Shown here one piece after another: positions 1 to 64,000 of a stretch of 64,000 nucleotides of DNA. The notes under the pieces are model-generated. The model saw only the letters and a program-made list of their open reading frames with translations, was not told the DNA's origin and ran no database searches. Origin of the DNA: Flavobacteriaceae bacterium PS02334 (GTDB taxonomy: Bacteria > Bacteroidota > Bacteroidia > Flavobacteriales > Flavobacteriaceae); contig JASCOH010000006.1 in assembly GCA_029959295.1 (NCBI GenBank), positions 293,637-357,636 of the forward strand, given 5' to 3'. A program made the position numbers and the translations under genes. Each line of letters begins with the position of its first letter. Positions within the stretch are counted from its first letter, which is position 1.

Positions 1-807
1 TTTTTTAAAGAATCGAAATACACGATTTTTACCAATCCAGAAGGTAGATTTTTAATCGAAATTGACAGCAATAATAAAAAAGATGAACTGTTAATTTCGT
101 CTATTGGTTATGAAGATTTGATCGTAAGTTTTAAGGAATTTATGACTAAAAAAGAATATGAAAAAGTATTTGAAATGATTCCGAAAGCACAACAATTGGA
201 AGAAATTTTGATTTCAAATGAAAAGATAGATTATAGCTGGGCAAAAACGATCTCTTCAAAGCGAAAGCCAACAATAGGATTCTCTTTTCAGTTTGGAACA
301 GAAAATGTGAGGCTTGTCCAAAATCCTTACTTTAAAAACGGGAAAATTAAAAAGGTTATTTTGAGCTTAAAAAAAGTGACTAAAAATCGAAAGCAACCAG
401 AATGGGAAATTGACTATGTCACGGCTTATAGTGTAAAATTTTATGAATATGATATGAAGAACAAAAAACCAGGCAAAGAGTTATATGATAAAAATATCAT
501 TGTTGAGCCTGCGAATAAATCTCAAAACTTTGAAATTAATGTTGATTCTTTACATATTCCCTTTTCTAAAAATGGTGTTTGTGTTGGCATTGAATATGTA
601 AACACAAGATATGTAAACCCAAAAAAAGTTTTTGCAACGATTGCTCCGGCAATGGATTTTTATGAAGAAAAAAACTTCAAGCCAATACTGTCCTGGATTA
701 GATATAGGGGTGATAGCCGGGGGTTTATGACCAACACTTATAAAGAAGGAAAAGAAAGATACCACGATGTTCTGATAATGGATTTAGTAGTAAACACTGA
801 AAAATAA
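1..807 (+). CDS. Carboxypeptidase-regulatory-like domain protein, C-terminal part (cut by window edge)
   Basis: The reading frame is open from the first base, so the start lies outside the window; 268 residues are visible. The first ~40 residues (FTNPEGRFLIEI, then LLISSIGYEDL) have the look of the end of a CarboxypepD_reg-like beta-sandwich, a domain common at the N-terminus of exported Bacteroidota proteins. The rest contains a region with alternating strands and no motif I recognise. The stop is 2 nt before the start of the GLPGLI gene, so the two are probably co-transcribed. A near-copy of its last 22 codons is found again at 1692-1760. Likely an envelope protein; function unknown. Confidence 0.6.
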   Translation, partial: FFKESKYTIFTNPEGRFLIEIDSNNKKDELLISSIGYEDLIVSFKEFMTKKEYEKVFEMIPKAQQLEEILISNEKIDYSWAKTISSKRKPTIGFSFQFGTENVRLVQNPYFKNGKIKKVILSLKKVTKNRKQPEWEIDYVTAYSVKFYEYDMKNKKPGKELYDKNIIVEPANKSQNFEINVDSLHIPFSKNGVCVGIEYVNTRYVNPKKVFATIAPAMDFYEEKNFKPILSWIRYRGDSRGFMTNTYKEGKERYHDVLIMDLVVNTEK

Positions 808-809
808 AT

Positions 810-1643
810 ATGAAAAAAATACTATATTTCGCTTTTGTACTTTTGCCTATTGTTACACTTGCCCAAAATTTTCAAGGAAAAGTAACCTATGAATGGAAAG
901 CTAGCTCTGAAGAATATTCAAAAATGATTATTCAGCCAGACATGGATCCTGTCATGAAAAAGTTTTTAGAAGGAAAAATTAAAATGATGTTCCATAAAAC
1001 TTATATTCTTGATTTTGACAAAACAGCTTCACTTTATAAAGAAGATAGGGTTTTGGATTTGCATGGAGACGGATTCGTGCCTAATAATTCAGACGACGGA
1101 AATGAAATTGCTTATTTCAAAGATTTAAAAACAAAAGAATTGGTTTTGCAAAAAGAATTTTATTCAAAAGATTTTACCATTAAAGAACCGCTTGAAAATT
1201 TTGACTGGAAAATGGAATCAGAAACTAAAAAGATTAGTGAATATCTGTGTTACAAAGCCACAGCCGTAGTTCAAATAAGAGGAACACTTTATGGACACGA
1301 AATTAAAGAAGAAGAGCGTTCGACAAACTTTCTCAAAGAGAAAGAAAAACCGACAGAGAAAACGGTAACAGCTTGGTATGCTCCAGAAATTCCCGTAAGT
1401 CAAGGTCCGGAAAATTATTGGGGATTGCCAGGTTTTATTTTAGAAATAAATGATGGAAATGCGGTTACGTTGTGCACAAAAATTGTCATGAATCCGAAGG
1501 AAAAAGCCAGGATAAAAGAACCGACAAAGGGAAAAGTTATTACGCAAAATGAATATGATGAAACCGTGACCAAAAAAATGCAAGAAATGCGCGAGCAGTT
1601 CAAAAGCAATGGCGGAAGACCAAGTTTTAGAATGGGAAACTAA
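810..1643 (+). CDS. GLPGLI family secreted protein
   Basis: 277 residues with a signal peptide (about residues 1-18, ending LAQ). The signature block near residues 190-215 reads WYAPEIPVSQGP then YWGLPGFILE, which marks the GLPGLI family; here the last Leu of the motif is Phe. Family members are periplasmic or surface proteins of unknown function, often next to TonB-dependent receptors, as here. Only 2 nt separate it from the preceding gene. A second member lies at 4061-4909, on the other side of a divergently oriented two-component system. The C-terminus is Lys/Glu/Arg-rich. Confidence 0.85.
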   Translation: MKKILYFAFVLLPIVTLAQNFQGKVTYEWKASSEEYSKMIIQPDMDPVMKKFLEGKIKMMFHKTYILDFDKTASLYKEDRVLDLHGDGFVPNNSDDGNEIAYFKDLKTKELVLQKEFYSKDFTIKEPLENFDWKMESETKKISEYLCYKATAVVQIRGTLYGHEIKEEERSTNFLKEKEKPTEKTVTAWYAPEIPVSQGPENYWGLPGFILEINDGNAVTLCTKIVMNPKEKARIKEPTKGKVITQNEYDETVTKKMQEMREQFKSNGGRPSFRMGN

Positions 1644-1661
1644 AAATCTTACATAATTCAA

Positions 1662-1760
1662 TAAAAAGGCATAGATTGCAATCGAAGAATATACAAGGAA
1701 GGCAAAGAAAGATACCATGAACCGCTTATAATGGATCTTGTCGTAAATACTGAAAAATAA
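1662..1760 (+). pseudogene. Remnant copy of the 3' end of the gene at 1-807
   Basis: Read in the frame that ends with TAA at 1758-1760, positions 1692-1757 encode YKEGKERYH, then EP, then LIMDLVVNTEK. The end of the gene at 1-807 reads the same except DV instead of EP. An in-frame stop lies just upstream (1662-1664) and there is no start codon. This is therefore the tail of a lost tandem duplicate, left between two convergent genes. Confidence 0.75.
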
Positions 1761-1763
1761 AAC

Positions 1764-2444
1764 TTAATCAATCAATTTATAGCCTTGATTTCGAATGTTT
1801 ATAATCTGAATATTTGGGTCAAGGTGTAGCTTTTTTCGAAGTTTTGTAATAAAAACATCCATGCTTCGGCCATTAAAAAAGTCATCATCGCCCCAGATTT
1901 TTTTCAAGATTATAGAGCGGTCTAAAATATCATTTTTGTTTTCAATCAAAAGCTGAAGCAAAGAAGCTTCTCGGTGCGTCAGTGAAATTATTTCGTCAGA
2001 ATGATGCAAAGTTTGCTTGTTGCTATTGAAAATATAACTTCCGATTTGAAGGTTTTCTTCGGTTTTTTCTAAAGAAATTCGGTCTAAAAGCGAATGGATT
2101 CTGACAATCAATTCTTCCATGCTGAATGGTTTTTTCAGATAATCATTGCCTCCAAAATGAAATCCGTCGACTACATCTTGTGTTTGTGATTTTGCCGTAA
2201 GAAAAATAATAGGCGTTTTTTTGTCAATTTTCCGTATTTCTTTGGCTAAAGTAAATCCGTCCTTTTTAGGCATCATCACATCTAAAACTAAAATATCTGG
2301 CTTGCTTTTCAAAAATTCTGAAGAAGCTTCTTCGCCATTTTTGCAAAGAATAACTTCAAAATTTCTAGTTTCCAGACTTTCTTTTATAATTTGGGCAAGC
2401 GCTGGTTCGTCTTCGGCTAAAATTATTTTTATTTTTTCAGACAT
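1764..2444 (-). CDS. OmpR-family response regulator
   Basis: 226 residues: receiver domain (about 5-118) followed by a winged-helix DNA-binding domain (about 130-225). The acidic pocket (E11, D12), the phosphoacceptor D55 in LVLDVMMPKKDG, T83 and K85 are all present. The C-terminal part (LTHREASLLQLLIENKN, then SMDVFITKLRKKL) is a typical OmpR/PhoB effector. Its start overlaps the stop of the upstream kinase gene by 8 nt, indicating translational coupling. It probably controls neighbouring envelope genes, but no direct-repeat operator was identified. Confidence 0.92.
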   Translation of the reverse strand: MSEKIKIILAEDEPALAQIIKESLETRNFEVILCKNGEEASSEFLKSKPDILVLDVMMPKKDGFTLAKEIRKIDKKTPIIFLTAKSQTQDVVDGFHFGGNDYLKKPFSMEELIVRIHSLLDRISLEKTEENLQIGSYIFNSNKQTLHHSDEIISLTHREASLLQLLIENKNDILDRSIILKKIWGDDDFFNGRSMDVFITKLRKKLHLDPNIQIINIRNQGYKLID

Positions 2445-3942
2445 CAGGAAGCGTGATTTTAAAAGTGGTCCAATTAGTTACGATAAGTTCTAGTTTTCCA
2501 TCATGTTTTTCGACGATTTTTTTAGAATAAAACAAACCGATCCCGAAGCCTTTTACATCATGAATATTCCCTTTTGGAATTCGGTAAAACTTATCAAAAA
2601 TCTTCTCTCTCTGACTTTTTTCAATTCCATTTCCGTTGTCTTCAACTCTGATTTCGATTTGTTTTTTGTTGTAAAATAGATTTATTGAAATTGTATTCCC
2701 GCCATATTTTACAGCATTGTCAATCAAGTTGGAGATAGCATTTTCTAAGTGAAAAACATCTGCAGAAATTATCAATTGTTCCATTTCAGATTCAAATGAA
2801 ATAGCTTTGCTTTGACAAATCATTTTATGCTTTTCAGCAATATTTTTCAGTAGCGGAATTAGGTTTATATTTTCCTTCTGCAAAACCAATTTGTCAGTAT
2901 CAATCGAAGCAGTTTCCAATAATTTTTCTACCATAATTTCCAATTTCTTCAATTGATCGCTAGAAATATCGAGATAACGTTTCGTTTTGGCAGCATCATT
3001 TACATCATTAAAATTACGCAAACCTTCAATTGCCGTGGCAACTGTCGTTATCGGCGTTTTAAATTCATGCGTAATATTGCTAATCAAATCATTTTTAATT
3101 TCATCGACTTTTTTCTGGCGATTTATCGTTTTTAAAAGGTAAAGAAGACAGAAAATTATCGAGAGCGAAAGCAATAACGAAAGCACAATTTCAATCAAAC
3201 TTCGCTTCAATACCAAAATAACAGGATTCGAAAAAAGCAGTTTTAATTTCTGGTTTTGTGGCAGTATGCTTGAATTTCCAAATGTGCTTAGCGGTAAAGA
3301 CGCATTTTTGTTTGGATTGATTTTTTGAAAAATAGAATCTTTTTTGATTTGCTGGATTTCATAATCGACAGCTATACTTTTTCGAAGAATTTCCTTGTCA
3401 AAAGCTTTCGCAATTTTTTCCAATTCCAATGAATCTTGAAACAACGAAACAATAATTTTATTGGTGAAATTTTCAATATTCGAAAGGCTGTCCGCCGCTT
3501 TTTTTCCTCTGATAACTCGCACAGACGTAATTTGACTGGCATGTGCTTTTTTTAATTTAAAGCGAATTGAATTTGTGGTGTCGTTTGATTTTTTAGTAAT
3601 CGAATCATTGATTGAAAATGCAGTCACAAAAGCTTTTGTTCTTTTTTCAACCGGATGTTTACTGCCTGGAATGTTATTAGTGAAAGCGGTATCTGTAAAT
3701 GCCTTTTCAATAAAATTCGTGTCTTTCAGGCTGTCATTGCTAATAAAAGACATGACATTATTTTTAGCGTCTTCAGCATAATAATGTTCAATAGAATTGT
3801 CAAAAGCAACTTGCACGTCATTAATCAAACGGCGCTCATTTTCTGCATAGTTTTTTATATTCCAGTAAATCTGCAAGCTGATGGTTGCCAGAATTGTAAT
3901 GGTTATAAAAAGCAAAATATAGTTGTAATTCTTTAATTTCAT
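2437..3942 (-). CDS. Membrane sensor histidine kinase
   Basis: 501 residues. A first membrane helix spans about residues 8-28, followed by a ~215-residue extracytoplasmic sensor region without a recognised domain, and a second helix at about 247-270. The HisKA motif NITHEFKTPITTV places the phosphorylated His at residue 292. The HATPase region shows the N box (NAISNLIDNAVKYGG), G1 box (VEDNGNGI) and G2 box (GFGIGLFYSKKI). It phosphorylates the response regulator encoded immediately downstream with an 8-nt overlap. A TACTTTTG box lies only about 5 nt before the start codon, so the transcript may be leaderless or nearly so. Confidence 0.92.
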   Translation of the reverse strand: MKLKNYNYILLFITITILATISLQIYWNIKNYAENERRLINDVQVAFDNSIEHYYAEDAKNNVMSFISNDSLKDTNFIEKAFTDTAFTNNIPGSKHPVEKRTKAFVTAFSINDSITKKSNDTTNSIRFKLKKAHASQITSVRVIRGKKAADSLSNIENFTNKIIVSLFQDSLELEKIAKAFDKEILRKSIAVDYEIQQIKKDSIFQKINPNKNASLPLSTFGNSSILPQNQKLKLLFSNPVILVLKRSLIEIVLSLLLSLSIIFCLLYLLKTINRQKKVDEIKNDLISNITHEFKTPITTVATAIEGLRNFNDVNDAAKTKRYLDISSDQLKKLEIMVEKLLETASIDTDKLVLQKENINLIPLLKNIAEKHKMICQSKAISFESEMEQLIISADVFHLENAISNLIDNAVKYGGNTISINLFYNKKQIEIRVEDNGNGIEKSQREKIFDKFYRIPKGNIHDVKGFGIGLFYSKKIVEKHDGKLELIVTNWTTFKITLPDV

Positions 3943-3946
3943 TTTT

Positions 3947-3954
3947 CAAAAGTA
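3947..3954 (-). promoter_or_regulatory. Possible -7 box of the sensor-kinase operon
   Basis: The minus strand reads TACTTTTG, an exact match to the Bacteroidota -7 consensus TAnnTTTG, ending 4 nt before the ATG at 3942. I do not see a well-spaced TTG -33 box. Confidence 0.35.
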
Positions 3955-4060
3955 GAAACAAATTGCATTCAAAATTCGCTGTTAACAATCGTTAACTTTG
4001 GTTAACCGAAAGTGTGATTTTTTGTAAAGTTATTTGCAATGTAATCTAAAATAAATAATC

Positions 4061-4909
4061 ATGATAAAAGTAGTTACCAATTTAGTACTATTAGCAAGCC
4101 TGTTTTGCTTCAGTTTAACCAATGCGCAAGATTTTCACGGCCAGGCAGTTTATGAATCAAAAACTTTGCTGGGTGACAAAATCCAAATCAATAATTCTGA
4201 TGGAATGCCTGAAGAAATGAAGCAGAAACTTCAAGAATCAATGAAAAAAGCTTTTGAGAAAACGTTCGTTCTGAATTTTAACAAATATGAGTCTGTTTAT
4301 CTTCAAGAGGAAAAATTAGAAGCTCCGAAACCAAATTCTTCCATGAACGTAGTTGTTTTTAAAGGAAATACAGATGGGAAAAAATATAAAAATATAAAAG
4401 AAAAAATACAAATTTCAGAAGAAGATGTTTTTGGCAAAGAATTTCTAATAGTAGATTCTTTGAAAGTTTGGAATTGGAAATTAGAAAGCGAAACCAAGAA
4501 AATCGGAAATTATACTTGTCACAAAGCCGTTGCGGTAATTCCAGTTTCTGAAGAAGACATGAAGGAATATGAAGAAAATAAAAAGAATAAAGGAAATGGC
4601 AAAACGCAATTTATTTCTGTTGTCGAACCAAAAGAGCAAATTATTACGGTTTGGTATACGCCAGAAATTCCTGTGAGTCAAGGACCAGATCAATATTGGG
4701 GATTGCCAGGCTTGATTTTAGAAGCGAATAACGGACTTACAATTTTTTTGTGCTCAAAAATTACTCTAAATTCAAAAGAGAAAAATGAAATCAAAAAACC
4801 AAATAAAGGTAAAAAAGTGAACCAAAAAGAATACGACAGAATAGTTGAAAAACAAATGGAAAGCATGAAGGATTCCAAAGGAAATATCAACATCAAAATT
4901 GGAGGTTAA
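4061..4909 (+). CDS. GLPGLI family secreted protein
   Basis: 282 residues with an N-terminal signal peptide (hydrophobic residues 7-20, NAQ at about 21-23). The family block WYTPEIPVSQGP then YWGLPGLILEANN carries the exact GLPGLI signature. It resembles the protein at 810-1643 along its length (shared SETKKI, then a Cys-containing segment, and a Lys-rich tail), so the two are paralogues. It lies 50 nt before a TonB-dependent receptor gene and is probably its operon partner. Biochemical function unknown. Confidence 0.88.
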   Translation: MIKVVTNLVLLASLFCFSLTNAQDFHGQAVYESKTLLGDKIQINNSDGMPEEMKQKLQESMKKAFEKTFVLNFNKYESVYLQEEKLEAPKPNSSMNVVVFKGNTDGKKYKNIKEKIQISEEDVFGKEFLIVDSLKVWNWKLESETKKIGNYTCHKAVAVIPVSEEDMKEYEENKKNKGNGKTQFISVVEPKEQIITVWYTPEIPVSQGPDQYWGLPGLILEANNGLTIFLCSKITLNSKEKNEIKKPNKGKKVNQKEYDRIVEKQMESMKDSKGNINIKIGG

Positions 4910-4958
4910 CACTTACAAATAAAAGAATTTCATATCTTCACAGCTTACAATTTTTATT

Positions 4959-7676
4959 ATGCAAAAAATAATTTCCCTCGCTATTTTCCTACTCTTTTCG
5001 TTTGCTTCAAAAGGACAAAATATACGATTTGAAGGATTGATTGTCGATTCAAAAGCGGCTGGTTTGGAGATGGCAAATGTCATGGCGGTGAATCAAGTGA
5101 CAAATGCCATGGATTCTTATGCTATTACCAATGACAAAGGGAAGTTTCAGCTGTCATTGAAGGCTAATTCTTCGTATAAAATCAAGGTCAGCTTTATCGG
5201 ATTTCAGCCTAAGGAAATCGAACTGAAAACGGCTTCTGAAAATATCATCCAAAATATTGTCATGCAGGAAGGCGTCGATTTAGAACAAGTGGAAATCGTT
5301 CATGAAATGCCAGTTTCCATCAAAGGCGACACGATAATTTACAATTCAGATTCCTTCACAAACGGAACCGAACGAAAACTTGGCGACATCTTGAAAAAGC
5401 TTCCAGGCGTTGAGGTCAATAAAGACGGACAAATTGAAGTGGAAGGGAAAGCAGTTTCTAAATTAATGGTCGACGGAAAAGATTTTTTTGACGGAGACAC
5501 AAAGTTAGGCGTGCAGAATATTCCAGCGGATGCCGTCGATAAAGTTCAAGTTTTAAGGAATTACAACGAAGTAAGCCAATTGAAAGGTCTTGAAAACAAT
5601 GAGGAAAACGTGGCAATGAACATCAAATTGAAAAAAGGGAAAAAGAATTTCTGGTTCGGAGATTTGACTGCAGGAATAGGCGTTGGGCATGAAGAAGAAC
5701 GTTATATTGCAAACCCAAAACTGTTTTATTATAGTCCGAAATACAGCATAAATTTGCTCGGAAATTTCAATAATATCGGAGAGCTTCCTTTTACGATACA
5801 AGATTATTTCAAATTTACGGGCGGTTTTCGAAGCATTATGCGAAAAGGCGGAACCAATTTCAATGTAGGTTCTAATGATTTGGGAATTGCGATGATGCGA
5901 AATAACCGCGCAAAAGAAATCGAGACGAGATTTGGCGCGGCAAATTTCAGCTATAATCCTTCAAAAGTGTGGACAATCAGCGGTTTCGGAATCTTAAATT
6001 CCAGCGATACTGAAATGGAAACCAATTCTAGAAACACAGTTTTAGATGCGCAAGGAAATGTAGATTCTGAACAAATTTCTGCTGAAAAATCATTGCAAAA
6101 ATCAAGTCTTGGGTTGTTTAAATTAAGTTCAAGTTATGTGCCAAATGAAAAACTGCATTTTGATTATGACGTGCTTTTGAAAACCTCAAAACAAGATGAA
6201 AATGTAGGATTATTGAGCGAGCAGACCACGCGTGGCACTACTTTGGTTCAAGATATTTATACGAATAAAAAACAGAATCCGATAGCGATAAACCAAAACC
6301 TGAACTACTATTATACGTTGAATGACAAAAATGTGATTGCCTTTGAAATGCAGCATGTTTATCAAGAAGAAGATCCTTTTTATAATGCAAATTTTCAGTT
6401 GCAGCCTTACGAATTGCCAGGCTATGTTTTAGGCCAGCAACGAAATGACGTCAATCAAAATCGTTTTATCAAAACCAATAAAATTGATGCGAAGCTTGAT
6501 TATTACTATATGTTGACTCCGAAAAGCAATATAAATTTGACTTTAGGAAATACGTATTCTTATCAAAATTTCAACTCGCACATTTTCCAGATTTTAGATT
6601 CAGGAAGCAGAAATGACTTAAATGAAGCAGAAAATAATAACGACGTAAATTACGCTTTCAACGATGTCTTTATAGGCTTGCATTACAAATTTATTACCGG
6701 AAAATTCACGTTCAATCCCGGTGTCGCTCTGCATAGCTATTCGATGAACAATCAGCAGCTAGGTTCTGATTTCAAGCAAAATTTCTTCAGGGTTTTGCCA
6801 GATGTCTATGCTTTATACCAAATTAAAAAATCAGAAACGCTGACCTATAATTTCAATCTGCAGAATGATTTTACAGACATCGCGCAGCTTGCACAAGGAA
6901 ATATTCTTTCCAGTTACAAGAGCCTTTTCATGGGAAATCGAAATCTTGAAAATGCGCTCAGCCAAAACCATACTTTGAGCTATTTCAAATTCAATATGTT
7001 CAACCAGACTAATGTTTCCGGGCGAATTAATTACAATAAGAGAGTCGATGCAGTAAAAAGAATTGCCCAATTTGACGGAATTTACCAAAGTTCCACGCCG
7101 TTCAATTCTAATTTTGCCGATGAAACGCTTTCCGGTTCCTTGCGATATGGAAGATCGTTTGCGAGATTTTACAAAGCTTCCGTGAGCGCTTCTTTAAATT
7201 GGGCGAAGCAGAATAACATACAGATTGATAGGCTTACAAGCGCCCAAATTCCGACGGCAAATGAAACTTTTACGCAGAATTACAACTTGAGTTTTTCGAC
7301 CAATTTTAAGAACCTGCCAAGCTTGGAAATTGGTTATGCCGTAACTATAAATGAATATAGAAACGATGTTTTTTACAACAATTCTCCATTCGCCAACTTA
7401 GAATATTATTTTCTGGATGCCTTTTCTTTTAAGGCCGAATATGAATTTAATAAATATACAAACCGCTCAAAAACAGTCGATAACCAATATGATTTTCTGT
7501 CTGCAAATTTTTCTTACCAAAAGAAAGACAGCAAATTTGAGTATAAAATCGGAGCCACAAACTTGTTAAACACCCGAACGCTGAACGACGACAGTTTCGA
7601 CCAATTTTATTCCCGAACTTCACAATATCGAGTGCAGCCGAGGTATATTATTTTCTCCTTGAGATATAGTTTATAA
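4959..7676 (+). CDS. TonB-dependent receptor-like outer-membrane protein
   Basis: 905 residues. Signal peptide (1-19), then a CarboxypepD_reg-like domain (about 22-105), a plug domain (about 120-225, with KLMVDGKDFFDGD and KGLENNEENVAMN) and a long region rich in alternating aromatic strands that should form the outer-membrane barrel, ending in FSLRYSL. This architecture matches the carboxypeptidase-regulatory-like TonB-dependent receptors of Bacteroidota, which import or process an unknown substrate. The preceding GLPGLI gene is a common companion. The convergent repeat element after the stop (7677-7823) may serve as terminator. Confidence 0.85.
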   Translation: MQKIISLAIFLLFSFASKGQNIRFEGLIVDSKAAGLEMANVMAVNQVTNAMDSYAITNDKGKFQLSLKANSSYKIKVSFIGFQPKEIELKTASENIIQNIVMQEGVDLEQVEIVHEMPVSIKGDTIIYNSDSFTNGTERKLGDILKKLPGVEVNKDGQIEVEGKAVSKLMVDGKDFFDGDTKLGVQNIPADAVDKVQVLRNYNEVSQLKGLENNEENVAMNIKLKKGKKNFWFGDLTAGIGVGHEEERYIANPKLFYYSPKYSINLLGNFNNIGELPFTIQDYFKFTGGFRSIMRKGGTNFNVGSNDLGIAMMRNNRAKEIETRFGAANFSYNPSKVWTISGFGILNSSDTEMETNSRNTVLDAQGNVDSEQISAEKSLQKSSLGLFKLSSSYVPNEKLHFDYDVLLKTSKQDENVGLLSEQTTRGTTLVQDIYTNKKQNPIAINQNLNYYYTLNDKNVIAFEMQHVYQEEDPFYNANFQLQPYELPGYVLGQQRNDVNQNRFIKTNKIDAKLDYYYMLTPKSNINLTLGNTYSYQNFNSHIFQILDSGSRNDLNEAENNNDVNYAFNDVFIGLHYKFITGKFTFNPGVALHSYSMNNQQLGSDFKQNFFRVLPDVYALYQIKKSETLTYNFNLQNDFTDIAQLAQGNILSSYKSLFMGNRNLENALSQNHTLSYFKFNMFNQTNVSGRINYNKRVDAVKRIAQFDGIYQSSTPFNSNFADETLSGSLRYGRSFARFYKASVSASLNWAKQNNIQIDRLTSAQIPTANETFTQNYNLSFSTNFKNLPSLEIGYAVTINEYRNDVFYNNSPFANLEYYFLDAFSFKAEYEFNKYTNRSKTVDNQYDFLSANFSYQKKDSKFEYKIGATNLLNTRTLNDDSFDQFYSRTSQYRVQPRYIIFSLRYSL

Positions 7677-7823
7677 GAAGCTAATCCGGCTTTCTGCTGC
7701 AAGTTTTTTCATCCAGGCCTTTGTTTTTAATTGGCTGGCACGAGCTTCCTTTGGTCGCTGTGCCAGCCAAAAAAACAATAGGCCTGGATTTCAAAAAGCT
7801 TCCGCGGCAATCCGGGCTAGGGA
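7677..7823. repeat. Intergenic inverted-repeat element (copy a)
   Basis: About 147 bp. An inner inverted repeat pairs 7711-7741 with 7760-7789 (arms ATCCAGGCCT outside and TTGGCTGGCAC inside, with small slips). It is framed by CGGCTTTCTGCTGCAA on the left and TCCGCGGCAATCCGGGCTAG on the right. Related frames occur at 13618-13725 and 63275-63388. The fold would be a long hairpin, possibly acting as a terminator. Confidence 0.7.
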
Positions 7824-7900
7824 CTTTGATATTCCATAAAATTTATTTTTAAAGAAGCTTTATGTAGGAAATTAACGTATTATTTTTCTTCAAAATAAGT

Positions 7901-7908
7901 TATATTTG
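7901..7908 (+). promoter_or_regulatory. -7 box for the gene at 7938
   Basis: TATATTTG, an exact TAnnTTTG match, 29 nt before the ATG. No clear TTG box at the expected distance. Confidence 0.4.
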
Positions 7909-7937
7909 TTATAGACAACAATAAACAAAGCCGTTTT

Positions 7938-10193
7938 ATGAATAAACTCTTTCTGGGATCATTGCTTTTTCTTTCTGCAATTTCCTATTCCCAAGTCGAA
8001 AAAGGATCTTATGTTACCAATGAAAAAGGGCAGAAGATCAAATTAAATATCAAGGAAAATAACAAGTATGAGCTTATGGTTTTTTATGGCGATTACGAAG
8101 TAAAAAACGACACGCTGCATTTTAACAACAATAATTCAAGCGACTCAGAATTCGCTGTTTCTTTTTCGCCAGAAGCCAATCCTGCAAAAGGAAAGGTCAA
8201 AGTGAAATTATTTGGCGACTACATGTATTATTACACTGGGATTTACATAGGAACCCAAACAGGAAAAGCTGAGCCAACCTATAAAAGTTTCGCAGAATTT
8301 TTCTCAGGTGCAGAAGGAGAAGAAACAAAAGAGCTGGTTTTTGAAATCAACCGCGAGGAGTTTTTCTACTTGGCAAAAGAAGATTATGAAGGAAAAACAC
8401 AGATTTCTAAATTTACTTTGCCGCGCGACGCTAATGAAATCCAAATTGAATACAGCCCAAATTATTTAGGCAAAGTAAAATTGGTAGGCTATTTAAACGA
8501 TAAAAAACAGTTGGTTGTCAGCGAAAATGGCAAGTCAAATCCGTTGACTTTTATCATGGAAAGTGAAAAGCAAGAGAAAAAAACACCTTCCATAAAGCCG
8601 ATTGAAACCAAAACAGAAACCAATTGGACTTATCCGGGAAAAAGCGACAGATGGAGTATTTATCCTCAGTCAGTTGATTCTACTGTGGCCGTTTATGATT
8701 TCAAATTTAAAATTGAATCTGATTTGAGCAAAGCAATTGGAGCTACGAAAAACGACAAGACTAAATTTTTAGTGATCAATTATGATCCGGATAATAAAAA
8801 AGCTAAAGAAGAATTTAATACTTTTATTGAGAATCAGCAATACTCGATTGGTTCTTACAGTTCGTATACAGACAATATAGAATATGATAAATACAATTAT
8901 TATTTAGCGAATGCTAAAGACAAAACTTGGGCTTCGAAAAATAAAATTAAAGACAATCCTTCGATTGTTATTGTCGATGGAGAAGGTACTGTTTTAAGCC
9001 AGACGAAAGGCAATATTTCTAAAAATGCTTCCCTTTTTGAAGTTTATTACAGTTCGATCGACCCAGATTTAAAACGAACAAAGGCGCTTGTTGATTTGCA
9101 CAAGGCGCTAAATTCTAAATCAAAAGAATCTGAAATATTAAAAGCATTTGCTTCGCTTCCAGAAGATGGTTATTATGGTTCTGTTGCTGAAACAGTTACT
9201 GCTCAGCCTGTTGTTGAAGTTGCAGCGCCAGTTTCTGAAGATCAAACCGTTGAAACGGCGGCTTATGATATGGATTATTCTCCAAACGAAACTGTTTTCA
9301 CAAAACCAGTTTTCGACAAGAAGAAAATGCTTTCGGTTTGGGAAAGCATTGTGAAAAATCACGCAAAAGATACAAAACCTGATCTAGATTTTGTAAAAGT
9401 TGCTTTGGCGGAAATCAAAGGCATTGGCTTTTACAAGCATATTTTTAACGAGGGAAGAGTTTATGACGAAGCAAATTTTAAAGCGATTGATTATTTGTTA
9501 AAGCATTATAATGAAATTATTGTTGAGCAACAAAAATCGAAAGGGCAAGATGCAAATGTTGTTGATTATTATGGAGATTATCCTGCAACAATTGAAGCTG
9601 AGTTGCCAAGAGCAATTTCGAATCATATCACTGAATTTGGAGATCAAGCTTCTGATTCTTATAAAGCTAGAATTTTAGAAGTTTATAAAAAAGTACTTGA
9701 AAAACAGGCTGGAGATTACAAATCAAAAATCGATTATTTCAGACTGCTGAATTCTTATTCGACTTCAGAACAAAATTATGTGGCTGAATATGATGCTTTT
9801 TTCAACAGCATTTTTAAGGGAAATAATGACATTGAAATTTTAGATGGACTCTATGCTTCAAGAACCCAAAGCGGCCAAGAGTATGAAGAATGGACAATGT
9901 TTAAAAACTATTTTTCTAACGCGTCAAATGAAACGGCTTGGTTTGTGGTAGAGAAATCTAAGAATCCAGAATCAGTTAAAAAAGCCATCAAATGGTCGGA
10001 ATCGAGTTTGAGAATTGAGAAAAACAATCCTTATTATTTAGATACTTTAGCGCAACTTTATTACAAAAATGGAGAAAAACAAAAAGCAATTTCTACACAA
10101 GAACAAGCTTTGAAATTCTCTGAAACGATGGATGAGGAAACAAAAGCAGATTTAGAAACGGTACTCGAAAAAATGAAAAACGGGAGTTATTAA
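7938..10193 (+). CDS. Large secreted protein with a thioredoxin-like middle region and TPR-like tail
   Basis: 751 residues. A signal peptide covers residues 1-19 (SYSQ). The N-terminal ~200 residues form a beta-rich region of unknown type. Residues ~240-370 have the strand-helix layout of a thioredoxin fold (FLVINYDPDNKKAKEEF, later PSIVIVDGEGTVL) but lack a CXXC pair, so redox activity is unlikely. After a Glu/Ala/Val linker (~410-450) the C-terminal ~300 residues are helical and end in a TPR-like repeat (NPYYLDTLAQLYYKNGEKQK). I infer a periplasmic or surface scaffold role. It stands alone between a repeat element and a shared terminator. Confidence 0.7.
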   Translation: MNKLFLGSLLFLSAISYSQVEKGSYVTNEKGQKIKLNIKENNKYELMVFYGDYEVKNDTLHFNNNNSSDSEFAVSFSPEANPAKGKVKVKLFGDYMYYYTGIYIGTQTGKAEPTYKSFAEFFSGAEGEETKELVFEINREEFFYLAKEDYEGKTQISKFTLPRDANEIQIEYSPNYLGKVKLVGYLNDKKQLVVSENGKSNPLTFIMESEKQEKKTPSIKPIETKTETNWTYPGKSDRWSIYPQSVDSTVAVYDFKFKIESDLSKAIGATKNDKTKFLVINYDPDNKKAKEEFNTFIENQQYSIGSYSSYTDNIEYDKYNYYLANAKDKTWASKNKIKDNPSIVIVDGEGTVLSQTKGNISKNASLFEVYYSSIDPDLKRTKALVDLHKALNSKSKESEILKAFASLPEDGYYGSVAETVTAQPVVEVAAPVSEDQTVETAAYDMDYSPNETVFTKPVFDKKKMLSVWESIVKNHAKDTKPDLDFVKVALAEIKGIGFYKHIFNEGRVYDEANFKAIDYLLKHYNEIIVEQQKSKGQDANVVDYYGDYPATIEAELPRAISNHITEFGDQASDSYKARILEVYKKVLEKQAGDYKSKIDYFRLLNSYSTSEQNYVAEYDAFFNSIFKGNNDIEILDGLYASRTQSGQEYEEWTMFKNYFSNASNETAWFVVEKSKNPESVKKAIKWSESSLRIEKNNPYYLDTLAQLYYKNGEKQKAISTQEQALKFSETMDEETKADLETVLEKMKNGSY

Positions 10194-10207
10194 AACCTCA
10201 TAAAAAC

Positions 10208-10240
10208 AAAAAACCTTCAGCGTAAACTGAAGGTTTTTTT
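10208..10240. terminator. Bidirectional intrinsic terminator
   Basis: AAACCTTCAG / CTGAAGGTTT with a 6-nt loop (CGTAAA), A-rich on one side and seven T on the other. It lies between convergent genes and can serve both. Confidence 0.9.
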
Positions 10241-10261
10241 ATGTCTAAAACTATTTTGAAT

Positions 10262-11512
10262 TTAAATTCCGAAAGCCGTTTTTACTTTATCAACGAAGTC
10301 TAATTTCTCCCAAGTAAACAATTCAACAGTAACTGTTTTTTCTTCACCATTTGGAGTTCTGAATGTTTTTGTAACCGTTTCAGGCGTTCTTCCCATGTGT
10401 CCGTAAGCAGCAGTTTCGCTATAAATTGGGTTTCTTAGTTTCAATCTTTGTTCGATGAAATAAGGTCTCATGTCAAAAATTGTTTCTACTTTTTTACTGA
10501 TTTCTCCGTCAGTCAAATTTACTTTTGAAGTTCCATAAGTAACCACGTTTATTGAAGTTGGTTTTGCAACGCCAATAGCATAAGAAACTTGAACTAAAAC
10601 TTCATCAGCCAAACCAGCAGCAACCAAGTTTTTAGCAATATGTCGCGTTGCATAAGCCGCACTTCTGTCTACTTTACTTGGATCTTTACCAGAAAAAGCA
10701 CCACCACCGTGAGCTCCTTTTCCGCCATAGGTATCAACGATAATTTTTCTTCCTGTCAAGCCAGTGTCTCCGTGAGGCCCTCCAATTACGAATTTCCCAG
10801 TTGGATTAATGTGATACGTAATATCATCATTAAATAAATGAGCATATTGAGGGTATTTTGCTTTAATTCTAGGAATCAAAATAGCCACTAAATCAGCCTT
10901 GATTTTAGCTAACATTTCTGCTTCTGGAGCAAAATCATCATGTTGCGTTGAAATAACGATCGCATCAATTCGTTGTGGTTTGTTATCGTCAGAATACTCT
11001 AAAGTCACTTGCGATTTCGCATCTGGACGCAGATAAGTAATTTCAGAATTTTCTCTTCTCAAATTAGCCAATTCTCTCAATAAAGCGTGAGATAAATCAA
11101 GAGCCAAAGGCATATAATTTTCAGTTTCATTAGTTGCATAACCAAACATCATTCCTTGGTCGCCAGCACCTTGATCTTCTTTATTTGCCTTGTCAACACC
11201 TTGGTTGATGTCTTGAGATTGTTCGTGAATTGCAGATAAAACACCGCAAGAATTTGCCTCAAACATGTATTCGCTTTTTGTGTAACCAATTTTTTTGATC
11301 ACATCACGAGCGATTTGTTGAACGTCTAAATATGTTTTTGATTTTACTTCTCCAGCTAAAATAACCTGTCCTGTCGTTACCAAAGTTTCACAAGCCACTT
11401 TTGATTCAGCATCAAAAGCCAAGAAATTATCGATTAATGCATCAGAAATTTGGTCAGCAATTTTATCTGGATGCCCTTCGCTCACAGACTCTGACGTAAA
11501 TAAATAAGCCAT
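10262..11512 (-). CDS. metK: S-adenosylmethionine synthase
   Basis: 416 residues, close to the usual length. Makes SAM from methionine and ATP. The ATP/metal-binding start [11 protein letters not shown] (H14, D16), the [12 protein letters not shown] hexapeptide region and [19 protein letters not shown] are intact. It is transcribed away from the methionine-related genes at 11845 onward, from a good promoter at 11657-11686, leaving a long (~140 nt) 5' untranslated region with two predicted hairpins. It shares its terminator with the convergent gene at 7938. Confidence 0.97.
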
Positions 11513-11515
11513 AAA

Positions 11516-11650
11516 AATTTTATTTTTTTGGAATCAGAAAATTTGTCGGAAAGGCTAAAGGAGAGTTTTTCTGCTTTAGCATTTTTACGATACCGAATTT
11601 TTCCAGTATCAGAGGTTGCAATCAGTACAAATTTTTCCTCTTCTTGATTT
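11516..11650 (-). promoter_or_regulatory. Structured 5' leader of metK
   Basis: On the minus strand the ~140-nt untranslated leader can form two hairpins: GATACTG / CGGTATC (about 11588-11608) and GCTAAAG / CTTTAGC (about 11554-11580). It does not match the SAM-I or SAM-II consensus that I know. Structure in this position suggests regulation but no mechanism is evident. Confidence 0.35.
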
Positions 11651-11656
11651 CGACTG

Positions 11657-11686
11657 CAAATGTATGAAATGGAATTGACTTGCAAA
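11657..11686 (-). promoter_or_regulatory. metK promoter
   Basis: Minus strand: TTTG (11686-11683), 18-nt spacer, TACATTTG (11664-11657). Both boxes match the Bacteroidota primary-sigma consensus, giving a start near 11650. Confidence 0.7.
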
Positions 11687-11794
11687 TTATTCTTAACTTT
11701 TTTTTCTTCTGAATGTTAAAATCCAAAAAAGTAAATACGTAGTATTTAAATATATATACCAAGCTTTCGAAATGTTAAAGTTTATTTTTTTTCA

Positions 11795-11824
11795 TTGCAA
11801 ATCCAAAAATAGTTCTGAAGTTTG
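11795..11824 (+). promoter_or_regulatory. Promoter of the Met/Cys leader transcript
   Basis: TTG (11795-11797), 19-nt spacer, GAAGTTTG (11817-11824; one mismatch to TAnnTTTG). The inferred start near 11831 is about 14 nt before the first leader ORF. Confidence 0.5.
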
Positions 11825-11844
11825 CACCATCAAAAAGTAACAAA

Positions 11845-11919
11845 ATGAAAACTATTATTTGTCATATGTACTGTAAGATGTGGAAAACTTCCGCAGAGTG
11901 TACTGTTGCCAAATTTTAA
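11845..11919 (+). CDS. Leader peptide 1, Met/Cys-rich (24 aa)
   Basis: 24 codons plus stop. Residues 5-13 read ICHMYCKMW: within eight codons there are two Cys and two Met, with another Cys at position 19. Near its end (11892-11898) lies CGCAGAG, which copies the 3' arm of the terminator at 11942-11970 and can pair with its 5' arm. The layout is that of a ribosome-mediated attenuator: stalling at Cys or Met codons frees this segment to form an antiterminator. Too short for most gene finders. Confidence 0.65.
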   Translation: MKTIICHMYCKMWKTSAECTVAKF

Positions 11920-11941
11920 TTTTTTAAAATATAGCAAAAAG

Positions 11942-11970
11942 CCTCTGCCGAAACGCAGAGGTTTTTTTTT
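11942..11970 (+). terminator. Attenuator terminator 1
   Basis: Hairpin CCTCTGC / GCAGAGG (11942-11961, loop CGAAAC) followed by nine T. It lies 22 nt after the stop of leader peptide 1, with no gene before the next leader. Confidence 0.85.
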
Positions 11971-11997
11971 GGAAATAAATCAAGAATTAAAAATACC

Positions 11998-12069
11998 AGA
12001 ATTGAAATTCTCTATTAACTAACTCAAACCATTTCAATTCTCCTCCTCAAAATTAATTTTTTGAGGAGG
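11998..12069. repeat. Two adjacent perfect hairpins between the leaders
   Basis: Hairpin A: AGAATTGAAAT (11998-12008) with ATTTCAATTCT (12031-12041). Hairpin B: CCTCCTCAAAA (12042-12052) with TTTTGAGGAGG (12059-12069), 6-nt loop. Hairpin B would hide a GAGGAGG element 17 nt before leader 2; that distance is long for a normal ribosome site. Role unknown. Confidence 0.7.
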
Positions 12070-12086
12070 TTAAAAAAAGATAAAAG

Positions 12087-12173
12087 ATGAATACAACAAT
12101 GATGATTTGCTGTAAAAAACAAATGTGGATTTATTGCCACTTGAAACTCTATTGCCAAAAGAAAACGACTTAA
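12087..12173 (+). CDS. Leader peptide 2, Met/Cys-rich (28 aa)
   Basis: 28 codons plus stop. Residues 5-14 read MMICCKKQMW, followed by Cys at 17 and 23; four Cys and four Met in total including the start. Near the end of the ORF, CCAAAAG (12155-12161) copies the 3' arm of the following terminator and can pair with its 5' arm CTTTTGG. No promoter was found between terminator 1 and this ORF, so it is probably read only by polymerase that passed the first attenuator. Confidence 0.7.
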   Translation: MNTTMMICCKKQMWIYCHLKLYCQKKTT

Positions 12174-12194
12174 TCTCTGTTTATATTCATGTGT

Positions 12195-12231
12195 AAAGTC
12201 CTTTTGGTAAGCCAGCCAAAAGGACTTTTTT
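12195..12231 (+). terminator. Attenuator terminator 2, ahead of the OsmC-like gene
   Basis: Hairpin AAAGTCCTTTTGG / CCAAAAGGACTTT with loop TAAGCCAG and a T tract, 22 nt after leader 2 and 46 nt before the OsmC-like start. A terminator inside a 5' untranslated region points to attenuation. Confidence 0.88.
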
Positions 12232-12276
12232 ATTTTATCTCAATACTCAATACTAATACTTCAAATACTAAAAATT

Positions 12277-12699
12277 ATGAAAGCTATAAATGTCTTAGGA
12301 TACTCAAGAAACAACGAACAGTTCGTTGTAAAAACTCAAAATGCTGATGTGAGAATCAGCAACAACGCCAGATTTCCAGAACTTGAAGGGCCAAATCCTT
12401 TTGAATATATCCTTGCAGGATTAGCAGGATGCATTAATGCCGTGGGCCAAAATGTGGCAGCAGAATTAGGCATTAATTTAAAATCTTTACAAGTAGAAAT
12501 CACAGGAACTGTCAGCCAAGAAGAGAGAATCGGCTTCAACAAAATTGAAATCATATTGAAACCGAGTACTGATGTTTCTCTGAAAGTACTTCAAACATGG
12601 TTGAAATTGGTACAGCAAAAATGCCCCATTTATGACAATTTAGTCAATCCAACGCCAGTCGAATTGATTTTGTTCAAAGAATATAATTATGCTGCCTAA
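12277..12699 (+). CDS. OsmC-family protein
   Basis: 140 residues, the usual size. The family's two reactive cysteines appear as C52 (LAGLAGCINAVG) and C116 (VQQKCPIYDN), the second also in its typical CP context. OsmC/Ohr-fold proteins are thiol peroxidases or sulfur-handling enzymes; in Bacteroidota OsmC-like genes often sit in methionine or sulfur operons. Here the gene follows two Met/Cys leader-peptide attenuators and precedes the methionine synthase genes, so a sulfur-metabolism role is more likely than osmotic stress. The start ATG lies 46 nt after the attenuator T tract. Confidence 0.85.
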   Translation: MKAINVLGYSRNNEQFVVKTQNADVRISNNARFPELEGPNPFEYILAGLAGCINAVGQNVAAELGINLKSLQVEITGTVSQEERIGFNKIEIILKPSTDVSLKVLQTWLKLVQQKCPIYDNLVNPTPVELILFKEYNYAA

Positions 12700-12755
12700 A
12701 GCATAAATCACAATATTGTTTAGTTTGTTTTATTGTTTGTTTGTTGAAAAGACTG

Positions 12756-12797
12756 CTTTTGATCGCCAGTCAAAAGCAGTTCTTTTTTATTTAGGCA
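12756..12797 (+). terminator. Intrinsic terminator between the OsmC-like and HSD-like genes
   Basis: ACTGCTTTTGA / TCAAAAGCAGT with loop TCGCCAG and a T-rich tail; flanking GAAAAG can extend the stem with a bulge. Its sequence resembles attenuator terminator 2 (CTTTTG, CCAG loop, CAAAAG), suggesting common origin. No leader ORF precedes it. Confidence 0.85.
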
Positions 12798-12858
12798 ATA
12801 GAAATTAGCCAAGAGGCAAAAGCTAAAAATAAAAATCTGAGTTTAAAACCAAAAAATC

Positions 12859-13386
12859 ATGTCAGCAAAAAAAATAAATATCATCCTCTTCGGAATCGAA
12901 ACCGTCGGAAGTTCCTTGATAAACCAAGTGCTTTCCAACCAAAATTCCTTCCTTTCAACTAAAAATCTAGAAGTAAGACTTCCAATAATCACCAATTCGA
13001 CAGTCGCTTTTTTCGAAAAACCAACTGTAAAAAATTCTTGGGAAGCTAATTTCATAAAATTCGGAATTCCCTTCAAAGTTGAAGACATCATCAATTTCGT
13101 CCAAGAAAACGAACTCGAAAACCTAATCGCAATCGACACCACAGAAACCGCGGATTTGCTTGTGGAATATTTCGAATTGCTTCAAAATGATTTCGATATC
13201 ATCAGTATAAATCCAACAATAGAAACACTTCCGGCAGATTTCGACGCATCAATAAACGCCAACTTAAAGAAATTCGGAAAAGATTTTTTCTTCATAAATC
13301 CAATAAAAAAAGATTCCATCTCAGAAACTATTCTGAAAAAAATCATTCAAATCGCTGAAAAGCCAGAATTAAAAATAGCAATATAA
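12859..13386 (+). CDS. Homoserine-dehydrogenase-like N-domain protein, degenerate
   Basis: 175 residues that look like only the NAD(P)-binding half of a homoserine dehydrogenase (start KKINIILFGIETVGSS, then PIITNSTVAFFEK and ENLIAIDTTETADLL). The dinucleotide-binding glycine motif is G12-I-E-T-V-G17: the middle Gly is replaced by Glu. The region where the true enzyme has its catalytic Lys after the sixth strand reads INPTIETL, without that Lys, and the whole substrate domain is missing. It is unlikely to be an active dehydrogenase. It may be a decayed paralogue or a regulatory remnant kept in the methionine cluster. Confidence 0.55.
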   Translation: MSAKKINIILFGIETVGSSLINQVLSNQNSFLSTKNLEVRLPIITNSTVAFFEKPTVKNSWEANFIKFGIPFKVEDIINFVQENELENLIAIDTTETADLLVEYFELLQNDFDIISINPTIETLPADFDASINANLKKFGKDFFFINPIKKDSISETILKKIIQIAEKPELKIAI

Positions 13387-13398
13387 TTTTAAAAGCTA

Positions 13399-13429
13399 TT
13401 GCAAAACACAAACATATTGCATTACTTTG
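13399..13429 (+). promoter_or_regulatory. Promoter of the metH riboswitch transcript
   Basis: TTG (13399-13401), 20-nt spacer, TTACTTTG (13422-13429; one mismatch). Start expected near 13436, just upstream of the aptamer. Confidence 0.5.
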
Positions 13430-13452
13430 CAGTGTTCATAAACATATTGACA

Positions 13453-13551
13453 GTTATCACGAAAGGCAGAGGGAATAGACCCGATGAAGCCTTAGCAACC
13501 CTTTAACTTAAAGAAGGTGCTACATTCTATCCGCATTGCGGAAAAGATAAC
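13453..13551 (+). promoter_or_regulatory. SAM-I (S-box) riboswitch
   Basis: P1 is closed by GTTATC (13453-13458) and GATAAC (13546-13551). Between them are the conserved S-box blocks: AGAGGGA, GACCCGATGAAGCC, GCAACC and AAGGTGCTA, then an internal hairpin (TCCGCATTGCGGA). The aptamer binds SAM and should repress metH-metH-metF when SAM is high. The expression platform is not obvious: 240 nt, including a repeat element with a poly-U hairpin, separate it from metH. Confidence 0.93.
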
Positions 13552-13617
13552 AAGCGAATAAAACTCCGGTTTTTCCTCACTTTCCTGACAACATATCGAT
13601 ATTTATAATTTTTTTTA

Positions 13618-13725
13618 GAAGCGAATGGTCGTTGCTTTTTCAGCAATCCATTTTCCCGCTTTCCGCTGCAATAAAAAAAATTCTAAAGAAGAATTTTTTT
13701 TGATTTCCGCTGCAATCGGGGCTAT
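13618..13725. repeat. Intergenic repeat element (copy b) in the metH leader
   Basis: Framed by GAAGCGAATGGTCG on the left and CCGCTGCAATCGGGGCTA on the right; CCGCTTTCCGCTGCAAT is found inside. The cargo is a hairpin of AATTCT / AGAATT flanked by runs of A and T (about 13673-13701), which looks like a small intrinsic terminator. Related to the elements at 7677 and 63275. Confidence 0.65.
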
Positions 13726-13792
13726 CTGAGAAAAGGTATTGAACTTTTGGTTTCAACAGAACCATTGCGTAACAATTAGTACCGAAAAAAAA

Positions 13793-14791
13793 ATGTCAGA
13801 CATACACAAAGCCATCTCAGAAAGAATCCTAGTCCTCGACGGCGCGATGGGAACAATGCTCCAGCGATATAATTTCTCTGAAGAAGATTTCCGTGGTGAA
13901 AGATTCAAAGATTTTCCGCATCCGTTGAAAGGAAACAACGATTTATTGACGTTGACCCAACCGCAAGCTATCAAAGACGTACACCGCCAATATTTTGAAG
14001 CTGGTACCGACATCGTGGAAACTAACACGTTCTCAGGAACCACAATCGGAATGGCAGATTACCATCTCGAAGATTTGGTATATGAATTAAACTACGAATC
14101 CGCAAAATTAGCCAAAGAAGTTGCCGACGAATTCACAGCAAAAAATCCAGACAAGCCACGTTTCGTCGCAGGTTCCATCGGACCAACGAACAGAACGGCA
14201 AGCATGTCGCCAGATGTAAACGATCCCGGTTACCGAGCCGTGACTTTTGATGATTTAAGAATTGCTTACAAACAACAAGTAGAAGCTTTAATTGACGGCG
14301 GTTCCGATATTTTATTGGTAGAAACGATTTTTGACACATTAAACGCAAAAGCCGCATTGTTTGCCATCGAAGAAGTAAAAGAAGAAAGAAACTTAAATAT
14401 TCCAATTATGGTTTCTGGAACAATTACAGATGCTTCCGGCAGAACACTTTCAGGTCAAACCGTCGAAGCTTTCCTAATTTCCATTTCCCATATTCCATTA
14501 TTAAGCGTCGGATTTAATTGTGCTTTGGGAGCTGATCAATTGAAACCGTATTTGCAAAGACTTTCTCATAATACATCATTCAATATTTCGGCGCATCCAA
14601 ATGCTGGCTTGCCAAACGCTTTCGGACAATACGACCAAACTCCAGAAGAAATGCAGGTTTTAATTAGAGAATATCTCGAAGATAATTTGATTAATATAAT
14701 AGGAGGATGTTGCGGTACAAATCCAGAACACATTCGCCTAATCGCTGAAGTCGCAAAAGAATATACACCAAGAATCGTAGAACCAGTTTAA
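13793..14791 (+). CDS. metH: Methionine synthase, homocysteine-binding subunit (split MetH part 1)
   Basis: 332 residues from ATG 13793; the reading frame is open further upstream, but [20 protein letters not shown] is the usual family start. This is the homocysteine S-methyltransferase barrel alone: DGAMGTMLQ at the N-terminus and three zinc-binding Cys, one in GFNCALGA and two in [10 protein letters not shown]. In most bacteria this module is fused to the rest of MetH; here the rest is a separate gene 26 nt downstream, an arrangement common in Flavobacteriia. Under control of the SAM-I riboswitch. Confidence 0.95.
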
Positions 14792-14817
14792 AAACCGTAG
14801 CAAAAGAAGAACACAAA

Positions 14818-17502
14818 ATGGCAGATGTCGATTGTAAGAAACATTTAAAATTATCAGGCCTTGAGCCATTAATCATAACACCCGAAAGTATTTTCGTAAA
14901 CGTCGGTGAACGAACAAATGTTACCGGTTCTCGAAAATTCTTGCGTTTAATAAAAGAAGAGAAATACGAAGAAGCGTTGGATATTGCCAGAGCTCAAGTA
15001 GAAGGCGGCGCACAAATCATCGATATCAATATGGATGAGGGAATGCTTGACGGCGTTCACGCAATGACCACTTTTTTAAATTTAATTGCCTCTGAACCAG
15101 ATATTTCTAGAGTTCCTGTGATGATTGATAGTTCCAAATGGGAAATTATCGAAGCAGGTTTGAAAGTCGCCCAAGGAAAAAGTGTCGTCAATTCGATCAG
15201 TTTGAAAGAAGGCGAAGAAAACTTCATCCGTCAGGCAAAATTGATTAAAAAATATGGCGCTGCGGTAATCGTGATGGCATTTGATGAAGTGGGTCAAGCT
15301 GATAATTACGAAAGAAGAATTGAAATCTGCAAAAGATCGTATGATGTTTTGGTAGATCAAGTCGGATTTCCAGCGGAAGATATTATTTTCGATCCAAATA
15401 TTTTTCCAGTTGCAACCGGAATGGAAGAACACAGGCAAAATGCGGTAGATTTTTTCCGAGCTACAAAATGGATTAAAGAAAATCTTCCGTATGCGAGTGT
15501 CAGCGGTGGCGTGAGCAATGTTTCCTTTTCTTTCCGTGGAAACGACAGAGTTCGTGAAGCAATGCATTCGGTTTTTCTATATTATGCAGTCCAAAACGGA
15601 ATGACAATGGGAATCGTAAATCCAGAAATGCTGGAGATTTATGACCAAATTCCAAAAGATTTATTAGAACACGTCGAAGATGTTTTGCTCGATAGAAGAG
15701 ATGATGCAACCGAAAGATTGCTAACTTTTGCCGAAAATATTAAAGGCGACACCAAAGAAGTTACCGAAAAACAAGCGCAAGAATGGCGTTCTTTCCCAAT
15801 TCAAGAAAGATTGACGCACGCCTTAGTCAGAGGAATCGATGAATTTATTGAAACCGATATTGAAGAAGCGCGACAATTAGCCACAAAACCAATCGAAGTT
15901 ATCGAAATCAATTTGATGACAGGAATGAACGTGGTCGGAGATTTATTCGGAAGCGGGAAAATGTTCTTACCACAAGTAGTAAAATCCGCAAGGGTTATGA
16001 AAAAAGCGGTCGCGTATCTTCTTCCATTCATTGAAAAAGAAAAAGATGGAAAGTCAAGTTCGGCTGGCCGCGTTTTGATGGCAACCGTAAAAGGTGACGT
16101 TCACGACATTGGAAAAAACATTGTCGCCGTAGTTTTAGGTTGTAATAACTATGAAATCATTGATCTTGGTGTAATGGTTCCTCCCGAAAAAATCATCCAA
16201 ACTGCGATTGAACAAAATGTAGATATCATAGGTTTGAGCGGATTAATCACGCCATCATTGGACGAAATGGTGTATCTGGCAAAACAAATGGACAAGTTGA
16301 ATGTCAGTATTCCGATTATGATTGGTGGGGCGACAACTTCGCGTGCACATACGGCCGTGAAAATTGCGCCAGAATATCGCGAAACTGTCGTCCACGTGAA
16401 TGATGCTTCGCGTGCTGTAACCGTTGCGGGAAATTTGATAAATAAAAACACGAATCAAGCTTATTTCAAAAGCCTTCGTTCAGAATATGACGAACTTCGT
16501 GAGGGTTATTTGAACCGAAGCCGTGACAAAAACTTCCTTACTATAGAAGAAGCTAGAAAAAATAAATTGCAATTGGATTGGGACAATTTCCAACCCGTAA
16601 AACCAAATTTTATCGGAGTAAAAACGATAGAAGTAAAATTGGATGAATTAGTTGATTTCATTGACTGGACACCATTTTTTCAGACATGGGATTTACATGG
16701 TAAATATCCGAAAATCCTCACGGATGAAGTCGTTGGCGAACAAGCTGTGATTTTATTCAACGATGCCCAAAAAATGCTAAAGCAAATGCTGGAAGAAAAT
16801 TGGCTTGAAGCAAAAGGAATCTACGGAATTTTTCCAGCGAATCAAATCAACGATGACGACATCGAACTGTTTGATGAAAACGGAAAACATTTGCAAACTT
16901 TCTTGACTTTAAGACAGCAATCAGCAAAAACAAAAGGCGCTCCAAATATAGCGTTATCAGATTTTATAGCTCCAAAAGATTGTGGAATCACAGATTATAT
17001 GGGTGCTTTTTGTGTCACGACAGGTTTTGGAGTGGACGAAAAGGCATCTGAATTTGAGAAAAACTTAGACGATTATAATTCGATTATGGTCAAAGCTTTA
17101 GGAGATCGTTTTGCAGAAGCTTTTGCCGAATATTTACATAAAAAAATCAGAAAAGAAATCTGGGGCTATGCTTCTGATGAGGTTTTGAACAATGAATCTT
17201 TAATCAAAGAAGAATACAAAGGAATTCGTCCTGCGCCAGGATACCCTGCATGTCCTGACCATTTGGAAAAACCAACCATCTGGAAATTATTAAATGTGGA
17301 TAAAGAAATAGGAGTGACTTTGACCGAAAGTATGGCGATGTGGCCAGCTTCTTCCGTTTCAGGATATTATTTCGCAAATCCAGAAAGCAAGTATTTTGGC
17401 TTAGGAAAAATCAAGAAAGACCAAGTTGAAGATTACGCAAAACGCCGAAATGTCTCATATGATTATGCCGAAAAATGGCTAAACCCAAATATTGCAGATT
17501 AG
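14818..17502 (+). CDS. metH: Methionine synthase, folate/cobalamin/activation subunit (split MetH part 2)
   Basis: 894 residues with three modules in order. A pterin-binding barrel (about 25-290; [14 protein letters not shown]) is followed by the cobalamin module (about 340-560), which carries the DVHDIGKN motif whose His ligates cobalt. The SAM-dependent activation domain (about 580-890) contains [12 protein letters not shown]. Together with the upstream gene it forms a complete B12-dependent methionine synthase. The stop is followed by a perfect 18-bp inverted repeat before metF. Confidence 0.96.
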
Positions 17503-17616
17503 GCCCCCAAAGGGGGAATTATTGGCGCGAAATTGAATTGAGTAGAAAAAATGAAAAAAAATATTAATCCAGAAGCGCAACTATTTATGCGCAACTACAA
17601 TTCCCCCTTTGGGGGC
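17503..17616. repeat. Perfect 18-bp inverted repeat between metH and metF
   Basis: Left arm GCCCCCAAAGGGGGAATT (17503-17520), right arm AATTCCCCCTTTGGGGGC (17599-17616). Each arm is itself almost palindromic (CCCCC-AAA-GGGGG). The enclosed 78 bp show nothing coding. G/C-tract repeats of this kind are unusual against the AT-rich background. Confidence 0.8.
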
Positions 17617-17625
17617 TAGGGGGCT

Positions 17626-18582
17626 ATGAAAGTAACCGAACATATAGAAAAAGCAAAAGGAAAACCATTGTTTTCCTTTGAAATATTGCCTCCGTTGAAA
17701 GGACAGAATATCCAGTCGATTTTTGACAGCATTGACCCGTTGATGGAATTCAATCCGCCATTTATTGACGTGACGTATCACCGTGAAGAATACGAATACA
17801 AAGAATTGCCAAGCGGTTTATTGGAGAAAAAAGTCGTAAAAAAGCGTCCGGGAACGGTTGGTATTTGTTCTGCAATTCAGAATAAATACCAAGTCGATGC
17901 GATTCCGCACATTCTTTGTGGCGGATTTACAAAAGAAGATACCGAAAATTTCCTAATTGATTTGGATTTCCTTGGAATCCAAAACGTAGTCGCTTTGCGC
18001 GGTGATGCGGTGAAAAACGAAACGTATTTCAAACCAGAAAAAGAAGGAAATCATTATGCAACCGAATTAGTTACACAAATTTCCAACTTAAATAAAGGAA
18101 TGTATCTCGATGACGAATTACAAAATTCTTCTGCCACAAATTTCTGCATCGGCGTGGCCGGATATCCTGAAAAACACATGGAAGCGCCAAGTTTAGACAG
18201 CGATATTTATTTCTTGAAACAAAAAATCAAAAACGGTGCTTCTTATATTATTACCCAAATGTTTTTTGACAATAAAAAATTCTTCGAATTTGTTGCCAAA
18301 TGCAGAAAAGAAGGAATTACAGTACCAATTATTCCAGGTTTGAAGCCAATTGCTACCAAAAAACAACTCAATTTGGTACCACACCGTTTTAAAGTTGATA
18401 TTCCAGATGAGTTGATTATGTCAGTCGTTCGCGCAGAAAGTCCAGAAGCTGTGAAGCAAATCGGAATTGAATGGTGTATCAACCAGAGTAAGGAATTGAT
18501 CAAAGAAGGAATTCCGGTTTTGCATTATTATTCGATGGGAAAAGCCGAAAATATTAAGGCAATTGCATCTGAGATTTTTTAA
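17626..18582 (+). CDS. metF: Methylenetetrahydrofolate reductase
   Basis: 318 residues, normal for MetF. A FAD enzyme that makes 5-methyl-THF, the methyl donor for the methionine synthase encoded just upstream. The N-terminal FSFEILPPLKG contains the catalytic Glu region, followed by DVTYHRE, and NVVALRGDAVKNE marks the FAD/folate site. It probably shares the SAM-I-controlled transcript with the split metH, unless the inverted repeat in front of it stops transcription. Confidence 0.95.
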   Translation: MKVTEHIEKAKGKPLFSFEILPPLKGQNIQSIFDSIDPLMEFNPPFIDVTYHREEYEYKELPSGLLEKKVVKKRPGTVGICSAIQNKYQVDAIPHILCGGFTKEDTENFLIDLDFLGIQNVVALRGDAVKNETYFKPEKEGNHYATELVTQISNLNKGMYLDDELQNSSATNFCIGVAGYPEKHMEAPSLDSDIYFLKQKIKNGASYIITQMFFDNKKFFEFVAKCRKEGITVPIIPGLKPIATKKQLNLVPHRFKVDIPDELIMSVVRAESPEAVKQIGIEWCINQSKELIKEGIPVLHYYSMGKAENIKAIASEIF

Positions 18583-18637
18583 TCTGCTTGCCGTGTGGTT
18601 TTATTTGGTTATTTTTGGCACTGAAAATTATTTATAA

Positions 18638-19741
18638 GTGCCAAAATTCCGAATATATATCTTATTGTTGCTAATTTCTTTGACTGCTTTTTCGCAAGAA
18701 AAAAATAGTTTATATACTGTCGATGTCAATTATTTCTACGGAAATATTTTGCCTCACAACAATACCATCCGTCATTTGATTACCGAACATCCTGACGGAA
18801 TTCTAATCAGTTTCAACAAAAAAACCTTTGGCAATAAAGAATGGGAATCAACTTATAATTTTCCAGATTATGGGGGCTCATTTCATTATGAAAATACGAA
18901 AAACGAAATTTTAGGCGATTTATACGGATTGTACGGTCACTATAATTTTTATTTTTTAAACCGAAATCTTACGTTTCGAATTGCTCAAGGAATTGCTTAC
19001 AACACAAATCCATATGGCAAAGAAACCAATTTTAGAAATTTAGCCTACGGTACAAAATGGATGCCTTCGACTTATTTTATGCTGAATTACCAAAAAGAAA
19101 ACCTCTTCAAAAACATTGGAATTCAAGCGGGTTTGAGCTTTTTCCACCATTCGAATGCTAATATTCAATCGCCGAATACAAGCACAAATACTTTGGCAAT
19201 CAATTTAGGCGTAAATTATTCTTTAAATAAAAACGAGCAGAATCAGCGTTTTGCAAGGGAAATTGATACTGTAAATTATAAAAAACAGCCAATCAAATTC
19301 AATATTTCCTTCCGTTCAGGAATCAATGAAAGTGATATTATCGGAAGCGGCACATTTCCATTTTATGTGCTTTCTGCAAATATTGACAAACGACTTTCAA
19401 GAAAAAGCGCGCTTCAATTCGGAACCGATTTTTTTGCTTCAAAATACCTTGAAGAATATATAAAATTTAAGTCCGTTGCTTATCCCAATGAAAATATTGA
19501 CAGAAATACTGATTATAAAAGAGTCGGCATTTTTGTGGGTCACGAACTCTTTGTAAATCGATTTTCGATTGAAACACAAGTTGGTTATTATGTCTATTCG
19601 CCTTTTGATTATCTCGGCCCGTTTTACCAAAGAGTCGGCTTGAAATACTATTTTACTGATAAAATTTTCGGCTCAATGGCATTAAAAACACACGGTGCAA
19701 AAGCAGAAGGATTGGAATTTGGTATTGGAATTCGGTTATAA
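18638..19741 (+). CDS. PagL-like acyloxyacyl hydrolase family protein
   Basis: 367 residues starting at GTG 18638; a hydrophobic signal segment follows directly (YILLLLISLTAFSQ). The mature part is beta-rich with many aromatic residues, and the FFHHSNA segment (about 168-174) matches the His-x-Ser catalytic pair of the PagL lipid-A deacylase family. Expected at the outer membrane as a small barrel removing an acyl chain from lipid A. It is longer than enterobacterial PagL, as usual for Bacteroidota members. It is followed 15 nt later by the DUF2807 gene. Confidence 0.75.
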   Translation: MPKFRIYILLLLISLTAFSQEKNSLYTVDVNYFYGNILPHNNTIRHLITEHPDGILISFNKKTFGNKEWESTYNFPDYGGSFHYENTKNEILGDLYGLYGHYNFYFLNRNLTFRIAQGIAYNTNPYGKETNFRNLAYGTKWMPSTYFMLNYQKENLFKNIGIQAGLSFFHHSNANIQSPNTSTNTLAINLGVNYSLNKNEQNQRFAREIDTVNYKKQPIKFNISFRSGINESDIIGSGTFPFYVLSANIDKRLSRKSALQFGTDFFASKYLEEYIKFKSVAYPNENIDRNTDYKRVGIFVGHELFVNRFSIETQVGYYVYSPFDYLGPFYQRVGLKYYFTDKIFGSMALKTHGAKAEGLEFGIGIRL

Positions 19742-19756
19742 TCAAATATTTGAAAG

Positions 19757-20506
19757 ATGAAAAAAACAATTTTTAAAACGCTGCTATTTTTACTTTCGAT
19801 AGTGCTTTTTGCCTGTGATTCAGAAAACGGAAGCGATTGTCTTCAGACGTCTGGTTCAATGATCAATAAAGAATTCCAAGTAGAAAATTTCAATAAAATT
19901 AATATTTCAGAAGGAATCGAACTAATCATAAAAGAAGGGACGGAAACAAAAGTTGTCGTAGAATCAGGACAAAATTTAATGAGCGGAATCACGGCTGAAG
20001 TTTCCGAAGGGCAACTTTTTTTAAGAAATTCAAATGGCTGTAATTTAGTTCGAGATTACAATAATACAAAAGTTTATGTGACAACGCCAACCTTGGTCAA
20101 CGTTTATTCGGCCTCGCAATTCGCAGTAAAATCAGATGGAATTTTAAATTTTTCGCTTTTGAGTTTGCAATCTGGAATGTTTTCCAACACAGCTTCCGGA
20201 ACTTTTGAATTAGAAGTGAATTGCAATAATTTGACCATTGAAGATAACAAATCTACATTCTTTAAAATTTCTGGAAAAGCCACAAATTTAAGCGTAAATT
20301 TTTATGATGGAAATGCAAGATTTGATGGTTCAGATTTGGTTTCGAATGAAGTATTATGTTTCCAAAGAAGTTCCAACGATATCATCGTAAATCCAATAAA
20401 TAAAATCTCAGGAACCATTTACAGCACAGGAAATATAGTTTTGAAAAACACGCCGCCAATTATTGAAGTCATGCAATTATATCAAGGGCATTTGGTTTAT
20501 CCTTAG
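19757..20506 (+). CDS. DUF2807 (head GIN) putative lipoprotein
   Basis: 249 residues. The signal peptide ends in LFACDSENG, with a Cys suited for lipidation. From residue ~35 the sequence (FNKINISEGIELIIKEG) begins the repeated beta-strand pattern of DUF2807 'head GIN' domains, which form a right-handed beta helix. Such proteins are cell-envelope proteins of unknown role, frequent in Bacteroidota. Located 15 nt behind the PagL-like gene and convergent with gldA. Confidence 0.8.
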   Translation: MKKTIFKTLLFLLSIVLFACDSENGSDCLQTSGSMINKEFQVENFNKINISEGIELIIKEGTETKVVVESGQNLMSGITAEVSEGQLFLRNSNGCNLVRDYNNTKVYVTTPTLVNVYSASQFAVKSDGILNFSLLSLQSGMFSNTASGTFELEVNCNNLTIEDNKSTFFKISGKATNLSVNFYDGNARFDGSDLVSNEVLCFQRSSNDIIVNPINKISGTIYSTGNIVLKNTPPIIEVMQLYQGHLVYP

Positions 20507-20544
20507 AAATTAGTGGCAAAAAAATCTACAAATTTGCCGTAAAA

Positions 20545-21441
20545 TTATTTCCGAGTAGCATCTCTAAAAATGGCTTCCAAATTCTTATTCTTCAAGTTCA
20601 ACTGCAGAGTTTTCAAGCCATTATCATGCGCAAAATCAAAAATCGCAGGACGCATGTCTTTTGAAGTTGAAAAAGTCAATTCCCAAATCATATCGTGCGT
20701 ATTCACAAGTGAAGTCAGATTCGGAATCGTTTTCAGCAATTGCTCTTCCACTTTATAATCAAATTCCACTTCAATAACCTGCTCATTTTCATTCTTCAAG
20801 TTGCTGATTTTTTTATCCGTAACCAATTTTCCTTGGTTGATGATAATCACGCGGTCGCAAATCGCTTCTACTTCCTGCATGATGTGCGTGGAAAGAAAAA
20901 CGGTCTTGTCTTTTCCAATATTTTTAATCAACTCACGAATTTCAACCAATTGATTCGGGTCCAAACCAGTAGTGGGTTCATCTAAAATCAAAACATCGGG
21001 ATTGTGTAATAAAGCCGTCGCCAAACCAACACGCTGACGATAACCTTTAGATAATTGCCCGATTTTTTTATGGCTTTCAGGCGTCAAACCAGTCATTGAA
21101 ATCACTTCTTCAATTCGAGATTTTGCCACTTTATAAACGTCAGCATTGAACGCCAAATATTCGCGAACATACAAATCTAGGTATAACGGATTGTGTTCTG
21201 GCAAATAACCAACTGATTTCTGAACGTCTTTTTGGGAAGTCGAAACATCAAAACCATTCACAGAAGCTTTTCCAGAATCAGCCGTAATAAATGTTGTCAG
21301 GATTTTCATCAACGTCGATTTTCCAGCACCATTCGGACCTAAAAAACCAACGATTTCGCCCTTTTGAATCGAAAAAGAAATGTTGTCCAAAGCTTTCTGG
21401 CTTCCGTAATTTTTTGAAATTGATGTAACTTCGATTGACAT
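20545..21441 (-). CDS. gldA: Gliding motility ABC transporter ATPase GldA
   Basis: 298 residues. Walker A GPNGAGKST, signature LSKGYRQRVGLA, Walker B VLILDEPTTGLDPNQ and the H-loop STHIMQE are all present. The overall sequence matches the GldA ATPase that works with GldF and GldG in flavobacterial gliding; those partners are not in the window. The C-terminal ~80 residues form the accessory domain typical of this subfamily. A TACTTTTG box lies 16 nt before the start on the minus strand. Confidence 0.88.
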   Translation of the reverse strand: MSIEVTSISKNYGSQKALDNISFSIQKGEIVGFLGPNGAGKSTLMKILTTFITADSGKASVNGFDVSTSQKDVQKSVGYLPEHNPLYLDLYVREYLAFNADVYKVAKSRIEEVISMTGLTPESHKKIGQLSKGYRQRVGLATALLHNPDVLILDEPTTGLDPNQLVEIRELIKNIGKDKTVFLSTHIMQEVEAICDRVIIINQGKLVTDKKISNLKNENEQVIEVEFDYKVEEQLLKTIPNLTSLVNTHDMIWELTFSTSKDMRPAIFDFAHDNGLKTLQLNLKNKNLEAIFRDATRK

Positions 21442-21457
21442 AAGTTGTGATTTTGAA

Positions 21458-21465
21458 CAAAAGTA
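21458..21465 (-). promoter_or_regulatory. -7 box of gldA
   Basis: The minus strand reads TACTTTTG, an exact TAnnTTTG match, 16 nt before the ATG. Upstream DNA is filled with ATGAATTATGAGTTATG-type short repeats (about 21478-21510). Confidence 0.45.
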
Positions 21466-21577
21466 ATAAAAAGGATTTATGAATTATGAGTTATGAGTTA
21501 TGAATTGTGTCTGGCTGAAATTAAATGGGCTTTCTAAATCGTTGTAGTCTAAATATTTTCTAAAATTTTGAAAGCTT

Positions 21578-21610
21578 TTGTAAAACCTAAAACAAAATTT
21601 TCTACTTTAG
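21578..21610 (+). promoter_or_regulatory. Possible promoter of the aromatic leader transcript
   Basis: TTG (21578-21580), 22-nt spacer, TACTTTAG (21603-21610; one mismatch to TAnnTTTG). It would start transcription just before the leader ORF at 21630. Confidence 0.35.
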
Positions 21611-21629
21611 CCAAATAACAAAATAAAAA

Positions 21630-21707
21630 ATGCAAAGCAACCGTTTTTATTTTAGCAATTCTTTTTATTTCTGGAAACAGAAACGGGATTGTCGTGTTGT
21701 TATCTAA
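21630..21707 (+). CDS. Leader peptide 3, Phe/Tyr/Trp-rich (25 aa)
   Basis: 25 codons plus stop. Residues 6-15 read FYFSNSFYFW: seven aromatic codons within ten. Just behind them CGGGATT (21684-21690) copies the 3' arm of the terminator at 21736-21765 and is complementary to its 5' arm AATCCCG (21737-21743). A ribosome stalled on the aromatic codons would leave this segment free to form an antiterminator, while one that reaches the stop would cover it. Regulates the pheA operon by charged-tRNA supply, by inference. Confidence 0.8.
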   Translation: MQSNRFYFSNSFYFWKQKRDCRVVI

Positions 21708-21735
21708 ATAGAAATTATTTATAAAATCAATATAA

Positions 21736-21765
21736 AAATCCCGATGTGAATCGGGATTTTTTTTT
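21736..21765 (+). terminator. Attenuator terminator ahead of pheA
   Basis: Perfect hairpin AAATCCCGAT / ATCGGGATTT with a 4-nt loop followed by a run of T, ending 12 nt before the pheA ATG. Its position inside the 5' untranslated region, 28 nt after the leader stop, marks it as an attenuator. Confidence 0.9.
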
Positions 21766-21776
21766 GCCCAAAATCT

Positions 21777-22607
21777 ATGGAAACAAAAATTGCAATTCAA
21801 GGAATCAGAGGTTCGTTTCACCACCAAGTTGCTAACGAATATTTCAGCGAAAGCTTGGAATTAGACGAATGTATGTCGTTTGATGCCTTGGTAAATAGCC
21901 TTGTCGGAAACAAAACGCAGAAAGCCGTGATGGCTTTGGAAAACTCAATTGCAGGTTCGATTATTCCAAATTATGCGTTGATTGACAGAAACAATTTGCA
22001 CATCATTGGCGAATATTATTTGGATATCCATATGAATTTGATGGTTTTGCCGGGACAAAAAATGGAAGATATCAAGGAAGTACATTCGCATCCAATTGCG
22101 CTTTTGCAATGTGGCGAATTCTTTAAAAATTATCCGCATATAAAATTGGTGGAAAGTGGAGACACGGCAGAAACTGCGCAAAGAATCCAAGAAAATCAAT
22201 TGAAAAATATCGCCGCCGTTGCCAGCCCGATTGCAGCAGAACTATTTGGTTTGGATATTTTGGCAGCCGGAATTCATACGATAAAAAGCAACAAAACGCG
22301 CTTCGTAATTTTAAAAACGCAGAATAAAGTTTTGCCAAAAGAAGAAATCAACAAAGCTTCGATAAAATTTGAGTTGGATGACACTCCGGGAAGTTTGGCC
22401 ACGATTTTAAACGTAATGAACAACTGCAAATTGAATCTTACAAAAATCCAGTCGATGCCAATAATTGAGAGTCCGTTTCAGTATTCTTTTTTTGTGGATG
22501 TGGTTTTTGAAAAGTACAAACATTATGAAAAAGCAAAATCAATTTTGGCATTAATGACCACACATTTTAAGGTTTTGGGCGAATATAAAAACGGAAGAAA
22601 AAGCTAA
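21777..22607 (+). CDS. pheA: Prephenate dehydratase
   Basis: 276 residues. Converts prephenate to phenylpyruvate. The catalytic TRF motif is at 174-176 (SNKTRFVIL), and a C-terminal ACT domain (about 195-276) should bind phenylalanine. The ACT motifs are changed from the usual GALA and ESRP to GSLA and QSMP. First gene of the aromatic operon, directly behind the leader-peptide attenuator and 4 nt before the aminotransferase gene. It lacks the chorismate mutase part fused in enterobacterial PheA; that activity is in the gene at 24037. Confidence 0.94.
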   Translation: METKIAIQGIRGSFHHQVANEYFSESLELDECMSFDALVNSLVGNKTQKAVMALENSIAGSIIPNYALIDRNNLHIIGEYYLDIHMNLMVLPGQKMEDIKEVHSHPIALLQCGEFFKNYPHIKLVESGDTAETAQRIQENQLKNIAAVASPIAAELFGLDILAAGIHTIKSNKTRFVILKTQNKVLPKEEINKASIKFELDDTPGSLATILNVMNNCKLNLTKIQSMPIIESPFQYSFFVDVVFEKYKHYEKAKSILALMTTHFKVLGEYKNGRKS

Positions 22608-22611
22608 GATT

Positions 22612-23793
22612 ATGAGCAATACAATTTTAAATACCGATGTTATTTCAGGAAAAGGATTCGCCAACCGACTAAATACGGTAGAAGAATATTACTTTTCTAG
22701 AAAACTTCGTGAAGTGCGCCAGATGATTACCGAAGGAAAACCGGTCATCAATATGGGAATCGGAAGCCCAGATTTGGCGCCGCCGAAAACTGCAATCGAA
22801 GCGATGAAAAATGCAATAGATGAAGAAAAGGCACACGAATACCAAAGTTATCAAGGATTGCCAGAATTGCGAAGCGGCATTGCCAATTTCTATAAAACAC
22901 AATTTGATGTTTCGTTAGATATCAATTTAGAAATTTTGCCTTTGATGGGTTCGAAGGAAGGAATTATGCACATTTCCTTGGCTTTCTTGAATGAAGGTGA
23001 CGAAGTTTTGATTCCAAATCCAGGTTACCCGACGTATGCTTCGGTGACGAATTTGGTTGGTGCAAAATCAATTTTCTATGATTTGTTGGGAGAAAATAAT
23101 TGGCAGCCAAATTTAGAATTGCTCGAAAGACAGGATTTGACAAAAGTAAAACTGATGTGGATTAATTATCCAAATATGCCAACGGGAGCGAATGGAAATT
23201 TGGAATTATTTCGAAAATTAATTGCTTTTGCGAAGAAACACCAAATCGTTTTGGTCAATGACAATCCGTATAGTTTTGTTTTGAATGAAAATCCGATGTC
23301 GATTTTTCAAGTCAAAGGCGCTAAAGATATTGCATTGGAATTAAATTCTTTGAGTAAAACTTTTAATATGTCAGGCTGGCGAATCGGGATGGTTTCGGGA
23401 AAATCAGAATTTATCGATGCCATCTTAAAAGTAAAAAGCAATATGGACAGCGGGATGTTTTACGGAATCCAAAAAGGCGCGATTGAAGCTTTAAAATGCG
23501 GCAAAGAATGGTTTGATGGACAAAGCGAAATTTACGCAAAGCGAAGAAATTTGATTTTTGAATTGGCTGAAAAACTGAATTGCACGTTTGATAAAAACTC
23601 CGTTGGAATGTTCGTCTGGGCAAAATTACCAGCAGGAATAAAATCTTCTGAAGAATTTATAGACAGCATTTTGGTAGAAAAACACATCTTCATCACACCG
23701 GGAACTATTTTCGGAAGCAACGGCGAAGGTTACATCAGATTTTCACTTTGTATTACCGAAGAAAAAATCACGGAAGCAATTGGACGGCTTTAA
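22612..23793 (+). CDS. PLP-dependent class I/II aminotransferase
   Basis: 393 residues. Fold-type I features: N188 in NYPNMPTG and the PLP Lys K249 in LNSLSKTFNMSGWR. Its place directly after pheA suggests that it transaminates phenylpyruvate and/or prephenate in phenylalanine and tyrosine synthesis; sequence alone would also allow aspartate or LL-diaminopimelate aminotransferase. Starts 4 nt after pheA. Confidence 0.9.
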   Translation: MSNTILNTDVISGKGFANRLNTVEEYYFSRKLREVRQMITEGKPVINMGIGSPDLAPPKTAIEAMKNAIDEEKAHEYQSYQGLPELRSGIANFYKTQFDVSLDINLEILPLMGSKEGIMHISLAFLNEGDEVLIPNPGYPTYASVTNLVGAKSIFYDLLGENNWQPNLELLERQDLTKVKLMWINYPNMPTGANGNLELFRKLIAFAKKHQIVLVNDNPYSFVLNENPMSIFQVKGAKDIALELNSLSKTFNMSGWRIGMVSGKSEFIDAILKVKSNMDSGMFYGIQKGAIEALKCGKEWFDGQSEIYAKRRNLIFELAEKLNCTFDKNSVGMFVWAKLPAGIKSSEEFIDSILVEKHIFITPGTIFGSNGEGYIRFSLCITEEKITEAIGRL

Positions 23794-23799
23794 AAAAAA

Positions 23800-24020
23800 T
23801 AACCGCAGATTAACAGATTTTAAATCCTTTTAATTCTTTTAATCTGTGGCAAAAGAAACAAAAACTAAAAAATAAATGCCACAAATTAAACGATTTTCAC
23901 AGATTTTCATCTTTGCGAACTTTGCGAAAAATCTTTGCGGACTTTGCGTTTAAATATTCTTTAAATCTGTGTCAAAAAAAACTAAAAACTAAATAATAAC
24001 TAACTTTGGAAATCCAAAGA
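23800..24020. repeat. Short dispersed repeats in the gap where tyrA would be expected
   Basis: About 240 bp between the aminotransferase and DAHP synthase genes, with no ORF. Recurrent words include CGCAGATTAACAGATTTT, AATCTGTGGC, CACAGATTTTCA and two CTTTGCG segments. They resemble the AATCTGTG-type intergenic filler common in flavobacteria. Confidence 0.6.
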
Positions 24021-24036
24021 AATACCAAAAATAAAA

Positions 24037-25119
24037 ATGGAAAATTCAAAACAATTAAGAACGTGGCTAGATGATTTCAATTTATCACATCCGCTAGTAA
24101 TCGCAGGACCTTGCAGTGCAGAAACTGAAGAACAAGTGCTGAAAATCGCACACGAATTAAAAGATTCTGACGTCAGCATTTACCGTGCTGGAATTTGGAA
24201 ACCAAGAACGCGTCCGGGTGGTTTTGAAGGGGTTGGTGCCATCGGATTAAAATGGTTGCAGAAAGCAAAAGCCGAAACAGGATTGTTGATGGCAACAGAA
24301 GTTGCAAATGCAGCCCATGTAAAATTGGCTTTGGAACACGATATCGACGTTTTGTGGATTGGCGCGAGAACGACCGTAAATCCGTTTGCGGTGCAAGAAA
24401 TTGCAGATGCTTTACAAAATACAGACAAAATCGTGTTGGTAAAAAATCCGGTAAATCCTGATTTGGCTTTGTGGCTTGGCGGTGTGGAGCGTTTGTACAA
24501 TGCCGGAATCAAAAAATTAGGGGTAATTCACAGAGGATTTTCAACTTACGAAAAAACAAAATACAGAAATATTCCTGAGTGGCAGTTAGCGATTGAATTG
24601 CAGAACCGTTTTCCAGATTTGCCGTTGATTTGCGATCCTTCGCACATTACAGGAAAGCGCGATATGATTCAGGAAGTTTCACAACAAGCACTTGATTTGA
24701 ATTATGACGGACTAATTATTGAAACGCATACGGATCCAGATAATGCCTGGAGCGATGCTGCACAGCAAGTAACTCCAACGAAATTAAAACAGATTTTTGA
24801 AGATTTAAAAGTTAGAAAAGAAACTGAAGAAGGTTCTGATTACAACCAGAGTTTAAGCCGTCTTCGTGTAGATATTGACGAATACGATGCAAAATTATTA
24901 GAGATTTTAGGAAAAAGAATGACTGTTGCCGACAAAATCGGAGCTTTGAAAAAAGAGAAAAATGTGGCAGTTTTACAAAATAAAAGATGGAATGAAATTT
25001 TAGGCAAAATGATTCTGGAAGGAGAAGAAAAGGGCTTGAGCGAAGATTTTATCTTGCGTATTTTCAAGGCAATTCACCAAGAAAGTATCAGCCATCAGGA
25101 GAAAGTTTTGAATCAATAG
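24037..25119 (+). CDS. Bifunctional DAHP synthase / chorismate mutase
   Basis: 360 residues. The N-terminal ~260 residues are a type I-beta DAHP synthase (HPLVIAGPCSAETEEQ; KNPVNPDLALWLGG; CDPSHITGKRDMI), which starts the shikimate pathway. The C-terminal ~90 residues are an AroQ chorismate mutase (LRVDIDEYDAKLLEILGKRM, GALKKEKNVAVLQ). The fusion lets chorismate-pathway products feed back on the first step. Third gene of the attenuator-controlled operon. Confidence 0.93.
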   Translation: MENSKQLRTWLDDFNLSHPLVIAGPCSAETEEQVLKIAHELKDSDVSIYRAGIWKPRTRPGGFEGVGAIGLKWLQKAKAETGLLMATEVANAAHVKLALEHDIDVLWIGARTTVNPFAVQEIADALQNTDKIVLVKNPVNPDLALWLGGVERLYNAGIKKLGVIHRGFSTYEKTKYRNIPEWQLAIELQNRFPDLPLICDPSHITGKRDMIQEVSQQALDLNYDGLIIETHTDPDNAWSDAAQQVTPTKLKQIFEDLKVRKETEEGSDYNQSLSRLRVDIDEYDAKLLEILGKRMTVADKIGALKKEKNVAVLQNKRWNEILGKMILEGEEKGLSEDFILRIFKAIHQESISHQEKVLNQ

Positions 25120-25124
25120 TTACT

Positions 25125-25211
25125 GTCATTGCGAGGAACGAAGCAATCACATAATCTAGTTTACCGCTAAGTCAATACACGAGATAAGATTGCTTCGTTC
25201 CTCGCAATGAC
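25125..25211. repeat. Inverted-repeat element with perfect 24-bp arms (copy 1)
   Basis: Arms 25125-25148 and 25188-25211, beginning GTCATTGCGAGGAACGAAGC on the left. The left arm is followed by ACATAATC and the right arm is preceded by GATAA, exactly as in the larger copy at 36877-37042. An 87-bp MITE- or REP-like element. Confidence 0.8.
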
Positions 25212-25225
25212 GAACGGAATAAATC

Positions 25226-25257
25226 AGCCTGCAATTCAAACCTGCAGGCTTTTTTTT
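25226..25257 (+). terminator. Terminator of the aromatic operon
   Basis: AGCCTGCA / TGCAGGCT with a 9-nt loop and seven T. Confidence 0.88.
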
Positions 25258-25334
25258 GAAAAAAAATTAAAGTCATCCCAACCTTTTGTAAGTTTTTATG
25301 CTCTATATCAATATACAACCTTAACTTTCGCGTT

Positions 25335-28300
25335 ATGAAATCGAGAAAAAAACCATCCGAAGCCAGAAAATTTCAATTGAATTTGAAATTTTTATTTTAT
25401 GTCTTATTGTTTTTAGGAACCAAAACTTTTGCGCAAAGTCCGGAATTTACGGTCAAGGGCGAAGGTTTTGAAAAAGTCAGAATGAGCCAATTGTTGGTCA
25501 ATGTAAAAGTCGTTGGGAACATCGCTTACACAACTGCCGAAATGCATTTTTTCAATTCGAGCAATCGTCAGATGGAAGCAGAATTGATTTTTCCGTTGCC
25601 AGAAAATGTTTCGGTCTCCCGATATGCGATTGATATTAACGGTAAAATGCGCGAAGCAGTTCCGGTAAATAAGAATAAAGGGAAACAGGTTTTTGAGGCG
25701 ATTGAACACCGAAGAGTTGATCCAGGATTATTGGAAAAAGTGGACGGAAATAACTTCCGAACTCGAATTTATCCGTTGCTACCAAATGGGGAACGCATCG
25801 TGATTATTGGTTATGAAGAAGAACTTACTGCTTTTGATAAAAATAATTTGACGTATCAATTGGTAAGCCGTTATCCTAAAAAGTTGGATAAATTTGAGAT
25901 AAATGTTTCGGTTTTGGGAAGCGCTTCTTCGCCTACTGTTGCTGAAAATTCTGGAGAAGAAATTACGTTTTCAAAATGGAACCAGTCGTTTCAGGCTTCT
26001 GTGAAAAAGGAAAATTATCAGCCTTCAGAAAAATTGCTTTTCAAAATTCCGATACAGGAAAATGTGCCAAGTGTTTTGATGCAAAATGTGGGCGGACAGC
26101 ATTATTTTTATGGAAATACTTTTATCGGCGGCAATAAAATTGCGAAGAAAGTTCCGAATTCTATCGGATTGATTTGGGATAATTCTTTAAGTGCAAAAAC
26201 ACGAGATTTGAAAAAAGAATTGGATTTATTAGGCGCTTATTTCCAAAAAATAAAAAACACGAAAGTTACTTTATACTTTTTAAACTACACTTTTGAAAAG
26301 CAAAAAGAATATGTGATTTCAAACGGAAATTGGGCCGAATTAAAAGCTGTTTTGCAAAATACGAAGTATGACGGTGGCACTCGTTTTTCGCAGATAAACT
26401 TTCCGAACAACGATGAATACTTGTTTTTTTCTGATGGATTGTCTTCTTTGAGTGAGAATAATTTACCGAAAACTAAAAGACCAATTTACACAATTACGTC
26501 TTCTGTTTCCGCAGATTTTGCTTTTTTGAATTTTGCTTCGATGCAAACTGGGGGCAATTTTATCAACTTGAACCAATTAAATTTGGAAAATGCTTTGGAT
26601 AAATTGACCAATACTAATTTGAAATTTTTAGGAATAAAAGAAAATTATACGGTGACAGATTTGTTTCCAATGGTAGGAACTTCAGTTTCGGGAAGTTTTA
26701 GTTTTTCTGGAATTTCTTTGAATCCGAAGAATGAAATTACGCTGTTATTTGGTTATGACAACGGAGCAGTTTTGGAACGAAAAATTACTCTGGATGCTTC
26801 ATCTCAAAATACGAATAATGTCAATATTGAGAAACTTTGGGCACAGAAAAAAATCGCTAATTTGGATTTGCAATATTCTAAAAATGCCGAAGAAATTGAA
26901 CTTTTAGGCAAGAAATATGGAATCATTACGAAGAATACTTCGTTGATAGTTTTGGAAAATATCCGAGATTATATCGCTTATGATATTGTTCCCCCTACAG
27001 AATTACGCGCTGAATTTGATAGAATTAAAAAACAGGAAAACGAAAGTCGATTGGCACAGCAGAAAAACAATTGGCAGAATGTAGCTTCTTATTTTGACGC
27101 ATTAAATTCTTGGTGGAAAAAAGATGTAAGATATGCAACTCCGAAGCCCTTGCCAAAACCTAAAAAGAAACGTAAAAGTCGAACGTCAGCTAATGGTTAT
27201 AACACAAATGATGCAAAAGCAACAGCGCCGATAAGAGTTGAAGACAGTCAGGCGGAATCAGAAATAATTAGTAAAGATAAAGAAAGTGGCGGTGCGCAAT
27301 TAGATGAAGTTGTGGTGACTGCATATAATGTGCAAAGAAAGATGTCAATATCTAGTTCTGTTACAACTGTTTCTGCAACGCAAATTTCAGAGAAGAGTGA
27401 AAGAAGTTTTGCCGCTCAATTGCAAGGAAAAGTTTCTGGTGTTAATTTGGAAGAATCTAGTTCAAATCATCCTATGGACGATACACTTGATTTTGGATAC
27501 GAGCGGTTTGATGTTAATCCGCAAGCGAAATCTTGGAATCCAGACCGCTTATATTTAAAAGCTTTGGCTTCAGCTCCGAAGGAAAAACAATATGACTTAT
27601 ATTTTGAATTGCGAAAAGAACAGGAAAGAAATGCGAGTTTTTATTTTGACGTAGCACATTTTTTCTACAATCAAGGCGATGTGAAAAAAGCACTGCAAGT
27701 GATTAGCAATATCGCTGATTTGGGATTAGAAAACCATCAGCTTTATAAAACTTTGACGTATACTTTGCGCCAATGGGAGGATTTTGATGATGCCCTATTT
27801 ACAGCAAAACAAATTGCAAAATGGAGAGCTCACGAACCGCAAAGCTTGAGGGATTATGCTTTGACTTTGGAAGATGCTGGGAAATATCAAGAAGCTTTCA
27901 ACCAATTGATTAAAGCGCTAGAAGTGAATTATTACGGAGAAATGAGCGGGCAATATGAAGGCGTGGAAGATATAATTTTGATGGATATTAATCGCTTGAT
28001 GACGGAACATAAGAGTTTGAATTCTGGTAAATTAGATAAAAAGTATCTAGCAAAAATGCCAGTCGATATCCGAATTATCATGAACTGGAATTTAATGGAT
28101 GTCGATTTAGACTTACATATTATTGAACCGACGGGCGAAGAATGTTATTATGGTCACCGAGATACAGAAGCAGGCGCTAGATTTTCAAAAGATTTTACGC
28201 AAGGTTATGGTCCAGAGCAATATTTGATTCGAAATGCGGCGAAAGGAAAATACCAAATCAAGACCAATTATTTTGGAGAAAGCGAATTGACAGAAAATGG

Positions 28301-28421
28301 TCCGGCGACTGTGATGGTTGAAATTTATATGACTAAAGCTGGAAAAACGACAAAAACTTTAAAGACAATTCAATTAGGAAAAATTAAGGAGAATGATATT
28401 TTGGCAGAAATTGTTTGGTAA
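25335..28421 (+). CDS. VIT domain protein with an embedded SusC-plug-like segment and C-terminal DUF2135
   Basis: 1028 residues. After a signal peptide (about 20-34, TFAQ) a VIT domain covers about 40-150 (typical GKMREAVPVNKNKGKQVFEA). Residues ~250-400 look VWA-like but lack a clean DxSxS metal site (GLIWDNSLSAK). A Lys/Arg-rich linker leads to LDEVVVTAYNVQRK at about residue 656 and LQGKVSGVN further on: the TonB-dependent (SusC) plug signature, although no barrel follows. Then TPR-like helices (about 750-870) and a DUF2135/YfaP-like end (about 915-1005, DVDLDLHIIEPTGEECYYGH). Probably a periplasmic or surface assembly protein; function unknown. Confidence 0.75.
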   Translation: MKSRKKPSEARKFQLNLKFLFYVLLFLGTKTFAQSPEFTVKGEGFEKVRMSQLLVNVKVVGNIAYTTAEMHFFNSSNRQMEAELIFPLPENVSVSRYAIDINGKMREAVPVNKNKGKQVFEAIEHRRVDPGLLEKVDGNNFRTRIYPLLPNGERIVIIGYEEELTAFDKNNLTYQLVSRYPKKLDKFEINVSVLGSASSPTVAENSGEEITFSKWNQSFQASVKKENYQPSEKLLFKIPIQENVPSVLMQNVGGQHYFYGNTFIGGNKIAKKVPNSIGLIWDNSLSAKTRDLKKELDLLGAYFQKIKNTKVTLYFLNYTFEKQKEYVISNGNWAELKAVLQNTKYDGGTRFSQINFPNNDEYLFFSDGLSSLSENNLPKTKRPIYTITSSVSADFAFLNFASMQTGGNFINLNQLNLENALDKLTNTNLKFLGIKENYTVTDLFPMVGTSVSGSFSFSGISLNPKNEITLLFGYDNGAVLERKITLDASSQNTNNVNIEKLWAQKKIANLDLQYSKNAEEIELLGKKYGIITKNTSLIVLENIRDYIAYDIVPPTELRAEFDRIKKQENESRLAQQKNNWQNVASYFDALNSWWKKDVRYATPKPLPKPKKKRKSRTSANGYNTNDAKATAPIRVEDSQAESEIISKDKESGGAQLDEVVVTAYNVQRKMSISSSVTTVSATQISEKSERSFAAQLQGKVSGVNLEESSSNHPMDDTLDFGYERFDVNPQAKSWNPDRLYLKALASAPKEKQYDLYFELRKEQERNASFYFDVAHFFYNQGDVKKALQVISNIADLGLENHQLYKTLTYTLRQWEDFDDALFTAKQIAKWRAHEPQSLRDYALTLEDAGKYQEAFNQLIKALEVNYYGEMSGQYEGVEDIILMDINRLMTEHKSLNSGKLDKKYLAKMPVDIRIIMNWNLMDVDLDLHIIEPTGEECYYGHRDTEAGARFSKDFTQGYGPEQYLIRNAAKGKYQIKTNYFGESELTENGPATVMVEIYMTKAGKTTKTLKTIQLGKIKENDILAEIVW

Positions 28422-28454
28422 GCATTTCAAATTCAAATCTGATTTTTAATTTTC

Positions 28455-28502
28455 GAGGGCAAAATTACGCTGTTCACAAGTAAATAGCGTAATTTTGTCC
28501 TC
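28455..28502. terminator. 17-bp hairpin between the VIT gene and rsgA
   Basis: GAGGGCAAAATTACGCT (28455-28471) pairs with AGCGTAATTTTGTCCTC (28486-28502), with one G-U pair. A loose T-rich stretch follows. It can terminate the VIT transcript. It also contains TAATTTTG (28490-28497), a possible -7 box for rsgA. Confidence 0.6.
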
Positions 28503-28545
28503 TTAAATTTTTAGGTAAATCATAAATCTAAAATCACAAATCTGA

Positions 28546-29526
28546 ATGACAGGAACCGTTTACAAATCTACAGGAAGTTGGTACACCGTAAAATCTGACG
28601 CGGGCGAATTCATAGAATGCCGCATCAAGGGGAAATTCCGCATGAAGGGAATCAAGAGTACAAACCCAATTGCCGTGGGCGATATCGTAGATTATGAATT
28701 GGAAGAATCTTCAGATAAAACGACAGGAACCATCCATCATATTCACGAAAGAAAGAATTATATCGTTCGAAAATCAGTGAATTTGTCGCACCAGATGCAC
28801 ATTATTGCTTCCAATTTAGATTATGTTTTTTTACTTATTACAGTAAATAATCCTCCGACGACTTTTAATTTTATTGATAGATTTTTAGTTACGGCAGAAG
28901 CTTATGGAATTGAAACGATTTTGGTCTTCAATAAAATCGATACTTTAAAAGACAATACGCTTGACGAACAGCTTTATATGCAATATGTTTATCAGCAAAT
29001 TGGCTATAAATGCCTTCGAGTTTCAGCCTCAGAAAGTAAAGGAATCGATGAACTAAAAGAATTGATGGTCGGGAAAACGACTATGTTTTCTGGACATTCG
29101 GGCGTTGGAAAATCGACTTTGGTCAATGCGATGGAACCAAGCTTGCACTTAAAAACCAAAACAATTTCTGAGCAAAGCATGCAAGGACAGCATACAACTA
29201 CTTTCGCTGAAATGTATGATTTGTCATTCGGAGCCCAAATTATTGATACGCCCGGAATCAAAGGTTTCGGAATAGTGGATATGGAAAAATCTGAAATCAG
29301 CGGTTATTTTCCAGAGTTTTTTAAATTGCAAGACCAATGTAAATTCAACAATTGCCTGCACAAAGACGAACCAAAATGTGCTGTAAAAGACGCTTTGGAA
29401 AAAGATGAAATTTCGTGGACGCGCTACAACAGCTACTTGAAAATCTTAGAAGGTGATGAAGAAAACTACCGCACCGATGATTATGCTGATGAAAGAGCAG
29501 AAAGTGATGAAAATAGGAATAAATAA
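28546..29526 (+). CDS. rsgA: Small-subunit ribosome biogenesis GTPase RsgA
   Basis: 326 residues. An OB-fold start (about 1-75), then a circularly permuted GTPase with NKID (G4) ahead of the P-loop GHSGVGKSTLVN and the DTPG motif. A C-terminal zinc knuckle contains CKFNNCLHKDEPKCAV. It acts in late 30S maturation. It is separated by about 50 nt from dtd and probably co-transcribed with it. Confidence 0.95.
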   Translation: MTGTVYKSTGSWYTVKSDAGEFIECRIKGKFRMKGIKSTNPIAVGDIVDYELEESSDKTTGTIHHIHERKNYIVRKSVNLSHQMHIIASNLDYVFLLITVNNPPTTFNFIDRFLVTAEAYGIETILVFNKIDTLKDNTLDEQLYMQYVYQQIGYKCLRVSASESKGIDELKELMVGKTTMFSGHSGVGKSTLVNAMEPSLHLKTKTISEQSMQGQHTTTFAEMYDLSFGAQIIDTPGIKGFGIVDMEKSEISGYFPEFFKLQDQCKFNNCLHKDEPKCAVKDALEKDEISWTRYNSYLKILEGDEENYRTDDYADERAESDENRNK

Positions 29527-29577
29527 TAAGTTGCAAAGTTTCCATAGAACCTTTTCCCCAAAACCCTATACCCAAAA

Positions 29578-30030
29578 ATGAAAGCCGTTATTCAAAGAGT
29601 TTCTCAAGCTTCAGTGACAATTGATGGAAATAAAGTCAGTGAAATCGCTAAAGGTTTGCTGGTTTTAGTGGGGATTGAGGATGAAGATACGCAAGAAGAC
29701 ATTGCTTGGCTTTCTGGAAAAATCGCCAATTTGAGAATCTTTGGAGATGAAAACGACGTCATGAATTTATCTGTAAAAGATATTGACGGCGACATTATTG
29801 TGGTCAGCCAATTTACACTTCAGGCTTCTACAAAAAAGGGAAACCGGCCTTCTTATATTAAAGCTTCCAAGCCTGATGTTGCTGTTCCTTTATATGAAAA
29901 ATTTGTAGGCCAAATGGAGATAGATTTAGGAAAGAAAATTCAGACTGGTAAATTTGGTGCTGATATGAAAGTTTCGTTGCTGAATGACGGACCAGTTACG
30001 ATCATAATTGATACAAAAAACAAGGAATAA
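29578..30030 (+). CDS. dtd: D-aminoacyl-tRNA deacylase
   Basis: 150 residues, the full family length. The catalytic region SQFTLQASTKKGNRPSY and the C-terminal NDGPVTIIIDT are intact; the Gly-Pro pair blocks L-aminoacyl substrates. The enzyme frees D-amino acids from mischarged tRNAs. It lies 51 nt after rsgA. Confidence 0.95.
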   Translation: MKAVIQRVSQASVTIDGNKVSEIAKGLLVLVGIEDEDTQEDIAWLSGKIANLRIFGDENDVMNLSVKDIDGDIIVVSQFTLQASTKKGNRPSYIKASKPDVAVPLYEKFVGQMEIDLGKKIQTGKFGADMKVSLLNDGPVTIIIDTKNKE

Positions 30031-30032
30031 AA

Positions 30033-30062
30033 TTGGTTTTTAAAATTATTCTAGTACTTTTG
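30033..30062 (+). promoter_or_regulatory. Promoter of the DUF3857 gene pair
   Basis: TTG (30033-30035), 19-nt spacer, TACTTTTG (30055-30062): both boxes perfect. The start codon follows 22 nt later. Confidence 0.7.
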
Positions 30063-30084
30063 ATGGCTAATTTAACTTTTCTTT

Positions 30085-31989
30085 ATGAAGAAAATACTCC
30101 TCCATTTAGCCTTGCTTTTTGCCTTTTTTAGTTCTTCTGCGCAAAATACAGATTATAGCACAGCATCAATTACTCCTGAATTGAAAGAAAATGCTGATGC
30201 AGTTGTTCGTTTGAGACAGCGAGATGTGAATATTACATCTCGAAAATTAATGACAATTATTAGTAAAAATGTTGTCACTGTTTTAAATGAAAAAGGACAG
30301 TTACATACTGGCGCCTCTGAATATTTTGACAATTCTACAAAAATAAAATCTATTGAAGCAATCATCTTAGATGCTTCTGGAAAAGAAATCAAGAAGATAA
30401 AAAGAAAAGATTTCAAGGAAAATTCTGTTTCTGAAGGTTCGATAATTACCGATAATAAGATACTTTATTTAGATTATACGCCTACTGGTTATCCTTATAC
30501 GGTTATTTTTCAGAGCGAGATTGAAAGCTCAAATACTGCTTTTATTCCTGCTTGGAATTTTATTTCTTCTCCCTATGAAAGTATTGAAAAATCAATAATC
30601 AATATAGTGGCTGTTCCAAATTTAGGATTTAAGTACAAAGAATTCAATATAAAAGACAACCAGAATATTGTCAAAGAAGAGAAACAAAACGGAGTTTCTT
30701 TTGTAGCGTCGAATTTAATAGCCGTAAAAAATGAAGAATATTCTCCGACTTTCAGAAGTTTCATTCCGCAAGTTTTATTTGGCCTAGAAACTTTTAATTT
30801 GGAAGGAGTTGAAGGAACTGCTTCAAATTGGAAAGATTTTGGCGCTTGGGTTTATTCAAGTTTATTAAGCGGTACTGACGAAGTTTCTCAAGAGACTCAG
30901 GCTAAAATTAAAGCTCTTGTCGGAAACGAAAAAGATGCTGTTAAAGTAGCGAAAATAGTCTATCAATATGTGCAAAATAAAACTCGATATATAAGCATTC
31001 AATTGGGAATTGGAGGCTGGAAGCCAATGCTTGCAAAGGATGTTGATCGACTGGGTTATGGTGATTGCAAGGCTTTGACAAACTACACGAGAGCTTTATT
31101 GAAAGTGGTTGGAGTACCTTCTTATTATACAATTATTTATGGCGACAGACAGCCTCGTGACTTGCACCAAGATTTTGTTTCAATACAAGGAAATCACGTA
31201 ATTCTTGGTCTTCCTGTGAATGAAAAAATGTATTGGCTGGAATGTACGAGCCAAACGATTCCATTTGCTTTTCAAGGAAATTTCACCGACAATCGACTTG
31301 CACTGATTGTGAAACCAGAAGGTGGAGAAATTTTGAAAACGCATGAATATGCTGTACAAGAAAATACTCAACTGTCAAAAGGTAATTTTGCTGTCGATGA
31401 AACAGGAAGTGTCATAGGTTCAGTTTCCATCAAGTAAAAAGGGACGCAGTATGACAATAAATCTGATAATTCTGCCAAGTCAAACGATGATTTGAATAAG
31501 TTTTATAAGCATTATTTTAATCATATCAACAACTTGAAACTGAAAAAAATTAATGTTTCAAACAATAAGGAGGATGTTGAATTTTCAGAAGAAGTTTCTA
31601 TTGAAGCAACTGAATATGCTAACAAATCAGGCAATAAATTGATTTTTGCCTTGAATGCTTATAATCCGATTTCAGGAATTCCAGCACGTTATAGAACCAG
31701 AATGAATCCGTTTGAGATTTCGCGAGGATTTTATGATTATGACGAAATTACGATTGACCTTCCAAAAGGTTATGCGATTGAAGCAAAGCCTGAGAATTTT
31801 GAATTGAAAAGCAAGTTTGGAGATTATAAAACAGAATATGTTGTTTTGAATCCAAACCAAATTCTTTACAAGAGAACCCACCAAGCAAACTCTGGTCTCT
31901 TTGAAAAAACAGAATACGAGAATTTCAGAAAATTCAGAGAACAAATTGCCAAAAATGATAATGCCAAAATAGTTTTAGTAAAAATATAA
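30085..31989 (+). pseudogene. DUF3857/transglutaminase-like protein gene interrupted by one in-frame stop
   Basis: Two ORFs (30085-31437 and 31492-31989) are in the same frame and separated only by TAA at 31435-31437; reading through continues ...GSVSIK-stop-KGTQYDNKSDNS without a shift. The joined protein has 634 codons, matching the 648-residue paralogue directly downstream. The N-terminal part has a signal peptide, a DUF3857 domain (about 50-210) and a transglutaminase-like core (about 280-380, LGYGDCKALTNYTRALL with the expected Cys). The part after the stop corresponds to the C-terminal beta domain. Either a recent nonsense mutation, a sequencing error, or a stably truncated 450-residue protein. 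Confidence 0.8.
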
Positions 31990-31997
31990 AACCACAC

Positions 31998-33944
31998 ATG
32001 AAAAATATATTTAGTTTGTTACTTGTTTTCTTAGTTTCCATTAATGGATTTTCTCAAAAATTTGAATTAGGAAAAGTCTCAATAGAAGAATTAAACCAAA
32101 AAACGCATCCAAAAGATAGTGCTGCAACGGCTGCAGTTTTGTTTAAAACAGGAAAGACATATTTCGACCTTAATCCAGAAGGTTATTTTATTTTAGTTTC
32201 TGAAGTTCAAATGCGAGTTAAAATTTATAAAAAAGAAGGCTATGAAAATGCTACTGTCCAAATTCCTTATTATACGGGAGGAAAATCAGTAAGATTGTAT
32301 TTTGACGATGCCGTAACCTATAATTTAGTTGGCGGTAAGATCGAAAAAACGAAACTGAAAAGTGACGGAGAATTTACGGAAGTCGTAAATGAAAACTATA
32401 GTTATAAAAAAATTGCGTTGCCAAATGTCAAAGAAGGAAGCGTGATAGAATATAAATATACTCTGAAAACACCTTATTATACAGCGTTTCCTGATTTTTA
32501 TTTTCAAGGTACAATTCCGGTTAATCATGTGCAGTTTACGGTTTCTATTCCGCAATTTTTTACTTATTGGAGATTTATGAAAGGATATGTTCCTATCGTG
32601 GCGAGTGCTGAAACAACGGTTCACAATGCTATAAAAAATTATAGCGAATCAAAAGTAGTTTTCACTGGCGAAAATATAAAAGCCATGAAAGACGAATCTT
32701 ATGTGAATAATATTGACAATTATACATCCATGATTCAATATGAGCTTTCATCAACAAATTTTCCAAAAAGTGGCATAGAAAAATATTCGTCAGACTGGGA
32801 ATCTGTTGCTAAGACAATTTATGATGACAAAGATTTTGGTGGCGAATTGAACTATAAATCTTATTTTGAGAAAGATTTAGAACCGCTTTTAAAAGGAGTT
32901 GCTTCTCGTGAAGACAGAATAAATACGATTTTCAATTATGTAAAAACCAGAATGAACTGGAATGAAAAAAACAGTTATTATTGCAAAGTTGGAGTTAAAA
33001 AGGCGTACAATGAAAAAGTAGGAAATACGGCAGAAATTAACTTGATGCTGATAGCGATGCTTCGATATGCTGAAATAAAAGCAAATCCGGTTTTGGTCAG
33101 CACGCGTTCCAACGGAATTGCTTTATATCCAAATAGAACCGCTTATAATTATGTCATTGCAGCTGTAGAATTGGATAATAAAAATTATATTTTGCTCGAT
33201 GCAACTTCAAAAAGTGCCTTGCCAAATATTTTGCCGTTGCGAGTTTTAAACTGGAATGGCAGAATGATTAGAGAAAATAAAACTTCTGAAGAAATTGACT
33301 TGATGCCAAAAATAAATTCTAAAGAAATGGTAAATATTATTGCCAGTATAGATAATGAGGGTCAAATTTCAGGGAAAGCCAGAGATCAATATTTAGATTA
33401 TAATGCCTTTTTGTTCAGGGAAAATTATCTGACAATGGCAAAAGATTCTTATCTGGAAAGACTTGAAAAAAGATATAACGGACTCGAAATCGATGAATAT
33501 TCGACTCAAAATGACAAAGATCTTTCAAAGCCGATGATTGAAAATTTTAGTTTTAAGCATGGAAATGTCAGTGAAAGAATAGGCGATAAGCTCTATTTTT
33601 CGCCAATGTTATATTATGCAAGAACTGAAAATCCTTTTAAGGAAGAAGATAGGGAGTTTCCTGTAGACTTTCCTTTTCCTTACCAAGATAAATATTCTTT
33701 TAATATCACAATTCCAGACGGTTATGAAGTTGAATCATTGCCAAAGCCAATTGCAATTGCTATGGAAAATAATATCGGAACTTTCAAATACAATATTTCG
33801 AGTTCAGCAAAGCAGATCCAATTGTCAGTTTCTTTAGACATAAATTTTTCTACCGTTCCATCAGATTATTATGAAACCTTGAAAAATTTCTACAAAACAA
33901 TGATCGAGAAACAAAATGAAAAAGTAGTTTTGCGAAAAGTTTAA
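31998..33944 (+). CDS. DUF3857 domain protein, transglutaminase-like
   Basis: 648 residues, signal peptide at 1-19 (NGFSQ). DUF3857 (about 55-220) is followed by a transglutaminase-like core (about 290-400), but where the upstream paralogue has GDCKAL this one reads VGNTAEINLML, so the catalytic Cys is absent and enzyme activity is doubtful. C-terminal beta domain from ~440 to the end. It starts 8 nt after the upstream copy's stop, so they form an operon. Periplasmic or surface role, unknown. Confidence 0.82.
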   Translation: MKNIFSLLLVFLVSINGFSQKFELGKVSIEELNQKTHPKDSAATAAVLFKTGKTYFDLNPEGYFILVSEVQMRVKIYKKEGYENATVQIPYYTGGKSVRLYFDDAVTYNLVGGKIEKTKLKSDGEFTEVVNENYSYKKIALPNVKEGSVIEYKYTLKTPYYTAFPDFYFQGTIPVNHVQFTVSIPQFFTYWRFMKGYVPIVASAETTVHNAIKNYSESKVVFTGENIKAMKDESYVNNIDNYTSMIQYELSSTNFPKSGIEKYSSDWESVAKTIYDDKDFGGELNYKSYFEKDLEPLLKGVASREDRINTIFNYVKTRMNWNEKNSYYCKVGVKKAYNEKVGNTAEINLMLIAMLRYAEIKANPVLVSTRSNGIALYPNRTAYNYVIAAVELDNKNYILLDATSKSALPNILPLRVLNWNGRMIRENKTSEEIDLMPKINSKEMVNIIASIDNEGQISGKARDQYLDYNAFLFRENYLTMAKDSYLERLEKRYNGLEIDEYSTQNDKDLSKPMIENFSFKHGNVSERIGDKLYFSPMLYYARTENPFKEEDREFPVDFPFPYQDKYSFNITIPDGYEVESLPKPIAIAMENNIGTFKYNISSSAKQIQLSVSLDINFSTVPSDYYETLKNFYKTMIEKQNEKVVLRKV

Positions 33945-33947
33945 GTC

Positions 33948-34274
33948 ATGGATATCAAAAACGCACAGCAAGAAGTTGACAACTGGATTAAAGAACACGG
34001 CGTTCGCTATTTCAACGAACTGACAAATATGGCACAGCTTACTGAAGAAGTTGGCGAAGTGGCCAGAATAATTGCTCGCCGTTATGGAGAGCAATCTGAA
34101 AAAGAATCAGACAAAAATAAAGACCTCGGAGAAGAATTAGCCGATGTAGTTTTTGTAGTTTTGTGTTTGGCGAATCAAACTGGAATAAATCTTCAGGAAG
34201 CATTTGACAAAAAGCTCGATTTAAAATCAAATCGCGACAAGGACCGACACAAGAATAATGAAAAATTAAAATAA
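33948..34274 (+). CDS. MazG-like nucleotide pyrophosphohydrolase
   Basis: 108 residues. The two metal-binding helix motifs of the MazG fold are present: LTEEVGEVARIIARR (EExxE) and LGEELADVVFVVLCLAN (ExxD). It hydrolyses non-canonical or excess NTPs to monophosphates. The start is 3 nt after the DUF3857 stop, so it is translationally close, yet its role is housekeeping. Confidence 0.9.
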   Translation: MDIKNAQQEVDNWIKEHGVRYFNELTNMAQLTEEVGEVARIIARRYGEQSEKESDKNKDLGEELADVVFVVLCLANQTGINLQEAFDKKLDLKSNRDKDRHKNNEKLK

Positions 34275-34276
34275 TA

Positions 34277-34313
34277 AAAGAAGCGTTGGTCAAAAATCAA
34301 CGCTTCTTTTTTG
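34277..34313 (+). terminator. Terminator after the MazG-like gene
   Basis: AAAAGAAGCGTTG / CAACGCTTCTTTT hairpin, 9-nt loop, T tract; ends 12 nt before the aroA start. Confidence 0.88.
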
Positions 34314-34324
34314 AATAAAATACT

Positions 34325-35578
34325 ATGAATATCAAGCTCCACCAGTCTCAAACCAACCAAAAATCAGAAATAAAAGTCACCGGAAGCAAATCGGAGACCA
34401 ATAGACTTTTATTGCTTCAGGCACTTTTTTCAGATATTTCTTTAGAGAATACTTCCAATTCAGATGATTCTGAAGTAATGATGAAAGCATTAGCCCAAAA
34501 CCCTGAGCCTAAACCCCAATATCCAGAAATTATCGACATTCATCACGCCGGAACTGCAATGCGCTTTCTAACCGCTTATTTTGCAACGCAAGAAAACCGC
34601 GAAGTAATCATTACAGGTTCGCCACGAATGAAAGAACGCCCGATTAAAATTTTAGTGGAGGCTTTGCAACAACTTGGCGCTGAAATTTCATACGAAGAAA
34701 ATCAAGGATTTCCTCCAATAAAAATTACAGGAAAAAAACTTTCTAAGAGCAAAGTTTCGCTTCCTGCAGACATTAGCAGTCAATATATTTCGGCACTTTT
34801 ATTAATTGCTCCAAAATTAGAAAACGGATTAGAATTGACTTTGGAAGGAAAAATTACGTCAATTCCTTATATCAAAATGACTTTGGCTTTGCTAAATGAA
34901 ATCGGGGTGGAAACTTCGTTTGAAGGAAATAAAATCACTGTCACATCGAGCGCAGTCGAGATGCCAAAACAGTTGGTGACAGTTGAGTCAGACTGGTCTT
35001 CCGCTTCTTATTTTTATTCAATCGTAGCTTTGTCAGAAATCGGGACAGAAATAAAACTCTCAAGCTACAAGCAAAACAGCCTGCAAGGCGATTCTGTTTT
35101 AGCTGAAATTTACAAAGACTTCGGGGTAGGAACTATTTTCAATGAAGACGATTCAATTATCCTTTCAAAATCAGGAAACACAAATCTGCAATCCGCAATT
35201 TTAGATTTAAACCAAGCGCCAGATATTGCCCAAACGATTGCCGTGACTTGCTTCGGATTAGGAATCGGTTGCCATTTGACCGGTTTGCATACCTTGAAAA
35301 TTAAAGAAACGGATAGATTGGAAGCTTTAAAAACCGAGCTTGAAAAATTAGGCGCAGATATTACAGTTTCCAATGACAGCCTGACTTTAGAGATTTCTTC
35401 AGTAACAGAAAGAGACATAGCAATCGATACCTACAACGACCACAGAATGGCAATGGCTTTTGCACCGTTGGCCTTAATAACTGATTTAGTCATCAACGAT
35501 GCGGAAGTTGTATCAAAATCATTCCCAGATTTCTGGAAGGATTTAAAACAAATCGGATTTAAAGTTGAAAACCTATAA
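34325..35578 (+). CDS. aroA: 3-phosphoshikimate 1-carboxyvinyltransferase (EPSP synthase)
   Basis: 417 residues. Joins PEP to shikimate-3-phosphate. Visible motifs: VTGSKSETNRLLLLQAL at the N-terminus, HAGTAMRFLTAYFA (family NxGTxxRxL, with His in place of Asn), GSPRMKERPI, and DHRMAMAFAPLAL near the C-terminus. It lies about 9 kb after the DAHP synthase gene and behind its own terminator, so it does not belong to the attenuated operon. Confidence 0.95.
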   Translation: MNIKLHQSQTNQKSEIKVTGSKSETNRLLLLQALFSDISLENTSNSDDSEVMMKALAQNPEPKPQYPEIIDIHHAGTAMRFLTAYFATQENREVIITGSPRMKERPIKILVEALQQLGAEISYEENQGFPPIKITGKKLSKSKVSLPADISSQYISALLLIAPKLENGLELTLEGKITSIPYIKMTLALLNEIGVETSFEGNKITVTSSAVEMPKQLVTVESDWSSASYFYSIVALSEIGTEIKLSSYKQNSLQGDSVLAEIYKDFGVGTIFNEDDSIILSKSGNTNLQSAILDLNQAPDIAQTIAVTCFGLGIGCHLTGLHTLKIKETDRLEALKTELEKLGADITVSNDSLTLEISSVTERDIAIDTYNDHRMAMAFAPLALITDLVINDAEVVSKSFPDFWKDLKQIGFKVENL

Positions 35579-35645
35579 AAAAACCAGCATTTACAGCCTT
35601 TTCGCCTTAGCAAATTAGCGCCTTTAGAAAATAAACACCAAAACA

Positions 35646-35677
35646 CTTGACAACGCCTATCTCACAATCGTATATTT
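35646..35677 (+). promoter_or_regulatory. queA promoter
   Basis: TTG (35646-35648), 21-nt spacer, TATATTTG (35670-35677). Between it and the ATG at 35744 lies a run of CATAATT/CATAACT repeats (about 35708-35736), matching the words upstream of gldA. Confidence 0.65.
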
Positions 35678-35743
35678 GCAAACGTTTTAAAATTATGAAG
35701 GTCAAACTCATAATTCATAATTCATAACTCATAACTTTCATAA

Positions 35744-36793
35744 ATGAAATTATCACACTTCAGTTTCAATTTACCAAAAGAACTTCTTGCAGAATATCCA
35801 GCCGAAAACAGAGACGAATCTCGCTTGATGGTTGTAGACAGAAAAAATAAGACAATAGAGCACAAAATGTTCAAAGACGTTATCGATTATTTCGACGAAG
35901 GCGATGTAATGGTCTTGAACAATACCAAAGTTTTTCCAGCACGTTTATACGGAAACAAAGAAAAAACTGGAGCTAGAATCGAAGTTTTTTTATTGAGAGA
36001 ATTAAATGCAGAACAAAGATTGTGGGACGTTTTAGTTGATCCGGCTAGAAAAATCAGAATCGGAAACAAATTGTATTTTGGTGACGATGACTCATTAGTT
36101 GCTGAGGTGATTGACAACACGACTTCTCGTGGTAGAACTTTGCGTTTTCTTTACGACGGTTCTTACGAAGAATTCAGAAACAAATTGACAGAACTTGGAG
36201 AAACTCCAATCCCGAAATATATCAACCGTGAAGTAACGCCAGAAGATGCGGACCGTTACCAAACAATCTATGCAAAAGAAGAAGGAGCTGTTGCCGCGCC
36301 GACTGCGGGATTGCACTTCTCAAAGCACCTTTTGAAAAGATTGGAAATCAAAGGAATTGACTTCGCTGAAGTGACGCTTCACGTAGGTTTGGGAACTTTC
36401 AATCCAGTTGAGGTGGAAGATTTATCAAAACACAAAATGGATTCTGAGGAATTAAAAATCACTCAAGAAGCCTGCGATATTGTGAACAACGCAAAAGAGA
36501 AAAAGAAAAGAATCTGTGCTGTCGGAACCACTTCAATGCGTGCCATCGAAAGTTCAGTATCGTCAGCAAGAACGCTAAATCCGTTTGAAGGCTGGACAAA
36601 TAAATTCATCTTTCCTCCACACGATTTCAGCATCGCAGATTGCATGATCACTAATTTCCACACGCCAAAATCAACACTTTTGATGATGATTTCAGCGTTC
36701 ACCGGACACGATTTAATGAAAAAAGCATACGAAGAAGCGATTAAAGAAGGATACAAATTCTACTCTTACGGTGACGCAATGTTGATCATCTAA
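35744..36793 (+). CDS. queA: S-adenosylmethionine:tRNA ribosyltransferase-isomerase
   Basis: 349 residues, full length. Uses SAM to build epoxyqueuosine on tRNA. Family blocks: [20 protein letters not shown] at the start, [19 protein letters not shown] and [11 protein letters not shown] second queuosine gene, queE, is at 56001, so the pathway is present but dispersed. Followed by a terminator. Confidence 0.96.
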
Positions 36794-36816
36794 TCTGAAT
36801 TTAGATACAAAATATA

Positions 36817-36848
36817 AAATCTCGTCAGCAATGGCGAGATTTTTTTTT
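36817..36848 (+). terminator. queA terminator
   Basis: AAATCTCG / CGAGATTT, 10-nt loop, T tract. Confidence 0.85.
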
Positions 36849-36876
36849 ATTTACAGCCAACACAAAAACACACACC

Positions 36877-37042
36877 GTCATTGCGACGAAGGAAGCAATC
36901 ACATAATCAAAATAACTTCACCAAAAGAAATCCGTGCAAATCAGTGCCATCCGCCAAAATCCGCGTTGCGTGACCCAGACTTAAATGGTCTTACGTGTCA
37001 TATATGGTAAAATGATAAGATTGCTTCCTTCGTCGCAATGAC
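36877..37042. repeat. Inverted-repeat element with perfect 24-bp arms (copy 2)
   Basis: Arms 36877-36900 and 37019-37042 (GTCATTGCGACGAAGGAAGC... and its complement). Larger than copy 1 at 25125; its 118-bp interior contains ATCCGCCAAAATCCGCGTT (about 36948-36966), a word found again at about 38478. It sits right before kynU. No ORF inside. Confidence 0.8.
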
Positions 37043-37096
37043 TTCACTAAATCAATCTTTTTTCTTAATTTTACGACCAAGCAAATCAAACAACCA

Positions 37097-38377
37097 ATGA
37101 CCTTTCAAAACACCCGCGAGTTTGCACAAGAACTCGATGCACAAGATAAATTGCACCACTACAGAAACGAATTTCTCTTTCCGCAAGTCAACGGAAGAAA
37201 AGTAATCTACTTCACCGGAAATTCCCTAGGATTACAGCCAAAAAGAACCCGCGCCTTCGTGGACGAGGTCATGGACGACTGGGCAAAACTAGCCGTTGAA
37301 GGACATTTTTATTCTGAAAAGCCGTGGTGGGATTACCACGAAAGATTCGCAGCACCGTTAAGCAAAATCGTCGGAGCCTTGCCAAGCGAAGTAACCGTGA
37401 TGAACACTTTGACCGTAAATCTGCATTTGCTGATGGTGTCATTTTACCGTCCGACAGAAAAGAAATTCAAGATACTTTGCGAAGCAAAAGCGTTTCCGAG
37501 TGACCAATATATGTTCCAGAGCCAAGTTAAATTCCACGGATACAATCCGGACGATGCAATTGTGGAAATTCAACGAAGAGAAGGCGAGCACAATATCAGG
37601 CTAGAAGATGTTCTGGCAAAAATCGAAGAAATCGGCGACGAATTGGCTTTGGTTTTAATCGGAGGCGTGAACTATTACACCGGCCAAGTATTCGACATCA
37701 AAACCATCACAGAAGCGGGACACAAAGTCGGTGCTTACGTTGGTTGGGATTTAGCACACGCCGCAGGAAATATAAAATTAGAATTGCACGACTGGAACGT
37801 AGATTTCGCCGCATGGTGCAGTTATAAATACATGAACTCCGGACCCGGAAATGCGTCAGGCTGTTTCATCCACGAAGACCACCACGATAATTATGAATTG
37901 AACAGATTCTCAGGCTGGTGGGGACAAAACAAAGCAAAACGCTTTTTGATGGAACCAAAATTTACGCCAGAACCAGGCGCAAACGGCTGGCAGATCAGCA
38001 ACCTTCCAGTATTGACACTGGCTCCTTATTTGGCATCCGTAGAAATGTTCGCAGAAATTGGGATGGAGGCTTTGATTGAAAAAAGAGATAGAATTACATC
38101 GTACTTAGAATTCATTTTGCACGAAATCGACAAAGAAGTAAACAGCACATTTGAAATAATTACGCCAAGCAATCCAGACGAAAGAGCAAGCCAATTGTCA
38201 GTTTTCTTGCACGGAGAAGGCAGAAGCTTATTTGAATACCTAATGAAAAACGGCGTAATCACAGACTGGAGAGAACCAAACGTAATACGTTTAGCGCCAG
38301 TTCCGTTGTATTGCTCATTTGAAGATATGTATGAATTCGGGCAGATATTGAAAGCGGGGATTCAAGCGCACGGTTAA
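37097..38377 (+). CDS. kynU: Kynureninase
   Basis: 426 residues. PLP enzyme cleaving kynurenine or 3-hydroxykynurenine to (3-hydroxy)anthranilate and alanine. The PLP Lys is K244 in CSYKYMNSGPG; D218 in GWDLAHAAGN binds the pyridine nitrogen. With KMO at 45127 it points to the kynurenine route to NAD or tryptophan breakdown. It is flanked on both sides by pieces of the same repeat family. Confidence 0.95.
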   Translation: MTFQNTREFAQELDAQDKLHHYRNEFLFPQVNGRKVIYFTGNSLGLQPKRTRAFVDEVMDDWAKLAVEGHFYSEKPWWDYHERFAAPLSKIVGALPSEVTVMNTLTVNLHLLMVSFYRPTEKKFKILCEAKAFPSDQYMFQSQVKFHGYNPDDAIVEIQRREGEHNIRLEDVLAKIEEIGDELALVLIGGVNYYTGQVFDIKTITEAGHKVGAYVGWDLAHAAGNIKLELHDWNVDFAAWCSYKYMNSGPGNASGCFIHEDHHDNYELNRFSGWWGQNKAKRFLMEPKFTPEPGANGWQISNLPVLTLAPYLASVEMFAEIGMEALIEKRDRITSYLEFILHEIDKEVNSTFEIITPSNPDERASQLSVFLHGEGRSLFEYLMKNGVITDWREPNVIRLAPVPLYCSFEDMYEFGQILKAGIQAHG

Positions 38378-38424
38378 GAAATTATTAGAAAAAAGTAGAA
38401 AGAAATAAGAGAATTGTGGAAGTT

Positions 38425-38497
38425 GATTATGTGATTGCTTCCTTCGTCGCAATGACAAATCCGCGAAAACCAGCGTCATCCGCCAAAATCCGCGTTC
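38425..38497. repeat. Half copy of the inverted-repeat element plus shared word, after kynU
   Basis: 38425-38456 is the reverse complement of one arm of the element at 36877 plus its ACATAATC flank. It is followed at about 38478 by ATCCGCCAAAATCCGCGTT, also found inside that element. Only one arm is present. Confidence 0.75.
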
Positions 38498-38514
38498 TTA
38501 AAAAAATAAAAACA

Positions 38515-39603
38515 ATGAACAAACAAGAAAAAATAAATTCCTTCGATCCATCACAACCAGGATTAGCAGACCAAAGCATCTTCGGATTGCCATTCACAGC
38601 CGAAGAAAGCGAAATCATAATAATTCCAGTGCCGTGGGAAGTAACCGTAAGCTATGGGGCAGGAGCTTCCGAAGGACCAGAAGCAATTTTGGATGCTTCC
38701 TTCCAAGTAGATTTGCACCACCAAGAATTTCCTGAATTGTGGAAACTCGGAATGTTTTTAGACTTAAATGAACAGACCGCAAAGTGGAGCGACGACAGCG
38801 CCAAATACAAAGATTGGGCACAGCCAATCATTGAGGCTTTGGAAGCGGGCGAAGACATTCAAGCCAATAAAGATCTAAAAGCAGATCTTGACGAAATCAA
38901 CAAAGTCTGCGCACAATTAAAAGACGAAGTAAAAGAACGCGTACTATATTGGACAAAAAAAGGAAAGAAAGTCGTTCTTTTGGGAGGAGACCATTCCACA
39001 CCATTAGGATATTACGAAGCTTTGGCCACACAGCACAGCGAATTCGGATTATTGCATTTAGACGCGCACATGGATTTGAGAATTGCCTATGAAGGCTTCA
39101 CCTATTCCCACGCTTCTATTATGTACAATGCGTTGCAGATTCCGCAATTGACAAAAATCGTGCAGGTCGGGATTCGTGATTTCTGCCAGCAAGAAGTAGA
39201 AACCGCTTTTGAACAAGGCGACAGGGTAATCGTTCACACCGACACCGACTTAAAAGCAGAAACGTTCACCGGAAAAACTTGGGAACAGCAATGCGACCAC
39301 ATCATTTCGGCATTGCCGCAAAAAGTAGCCATCAGTTTTGACATCGACGGCATGTATCCTTGGTATTGCCCAAACACGGGAACGCCGGTACCGGGAGGAT
39401 TTTCGTTCGAACAGGCTGCTTATCTTTTAAGCAAGCTGGGCGAAAGCGGCAAAGAAATCATCGGATTCGATTTAGTGGAAGTTGCGCCAGGCGACGACGA
39501 CTGGGACGGAAACGTGGGCGCCAGAATGCTCTTCCACATGTGCGGGGTTTTGGCAAAAAACAACGGACTGCATGTTGGCGAGAAGATCAAATTCAACAGA
39601 TAA
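38515..39603 (+). CDS. Arginase-family (agmatinase-like) metallohydrolase
   Basis: 362 residues from ATG 38515; the frame is open further upstream but that part is repeat sequence, so the downstream ATG (MNKQEKINSFDPSQPG) is preferred. The dinuclear manganese motifs are complete: GGDHSTP, HLDAHMD and SFDIDGM. The family includes arginase, agmatinase and formimidoylglutamase; the substrate cannot be chosen from sequence. It lies directly behind kynureninase and before kynurenine monooxygenase, which raises a possible link to that pathway. Confidence 0.85.
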   Translation: MNKQEKINSFDPSQPGLADQSIFGLPFTAEESEIIIIPVPWEVTVSYGAGASEGPEAILDASFQVDLHHQEFPELWKLGMFLDLNEQTAKWSDDSAKYKDWAQPIIEALEAGEDIQANKDLKADLDEINKVCAQLKDEVKERVLYWTKKGKKVVLLGGDHSTPLGYYEALATQHSEFGLLHLDAHMDLRIAYEGFTYSHASIMYNALQIPQLTKIVQVGIRDFCQQEVETAFEQGDRVIVHTDTDLKAETFTGKTWEQQCDHIISALPQKVAISFDIDGMYPWYCPNTGTPVPGGFSFEQAAYLLSKLGESGKEIIGFDLVEVAPGDDDWDGNVGARMLFHMCGVLAKNNGLHVGEKIKFNR

Positions 39604-39626
39604 TATTTTTTAATAAAAAGCATTTA

Positions 39627-39656
39627 AAAGACGGACTCAGTGTCCGTCTTTTTTTG
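39627..39656 (+). terminator. Terminator after the arginase-family gene
   Basis: AAAGACGGAC / GTCCGTCTTT, 5-nt loop, T tract. Confidence 0.9.
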
Positions 39657-39681
39657 TTTCGCGCGCAATGAAAAATACAAT

Positions 39682-39849
39682 CGGCCTATATAAAAATCGA
39701 TCCGGCCTATGCAAAAGTTCATCCGGCCTGCCACAAAATGCATCGGGCCTATGTGAAAATCCGTTCGGCCTATGATAAAATGCAACCGGCCTTTATGAAA
39801 ATACATTCGGCCCATGCTAGAATCCATCCGGCCTATGTTAGAAGACATT
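39682..39849. repeat. Tandem array of eight 21-bp units
   Basis: Eight head-to-tail units of exactly 21 bp, consensus CGGCCTATGnnAAAATnCAT plus one base. CGGCC is almost constant, while positions 10-11 and 17 vary most. Because 21 is a multiple of 3, one minus-strand frame stays open (39848-39624) and would read repeated Gly-Arg-x-x-Phe-x-x. Unit divergence and lack of spacers exclude a CRISPR array. Confidence 0.85.
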
Positions 39850-39929
39850 CTCCCTTGAGCGGTTTCAAATTACCTTCAGGTTTTACGGAAACACGTAATT
39901 ATACTTAGAAGAAAGGGAGTAAGTTAGAT

Positions 39930-39937
39930 TATATTTG
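39930..39937 (+). promoter_or_regulatory. -7 box for the gene at 40007
   Basis: TATATTTG, an exact TAnnTTTG match, about 70 nt before the ATG. The rest of 39850-40006 shows no further feature. Confidence 0.4.
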
Positions 39938-40006
39938 CTTACAGCAAAACAAAAGCTGCTAAAATGAATATTTTGCAAATACATAGTTTTTTAAAATAGG
40001 TTAAAC

Positions 40007-40378
40007 ATGAAAAGATATATATTACCAATTGAGTACAATAATCCAAATTTTATTTTAAGGTTTAACCCCACTAGCTGGTCTGAAGCATATTGGTTTTATA
40101 ATGGACAGATCTTTACTGGAATTATGAACTATGCTAACACAAACCTCGGTTTATATGGAGAAAGCGAATTTAAAGATGGTGTTTTAAATGGCAGGCAGGT
40201 GGAATATTGGCGCGGCCTATTTATAAAAACAGAATTTTTTCAAAAGGATGATTATTGCATTGGTTCTTTTAAAAGATGGAACGAAGAAGGACTGTTAATA
40301 AGCCACGAAGAATTTGACGAATCTGGTAATTATATAAAAACGATAGTAGGTATAGAAGGACAAGAATTTAACTTCTAG
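40007..40378 (+). CDS. Hypothetical protein with MORN-variant (YwqK-like) repeats
   Basis: 123 residues, no signal peptide. Segments such as YWFYNGQIFTGIMNY, GVLNGRQVEYW and GSFKRWNEEGLLISHEEFDE follow the 'ngk..g....y..g....e..f..G' rhythm of MORN-variant repeats seen in YwqK-type proteins, some of which act as immunity proteins or antitoxins. No toxin partner is recognised nearby. Located at the left end of an accessory stretch between kynurenine genes. Confidence 0.55.
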   Translation: MKRYILPIEYNNPNFILRFNPTSWSEAYWFYNGQIFTGIMNYANTNLGLYGESEFKDGVLNGRQVEYWRGLFIKTEFFQKDDYCIGSFKRWNEEGLLISHEEFDESGNYIKTIVGIEGQEFNF

Positions 40379-40612
40379 TGAGGATTTGCAGTCGCTGCCA
40401 GCATGCGAAATATAAAGCTGGGACTAACAGCAATTTTACAAAAGCTAGATTATTTAATAATGACAGCCGTTTATACAGACAAATAAAAACCACTTATTCT
40501 ACTTCCTTTTAATTATTTTTCCTACATTAGTCCCTTAACAACTAAACAGTTAAAAAACATTTCCCCTCATAATACCACCACAAGCCATTAAATAATTTAA
40601 AATCCAATAATT

Positions 40613-41287
40613 ATGAGTACGAAGTTAAGAATTGAAGAGTATTTGCCAACGGGGTCATTTCTTGAAACCAGTTTTTCAAGAGACCGGGAAGAGTTAGAAG
40701 AAAATTTTAGTGAATTTACGCCAGGCTATCTTGCCGATTTTCAGAATCAGCTGGCTGTTGTTTCCAAATTAGAAGATTCTTTGGTTCTGACTCAAGAACA
40801 GAAAGGCGTGACCCAGAGTCTGTACGATGCAAAAGATGCAATGAACAAAGAACTTAATATTTTGTCGTTTCATTTCAAGCGCGCCAAGCTGGATACTAAA
40901 GCGATAAGCAAGGCTAAAAAAGATTTGAGTGCGGGAAATGTGGAAGGGGCCAACCTGAAGCTCAAAGCAATCATCCAGATGATTGATTCAAAAACCGAAG
41001 AATTGGAATCAAAAGGAATGAAAGCAGGCTATAGTGCCAAGCTTGCCACTAAAAACAAAGAGCTTTTAGATAAAAATGTACTGCAGAATAAGCTGATGGA
41101 TGCCCGAGGGCAGTTGGCTGAAGATAATTCAGCTGTGTATAAAGCGCTTTACAAATACATCAGCACGATTGCGCAAGCCGGAAAAATCATTTATGACGGC
41201 AAAGGAAAACGCGACGAATATATAATCTCCAAACTGGTGTCTAGAATGCGATCTAGTGGCGGCAACAAGCCCGACGAGACTGCTTAG
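40613..41287 (+). CDS. Hypothetical helical protein
   Basis: 224 residues, soluble and strongly helical: Lys/Glu/Leu-rich with heptad-like patterns from ~60 to ~200 (e.g. LYDAKDAMNKELNILSFHFK, KAIIQMIDSKTEELESKG). No recognised domain, no signal peptide. It ends in a polar GGNKPDETA tail. It stands alone with its own terminator; the 234 bp before it show no other feature except a TACATTAG box (7/8 to the -7 consensus). Confidence 0.6.
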   Translation: MSTKLRIEEYLPTGSFLETSFSRDREELEENFSEFTPGYLADFQNQLAVVSKLEDSLVLTQEQKGVTQSLYDAKDAMNKELNILSFHFKRAKLDTKAISKAKKDLSAGNVEGANLKLKAIIQMIDSKTEELESKGMKAGYSAKLATKNKELLDKNVLQNKLMDARGQLAEDNSAVYKALYKYISTIAQAGKIIYDGKGKRDEYIISKLVSRMRSSGGNKPDETA

Positions 41288-41312
41288 ACTTTCTTTAATT
41301 ATAGCAATCATA

Positions 41313-41350
41313 AAAAAAACCTGCAACTTAAATTAGTTGCAGGTTTTTTT
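41313..41350 (+). terminator. Terminator after the helical-protein gene
   Basis: ACCTGCAACT / AGTTGCAGGT around AAATT, flanked by A and T runs. Confidence 0.9.
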
Positions 41351-41355
41351 TATGC

Positions 41356-41745
41356 GTTGATACCAATTCTGTTTCCTAGATTTAAAATTCTGAAGTTGAT
41401 TTTAAATATTCTTTGTAAGAAAAATATGGAATTGAATTTCGAGATATTTCTGTAGTCCTAATTTATGAAATCGCATTATGTAAGGAAATTCAAAGTAATA
41501 TTTTGTTAAAAATGACAATTTGTGATCGTATGTTTTTAATCTGTATATTTGATGAAGTCGTTGCTAATGAAATAGTTAGAGCGATAATGTTATAGTAAGG
41601 AGAAGCCCCCTCGAAATATTATGACGAACATACTACATATACCTACCTTCCTGCAGATGAACCAGAAATCGATTCATCCACCATGAGCTTTTGCCCAAAA
41701 TTTCCGCACCCCCGAATAAATTATTAAACTTAAATTATAAAAATC
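41356..41745. other. 390-bp intergenic region with no recognised feature
   Basis: AT-rich, with no ORF of note, repeat or clear promoter. It is the upstream region of the subtilase gene. Confidence 0.6.
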
Positions 41746-44700
41746 ATGAATAATAAGATATACCTATTATTGGTCTTTTTCTTTGGCGTTTTAGGAATGA
41801 ATGCCCAAAGTGATTATTACTATTATAATAATGAAAAGGTCTATGTTGACATTGATACAAGATTTGTATCCGTTAATTCAAGTAAAGGTACAACAGACCA
41901 CTTGAAAAGCGCATCAATTGCTTATCTTAGGGTTACTCCGGTTGTTGAAGACAATGCTAGAAAATACTTGACAGGCACCGAGCCTAAAGCAAATCAAAAA
42001 TCATATTATTATGAAATTGAATTGACTGACGACATCGGCAATAATAAGGCTAACTATTCTAGCTACTTAAATAGGCTAAATGCTATTTCAGATATTTCAA
42101 AAGTTTCTCCGGTTTATAAAACTAAAAGCGGGAAAAGGCTAGGACTTTATGATAAGTTTTATGTAAAGCTTAAAAAAGCTTCTGATGCTTCTGAATTATA
42201 TGCTTATGCTGCGAATAATAATCTAGAAGTTTTAGGAAAAGATCCTTACATGCCTCTATGGTATGTTATCAGTTGTGCTAAGAATAATCCTAAGAATGCT
42301 TTAGAATTAGCAAATCAGTTTTATGAAACTAATAAATTCGCAACCGCTGAGCCAGCATTTGCTTATCACGATTTGCAAGCTAGTGTCGACCCATTATTTA
42401 ATAATCAGTGGGGTTTAAAAAATACTGGACAATATGGTACCGCTTATGCAGGTATTGATATTAAAGCTGAACAGGCATGGACTATAGCAACAGGAACAAA
42501 TGTTAAGACAGCCATTTTTGATCAAGGATTTGAAATGAATCATCCTGATTTATCTGCTAATAACTTTGGGACAGGTTTTGATGCAAATAATGGTGTGCCA
42601 CCGTCTACTATAAGAGGAAACCACGGAACTGCCTGCGCTGGGATTACAGGTGCTGTTCAAAATAATAATTTAGGAGGAAGCGGTGTTGCTCCAAATACTA
42701 AATTGGTTTCAATAAGCATAAATCTTTCGTTTTCAGATACGCCTCTTCAATTGGCAAGCGGTTTTAGCTGGGCAAGAACAAATGGAGTTGATATCATCAG
42801 CAATTCTTGGGGTGGTTACACTCCGTCAAGCGTTATAACAGATGCAATTACTGATGCCATAAATCTTGGAAGAGGAGGGAAAGGCTGTGTTGTCGTGTTT
42901 GCTGCTGGAAATGAAAATAACACAGCAATTAGATATCCAGGTAGTGCGCTTCCTAATATTTTAGTGGTTGGAGCGATGAGCCCTTGTGGACAAAGAAAAA
43001 GCTTTACCTCTTGTGATGGCGAGAATTTTTGGGGGAGCTGTTATGGAACCCAATTAGATGTAGTAGCACCTGGTGTTAAAATGGCAACTACTGACAGACA
43101 AGGAGTTCCGGGATATACAACAACAGATTATACTCCAGATTTTAATGGAACATCTTCCGCATGTCCTGTAGTAGCCGGAGTCTGTGCTTTAATTCTTTCT
43201 GCTAACCCTTGCCTGACAAGTAAACAAGTTCGAGATATTATCGAGCAAACCTCTCAAAAAGTGGGTGGCTATTCTTATACCACAACAGTTGGAAGACCAA
43301 ACGGAACTTGGAATAACGAAATGGGATATGGCTTAGTAAACGCATACGCTGCTGTTCAGATGGCACAGCAAATGTATTCAGCTTCTTTAGATTTATATGT
43401 AAAAGATACATCTGCAGATATTGGTACGCAACCTAATAATATTTCGCCTTACATGTGGGCGAGTGAAGATATCTGGGTAAGAAATTATGCAGATAATGGT
43501 TTGGTGCATCAAAACCCAGATTACAGCCCGACCAATCCAAATTACATCTATGTAAGAGTAAGAAATAAAAGCTGTGTGGCATCTTTAGGAACAGAAAAAT
43601 TAAAATTGTATTGGGCAAAAGCAGGCACATCTTTATCATGGCCACTTAACTGGAACGGTACGCTTTTCCAAAGTGGCGTATTGATGGGCGCGCCAACGGG
43701 GACATTAAATATTCCTGTTTTACAGCCAGGGCAAGAAGTTATTCTTCAATTTGCATGGAATGTCCCAAATCCGAGCAATTACTTTCCAATAAATTCAGAT
43801 CCATGGCATTTTTGTCTATTAGCTAGAGTGGAAGCAACGAATGATCCGATGGCTATTGCAGAAACAACCGACCTGAACATGAATGTCAAAAATAACAATA
43901 ACATTGCCTGGAAAAATGTAACTGTTGTCGATATTCTTGCCAATGGAGGCATAGGCGGTGTTGTTGGTGTTGGAAATCCAACAAGAGTACCTAAAAAATA
44001 TACTTTAGAATTCGTTGCCGATGTGCCACAGGGCGGAAGGCCGATCTTTGAGCAGGCTGAAGTAGCTGTGAAAATGGATGACAGGCTTTTACGCGCTTGG
44101 CGAGCTGGCGGCGGCAACGCTAGGGGATTTGAAAATACGGGTGAAGAGAACCGAAAAATCGTCAGAGGCAATAATGCAACACTTAATAATATTTATTTTG
44201 AGCCAAACGAACTCGGAACGCTGAATCTGACCTTCAATTTCTTGACGACAACAGTAACTGACCAAACCGATTTCGTGTTTAATATTGTTCAAAAAGATGC
44301 AGAAACGGGTGCCGTAGTCGGAGGTGAAACTTACATGATTACCAAAGGTAAAGAACGCGCCAGATTAGTTACTGCTGATGCCGGAAGCGATGTAAGAGCT
44401 GATAAAAATGAAGTGGTAACTTTAAGCGCCGCTCAAATTAATGAAGCGGCAATTTATAATTGGTATGACGCTTCAGGAAAATTAGTGTATCAAGGAAAAG
44501 ACTTGACGGTTTCTGTTGACGTGGCTAAAAAATACAAGCTAGAAGTCATTGCATTAGCAGATGGTTTTAAAGATTATGCGGAAGTTAAGGTAAACTTGAA
44601 TCCAAGTTCTTTAGATATCATGGCGCCAAATCCTACTAAAAACAATGTGACTATCGGCTATAAATTAAACGGTGCAAGCTCAGCTTATCTGATGATTGTT

Positions 44701-44859
44701 GGAAGTTATGGAGCCAAAGCTTCTTCAAATAATTATATCTTAGACATGAATAGCACTGAAACTACAATCAATGTGGCTAATTATCCGCAAGGTTTGTACA
44801 CTGTGGCTCTTGTGTGTAACGGTAAAATCGTGGATACAAAAACATTAGTTAAAAAATAA
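41746..44859 (+). CDS. S8 subtilase with type IX secretion sorting domain
   Basis: 1037 residues. Signal peptide (1-20, GMNAQ), an N-terminal prodomain (about 21-215), then a subtilisin domain with the full triad: D259 (AIFDQGF), H293 (RGNHGTACAG) and S470 (FNGTSSACPVVAG). It is followed by several beta-sandwich regions (about 530-950) and a final ~80-residue type A sorting domain (LDIMAPNPTKNNVTIGY ... ending TLVKK), which directs export by the type IX system and release or attachment at the surface. A secreted protease, single-gene transcript with its own terminator. Confidence 0.93.
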   Translation: MNNKIYLLLVFFFGVLGMNAQSDYYYYNNEKVYVDIDTRFVSVNSSKGTTDHLKSASIAYLRVTPVVEDNARKYLTGTEPKANQKSYYYEIELTDDIGNNKANYSSYLNRLNAISDISKVSPVYKTKSGKRLGLYDKFYVKLKKASDASELYAYAANNNLEVLGKDPYMPLWYVISCAKNNPKNALELANQFYETNKFATAEPAFAYHDLQASVDPLFNNQWGLKNTGQYGTAYAGIDIKAEQAWTIATGTNVKTAIFDQGFEMNHPDLSANNFGTGFDANNGVPPSTIRGNHGTACAGITGAVQNNNLGGSGVAPNTKLVSISINLSFSDTPLQLASGFSWARTNGVDIISNSWGGYTPSSVITDAITDAINLGRGGKGCVVVFAAGNENNTAIRYPGSALPNILVVGAMSPCGQRKSFTSCDGENFWGSCYGTQLDVVAPGVKMATTDRQGVPGYTTTDYTPDFNGTSSACPVVAGVCALILSANPCLTSKQVRDIIEQTSQKVGGYSYTTTVGRPNGTWNNEMGYGLVNAYAAVQMAQQMYSASLDLYVKDTSADIGTQPNNISPYMWASEDIWVRNYADNGLVHQNPDYSPTNPNYIYVRVRNKSCVASLGTEKLKLYWAKAGTSLSWPLNWNGTLFQSGVLMGAPTGTLNIPVLQPGQEVILQFAWNVPNPSNYFPINSDPWHFCLLARVEATNDPMAIAETTDLNMNVKNNNNIAWKNVTVVDILANGGIGGVVGVGNPTRVPKKYTLEFVADVPQGGRPIFEQAEVAVKMDDRLLRAWRAGGGNARGFENTGEENRKIVRGNNATLNNIYFEPNELGTLNLTFNFLTTTVTDQTDFVFNIVQKDAETGAVVGGETYMITKGKERARLVTADAGSDVRADKNEVVTLSAAQINEAAIYNWYDASGKLVYQGKDLTVSVDVAKKYKLEVIALADGFKDYAEVKVNLNPSSLDIMAPNPTKNNVTIGYKLNGASSAYLMIVGSYGAKASSNNYILDMNSTETTINVANYPQGLYTVALVCNGKIVDTKTLVKK

Positions 44860-44895
44860 ATTGTTTTAAAGTATCAAGGCAATAGGCTAAAAAGG

Positions 44896-44926
44896 AATCC
44901 CCAGACTATAAGTTTGGGGATTTTTT
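44896..44926 (+). terminator. Subtilase terminator
   Basis: AATCCCCA / TGGGGATT, 11-nt loop, T tract. Confidence 0.85.
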
Positions 44927-45093
44927 ATTTGTAAGGAAATATGGCTGCTGATTTCAGATGCTAATTAATTGATAAAAAGTTATTTATGAAGCAACTAAAT
45001 TTGTTTTAATTCTGAATTACTTTTAATTATTTGCGAAATTGTCCAAAAGGGTAAAAAAACGCTCCGTTTAAAGACTTTCTAAACTAAATTACT

Positions 45094-45101
45094 TAAATTT
45101 G
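45094..45101 (+). promoter_or_regulatory. -7 box of kmo
   Basis: TAAATTTG, an exact TAnnTTTG match, 25 nt before the ATG. No TTG box at the expected distance. Confidence 0.4.
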
Positions 45102-45126
45102 AAATACTTTAATTACACCTTTTTTA

Positions 45127-46470
45127 ATGCAAAATCCTTTAAATATTGCTGTGGTTGGCTCCGGACTCGTGGGCTCGCTGTTGGCAATATACCTTAAGAA
45201 AGCAGGACATACCGTTCACGTTTACGATAGAAGCCCTGATATCAGAAAGATCCAGTTTTCTGGGCGATCTATTAATTTGGTCATGTCAAACCGAGGCTGG
45301 AAAGCATTGGAAGATATCGGCCTTGACGATGAAATCAGAAAGATCGGAATTCCCGTAGAAAAAAGGGCAATCCATACGCAAGATAAACTGGCGTATCAAA
45401 ATTATGGAAAAGAAGGCGAAGCCATTTTTTCACTTTCAAGAGGCTTGCTGAACCGAAAGATGATTGACCTTGCGGAAGAAGCAGGCGTAGAATTTTTCTT
45501 TGACCATAAAGTTTGGGATGTTACTTTGCCAGAAGCTTCCCTGCATATCGGGGAAACCGAAAGAGGCGAGTGGGAAGAAGTAAAATATGACAAGGTTTTT
45601 GGTGCAGACGGCGCTTTTTCAAGAGTCAGACACAGAATGCAGCGCCAAAGCATGTTCAATTATTCACAAGAATTTTTACGCATCGGCTATAAGGAATTAA
45701 ATATTCCGGCTAACGCAGATGGCTCGCATAAATTAGACAAGCATTCCCTGCACATTTGGCCGAGAGGCGAATATATGCTGATGGGATTGCCAAATCTCGA
45801 CGGAAGTTTTACCTGCACGCTTTTCATGCCGCACGAAGGCGAAAATTCTTTTGCAGATTTAAAAGATAAGGAAACGCTGGTCGCTTTTTTTGCAGAACAT
45901 TTTCCGGATACCAAAGAAGTGATTCCGAATTTAGTGGAAGATTTCTTCAAGAATCCAACGAGCTATTTGGTGACGATGAAATGTTTTCCTTGGACATTTG
46001 AAGATAAAGTAGCTTTGATCGGAGACGCATGCCACGCCATTGTTCCTTTTTACGGACACGGAATGAATGCTGGTTTTGAAGATATCACGGTTTTGCACAA
46101 TCTCATAGAAAAATACGGCGACGATTGGACGACAATTTTTTCAGAATATGAAAACAGCAGAAAGCCGAACACTGATGCCATCGCTGAATTGTCGTATAGA
46201 AATTTCATGGAGATGAGCTCTAAAACAGCTGACGAAAAATTCTTGCTTCAAAAGAAAATTGAGAAATGGTTTTCAGAAAAACATCCTGATAAATGGCTTC
46301 CTTTATACAGCCGCGTAACTTTTAGCTTAGATCCTTATTCAGAAGCTTTAGAAGTAGGCGATTTCCAAAATAAAATTATGGAAGAAATTGTTGCCCTAGA
46401 TAATATTGAAGAAAACTGGGAAAGTAATGAAGTAGAGCAAAAGATTTTAGAGTTGTTAAGTAAAAAATAG
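45127..46470 (+). CDS. kmo: Kynurenine 3-monooxygenase
   Basis: 447 residues. FAD-dependent hydroxylase forming 3-hydroxykynurenine. FAD motifs: GSGLVGSLLAIYLKKAG (dinucleotide fold), FGADGAFSRVRHRM, and GDACHAIVPFYGHGMNAGFE near residue 300. The SGRSINLVMSNRGWKAL segment is typical of KMO rather than other aromatic hydroxylases. It works with kynureninase (37097); tryptophan dioxygenase and 3-HAA dioxygenase genes are not in the window. Confidence 0.93.
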   Translation: MQNPLNIAVVGSGLVGSLLAIYLKKAGHTVHVYDRSPDIRKIQFSGRSINLVMSNRGWKALEDIGLDDEIRKIGIPVEKRAIHTQDKLAYQNYGKEGEAIFSLSRGLLNRKMIDLAEEAGVEFFFDHKVWDVTLPEASLHIGETERGEWEEVKYDKVFGADGAFSRVRHRMQRQSMFNYSQEFLRIGYKELNIPANADGSHKLDKHSLHIWPRGEYMLMGLPNLDGSFTCTLFMPHEGENSFADLKDKETLVAFFAEHFPDTKEVIPNLVEDFFKNPTSYLVTMKCFPWTFEDKVALIGDACHAIVPFYGHGMNAGFEDITVLHNLIEKYGDDWTTIFSEYENSRKPNTDAIAELSYRNFMEMSSKTADEKFLLQKKIEKWFSEKHPDKWLPLYSRVTFSLDPYSEALEVGDFQNKIMEEIVALDNIEENWESNEVEQKILELLSKK

Positions 46471-46487
46471 GTGCTGAGGCGCTAAGT

Positions 46488-46524
46488 AAAAAAGGCATTA
46501 AGAATAAATCTTAGTGCCTTTTTT
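46488..46524 (+). terminator. kmo terminator
   Basis: AAAAAAGGCATTAAGA / TCTTAGTGCCTTTTTT with a 5-nt loop; it can serve the convergent ndh gene too. Confidence 0.85.
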
Positions 46525-46553
46525 TATATGTTTAATTTTCTCAGCGCCTTCCT

Positions 46554-47816
46554 TTAATTCTTAACTTTCTTTGCGGGCTTAATCAAAACGCGCAACGTCG
46601 AATCATTGCTGAAATAACTATACGCCCAAGTAATAAATATTGATAATTTGTTTCTGACGCTCAAAATCAGCATCAAGTGTACGAACATCCAGGTGAACCA
46701 GGCAAATCTTCCTTGAAAGCTGAAACTTGGCAAATCTACCACGGCTTTTCTTTTTCCGACGGTTGCCATCGAGCCTTTATCATGGTATTCAAATTCTTTT
46801 CTTGGCTTGTTTTTAAGCAAAAGCTTGAAATTTTTTGCCAACACTTTTGCGTGTTCGTTGGCAACGCTCGCCACTTGCGGATGTCCGTTCAAATATTTTG
46901 GAGTTGTCATGTAAGCAATATCGCCTATCGCAAAAATAGAATCTACGCCTTGAACTTCGCTGAAACGGTTGACGATAAAACGATTGCCGCGGGTGATAGT
47001 TTCGTCTGGCATTCCGTCAACGCTGTTGCCGACAACTCCTGCAGCCCAGATGACATTTTTAGCTTGGATGTTTTCTCCGTTTTTCAATATTACGGTATGG
47101 CCGTCATAATTGTCAACGATGGTTGAGGTTTTTACGATTACGCCTAATTGTTCCAAATATTTTCTAGACATTTTTCTAGAATCTTCGCTCATCGGATTCA
47201 GGACATTTGGAGAACCTTCTAATAAATATATAGTCAGTTTTGAAAAATCTTTATCAGGATAATCTTTTGGCAATACGTTTTTCTTCATTTCCGCCAAAGC
47301 ACCTGCAAGCTCAACACCAGTCGGGCCTCCGCCTACAATCACAAAATTTAATAAATATTGAAGATCTTCTTCTTTTGTACTGACCGCATCTTCAAAAGTC
47401 TGTAGAATTCTGTTTCTCAATTGAATCGCTTCTGGAACAGACTTCATCGGAAAAGCCAATTTCTCCAGATTTTTATTTCCAAAGTAATTGGTCTTGCATC
47501 CGTAGGCAAAAACTAGATAGTCATAGGCATAATCATCTATCGAAGTTTTAAGTATTTTATTTTGGGGATCAACAGAAAGTACTTCTGCAATTCTAATTTT
47601 GACATTTTTAGACCCTTGGAAAACTTTTCGCAGCGGAAAAGAAATGCTTGAAGGTTCCAATCGCGCCGTTGCCACCTGATACATCAAAGGTTGGAATTGG
47701 TGGTAATTATTTTTATCGATAAGAAAGATTTCGTATTCTGTATTTTCAAGGTCTTCAGCAAGCGTCAAGCCAGCAAAACCAGCACCAACGATTATGATTC
47801 TTTTTTTGGTTTCCAT
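46554..47816 (-). CDS. ndh: Type II NADH dehydrogenase (NDH-2)
   Basis: 420 residues. Two dinucleotide folds: FAD (GAGFAGLTLAEDLE at the N-terminus) and NADH (VIVGGGPTGVELAGALAE, about 160-178), followed by FAIGDIAYM. A C-terminal aromatic stretch (WFTWMFVHLMLILSV) should anchor it to the inner face of the cytoplasmic membrane, where it passes electrons from NADH to quinone without pumping protons. Single gene. Confidence 0.92.
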   Translation of the reverse strand: METKKRIIIVGAGFAGLTLAEDLENTEYEIFLIDKNNYHQFQPLMYQVATARLEPSSISFPLRKVFQGSKNVKIRIAEVLSVDPQNKILKTSIDDYAYDYLVFAYGCKTNYFGNKNLEKLAFPMKSVPEAIQLRNRILQTFEDAVSTKEEDLQYLLNFVIVGGGPTGVELAGALAEMKKNVLPKDYPDKDFSKLTIYLLEGSPNVLNPMSEDSRKMSRKYLEQLGVIVKTSTIVDNYDGHTVILKNGENIQAKNVIWAAGVVGNSVDGMPDETITRGNRFIVNRFSEVQGVDSIFAIGDIAYMTTPKYLNGHPQVASVANEHAKVLAKNFKLLLKNKPRKEFEYHDKGSMATVGKRKAVVDLPSFSFQGRFAWFTWMFVHLMLILSVRNKLSIFITWAYSYFSNDSTLRVLIKPAKKVKN

Positions 47817-47915
47817 ACAAATTTGTTTGTACGTAAAGTTACCACATATATCGTTTTTGAAATTGCCTATTAACTTTTCTTAAAGAAAAACGATTTCGTG
47901 TTGTAAGGAATAATG

Positions 47916-47961
47916 ATATTTCGATTGTTCGATATTTCGAAGTATCGAACAATCGGAATAT
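47916..47961. repeat. 46-bp near-perfect palindrome
   Basis: Arms of 19 bp (ATATTTCGATTGTTCGATA at 47916-47934 and its complement at 47943-47961) differ at one position; the 8-nt loop TTTCGAAG is itself largely palindromic. It lies just downstream of the HerA-like gene but without a clear T run. Terminator or protein-binding site. Confidence 0.75.
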
Positions 47962-47969
47962 TGAATAGT

Positions 47970-49493
47970 CTACTTTTTAAATATTTTAGATAAAACTCCA
48001 AAGAAACCTCTAATAAATGTGGCGCTCGTTAACACTTTTACGACGCTTTTTGTAGTCTGGCTCATCGGTTCGCTTGATGCTTTTTTCTCAGCTTTTTCTT
48101 GCTGTTTTTTCTCAGCAATTTCAGTAGCTTGTGCTTGCGCTTCGACAATTTTTTTATTTAGCATTTCGTAGGCGCTTTCTCTGTCGATCAATTCGCTGTA
48201 TTTTTTGACAAGCTTAGAATTCGTATTTATTTCCTGAATTTCGCTTTCTGTCAAAACATCCATTCGGCTCATCGGCGCCCGCATCATCGTGACAGCCAGC
48301 GGCGTCGGAACTCCTTTTTCGTTTAAAGCGGTGACTAAAGCTTCTCCAATTCCAAGATTTGTAAGCGTTTCATCAGTTTTATAATAGTCAGAAATCGGAT
48401 AATTTTCTGCCGTCATTTTGATTGCTTTTCGATCATTTGCTGTAAAAGCTCTCAAAGCATGCTGTACTTTTAATCCTAATTGCGCCAAAATAGCACTAGG
48501 CACATCCATCGGATTTTGAGTTACAAAATAAATTCCAATTCCTTTTGAACGGATTAATTTAACGATACTTTCAATTTGGTCAAGCAAAGCTTTGCTGGCT
48601 TCTTTGAAAATCAAATGCGCTTCATCAATGAAAATCACCAATTCTGGCTGTCCTGAATCGCCTTGTTCTGGCATCTGCTGATAAATTTCTGCCAAAAGGC
48701 TCAACATAAATGTGGAGAATAATTTAGGCTTGTCTTGAATATCCGTCAGGCGTATTATATTAATGTAGCCTTTTCCGTTTTCGTCAATTCGCATCAAATC
48801 GTCGATTTCAAAGGATTTTTCTCCGAAGAAAAGATCGGCACCTTGCTGTTCTAATTCTATGATTTTTCGTAAAATAGTTCCGGTTGTAGAGGTAGAAATC
48901 TTGCCATAATGTTCTTCGATTTCCGCTTTTCCTTCTTCCGTAATATAATTGATGACTTTTTTAATGTCTTTTAAATCTAATAAAGGCATATTGTTGTCAT
49001 CGCAATATTTGAAAATTACAGACACAACTCCAGCTTGAACGTCATTCAAATCAAGAATTCTCGAAAATAAAACAGGTCCGAATTCAGAAATCGTAGCACG
49101 AAGGCGAACTCCGTTTTGTTCTGACAGGGTCATTAATTCTACAGGAAAACCGCTTATTGAATACGGAATTCCAATTTTCTCATGGCGTTCTGTGATAAAA
49201 GGAAGTTCTTCTCCTGGTTTTGCAATACCGCTAAAATCACCTTTAATGTCCATCATTAAAACCGGAATTCCATGCGAAGAAAGCTGTTCAGAAAGCACTT
49301 GAATTGTCTTTGTTTTTCCAGTTCCGGTGGCTCCGGCAATCAATCCGTGACGGTTTAATGTCTTTAACGGGACTTTTATCAAAGTATTTTGTAAAGTTTC
49401 TCCTTCGTGAATTGCCCCGCCAAGGGTTATGCTTTCTCCTTTGGAGGAATATCCTAAATTGATATGATTAATAAAATCTTCTTTTGAAGCCAT
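47970..49493 (-). CDS. HerA-like/DUF853 ATPase
   Basis: 507 residues. Walker A AGATGTGKTKT (about 54-64), Walker B LVIFIDEAHLIF (about 285-296) and downstream FVTQNPMDVPSAILAQLG mark the DUF853 branch of HerA/FtsK-type DNA-translocating ATPases. The C-terminal ~90 residues are Lys/Glu/Ala-rich (coiled) and end with a basic segment. Role unproven; these proteins are widespread in Gram-negative bacteria and normally not part of a NurA pair, and none is visible here. Confidence 0.88.
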   Translation of the reverse strand: MASKEDFINHINLGYSSKGESITLGGAIHEGETLQNTLIKVPLKTLNRHGLIAGATGTGKTKTIQVLSEQLSSHGIPVLMMDIKGDFSGIAKPGEELPFITERHEKIGIPYSISGFPVELMTLSEQNGVRLRATISEFGPVLFSRILDLNDVQAGVVSVIFKYCDDNNMPLLDLKDIKKVINYITEEGKAEIEEHYGKISTSTTGTILRKIIELEQQGADLFFGEKSFEIDDLMRIDENGKGYINIIRLTDIQDKPKLFSTFMLSLLAEIYQQMPEQGDSGQPELVIFIDEAHLIFKEASKALLDQIESIVKLIRSKGIGIYFVTQNPMDVPSAILAQLGLKVQHALRAFTANDRKAIKMTAENYPISDYYKTDETLTNLGIGEALVTALNEKGVPTPLAVTMMRAPMSRMDVLTESEIQEINTNSKLVKKYSELIDRESAYEMLNKKIVEAQAQATEIAEKKQQEKAEKKASSEPMSQTTKSVVKVLTSATFIRGFFGVLSKIFKK

Positions 49494-49930
49494 ATGGTTG
49501 ATATTTTTTTTATTTGATTTAATAAACTATTATTACAAATTTAGTATAGTTTTTAATTTCAAAGGCATATTGTTGTCCAAATGTTGCGATATGAATAATT
49601 TTTCCTCTAAATGAAATAAAATTAATGTAATGAAGTTATAAAATAACGTTATAGTAATTTATTTTTAACAGCGTAGGAATATAAATTTGACTTGTTTTGT
49701 TTGTTTTAAAGTATTGTTTTTCAGTGGATTGATTTATTTTATATGCAAGCATAGCTTTTGAATTCTTATTATTTATTCGTTAACGTTATGATAATATATC
49801 GTTAAGACTGAATAAAAAGCAGCAATTTATTTTTTTTTATCCACTAAAAATATAAATTTGTCGTTCTGATAATAAATTATCTATACCAAAATTTAAATTC
49901 TAAAAATTAAAAAAACTAAAAATTAAAAAA
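49494..49930. other. 437-bp AT-rich divergent intergenic region
   Basis: Between the divergent HerA-like and exbB genes. It contains three exact TAnnTTTG boxes: minus strand 49536-49543 (TAAATTTG, HerA-like gene) and plus strand 49682-49689 and 49853-49860 (TAAATTTG, exbB). Just before the exbB ATG, CTAAAAATTAAAAAA occurs twice in tandem. No ORF. Confidence 0.5.
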
Positions 49931-50761
49931 ATGGCACAGGCATCAAACGCAAAGGTTGAAAACAACGCAGGAAGCAAAAGCTCTAACGTATTTGCAGGAT
50001 TGACAATCGTAATTTGTATCGTTATCGGTATTCTAGTATGGAAATTTGTAATGGGAGACGGTTCTCACTTTCAAGGTGGAATTAACACAGGTCAACCTTT
50101 GCAAGGAGATTACTTAGGAATGGTTTACAAAGGAGGGGTTATCGTTCCAGTATTGATGGGATTATTATTGATGACAATCGTATTCTCATTCGAAAGATTT
50201 TTTGTTATCTCTAAAGCGTCAGGAAAAGGAGATGTTGAAAAATTTGTAAAACAAGTACAAACTCAAATCAGCGCTGGAGACATCAACGGTGCTTTAGAAG
50301 CTTGTGATAAACAACAAGGTTCTGTTGCAAACGTGGTAAAAGCAGGTTTGATCAAATACCAAGAAGTTAAAAGAGAAAACTTTGATACTGAAAAAGCATC
50401 AGAAGTTATCCAAAAAGAAATCGAGCAAGCTACTTCATTAGAAATGCCAATGCTTGAGAAAAACTTAACTATCCTTTCTACATTAGTATCTTTAGGTACG
50501 CTATTAGGATTGATGGGAACTGTATCAGGGATGATCAAAGCCTTCGCTGGATTGGCAACTTCTGGAACTCCAGATCAAGCTGAATTGGCAAATGGTATCT
50601 CTGAAGCACTTATCAACACATTGACAGGTATCTCGACTTCAGCTCTTGCGGTTGTTGTTTACAACTACTTCACGTCTAAAATTGATACATTGACTTATTT
50701 TATTGATGAAGCTGGCTTCACAATCACTCAAGCTTACAGAAGAGCTACAAACCGTGACTAA
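49931..50761 (+). CDS. exbB: ExbB/TolQ proton-channel protein
   Basis: 276 residues with three membrane helices (about 23-45, 70-92 with GVIVPVLMGLLLMTIVFSFE, and 180-245), longer at the N-terminus than E. coli ExbB, as usual in Bacteroidota. The third segment (STLVSLGTLLGLMGTVSGM) carries the conserved pore Thr. It forms the inner-membrane motor with ExbD and TonB. First gene of an eight-part envelope operon. Confidence 0.94.
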   Translation: MAQASNAKVENNAGSKSSNVFAGLTIVICIVIGILVWKFVMGDGSHFQGGINTGQPLQGDYLGMVYKGGVIVPVLMGLLLMTIVFSFERFFVISKASGKGDVEKFVKQVQTQISAGDINGALEACDKQQGSVANVVKAGLIKYQEVKRENFDTEKASEVIQKEIEQATSLEMPMLEKNLTILSTLVSLGTLLGLMGTVSGMIKAFAGLATSGTPDQAELANGISEALINTLTGISTSALAVVVYNYFTSKIDTLTYFIDEAGFTITQAYRRATNRD

Positions 50762-50842
50762 TTAAAATAAGTTTCAATAATATTTTAAAGTCAAGAGAAG
50801 ATGATTATTTCTCTTGACTTTAAATAAAAAATAAGATAAATA

Positions 50843-51457
50843 ATGGCTAAATTAAAAATGTCGAAAAAGAGTACAAAAGTCGATATGACTGCTATGTGTG
50901 ACATGGCATTCTTATTGTTGTCCTTTTTCATTATGACAGCTACAGCTAAAGTTCCTGAGGCTTTGCCAGTAGAAACACCAGCTTCGACTGTTCAGACTAA
51001 ATTGCCAGAAGAAAATCTTGGAACTTTGTCTATCGCAAATTCTAAAGTTTTTTATGGTGTAACTGGAAGAGAAGTTAGAGTGGAGACATTAAAGAGAATG
51101 GGTGAAAAGTACGGTGTTGCTTTCACTGATGACGAACAAAAGAAATTCTCTTTGATTGATGGTTTTGGGGTTGATATCCGCCAAATGAAACAATTGATTG
51201 CAATGAAAAATGAAGACAGAATGAAGGAGAATGTCCAACCTGGAATTCCTTATGATTCTATCAACAATCAGTTAACTGATTGGATTCAGATTTCAAGAAA
51301 TGTAACTAAAGATTTGGATCAAAAAGACTTAGATATCGCTATCAAAGGTGATGCTAAAGAAGAATATCCAACTGTCAAAAAGGTCTTGGATATCCTTCAG
51401 AAACAAAGCAAGAACAATTTCTTCTTGGTTACTGGTCTAAGAAGTGAAGATTTTTAA
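50843..51457 (+). CDS. exbD: ExbD-type biopolymer transport protein (1)
   Basis: 204 residues. One N-terminal membrane helix with the essential Asp (VDMTAMCDMAFLLLSFFIM) and a periplasmic domain. It uses the proton gradient together with ExbB. It differs clearly from the second ExbD encoded 21 nt downstream, so the two are likely both needed rather than redundant. Confidence 0.92.
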   Translation: MAKLKMSKKSTKVDMTAMCDMAFLLLSFFIMTATAKVPEALPVETPASTVQTKLPEENLGTLSIANSKVFYGVTGREVRVETLKRMGEKYGVAFTDDEQKKFSLIDGFGVDIRQMKQLIAMKNEDRMKENVQPGIPYDSINNQLTDWIQISRNVTKDLDQKDLDIAIKGDAKEEYPTVKKVLDILQKQSKNNFFLVTGLRSEDF

Positions 51458-51478
51458 TAAAATAATAATTCGTAAGAA

Positions 51479-52051
51479 ATGGCAGAATTAAATACAGGCG
51501 ACGGCGGTGGTAAAAAAGGCGGTGGCAAAGTAAGAAGTAAAAAATCAAATCCTGGAGTTGACTTAACGGCAATGGTGGATTTGGCATTCTTATTGATTAC
51601 TTTCTTTATCCTTACTACGACGTTGTCAAAACCTCAATCGATGAATTTGGCTTTGCCGGATGAACCGAAAGAAAATGATCCTATTCCACCAGAAACTCCA
51701 GCTTGGAGAACCTTGACAATTGTTTTAGGTTCAGGAGATAAAGTGCTTTGGTATAGTGGAAGAACTGACGGACCACCATTGGATGGCCCAGTTGTTACAA
51801 CTTATGGAAAAGCAGGAATCAGAGATCTTATCTTAAGCAAAAAGAAAGGTGTTGATGATAAAAATAAGGCTGATGGTGCTGATCTTGAAAAAAGCGGTAT
51901 TACAATTATCTTGAAACCTAGTGAGAAGTCAAATTACAAAAATTTTGTTGATATCCTTGACGAAATGGCAATCACGGGAGTTAAGAAATATGCAACTGTT
52001 GACATTACTCCAGCAGACATTAAGTTCTTAGAAACGAATAATATTTACTAG
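51479..52051 (+). CDS. exbD: ExbD-type biopolymer transport protein (2)
   Basis: 190 residues. Gly/Lys-rich N-terminus, then the membrane helix with its proton-carrying Asp (VDLTAMVDLAFLLITFFIL) and a periplasmic domain. Paired with the first ExbD; a duplicated exbD ahead of tonB is typical for Bacteroidota, where some copies also take part in type IX secretion or gliding. Confidence 0.92.
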   Translation: MAELNTGDGGGKKGGGKVRSKKSNPGVDLTAMVDLAFLLITFFILTTTLSKPQSMNLALPDEPKENDPIPPETPAWRTLTIVLGSGDKVLWYSGRTDGPPLDGPVVTTYGKAGIRDLILSKKKGVDDKNKADGADLEKSGITIILKPSEKSNYKNFVDILDEMAITGVKKYATVDITPADIKFLETNNIY

Positions 52052-52081
52052 TCCGATTCATTAATTTTAAAAAGAAAAGAT

Positions 52082-52906
52082 ATGTCAAATTCAAAATTAG
52101 ACTTATTCGAACAAAGTTGGATCGACAATGTTTTTGAAGGAAGAAATAAAAGCTACGGTGCGTATGAATTGCGTACCAATAGCGGAAAAAGAACTTTAAG
52201 AGCACTATTGATAGGTGGGCTTATCTTCGTATTTATGGTTCTTACACCAGTTATCTCAAAATTTATTTCTGAGAATATCGGTAAAGAAGAAGAAGTGTTG
52301 GACGAAAAAGTAGTTATGGCAAACTTAGCTACTCCAGTTGAACCGCCAAAAGAAGAAATCATCATTGAGCCAGTTGTTCAAAAACAAACACAATCTAACG
52401 TAGATATTCAAAAATATGTACCGCCAGTTGTGGTTGACAAAGAAGTTGTTAAAGAGGAAGTAGCTGTTGTTACTGAATTGAAAAAAACAGGTTCTGAAAC
52501 AGTTAAAGCTAAAGAAGGCGGAGAAATCGTTTTAGATAACACTGCTAGTGAAATTAAAGTTGATGCTGAAGTAATTGAAGAAGATCCAAATAAGATCTAT
52601 ACTTCTGTACAGGTATTGCCAGAATTTCCAGGTGGAGTTGCTGCTTTCTACAAGTATGTTCAAAAAAACTACAGAGTTCCAGAAGTGGATGATGATGTTA
52701 GCGGAAACGTAATCGTTAATTTCGTAGTGGAAAGAGACGGAAGCTTAACTGACATCAAAGTAGTTAGAGATTTAGGTTATGGAACTGGTAAAGAAGCAAT
52801 CAGAATGTTGAAAGCGGCTCCAAAATGGAAACCAGGTATCCAAAACGGTAAATCAGTGCGTGTTTCTTACAACCTTCCAATCAAATTAGTTATTAAATCT
52901 AACTAA
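52082..52906 (+). CDS. tonB: Energy transducer TonB
   Basis: 274 residues. A cytoplasmic start (WIDNVFEGRNKSYGAYELR, the Bacteroidota TonB signature), one membrane helix (about 40-60), a Val/Pro/Glu-rich periplasmic spacer (about 80-170) and a C-terminal TonB domain (about 180-274, with VLPEFPGG, GNVIVNFVVERDGSLTDIKV and APKWKPGIQNGK). It carries energy to outer-membrane receptors such as the one at 4959. Its stop overlaps the next start by 1 nt. Confidence 0.94.
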   Translation: MSNSKLDLFEQSWIDNVFEGRNKSYGAYELRTNSGKRTLRALLIGGLIFVFMVLTPVISKFISENIGKEEEVLDEKVVMANLATPVEPPKEEIIIEPVVQKQTQSNVDIQKYVPPVVVDKEVVKEEVAVVTELKKTGSETVKAKEGGEIVLDNTASEIKVDAEVIEEDPNKIYTSVQVLPEFPGGVAAFYKYVQKNYRVPEVDDDVSGNVIVNFVVERDGSLTDIKVVRDLGYGTGKEAIRMLKAAPKWKPGIQNGKSVRVSYNLPIKLVIKSN

Positions 52907-53166
52907 TGATTGATAGAAGAAATACAGACAATAAAGAAAAGAAATCGCTCCTAGAGCGATTTCTTCTTATTTTAGGATTTTTGTTTTTTATGTTGTACTT
53001 TGTTTTAGGAATGGGAATTATCTTTTGGGAGAAATTTTATCCGAGCAAAGAATTTCCGTTAGACATGGAAATGAAATATCGTGTTGCTTTTGGGCTTCTT
53101 TTAATTGTTTATGCCTTTTATAGAGCGACTCGTTTTTATACAAAAGCTAAAAATTCTCAATATTAA
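52906..53166 (+). CDS. Small two-helix membrane protein of the tonB operon
   Basis: 86 residues with two membrane helices (about 18-42 and 58-78) and a charged N-terminus. No known domain. Its start overlaps the tonB stop by 1 nt (ATGA type), so it is translated with TonB and may be part of the same complex. Confidence 0.8.
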   Translation: MIDRRNTDNKEKKSLLERFLLILGFLFFMLYFVLGMGIIFWEKFYPSKEFPLDMEMKYRVAFGLLLIVYAFYRATRFYTKAKNSQY

Positions 53167-53177
53167 ATCAATTTAAG

Positions 53178-54113
53178 ATGCCAAAATATTTAAAAATAAT
53201 TTTTCTTTCTTTCGTTTTAATCTTTGCAGTTGTTTTTGTGAATTCTTGCAAGGATAAAAAAGAAGCTGAAGAAGCAAGCTTAAAAGAAACAAAGGCTACT
53301 TTTTTAGTAGATGAAACGCTTTTGCCTTTTATGCAAGACGAAGTTGCTGTTTTTGAAAGTCAAAAAGAAGTAAAAATAACACTGGTTCCAAAAGCAGAAA
53401 CTGAAATATTGAGCGATATTCAAACTGGCGAAAATGGATTGCTAGTGATGTCAAGAACATTGACTGAAGGTGAACAAAGAGCTTTTACAAATAAAAAAAT
53501 TGTTCCAAAAATCACTCAAATTGCTATCGACGGAATTGCTTTGATCGTAAATAAAAAAGTGACTGATTCTGTAGTTGACCTTCAAAATGTAATTGATTTT
53601 ATGCAAGGAAAACCAGTGCCGACTATCAAAGGATTGGTATTTGACAATCCAAATTCAAGTACGATCAATTATATGAAATCACTGGCTTCTGTAAAAGACG
53701 TGGACAAAAAGAATGTCTTCGCTTTAAAAACAAACAATGAAGTGATAAAATATGTCAGCGAAAAAGATGGGTATATTGGTGTGGTTGGTATCAATTGGAT
53801 TACCCAACCTATGCCAGATATGAAGCAATTTACTGACGCTGTGAAAATTTTGGCAGTCAAAAATGTTAAAACTGCGTCTAATTCATCAAGCTATTATAAG
53901 CCAAGCCAAGCCAATCTGGCAGAAGGTTCTTATCCTTTAGTTCGTAAAATCTATATGTTAAATTATGAAGGTGCTAGAGGTTTAGGTACAGGTTTTGCAA
54001 GCTTTGTTGCAGGAGACGTAGGCCAAAAGATTGTAACAGCAGCCGGAATCGCTCCTGTAAGACTTGAACTTCGTGAAGTGAAAGTTATAAAAGAGATTAA
54101 CACCAAAAATTAA
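53178..54113 (+). CDS. PstS-like substrate-binding lipoprotein
   Basis: 311 residues. The signal peptide ends in a lipobox (VNSCKDKKEAEE). The rest follows the phosphate-binding-protein type fold (ATFLVDETLLPFMQDEVAVFE, then a VDLQNVIDFMQGKPVP block and a C-terminal GLGTGFASFVAGDVGQKIV). No ABC permease or ATPase genes are nearby, so it does not work in an ordinary Pst importer; its place behind exbBDD-tonB suggests a periplasmic role tied to TonB-driven uptake. Confidence 0.85.
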   Translation: MPKYLKIIFLSFVLIFAVVFVNSCKDKKEAEEASLKETKATFLVDETLLPFMQDEVAVFESQKEVKITLVPKAETEILSDIQTGENGLLVMSRTLTEGEQRAFTNKKIVPKITQIAIDGIALIVNKKVTDSVVDLQNVIDFMQGKPVPTIKGLVFDNPNSSTINYMKSLASVKDVDKKNVFALKTNNEVIKYVSEKDGYIGVVGINWITQPMPDMKQFTDAVKILAVKNVKTASNSSSYYKPSQANLAEGSYPLVRKIYMLNYEGARGLGTGFASFVAGDVGQKIVTAAGIAPVRLELREVKVIKEINTKN

Positions 54114-54135
54114 TAAATAAAAAAGACCAAAAAAA

Positions 54136-55845
54136 ATGAAAAAGATCAAATTCATCAGTTTATCATTATTGTTTTTTGGAACTGCTGTCTTCGCACAAGA
54201 CTTAGAGCAGGCAAAAAAAGCAATCGATGCTGAGCAATATCAAAAAGCCAAAACAATTTTAAAAAGTTTAATCGCATCAAGTCCTGATAAAGGAAGAAAT
54301 TATTTCCACTTAGGAGAAGTTTACTTGGCGTTAAACAACACCGATTCAGCAAAAATCTATTTCGATAAAGGTATTGCTGCAAAAAGTGATGGAACTTTCA
54401 ATTACATTGGTTTGGGTGAAATCAGCTTAGACAATAAAAACACAACTGAAGCTGACGCAAATTTCAATAAAGCCTTGGCAGACCTTAAGAAAAAAGACAC
54501 AGATCAATTTTTATATATTGGTAAAGCCTATATCCATTCTGAAAATCCAGATTACAAAAAAGCGATTGCTAGCTTGAAAAAGGCAGTTGCTGTAGATCCA
54601 AAAAATGCTCAAGTGCAATTGAGTCTTGGAGATGCACAATTTGGTGATGCAGATGTGAACAGTGCTTACAGTTCTTACAGAAATGCTTATGATTTAGACA
54701 AATCATTATTGAGAGCAAAAATGCAGTTAGGTGTAATTACCAAAAATGCAAAAGCGTTCCCAGAAGCAATTGCAGCATTTGATGAAGTAATAAAACTTGA
54801 CGCAAACTACGGTCCTGTTTACCGTGAACTTGCTGAAACTTATTATTTCTGGAGCGCAAGCACGGGAGATAAAGTAAAACGTGACGAATATATCAAAAAA
54901 GCGCTTGGATATTATGAAAAATACATGAGCCTTACTGATTATTCTTTAGAATCAAGAATGCGTCACGCCGATTTCTTAATCCTTGCGAAAGATTACCAAG
55001 CGTTGCAAAAAGAAGCTCAGGCGATGCAACAATTGGATAAAGTGAATCCAAGAATCTTGAGATATTTAGGATATGCAGCTTATGAAAACAAAAACTATGA
55101 TGAAAGTATCAAAGCTTTGAATGATTTCGTGGCAAAAGCAGATCCAAAAAGAATCAGCGCAAGAGATTATCTTTTCCTTGCAAAATCAAAATTAGCAAAA
55201 GCGATTTCTCCAGAAGGAGCAATTACTGACAAAGCTTTATTTGACAATGCCATGTTAGATTTGACAAAAGCGACTGAAATTGATCCAGCAATTGGTGGCG
55301 AATTCAGCGACTTGGGAGTTTCTTTATACAAACAAAAATTGTATGTTGAATCTGTGAAAGTTTTTGAAGCAGCAACAAAAGCTCCAAATTCTAGCAACGC
55401 TTTATTAGATAATTTCTATTTAGGAAATGCAGTTTTGTTCTACGTTGCAAATGATTTGAAAACTGATGCGGAAAGAAACAAGCCTGAAGTTCAAGAATTG
55501 CTTAAAAAAGCAGACACAGCTTATGGAAACGTAGTTGCAGGTTCGCCAACAACACAAGATGCACACTTGAACAGGGCAAAAATCAACAGATTTATTGTTG
55601 GTGAAGAAGCAAAAGCTAATGCTGCGGCACACTACCAAACTTACATCGACGTTGTTCATGCAAAAGGGGAAGCAGAATTGGCAAAAGAAAGCGTAAAATC
55701 TGGTTTAATCGGAGCTTATTCTTACATCGGATCGCACTATGCAATTTCTGACAAAGCAAAAGCTAGAGAAAACTTCGAAAAAGCGTTGGCACTTGATCCA
55801 ACTAGCAAATACATCAAAGAATCTCTTGATGTCTTGAAAAAATAA
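54136..55845 (+). CDS. TPR-repeat periplasmic protein
   Basis: 569 residues with a signal peptide (TAVFAQ). From ~22 to the end it is built of about ten helical TPR-type repeats, e.g. NYFHLGEVYLALNNTDSAKI, ALGYYEKYMSLTDYSLESRM and ARENFEKALALDPTSKYI. Such proteins hold protein complexes together in the periplasm. Last gene of the exbB-tonB operon, 22 nt after the PstS-like gene and followed by a terminator. Confidence 0.88.
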   Translation: MKKIKFISLSLLFFGTAVFAQDLEQAKKAIDAEQYQKAKTILKSLIASSPDKGRNYFHLGEVYLALNNTDSAKIYFDKGIAAKSDGTFNYIGLGEISLDNKNTTEADANFNKALADLKKKDTDQFLYIGKAYIHSENPDYKKAIASLKKAVAVDPKNAQVQLSLGDAQFGDADVNSAYSSYRNAYDLDKSLLRAKMQLGVITKNAKAFPEAIAAFDEVIKLDANYGPVYRELAETYYFWSASTGDKVKRDEYIKKALGYYEKYMSLTDYSLESRMRHADFLILAKDYQALQKEAQAMQQLDKVNPRILRYLGYAAYENKNYDESIKALNDFVAKADPKRISARDYLFLAKSKLAKAISPEGAITDKALFDNAMLDLTKATEIDPAIGGEFSDLGVSLYKQKLYVESVKVFEAATKAPNSSNALLDNFYLGNAVLFYVANDLKTDAERNKPEVQELLKKADTAYGNVVAGSPTTQDAHLNRAKINRFIVGEEAKANAAAHYQTYIDVVHAKGEAELAKESVKSGLIGAYSYIGSHYAISDKAKARENFEKALALDPTSKYIKESLDVLKK

Positions 55846-55869
55846 GAAATAAATTTCTTCAATATAAAG

Positions 55870-55901
55870 AACCGACAGTCACAAAAGCTGTCGGTTTTTT
55901 T
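55870..55901 (+). terminator. Terminator of the exbB-tonB operon
   Basis: AACCGACAG / CTGTCGGTT, 9-nt loop, T tract. Confidence 0.92.
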
Positions 55902-55973
55902 ATGTCTAATTTTTCCAAACGTTGAACCCAAAACCTTGTGCCCTATACCTTCTAAAATCCAAAATCAAATCCG

Positions 55974-55981
55974 TATCTTTG
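55974..55981 (+). promoter_or_regulatory. -7 box of queE
   Basis: TATCTTTG, an exact TAnnTTTG match, 19 nt before the start codon at 56001. Confidence 0.5.
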
Positions 55982-56000
55982 CAAACTATTTTAAAAGAAG

Positions 56001-56633
56001 ATGTTGAAGAAAGAAATGCAGACCGCCGTTGAAAAAGGAACTATGCTTCCGCTTATGGAAGAATTTTATACCATTCAAGGCGAAGGATACCACACAGGAA
56101 CCGCAGCTTATTTCATAAGAGTAGGAGGTTGCGATGTAGGCTGTCACTGGTGCGACGTGAAAGAAAGCTGGAATGCCGAATTGCATCCGCCAACCGAAAT
56201 TGATAGAATTGTAGAAAATGCAAAACGTGAAGCAAATACAATTGTAATAACTGGGGGCGAACCGCTGACTTGGGATATGGGACCTTTGACCCAAAAATTG
56301 AAAGAGGAAAATCTAAAAGTACATATCGAAACTTCCGGAGCTTATCCGCTTTCAGGAACTTGGGATTGGATTTGTCTTTCTCCGAAGAAAAACAAGCTTC
56401 CAACGCAGACAGTTTATGAGAATGCGCACGAATTGAAAGTCATAATTTACAACAAGCACGATTTTATTTTTGCAGAAGAGCAAGCTGAAAAAGTAAATAG
56501 CAACGCCATCCTTTTTTTACAACCCGAATGGAGCAAAAAAGAAGAAATGACACCGCTGATTGTTGATTACGTAATGAAAAATCCAAAATGGAGAGTTTCC
56601 TTGCAGACACACAAATACTTGAATATTCCTTAA
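56001..56633 (+). CDS. queE: 7-carboxy-7-deazaguanine synthase QueE
   Basis: 210 residues. Radical-SAM enzyme of queuosine synthesis that contracts the ring of carboxy-tetrahydropterin. Cluster-binding C44, C48 and C51 (GGCDVGCHWC) give the CX3CX2C spacing; GEGYHTG and GGEPLTWD are substrate and SAM contacts. The start ATG at 56001 follows a good -7 box. It is followed 5 nt later by a small TonB-domain gene. Confidence 0.95.
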   Translation: MLKKEMQTAVEKGTMLPLMEEFYTIQGEGYHTGTAAYFIRVGGCDVGCHWCDVKESWNAELHPPTEIDRIVENAKREANTIVITGGEPLTWDMGPLTQKLKEENLKVHIETSGAYPLSGTWDWICLSPKKNKLPTQTVYENAHELKVIIYNKHDFIFAEEQAEKVNSNAILFLQPEWSKKEEMTPLIVDYVMKNPKWRVSLQTHKYLNIP

Positions 56634-56638
56634 ATGAA

Positions 56639-57025
56639 ATGAAGAAAATTTTATTGATTTTAGCTTTTGCTTTGTTTTCAAATTTAGCAAGCTCGCAAGA
56701 ACTGCTGATGGATACAGAAGATGTGTATGGTGCAGAAATGTCCCAGCTTCCTGAATTTCCTGGAGGGTTGGATGAATTTTTCAAATTCTTCAATTCACAA
56801 TTTAAAGCCCAAAATTCAAATAGGGACAGTAAAAATCTTGTAGCTTTTAATGTGGAACCTGATGGAAGCTTGAAGAAAATCAGGCTATTGAAATTTTCAG
56901 ATTCAGAAACGGCAGCAGAAATCATCAGAGTCTTAAAATTATCTCCAAAATGGAAACCTGCCATGAAAAACGGCAAAGCTATTAGTGTAGAGATGAAAAT
57001 TCCAATTGTATTTGTATCACAATAA
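56639..57025 (+). CDS. Small secreted TonB C-terminal domain protein
   Basis: 128 residues from ATG 56639, chosen because it begins a proper signal peptide (MKKILLILAFALFSNLASSQ); the frame extends upstream only inside queE. The mature part (SQLPEFPGGLDEFFKFFN, VAFNVEPDGSLKKIRLL, LSPKWKPAMKNGK) is the TonB C-terminal fold without membrane anchor or proline spacer. It cannot transduce energy alone; it may bind a receptor or peptidoglycan. Confidence 0.8.
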   Translation: MKKILLILAFALFSNLASSQELLMDTEDVYGAEMSQLPEFPGGLDEFFKFFNSQFKAQNSNRDSKNLVAFNVEPDGSLKKIRLLKFSDSETAAEIIRVLKLSPKWKPAMKNGKAISVEMKIPIVFVSQ

Positions 57026-57062
57026 GAAATCGCTTATTTTAGCAGTAAAATAAAACAACAAC

Positions 57063-57467
57063 ATGAAAAAATTAGTATTGACGTTTGCACTTATAGCAGT
57101 TACACAAATAACTTTTGCTCAAGATGCTTTTAAAAACGACGTAAAAAGATTAGTAGAAGTTTCTGGATCTACAGCTCAAATTGATGTAGCAAAAAAGCAA
57201 ATCATTACGATGATTCCAGAAGCAAAACAAGCAGAATTTTTAAAAGAATTTGATGCTACAATGCCATCTTATTTCCAAAAATTCTATGATTTCTACATGA
57301 AAGAATACACGCATGAAGATGTGAAAGCAATGTTGAAATTCTATGATTCTCCAGTTGGTAAAAAAATCAACTCAAAAGCAGGACCAATGGCTGAACTTAC
57401 AATCAGTGCCGCTCAAACTTGGGGTACAGAATTGCAAGGAATTTTAATGAAATACATGCAACAATAA
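57063..57467 (+). CDS. DUF2059 secreted protein
   Basis: 134 residues with a signal peptide (TQITFAQ). The helical mature part contains FYMKEYTHEDVKAMLKFYDS and PVGKKINSKA, the pattern of DUF2059 proteins, a periplasmic family of unknown role. It lies 37 nt after the small TonB-domain gene and ends in a terminator. Confidence 0.85.
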   Translation: MKKLVLTFALIAVTQITFAQDAFKNDVKRLVEVSGSTAQIDVAKKQIITMIPEAKQAEFLKEFDATMPSYFQKFYDFYMKEYTHEDVKAMLKFYDSPVGKKINSKAGPMAELTISAAQTWGTELQGILMKYMQQ

Positions 57468-57486
57468 TCTTGATTGAATAAATACC

Positions 57487-57518
57487 AAACCCAAACTAAA
57501 TTTTAGTTTGGGTTTTTT
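57487..57518 (+). terminator. Terminator after the DUF2059 gene
   Basis: AAACCCAAACTAAA / TTTAGTTTGGGTTT, nearly without loop, followed by T; only 13 nt before the next start codon. Confidence 0.85.
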
Positions 57519-57531
57519 TATGTAAAAAATT

Positions 57532-58689
57532 ATGAAAGACAATTTCCTTTTAGACAAATCAGTTACTTATTTGAATCACGGTTCGTTCGGAGCTTGTCCA
57601 AAACCTATTTTTGAAGAATTTCAAAGATTGCAATTGGAATTAGAAAATGAGCCAGTTCAATTTATAGTAAAAAAATCGCTTGTTTATTTGAAACAAGCTA
57701 AAGAAAAACTAGCAAAATACATCGGTTGCCAGCCAGAAGATTTCTTTTTTACGCCAAACCCGACGGTTGCCGTAAACACGATTCTTCGAAGTTTGAACCT
57801 TCAAGAAGGCGATGAAATCCTTTCCACCAATCATGAATATGGCGCAATGGACAAAACTTGGAATTTCTTCTGTAAAAAAACCGGTGCAAAATATATCCGT
57901 CAGGAAATTTCACTTCCGATTGTTAGCAAAGAAAAATTGCTGGAAGAATTCTGGAGCGGTTATTCGTCAAAAACGAAAGTAATTTTTATCAATGAAATCT
58001 CAAGTGCGACCGCATTAATTTTTCCTGTAAAGGAAATTTGCCAGAAAGCGCAGGAATTAGGATTGATTACAATTATCGATGGAGCGCATGTTCCTGGTCA
58101 CACCGATTTGAATATTGCAGCATTAAATCCAGATTTTTATACCGGAACGTTGCATAAATGGATGTTGGCGCCAAAAGGAAGCTCGTTTTTATATGTAAAA
58201 AAAGAATTTCAAAACGATATCGATCCATTAGTTGTAAGTTGGGGTTATGACAATGCCGTAATTTCAGAAAGCCAATTTCTAGATTACCACGAATATCAAG
58301 GAACTCGAGATATTTCTGCTTTTTTATGTACGCCAAAAGTGGTAGATTTTCTAGAAGAAAACAATTGGAGGCAAATTTCTGCAGCTTGCAAAACAATCGT
58401 ACGGGAAAATTATCAGCGTTTTTGTGACTTATTGAATGCAAAACCGCTTTGCCCGATTTCAGAAGAATTTTTGGGACAAATGGCAAGCATCCAAATTCAG
58501 ACCGAAGAACCTGTAAAATTAAAAGAATTGTTATTCGAAAAATATAAAATCGAAATTCCGGTAATGCCTTTGAATGGGAAAGTGTATTTGAGATATTCCA
58601 TAAATGCGTACAATTCTCAAGAAGATTTGGATCTTTTATACAAAGCTTCACAGGAAATTCTTGAAACTACGAATCTAATTACAATTTAA
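57532..58689 (+). CDS. Class V aminotransferase (isopenicillin-N epimerase-like)
   Basis: 385 residues. PLP fold-type I: the start YLNHGSFGACPKPIFEEF, the IDGAHVPGH motif with the cofactor-binding Asp, and the Schiff-base Lys in GTLHKWMLAPKGS. Family relatives act as epimerases, cysteine desulfurases or hercynylcysteine lyases; the substrate is unknown. Convergent with the methyltransferase gene, with stop codons 1 nt apart and no visible terminator between. Confidence 0.88.
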   Translation: MKDNFLLDKSVTYLNHGSFGACPKPIFEEFQRLQLELENEPVQFIVKKSLVYLKQAKEKLAKYIGCQPEDFFFTPNPTVAVNTILRSLNLQEGDEILSTNHEYGAMDKTWNFFCKKTGAKYIRQEISLPIVSKEKLLEEFWSGYSSKTKVIFINEISSATALIFPVKEICQKAQELGLITIIDGAHVPGHTDLNIAALNPDFYTGTLHKWMLAPKGSSFLYVKKEFQNDIDPLVVSWGYDNAVISESQFLDYHEYQGTRDISAFLCTPKVVDFLEENNWRQISAACKTIVRENYQRFCDLLNAKPLCPISEEFLGQMASIQIQTEEPVKLKELLFEKYKIEIPVMPLNGKVYLRYSINAYNSQEDLDLLYKASQEILETTNLITI

Positions 58690-58690
58690 A

Positions 58691-59413
58691 TTATAAAAAA
58701 AGGCGGGCCAAATAATCAAAATGTTCGCCTTCTTGAATTAATTCGCAGTTCAAACCGTTGTCTATCGCAGCGTTTTGCAACGTATTGTAATCTAAATAAA
58801 GCCAGTCAAAAGTTTCTTCCGTCTCTTTTTTATAGGAAACCGTGAAAGTGACTTCGCCATAATAATCCACATCGCCAGGAATCCAATAACCGCCTTCCGA
58901 ATCTTCAGATTCATCTTCATCAAACATGTAAATAATATCAGAAGAATCGATTAAAATTTGTCCATTTGGAGAAAGCAATGATTTTAATTTCTGAAGAAAT
59001 GCTGGCGTATTTTTTAATTTCCCAAAAATTCCGGTGCCGTTCATCAATAAAAGAATGGTGTCGAATTTAGTTTCCGAATCCATTTCCATCAAATCCTGAA
59101 CTTTTGCATTTTTCAAACCTCTTAATTGGCAAGCTTCAATTGCATTTTTAGAAATATCGATAGAAACGACTTCCAGATTTTTCTCATTTTGTAAATACAA
59201 ACTGTGGCTTCCAGCGCCGCAACCTACGTCTAAAACGTTTCCTTTAGAAATTTCCAAAGCTTTCTGTTCGATTTTTGGCATTTCTGAAAAACTTCTGAAA
59301 AGATAAGCCACGCTCATTTCATCGGTTTCTGAAATGGAAGTTTCAGTGATCAAATCTTCGGGAGAATTATTGGTTTGGTAATCTAATATTGCTTTGCCAA
59401 AAAGGTCTTTCAT
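58691..59413 (-). CDS. Class I SAM-dependent methyltransferase
   Basis: 240 residues from the ATG at 59413; the frame is open to 59482, but the extra 23 residues have no family character and that DNA is the promoter zone of the divergent YkgJ gene. The SAM motif I LDVGCGAGSHSLYLQ (about 66-80) is followed by VSIDISKNAIEAC and DTILLLMNGTGIFG. Substrate unknown. Confidence 0.85.
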   Translation of the reverse strand: MKDLFGKAILDYQTNNSPEDLITETSISETDEMSVAYLFRSFSEMPKIEQKALEISKGNVLDVGCGAGSHSLYLQNEKNLEVVSIDISKNAIEACQLRGLKNAKVQDLMEMDSETKFDTILLLMNGTGIFGKLKNTPAFLQKLKSLLSPNGQILIDSSDIIYMFDEDESEDSEGGYWIPGDVDYYGEVTFTVSYKKETEETFDWLYLDYNTLQNAAIDNGLNCELIQEGEHFDYLARLFL

Positions 59414-59467
59414 TTTTTTAATTTCAAAATTCAACATTCCGAGTTCAACATTCAAAATTAAAAAGTT

Positions 59468-59475
59468 TAATTTTG
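59468..59475 (+). promoter_or_regulatory. -7 box for the YkgJ-family gene
   Basis: TAATTTTG, an exact TAnnTTTG match, 21 nt before the TTG start at 59497. Supports that start. Confidence 0.45.
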
Positions 59476-59496
59476 CAGTCAAATTAAAGTATCGCC

Positions 59497-59991
59497 TTGC
59501 AACAAATTATAAAAAATCTTCCAAAGCTTGCCAAAGATAAGCATATCGAAAACAAAAAGTATTTTGATAAGCTGAAAAAGAAGACGCCAAAAAATATCGA
59601 TTATGTAATGCAGGAATTGCACGATCGCGAATTCAAGAAAACTGACTGTTTAAAATGTGCCAATTGTTGCAAAACGACTGGCCCGCTTTTCACAATTGCT
59701 GATGTAGAAAGGATTTCGAAGCATTTCCGTCAAAAGCCACAGCAGTTCATCGACCAATATTTGAGGATTGACGAAGACAATGATTATGTCTTGCAAAGCG
59801 TGCCTTGTACTTTTTTAGATGCAGAAAATTACTGCATGATTTATGATGTTCGTCCAAAAGCGTGCCGTGAATTCCCGCATACGGATAGAAAAAAGTTTCA
59901 GCAGATTTCAAATCTTACTTTGCAAAACGTAGCAATTTGCCCCGCAGCATATAATATTGTAGAAGAAATGAAAAAGAGAATGCCACTTTAA
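59497..59991 (+). CDS. YkgJ-family cysteine-cluster protein
   Basis: 164 residues starting at TTG 59497; no upstream alternative fits. Cysteines CLKCANCCKTTGP (about 47-59) and later SVPCTFLDAENYCMIYDVRP-KACREFPH form the zinc- or iron-sulfur-binding pattern of the YkgJ/CxxCxxCC family. Exact function unknown. Confidence 0.85.
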   Translation: MQQIIKNLPKLAKDKHIENKKYFDKLKKKTPKNIDYVMQELHDREFKKTDCLKCANCCKTTGPLFTIADVERISKHFRQKPQQFIDQYLRIDEDNDYVLQSVPCTFLDAENYCMIYDVRPKACREFPHTDRKKFQQISNLTLQNVAICPAAYNIVEEMKKRMPL

Positions 59992-59992
59992 A

Positions 59993-60000
59993 TATATTTG
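59993..60000 (+). promoter_or_regulatory. -7 box for the small membrane protein gene at 60020
   Basis: TATATTTG, an exact TAnnTTTG match, 19 nt before the ATG. Confidence 0.4.
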
Positions 60001-60019
60001 CAACAATAAATCATCTTTT

Positions 60020-60259
60020 ATGAAACGTAGAAAAATTGTATTCTTACTTTTTTTAATTTCTTTTGTAATGTCACTGCTGGTGGTTTTTGGCACTGAAGGA
60101 GTTGTTGTGTCAAGCACTGTTCAAAAACTAGTGGAAGTAGGCGTTTGGACTATTTTCTTTTTTGTCACTTTGCTGATTTTATATTTCATCTTAAGAAAAA
60201 CATTCTCCCAAGCCAGCAAATTAAAATCGAATATAAATAAAAAAGACCTTAATCAATAA
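60020..60259 (+). CDS. Small two-helix membrane protein
   Basis: 79 residues: basic start (MKRRK), helix 1 (about 6-26), short polar loop, helix 2 (about 40-61), then a polar Lys/Asn-rich tail. No known domain. It has its own -7 box and a bidirectional terminator behind it. Confidence 0.65.
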   Translation: MKRRKIVFLLFLISFVMSLLVVFGTEGVVVSSTVQKLVEVGVWTIFFFVTLLILYFILRKTFSQASKLKSNINKKDLNQ

Positions 60260-60269
60260 GGTCTTTTTT
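60241..60269. terminator. Bidirectional terminator between convergent small genes
   Basis: AAAAGACCTT / AAGGTCTTTT with loop AATCAAT, A- and T-flanked. The upstream stop codon lies inside its 5' half. Confidence 0.88.
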
Positions 60270-60273
60270 GGTT

Positions 60274-60498
60274 TTATACAAAAATATAATCTTCGGGAAG
60301 TTCGATTTCTTCGCTGAATCTTCCGCCGATGGCATCCACCACATAATCGATTCCTTGTTTTATATAATCTAATATTTTTTCGATCCATTCTTTTGCCTTG
60401 TGAAACAATTCAATGGCTTGGCCAACATAAGAATTTATCATTTCGAAGAATTCCTCTAGTTTGTCCATATAGTCTAAAAGCATTTGTGAAGCGGCCAT
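60274..60498 (-). CDS. Small helical protein, unknown
   Basis: 74 residues without signal peptide or Cys. It is almost fully helical with an amphipathic pattern (LDYMDKLEEFFEMINSYVG, AIELFHKAKEWIEKILDYIK) and ends in an acidic tail (EEIELPEDYIFV). Good ORF size, codon use and an own terminator argue that it is real. No homologue recognised. Confidence 0.55.
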   Translation of the reverse strand: MAASQMLLDYMDKLEEFFEMINSYVGQAIELFHKAKEWIEKILDYIKQGIDYVVDAIGGRFSEEIELPEDYIFV

Positions 60499-60578
60499 GG
60501 TGGTTATGTTTTAATGGTTAATTTGTGAATTATTTAAATTGGTATATCTAAAAATAGTCAATTTTGAGAATATGGCAA

Positions 60579-61859
60579 TTAATATATTTGATAATTTTTT
60601 CTTATTTTTTTAAAATCTTCTAAGCCTTTTGTCCAAGTTGCTCTGATCTCGTTTTCAGACATTCCTGATTCGATTTGCTGTTGCAGTTTTTTGGTTCCGG
60701 CTAATTTTGTAAAAAACGGAATGAAGAATTTAGATTTATCGGCAGTTTCTTTGTAAGCTTTCAACAGCCATTTCAATTCTAATTTCGAAACTTTTGGACT
60801 TTCAGACAAATCTTCTCCATAACAAAGCTTGCCATTGTGCAAAGGATCTTTAGCTCCAAAGTTTGGTTTTGGCGTAAAACTGAATGTTGTTTTAGGTAAA
60901 AATGGAGAACCGTAAATTTGGAATTGCTTTTCAGTTCCTCTTCCCAAGCTTACATTTGTTCCTTCAAAAAAGCACAAACTCGCATATAAATTAATCGCCT
61001 GGTCATTTGGAAGGTTTGGAGAAGGCTTCACTGGAAGCGCATAGAACATTTCTCTTTTATAATTCAAGCAAGGAATTACGGTCAGCTCACATTGAATTCC
61101 GTTTTTCAGCCACTTTTCGCCGTTGATCATTTTGCCATATTCGCCAATTGTCAATCCGTGCAAAACCGGAATCGGATGCATTCCGATAAAACTTGTGTTT
61201 TCTTTTTCTAAAATCGGTCCGTCTACAATGCCGCCATTCGGATTTGGTCTATCTAAAATTAGTAACGGGATATTGTTTTCCGCACAAGCTTCCATGATAT
61301 AATGCAAAGAAGAAATGTAGGTGTAAAATCTGGCTCCAACATCTTGCAAGTCAAAAACCAAAACATCAATTCCTTTTAATTGTTCTGGCTTTGGTTTTTT
61401 ATTATTGCCATAAAGGGAAATAATCGGCAATCCGGTTTGCGTGTCTTTTCCATCTTTTACCAATTCTCCAGCATCGGCCGTTCCTCGAAATCCATGTTCT
61501 GGGGCGTATATTTTTTGAACGTCTATTTTGTTATACAATAAAAAGTCCACAATGCTCAATTGAATTCTTTCCAAACCTTTGTCACTTCTGGTTGCTGTAT
61601 TGTTTTTTATTTCAACAGTTTTATAATAATTTACAATTCCGGTCTGGTTTGTCACAATCCCAACTTTTTTATTTTTCAATATAGGCAAATACGCATTGAA
61701 ATTGTCAGCTCCGGTTTTAATCGCTTCAACAGGATTTTCATTTGCAGTAGAAATTGCTTCCTTTTTAGCTGCCACATTTTCAGGAAGCGTATTCCCGCAA
61801 GAAAGAATTAAAAAAAGACCAACGGCCAAAAACTTTGAATAATTGAAAAAAGTATACAT
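60579..61859 (-). CDS. namZ: DUF1343 exo-beta-N-acetylmuramidase-like lipoprotein
   Basis: 426 residues. The lipobox LFLILSCGNTL puts the Cys at about residue 22. Sequence blocks KVGIVTNQTG, APEHGFRGTADAGE, DLQDVGARFYTYISS and LIDRPNPNG-like LILDRPNPNGG are those of DUF1343/NamZ, which removes MurNAc from the ends of peptidoglycan fragments (known from characterised members). Likely a periplasmic cell-wall recycling enzyme. Confidence 0.85.
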   Translation of the reverse strand: MYTFFNYSKFLAVGLFLILSCGNTLPENVAAKKEAISTANENPVEAIKTGADNFNAYLPILKNKKVGIVTNQTGIVNYYKTVEIKNNTATRSDKGLERIQLSIVDFLLYNKIDVQKIYAPEHGFRGTADAGELVKDGKDTQTGLPIISLYGNNKKPKPEQLKGIDVLVFDLQDVGARFYTYISSLHYIMEACAENNIPLLILDRPNPNGGIVDGPILEKENTSFIGMHPIPVLHGLTIGEYGKMINGEKWLKNGIQCELTVIPCLNYKREMFYALPVKPSPNLPNDQAINLYASLCFFEGTNVSLGRGTEKQFQIYGSPFLPKTTFSFTPKPNFGAKDPLHNGKLCYGEDLSESPKVSKLELKWLLKAYKETADKSKFFIPFFTKLAGTKKLQQQIESGMSENEIRATWTKGLEDFKKIRKNYQIY

Positions 61860-61982
61860 ATATAAGGTAGGATTAATTAGTCTGAAATCTGTATAACCAA
61901 AATTAAGCCGAAAAATTTAATAGTGCTAATTGCGAAAGACAATTCGTCGAAAATTCTATAATCACGCAAAAATAACTTTATG

Positions 61983-61990
61983 TATCTTTG
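61983..61990 (+). promoter_or_regulatory. -7 box of the ABC permease gene
   Basis: TATCTTTG, an exact TAnnTTTG match, 22 nt before the TTG start at 62013. It lies inside the longer reading frame beginning at 61980 and so argues against that start. Confidence 0.5.
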
Positions 61991-62012
61991 TTTTGAATCA
62001 AATCGAACAAAC

Positions 62013-63266
62013 TTGAATTTAGAATATTTCATTGCAAAACGACTTACGGCAAGCAAGCAAAACAAAAGCAGTATTTCGGCACCAATTATAAACATTGCAA
62101 TTGCAGCTATCGCCATCGGAATGATCATGATGATTATTTCTGTTGCTACGGGAATTGGCCTGCAGCAAAAAATCCGTGAAAAAGTCGCAGCTTTCAACGG
62201 CCATATTATAGTATCTAATTTTGACGGAAACCAATCTGAGGTAAGCCGTGATCCAATTTCTATAAACCAAGACTTTTATCCAAAGTTCAAGAGCGTTTCA
62301 GGAATAAGTCATATTCAGGCTGTCGCTACAAAAGCTGGAATTATTAGAACGGAATCCGATTTTGAAGCGGTTATATATAAAGGAGTAGGCAAAGACTATG
62401 ATTGGAATAATTTAAAGGAATATTTGGTTGAAGGAAAACTTCCCGATGTTTCTAAAAATTTAAATGCCCAAGTATTAATCTCAAAATATATTTCCGAAAG
62501 ATTACATTTAAAAGTAGGCGACAAGTTCAATACGTTTTTCATGAAAGACGACAATAACAAATTGCCAAACCGAAGGTATTTTGAAGTTGCAGGTATTTAC
62601 AATTCCGGATTTCAAGAATTTGATGCTACTTATATAATAGGAGACATTCGCCACATTCAAAGGATTAATAAATGGAAACCCGATCAAGTCGGTTCCTTCG
62701 AAATTTTTATTGACGATTTCAACCAGATTGAGCAAAAAGGAAACGAGGTATATAATAATACCCAAAATAAGCAAGATGCTTCAAAAACGCTAGACACACA
62801 AACAATCGCTGAAAAGTATTTTTATATTTTCGAGTGGCTGCAGCTTTTTGATTTCAATATAATCGTGATTTTGGTAATCATGATTATTGTCGCAACCATT
62901 AATATGATAGTTGCACTTTTGGTTCTTATCTTAGAGCGTACGCAAATGATAGGAATTTTAAAAGCTTTAGGTGCGAATAACTGGACAGTTAGAAAGATTT
63001 TTCTCTTCAACGCTTTTCATTTAATCATCCGCGGCTTAATTTGGGGTAACATTATCGGCATCGGCTTGATAATTATCCAGCAACAATTCGGAATCATAAA
63101 GCTAAATCCCGAAAGCTACTATGTAAATGTAGCGCCAGTTTATTTAGATTGGATGTATATTCTTTTGCTAAACCTAGGAACAGCAATTGTTGCGCTCATC
63201 GTTTTGCTCATTCCTTCTTATATAGTAACAAAAATCTCTCCAGTGAAAGCAATCCGCTTCGAGTAG
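62013..63266 (+). CDS. FtsX/LolC-type ABC transporter permease
   Basis: 417 residues from TTG 62013 (NLEYFIAKRLTASKQNK), the normal family start. Membrane helices at about 25-48, 283-305, 325-352 and 372-402 enclose a large periplasmic MacB-type domain (about 50-275). Family members of the LolC/LolE type release lipoproteins from the inner membrane. The ATPase subunit is not adjacent, as often in Bacteroidota. The C-terminus ISPVKAIRFE is typical. Confidence 0.9.
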   Translation: MNLEYFIAKRLTASKQNKSSISAPIINIAIAAIAIGMIMMIISVATGIGLQQKIREKVAAFNGHIIVSNFDGNQSEVSRDPISINQDFYPKFKSVSGISHIQAVATKAGIIRTESDFEAVIYKGVGKDYDWNNLKEYLVEGKLPDVSKNLNAQVLISKYISERLHLKVGDKFNTFFMKDDNNKLPNRRYFEVAGIYNSGFQEFDATYIIGDIRHIQRINKWKPDQVGSFEIFIDDFNQIEQKGNEVYNNTQNKQDASKTLDTQTIAEKYFYIFEWLQLFDFNIIVILVIMIIVATINMIVALLVLILERTQMIGILKALGANNWTVRKIFLFNAFHLIIRGLIWGNIIGIGLIIIQQQFGIIKLNPESYYVNVAPVYLDWMYILLLNLGTAIVALIVLLIPSYIVTKISPVKAIRFE

Positions 63267-63274
63267 TTTTTTTA

Positions 63275-63388
63275 GCAGCGAACGGCCAGTCTCATATCAG
63301 GAAACGCAATTCCCGCTGGCGCCGCTCGCTTCCCGCCACCTTTCATGGATGGCGGGAGAGCTCAGACAGCGGCGCCATCGGGGCTAGG
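63275..63388. repeat. Intergenic repeat element (copy c)
   Basis: Begins GCAGCGAACGGCCAG and ends GGCGCCATCGGGGCTAGGGG. Inner hairpins: GGCGCCGCT / AGCGGCGCC enclosing CCCGCCA / TGGCGGG. GC-rich against its surroundings. Same frame as the elements at 7677 and 13618. A further stem with GTTTCC / GGAAAC words continues to about 63422. Confidence 0.65.
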
Positions 63389-63613
63389 GGAGAAAGTTTC
63401 CCGCATTCCAGGAAACTTCCGGCACCAGCATTGCGTGCCATCCGTTAGCTCAAACACGACTCAAATGTCTTTTTATGCCTTATAGGGTAAAAAAAAAGTG
63501 CCGAGCTTCCGTTTCTGCAAAAAACCTCAAAAAAAAGTCCGGCCCCAAAAAGCTATTTTCCAGCGAGTTAAAAGAAATGCTTGAAAAAGATCAAAAAAAG
63601 ACGGTAAAAAAGC

Positions 63614-63643
63614 TTGCACAAGAAGAAAAGTTGCCTACTTTTG
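63614..63643 (+). promoter_or_regulatory. Tandem strong promoter P1 (rRNA-operon type)
   Basis: AAGCTTGC with TTG 63614-63616, 19-nt spacer, TACTTTTG 63636-63643, then CACCCGC as start-site sequence. Confidence 0.75.
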
Positions 63644-63726
63644 CACCCGCAATAACGGCGAAGTTCTTAAGGTATTGGAGGCAGGGAAGGAGATAAAAAA
63701 AGATTCAAAATTTTTCATCAAAAAGC

Positions 63727-63757
63727 TTGCCAAGAATAAAAAAGAGTTTTACCTTTG
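63727..63757 (+). promoter_or_regulatory. Tandem strong promoter P2 (rRNA-operon type)
   Basis: AAGCTTGC with TTG 63727-63729, 20-nt spacer, TACCTTTG 63750-63757, then CACCCCGC. Confidence 0.75.
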
Positions 63758-63850
63758 CACCCCGCAAGACAGGGAGTTCATTGAGAAGCTGGCAGGCAGA
63801 TTTGGAGAAAAAAGGAAATCAAGATTTCTGAAAAAAACTTCACAAAAAGC

Positions 63851-63881
63851 TTGCAGGACTGGAAAAGGAATTCTACTTTTG
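63851..63881 (+). promoter_or_regulatory. Tandem strong promoter P3 (rRNA-operon type)
   Basis: AAGCTTGC with TTG 63851-63853, 20-nt spacer, TACTTTTG 63874-63881, then CACCCGC. Downstream CATATTGGATTGACAGC (from about 63937) looks like the leader before 16S rRNA. Confidence 0.75.
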
Positions 63882-64000
63882 CACCCGCTTCCTGAAACAC
63901 GGATTCGGAAATAAAAAAGAATGACACGTTCATAGACATATTGGATTGACAGCAAAGTCCCTGATTCATCAGGGCAAAAAGAGAGAGCACGTCTTGATCC
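63882..64000 (+). other. Probable rRNA operon leader
   Basis: Non-coding leader behind promoter P3, containing ACATATTGGATTGACAGC, a word I associate with the 5' leader of flavobacterial rRNA operons. The 16S rRNA gene itself is not in the window; the last bases (CTTGATCC) could be near its beginning. Confidence 0.5.

Follow-up and report, generated by a model that had tools for sequence, protein, structure and literature searches.

A probable tandem pair of cysteine/methionine leader-peptide attenuators before an OsmC-like gene in a flavobacterium and before met and cys genes in its relatives

Results

Upstream of an OsmC-like gene in the 64,000-nt stretch of flavobacterial DNA that we analysed (the window, whose numbering is used throughout), two short open reading frames (ORFs) with cysteine and methionine codons are each followed by an intrinsic terminator. 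Judging from these sequences and their relatives, the two units probably form a tandem pair of ribosome-mediated transcription attenuators that would test twice for a shortage of Cys and Met. Two checkpoints in series are well supported in silico, by an anatomy that is conserved in relatives in a fixed order, with one promoter, matching codon content in the two leaders and covariation in the type-1 RNA.

Anatomy of the leader region

The leader pair lies on the forward strand between metK, its upstream neighbour on the reverse strand, and the OsmC-like gene. Its parts and the evidence for them are as follows.

11795-11824, + strand: promoter-like site, TTG at 11795, a 19-nt spacer and GAAGTTTG at 11817 (one mismatch to TAnnTTTG)
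11845-11919, + strand: leader ORF 1, MKTIICHMYCKMWKTSAECTVAKF (ORF list and position check)
11882-11892, + strand: small hairpin GGAA/TTCC overlapping the Trp codon of leader 1 (RNA folding; per-site shuffle test)
11893-11898, + strand: antiterminator segment 1 (GCAGAG), partner 11943-11948 (two-sided changes in 6 of 6 pairs)
11942-11970, + strand: intrinsic terminator 1, stem 11942-11961, T-run to 11970 (folding and terminator covariation test)
12087-12173, + strand: leader ORF 2, MNTTMMICCKKQMWIYCHLKLYCQKKTT (ORF list and position check)
12155-12161, + strand: antiterminator segment 2 (CCAAAAG), partner 12201-12207 (91.0% of cells paired, two-sided changes absent)
12195-12231, + strand: intrinsic terminator 2, stem 12195-12228, then a T-run (terminator scan, folding and covariation)
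12277-12699, + strand: putative regulated gene, an OsmC-like protein of 140 aa (Pfam OsmC PF02566, E 3.1e-17)

The two leader ORFs, the two terminators and the copies of the terminator arms, which the initial annotation had placed before an OsmC-like gene, proved correct to the base when the positions were re-checked. The copies are CGCAGAG at 11892, of which GCAGAG is repeated at 11955 as the 3' arm of terminator 1, and CCAAAAG at 12155, whose second copy at 12216 is the 3' arm of terminator 2. In mononucleotide shuffles of each leader region (20000 trials), such a copy arose by chance in 1.1% of cases for leader 1 (6 nt) and 3.3% for leader 2 (7 nt), so that the single locus is modest evidence and conservation in relatives is what makes it solid. 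At the gathering score, Rfam 15 had neither a SAM riboswitch nor any other family at 11700-12300, and at E up to 10 it returned sub-threshold matches only.

A scan of 11700-12100 with the flavobacterial -7 consensus TAnnTTTG, taken from PMC9723704, found one site (one mismatch), which precedes leader 1; the stretch between the leaders has none, not even directly before 12087, where a separate promoter had been named as counter-evidence. The earlier observation that a promoter is seen only before the first leader was thereby borne out at the locus, and it extends to relatives: among 84 pairs the motif lies 5' of leader 1 in 72, where shuffles predict 11, and in the inter-leader region in 4, where they predict 2. 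These counts support two Met/Cys-coded attenuators in series behind one promoter. A generic sigma-70 scan of the locus, with 4 promoter-like sites against 5.7 expected, was uninformative.

Two distinct attenuator RNAs

Both leader RNAs can adopt alternative folds. Up to the 5' arm of its terminator, leader-1 RNA folds into the antiterminator (-19.6 kcal/mol), and when the 3' arm is added the terminator wins (-26.9); the corresponding values for leader 2 are -12.5 and -19.9 kcal/mol. Terminator 1 folds at -11.7 kcal/mol (z -4.1) and terminator 2 at -19.2 kcal/mol (z -6.3). In the first type of RNA (type 1), 93.5% of cells in the antiterminator are paired, covariation is 0.335 versus 0.180 in shuffles, and the terminator is 95.3% paired; the antiterminator covaries with the terminator, and the two are mutually exclusive structures. 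In the second type (type 2) the terminator covaries, and the antiterminator, with its zero two-sided changes, is too conserved for a covariation signal.

We built covariance models of the two types, R1 from 43 and R2 from 38 upstream regions. The RNA parts of both window attenuators score as intact (81.6 and 86.5 bits), and when the models are exchanged, R1 gives leader 2 only 19.8 bits and R2 gives leader 1 only 28.7 bits, in both cases no better than other window sites. These cross-model scores lend no support to a duplication of the leader, which had been proposed on account of a shared C-x(n)-MW motif, and neither does the Trp codon of leader 1, which overlaps the small hairpin. At 103 of 112 type-1 sites the hairpin scores no lower than the 95th percentile of shuffles, and the codon at that offset is TGG at 71 of the 112 and something else at 41 (CAG 15, CCG 8, TCG 6, GGG 5, others). 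As the Trp position is tied to the RNA hairpin, the MW motif is no evidence of duplicated leaders. The site-by-site test was adopted because a fixed-column covariation test was not supportive of the GGAA/TTCC hairpin, perhaps on account of two registers.

The nearest named OsmC locus is that of Flavobacterium macacae (90% OsmC identity). There, leader 1 keeps IICHMYCKMW with three nucleotide changes, all of them synonymous, which is a sign of selection on the leader-1 peptide. Terminator 2 is unchanged, and leader 2 keeps only KKQMW and YC, its first Met and Cys codons having been lost. Conservation of the Cys/Met codons, by which the earlier reading was to be judged, thus stands for leader 1 and fails in part for leader 2. 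Just 5' of leader 2, the window has an additional stable hairpin (12043-12068; -14.2 kcal/mol, z -5.2), which is partly kept in F. macacae.

Conservation and fixed order of the pair

Searching 101 genomes with R1 and R2 and taking the 150 best matches of each model, we found at least 63 same-strand pairs in at least 50 genomes, of which those at the loci used for model building are not independent. Among these best matches R1 always came before R2, with no pair reversed and none on opposite strands, and the gap between the modelled parts was 70-225 nt (median 106). Pairs were also found where the models had not been trained, with at least one in 16 of 20 regions unused for model building (L139-L144, L146, L148, L149, L151-L157). 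At E 0.01, type 1 was matched in 101 of 101 genomes and type 2 in 90 of 101, much of which is probably ordinary terminators; weak matches near 30 bits do sit at such sites. Across 148 genomes of the order, at E up to 1e-6, R1 was found in 10, all of the same genus (10 of its 11 genomes), and R2 in 9, of which 8 belong to that genus (8 of 11).

The order also holds for individual genes. OsmC homologues were found in 11 of 60 genomes, among them that of the window, and metY in 58 of 101 genomes of the group (E up to 1e-100), where it matches TIGR01326 above its cut-off. When upstream regions were sorted by terminator classes, which were chosen after looking at the data, type 1 followed by type 2 was read in 7 of 9 OsmC regions (type 1 only in 2; not counting L010 and L004, the latter with OsmC behind metY) and in 31 of 60 metY regions (type 2 only in 16, type 1 only in 11, neither in 2), and type 2 followed by type 1 in none of either. 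Among 52 named OsmC loci, the pair stands directly before OsmC in 29 and before metY-OsmC in 3, type 1 only in 5, type 2 only in 1 and nothing by the models in 14, two weak matches in otherwise complete loci having been added by hand (type 1 in L175, 36.6 bits; type 2 in L166, 32.1 bits). The series arrangement is real, is old within this group and has been reused.

Winogradskyella-like metY-OsmC loci lack matches to both models, and 12 of the 13 scanned lack Met/Cys-rich leaders. The exception among the 13, from a Bacteroidetes MAG (L207), has by eye two Cys/Met-coded leaders and two terminators upstream of metY. Among 8 metY genes of other genera in the family there was none with two such units; in a genome of another family (L245), two Met-coded leaders and two terminators are again seen by eye upstream of metY. 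Judging from L207 and L245, each with two unrelated terminators, the tandem layout may reach beyond this group. A DNA pattern on C-H-x-Y-x-x-M-W gave mostly chance matches, its reversed control being about as frequent, yet it pointed to the metY leaders.

Genes behind the pairs

The genes behind the pairs in relatives include metY, metX, metH, OsmC and cysH. Twenty further regions put one or both attenuators before a gene, which in L147 and others was judged by the likeness of its first residues only. These genes include metH, a MetX-like gene in L141 (NCBIfam MetX E 3.3e-51, below the curated cut-off), a Cys/Met-metabolism PLP enzyme in L149 (PF01053), cysH in L149, where cysD and cysN follow it, cysH in L145 and cysE in L158. 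For the metY, metX, cystathionine-family, cysH and cysE genes of relatives, the pathway of the gene matches the control codons in front of it.

Several genomes carry two pairs, of which one precedes OsmC and the other metY (L176, L178), a MetX-like ORF (L177) or a MetX-like gene (L183, L185, L187), so that the whole pair seems to have been copied as a unit. In the window genome metY was not found, the best matches being 40-42% identical over part of the query. Some loci have an additional small ORF, roughly 55-65 aa long, that follows leader 2 and precedes metY (L060-L062, L072, L077 and L095) or OsmC (L005 and L006). In others metX is seemingly split over two frames or two ORFs (L139, L140, L148, L154-L157), the second half matching MetX in L148; a broken gene, a sequencing error and frameshifting are alternative explanations.

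Codon content of the leaders

Codons were counted upstream of the antiterminator, in ORF position ranges chosen after looking at the data, and compared with the window proteins (Met 2.0%, Cys 0.6%). By this count, leaders 1 and 2 of the metY class contain 29 and 27% Met and 15 and 13% Cys, where 5 of 48 type-1 sites had no ORF in the position range and gave no peptide, and where the first pair of L177 was kept, though the ORF behind it is MetX-like by eye. Met rises to 37 and 32% in metX leaders and to 42 and 37% in metH leaders (one locus), and Cys to 30 and 24% in the leaders of cys genes (4 and 1 loci). OsmC leaders are more mixed, with 9 and 7% Cys, 11 and 9% Met and 5 and 5% His. Relative to the window proteins, their leader 2 is enriched 4.8-fold in Trp and 3.4-fold in His, and their leader 1 has 3.5-fold His and 0.3-fold Trp in the codons counted. 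A class labelled 'thrA', with a small ORF and a seemingly two-frame metX before a thrA-like gene, is better read as metX-thrA.

The Met excess is confined to the reading frame, the other frames having at most 4.3% (metY) and 5.1% (OsmC). The Cys excess over proteins is not frame-specific: another frame reaches 12.3% in metY leaders and 9.6% in OsmC leaders, where leader 2 has 7.4% in frame. The control part of metY and OsmC leaders has hardly any Asp, Glu or Gly. In all 8 genomes with both kinds of leader pair, Met is more frequent in the met-gene leaders than in the OsmC leaders, whether leader 1 or leader 2 is compared (the first pair of L177 serving as a met-gene pair). When the two leaders of each of 79 distinct pairs were compared, their contents of Met (r 0.87) and of Cys (r 0.71) were correlated, inside gene classes as well, at a level that none of 2000 permutations reached. 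As Lys, Asn and Phe are correlated too, relatedness contributes to these values. Trp content is uncorrelated between the leaders (r 0.08). The agreement in Met and Cys fits a series, AND-like read-out. We abandoned the hypothesis that OsmC leaders respond to residues prone to oxidation, because His and Trp are enriched but Tyr and Phe only 1.2- to 1.8-fold.

In the window, the last control codons 5' of the antiterminator segments are ATG at 11878, ahead of the segment at 11893, and TGC at 12135, ahead of that at 12155. Reckoning 12-15 nt from the P site of a stalled ribosome (PMC3641672), this spacing would be about what such a ribosome needs to leave the segments free. A further Cys codon, TGC at 12153, touches segment 2.

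Proposed mechanism and alternative explanations

The likeliest function of the pair is to test twice for a shortage of sulfur amino acids. From the promoter before leader 1, one transcript would face two separate tests, and in each of them a ribosome would translate a short ORF rich in Cys/Met codons. With sufficient charged tRNA, the ribosome should cover the antiterminator segment and the terminator should form; were it to stall on the control codons 5' of the segment, the latter could pair with the 5' arm of the terminator and the polymerase would continue. OsmC (or metY, metX, metH and other genes in relatives) would be expressed only after both passes, so the read-through probabilities would multiply, with less leak and a wider and steeper response. 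Translation, stalling and termination in vivo are predicted here, as are the multiplied read-through and the steeper response that would follow from it.

A more far-reaching proposal, about which we are evenly divided, is that the pair is a reusable cassette. Its two leader-peptide attenuators, unrelated to each other and invariably with type 1 in front of type 2, would sense the same amino acids one after the other, and the two ribosome races would thereby amount to a multiplicative AND gate. This unit would have been copied whole to positions before new genes, both leaders then shifting their codons together to the new pathway (Met-rich for metX, Cys-rich for cysH, a Cys/Met/His/Trp mixture for OsmC).

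Other readings have to be weighed against the double test. The two attenuators could each answer to a signal of its own, leader 1 mainly to Cys/Met, say, and the OsmC-class leader 2 to a wider set with Trp and His, which would make a two-input gate. The Trp and His enrichment of the OsmC leader 2, beside a leader 1 with similar His but little Trp in the codons counted, points in this direction, and the Salmonella mgtCBR leader offers a precedent with two signals (PMC3641672). However, Met and Cys content agrees pair by pair and moves together from gene to gene within a genome, and Trp shows no such agreement, which makes a two-input gate unlikely, if worth keeping in mind. It is rather improbable that, before OsmC in the window lineage, only one attenuator still works and the other is decaying: the first half of leader 2 does diverge from F. 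macacae, and OsmC leaders hold far less Met than metY leaders, but both RNA parts are intact by score and terminator 2 has not changed.

We give very little credence to the notion that these are plain transcription terminators, or makers of small RNAs, beside chance ORFs. Ordinary terminators do attract weak model matches, but the in-frame Met excess, the position of the promoter, the covariation of leader segment with terminator arm and the fixed order all argue against it. Least credible is a relic left by the loss of a gene between the leaders. The initial annotation had offered this as an alternative and suggested looking in related species for an O-acetylhomoserine sulfhydrylase gene (metY) in that place. 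Single leaders before metY in 27 of 60 regions, and whole pairs before neighbouring genes in some clusters, would suit such a loss; the comparison instead put metY 3' of both leaders, the pairs (at least 63) are compact, with their gap of 70-225 nt, and the promoter motif is all but absent from the inter-leader regions (4 of 84). A double test for sulfur amino acid shortage remains the reading that we prefer.

Relation to known systems

Leader-peptide attenuation is textbook knowledge, but double switches like these are scarcely known from nature, hence the interest of the pair. Its closest precedent in the sources drawn on here is the mgtCBR leader of Salmonella with the ORFs mgtM and mgtP, which has been called a singular example of two attenuators in one leader (PMC3641672). 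As in the window, two short ORFs in one leader provide two attenuators in series before one operon. Unlike the window pair, mgtCBR responds to two signals (ATP and proline) in an additive manner and its stem-loops do not resemble intrinsic terminators (PMC3641672), whereas the flavobacterial pair has two intrinsic terminators, has Met/Cys codons in both leaders and occurs in many copies before different genes. Attenuators of the trp/his type, such as E. coli trp (PMC3641672), share the control codons, the antiterminator and the intrinsic terminator before a pathway gene, but make one test where two stand in series here. In the tandem SAM and coenzyme B12 riboswitches of Bacillus clausii metE, two terminators likewise stand in series before a methionine gene, but the RNA binds the two metabolites directly and a leader peptide is absent (PMC3641672).

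Nearer to the window in taxonomy, leader-peptide attenuation upstream of amino acid operons has been described in Flavobacterium psychrophilum, of the same genus and with the same class of mechanism, among 64 structured 5' regions (PMC9723704); the parts of that report consulted here name neither sulfur metabolism genes nor a tandem pair. The uORFC-8-2 motif before cysS also combines Cys codons in a uORF with an intrinsic terminator, but it is single and precedes another gene, and flavobacteria are not named in the passages of the paper drawn on here (PMC8632094). Open-licence papers on leader-peptide attenuation in Flavobacterium, in tandem or with Met codons, gave in their consulted parts no description of the type-1 and type-2 pair. 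The pair adds two RNA motifs unmatched in Rfam 15 and, through its codons, a hint for each operon of a little-studied group at the sulfur amino acid to which that operon responds. It also comes in many natural copies, and related species can have one attenuator or two before the same gene, which makes it testable whether a second test of the same signal buys less leak, a steeper response or less noise.

Neighbourhood of the window locus

The small met cluster of the window has three kinds of control, the Rfam matches around the leader pair being a SAM-II riboswitch before metK (11566-11646, - strand), a SAM-I riboswitch before metH (13451-13553, + strand) and a Flavo-1 RNA (13648-13727, - strand). 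A third intrinsic terminator lies 3' of OsmC (12751-12781), where R2 gives a weak match of 32 bits and a Cys-rich leader ORF is not seen. Further 3', an ORF of 175 aa (12859-13386) matches only the middle of a bifunctional aspartate kinase/homoserine dehydrogenase (model positions 462-605 of 819). ORFs of 173-178 aa stand 3' of OsmC in many named relatives (L159-L178), which suggests that a truncated homoserine dehydrogenase has been retained. Among 51 relatives, 39 have Cys and 12 have Ser at Cys52 of the OsmC-like protein itself, and 33 have Cys and 18 have Ser at Cys116; as neither residue is strictly conserved, a two-cysteine peroxidase role of this protein is doubtful.
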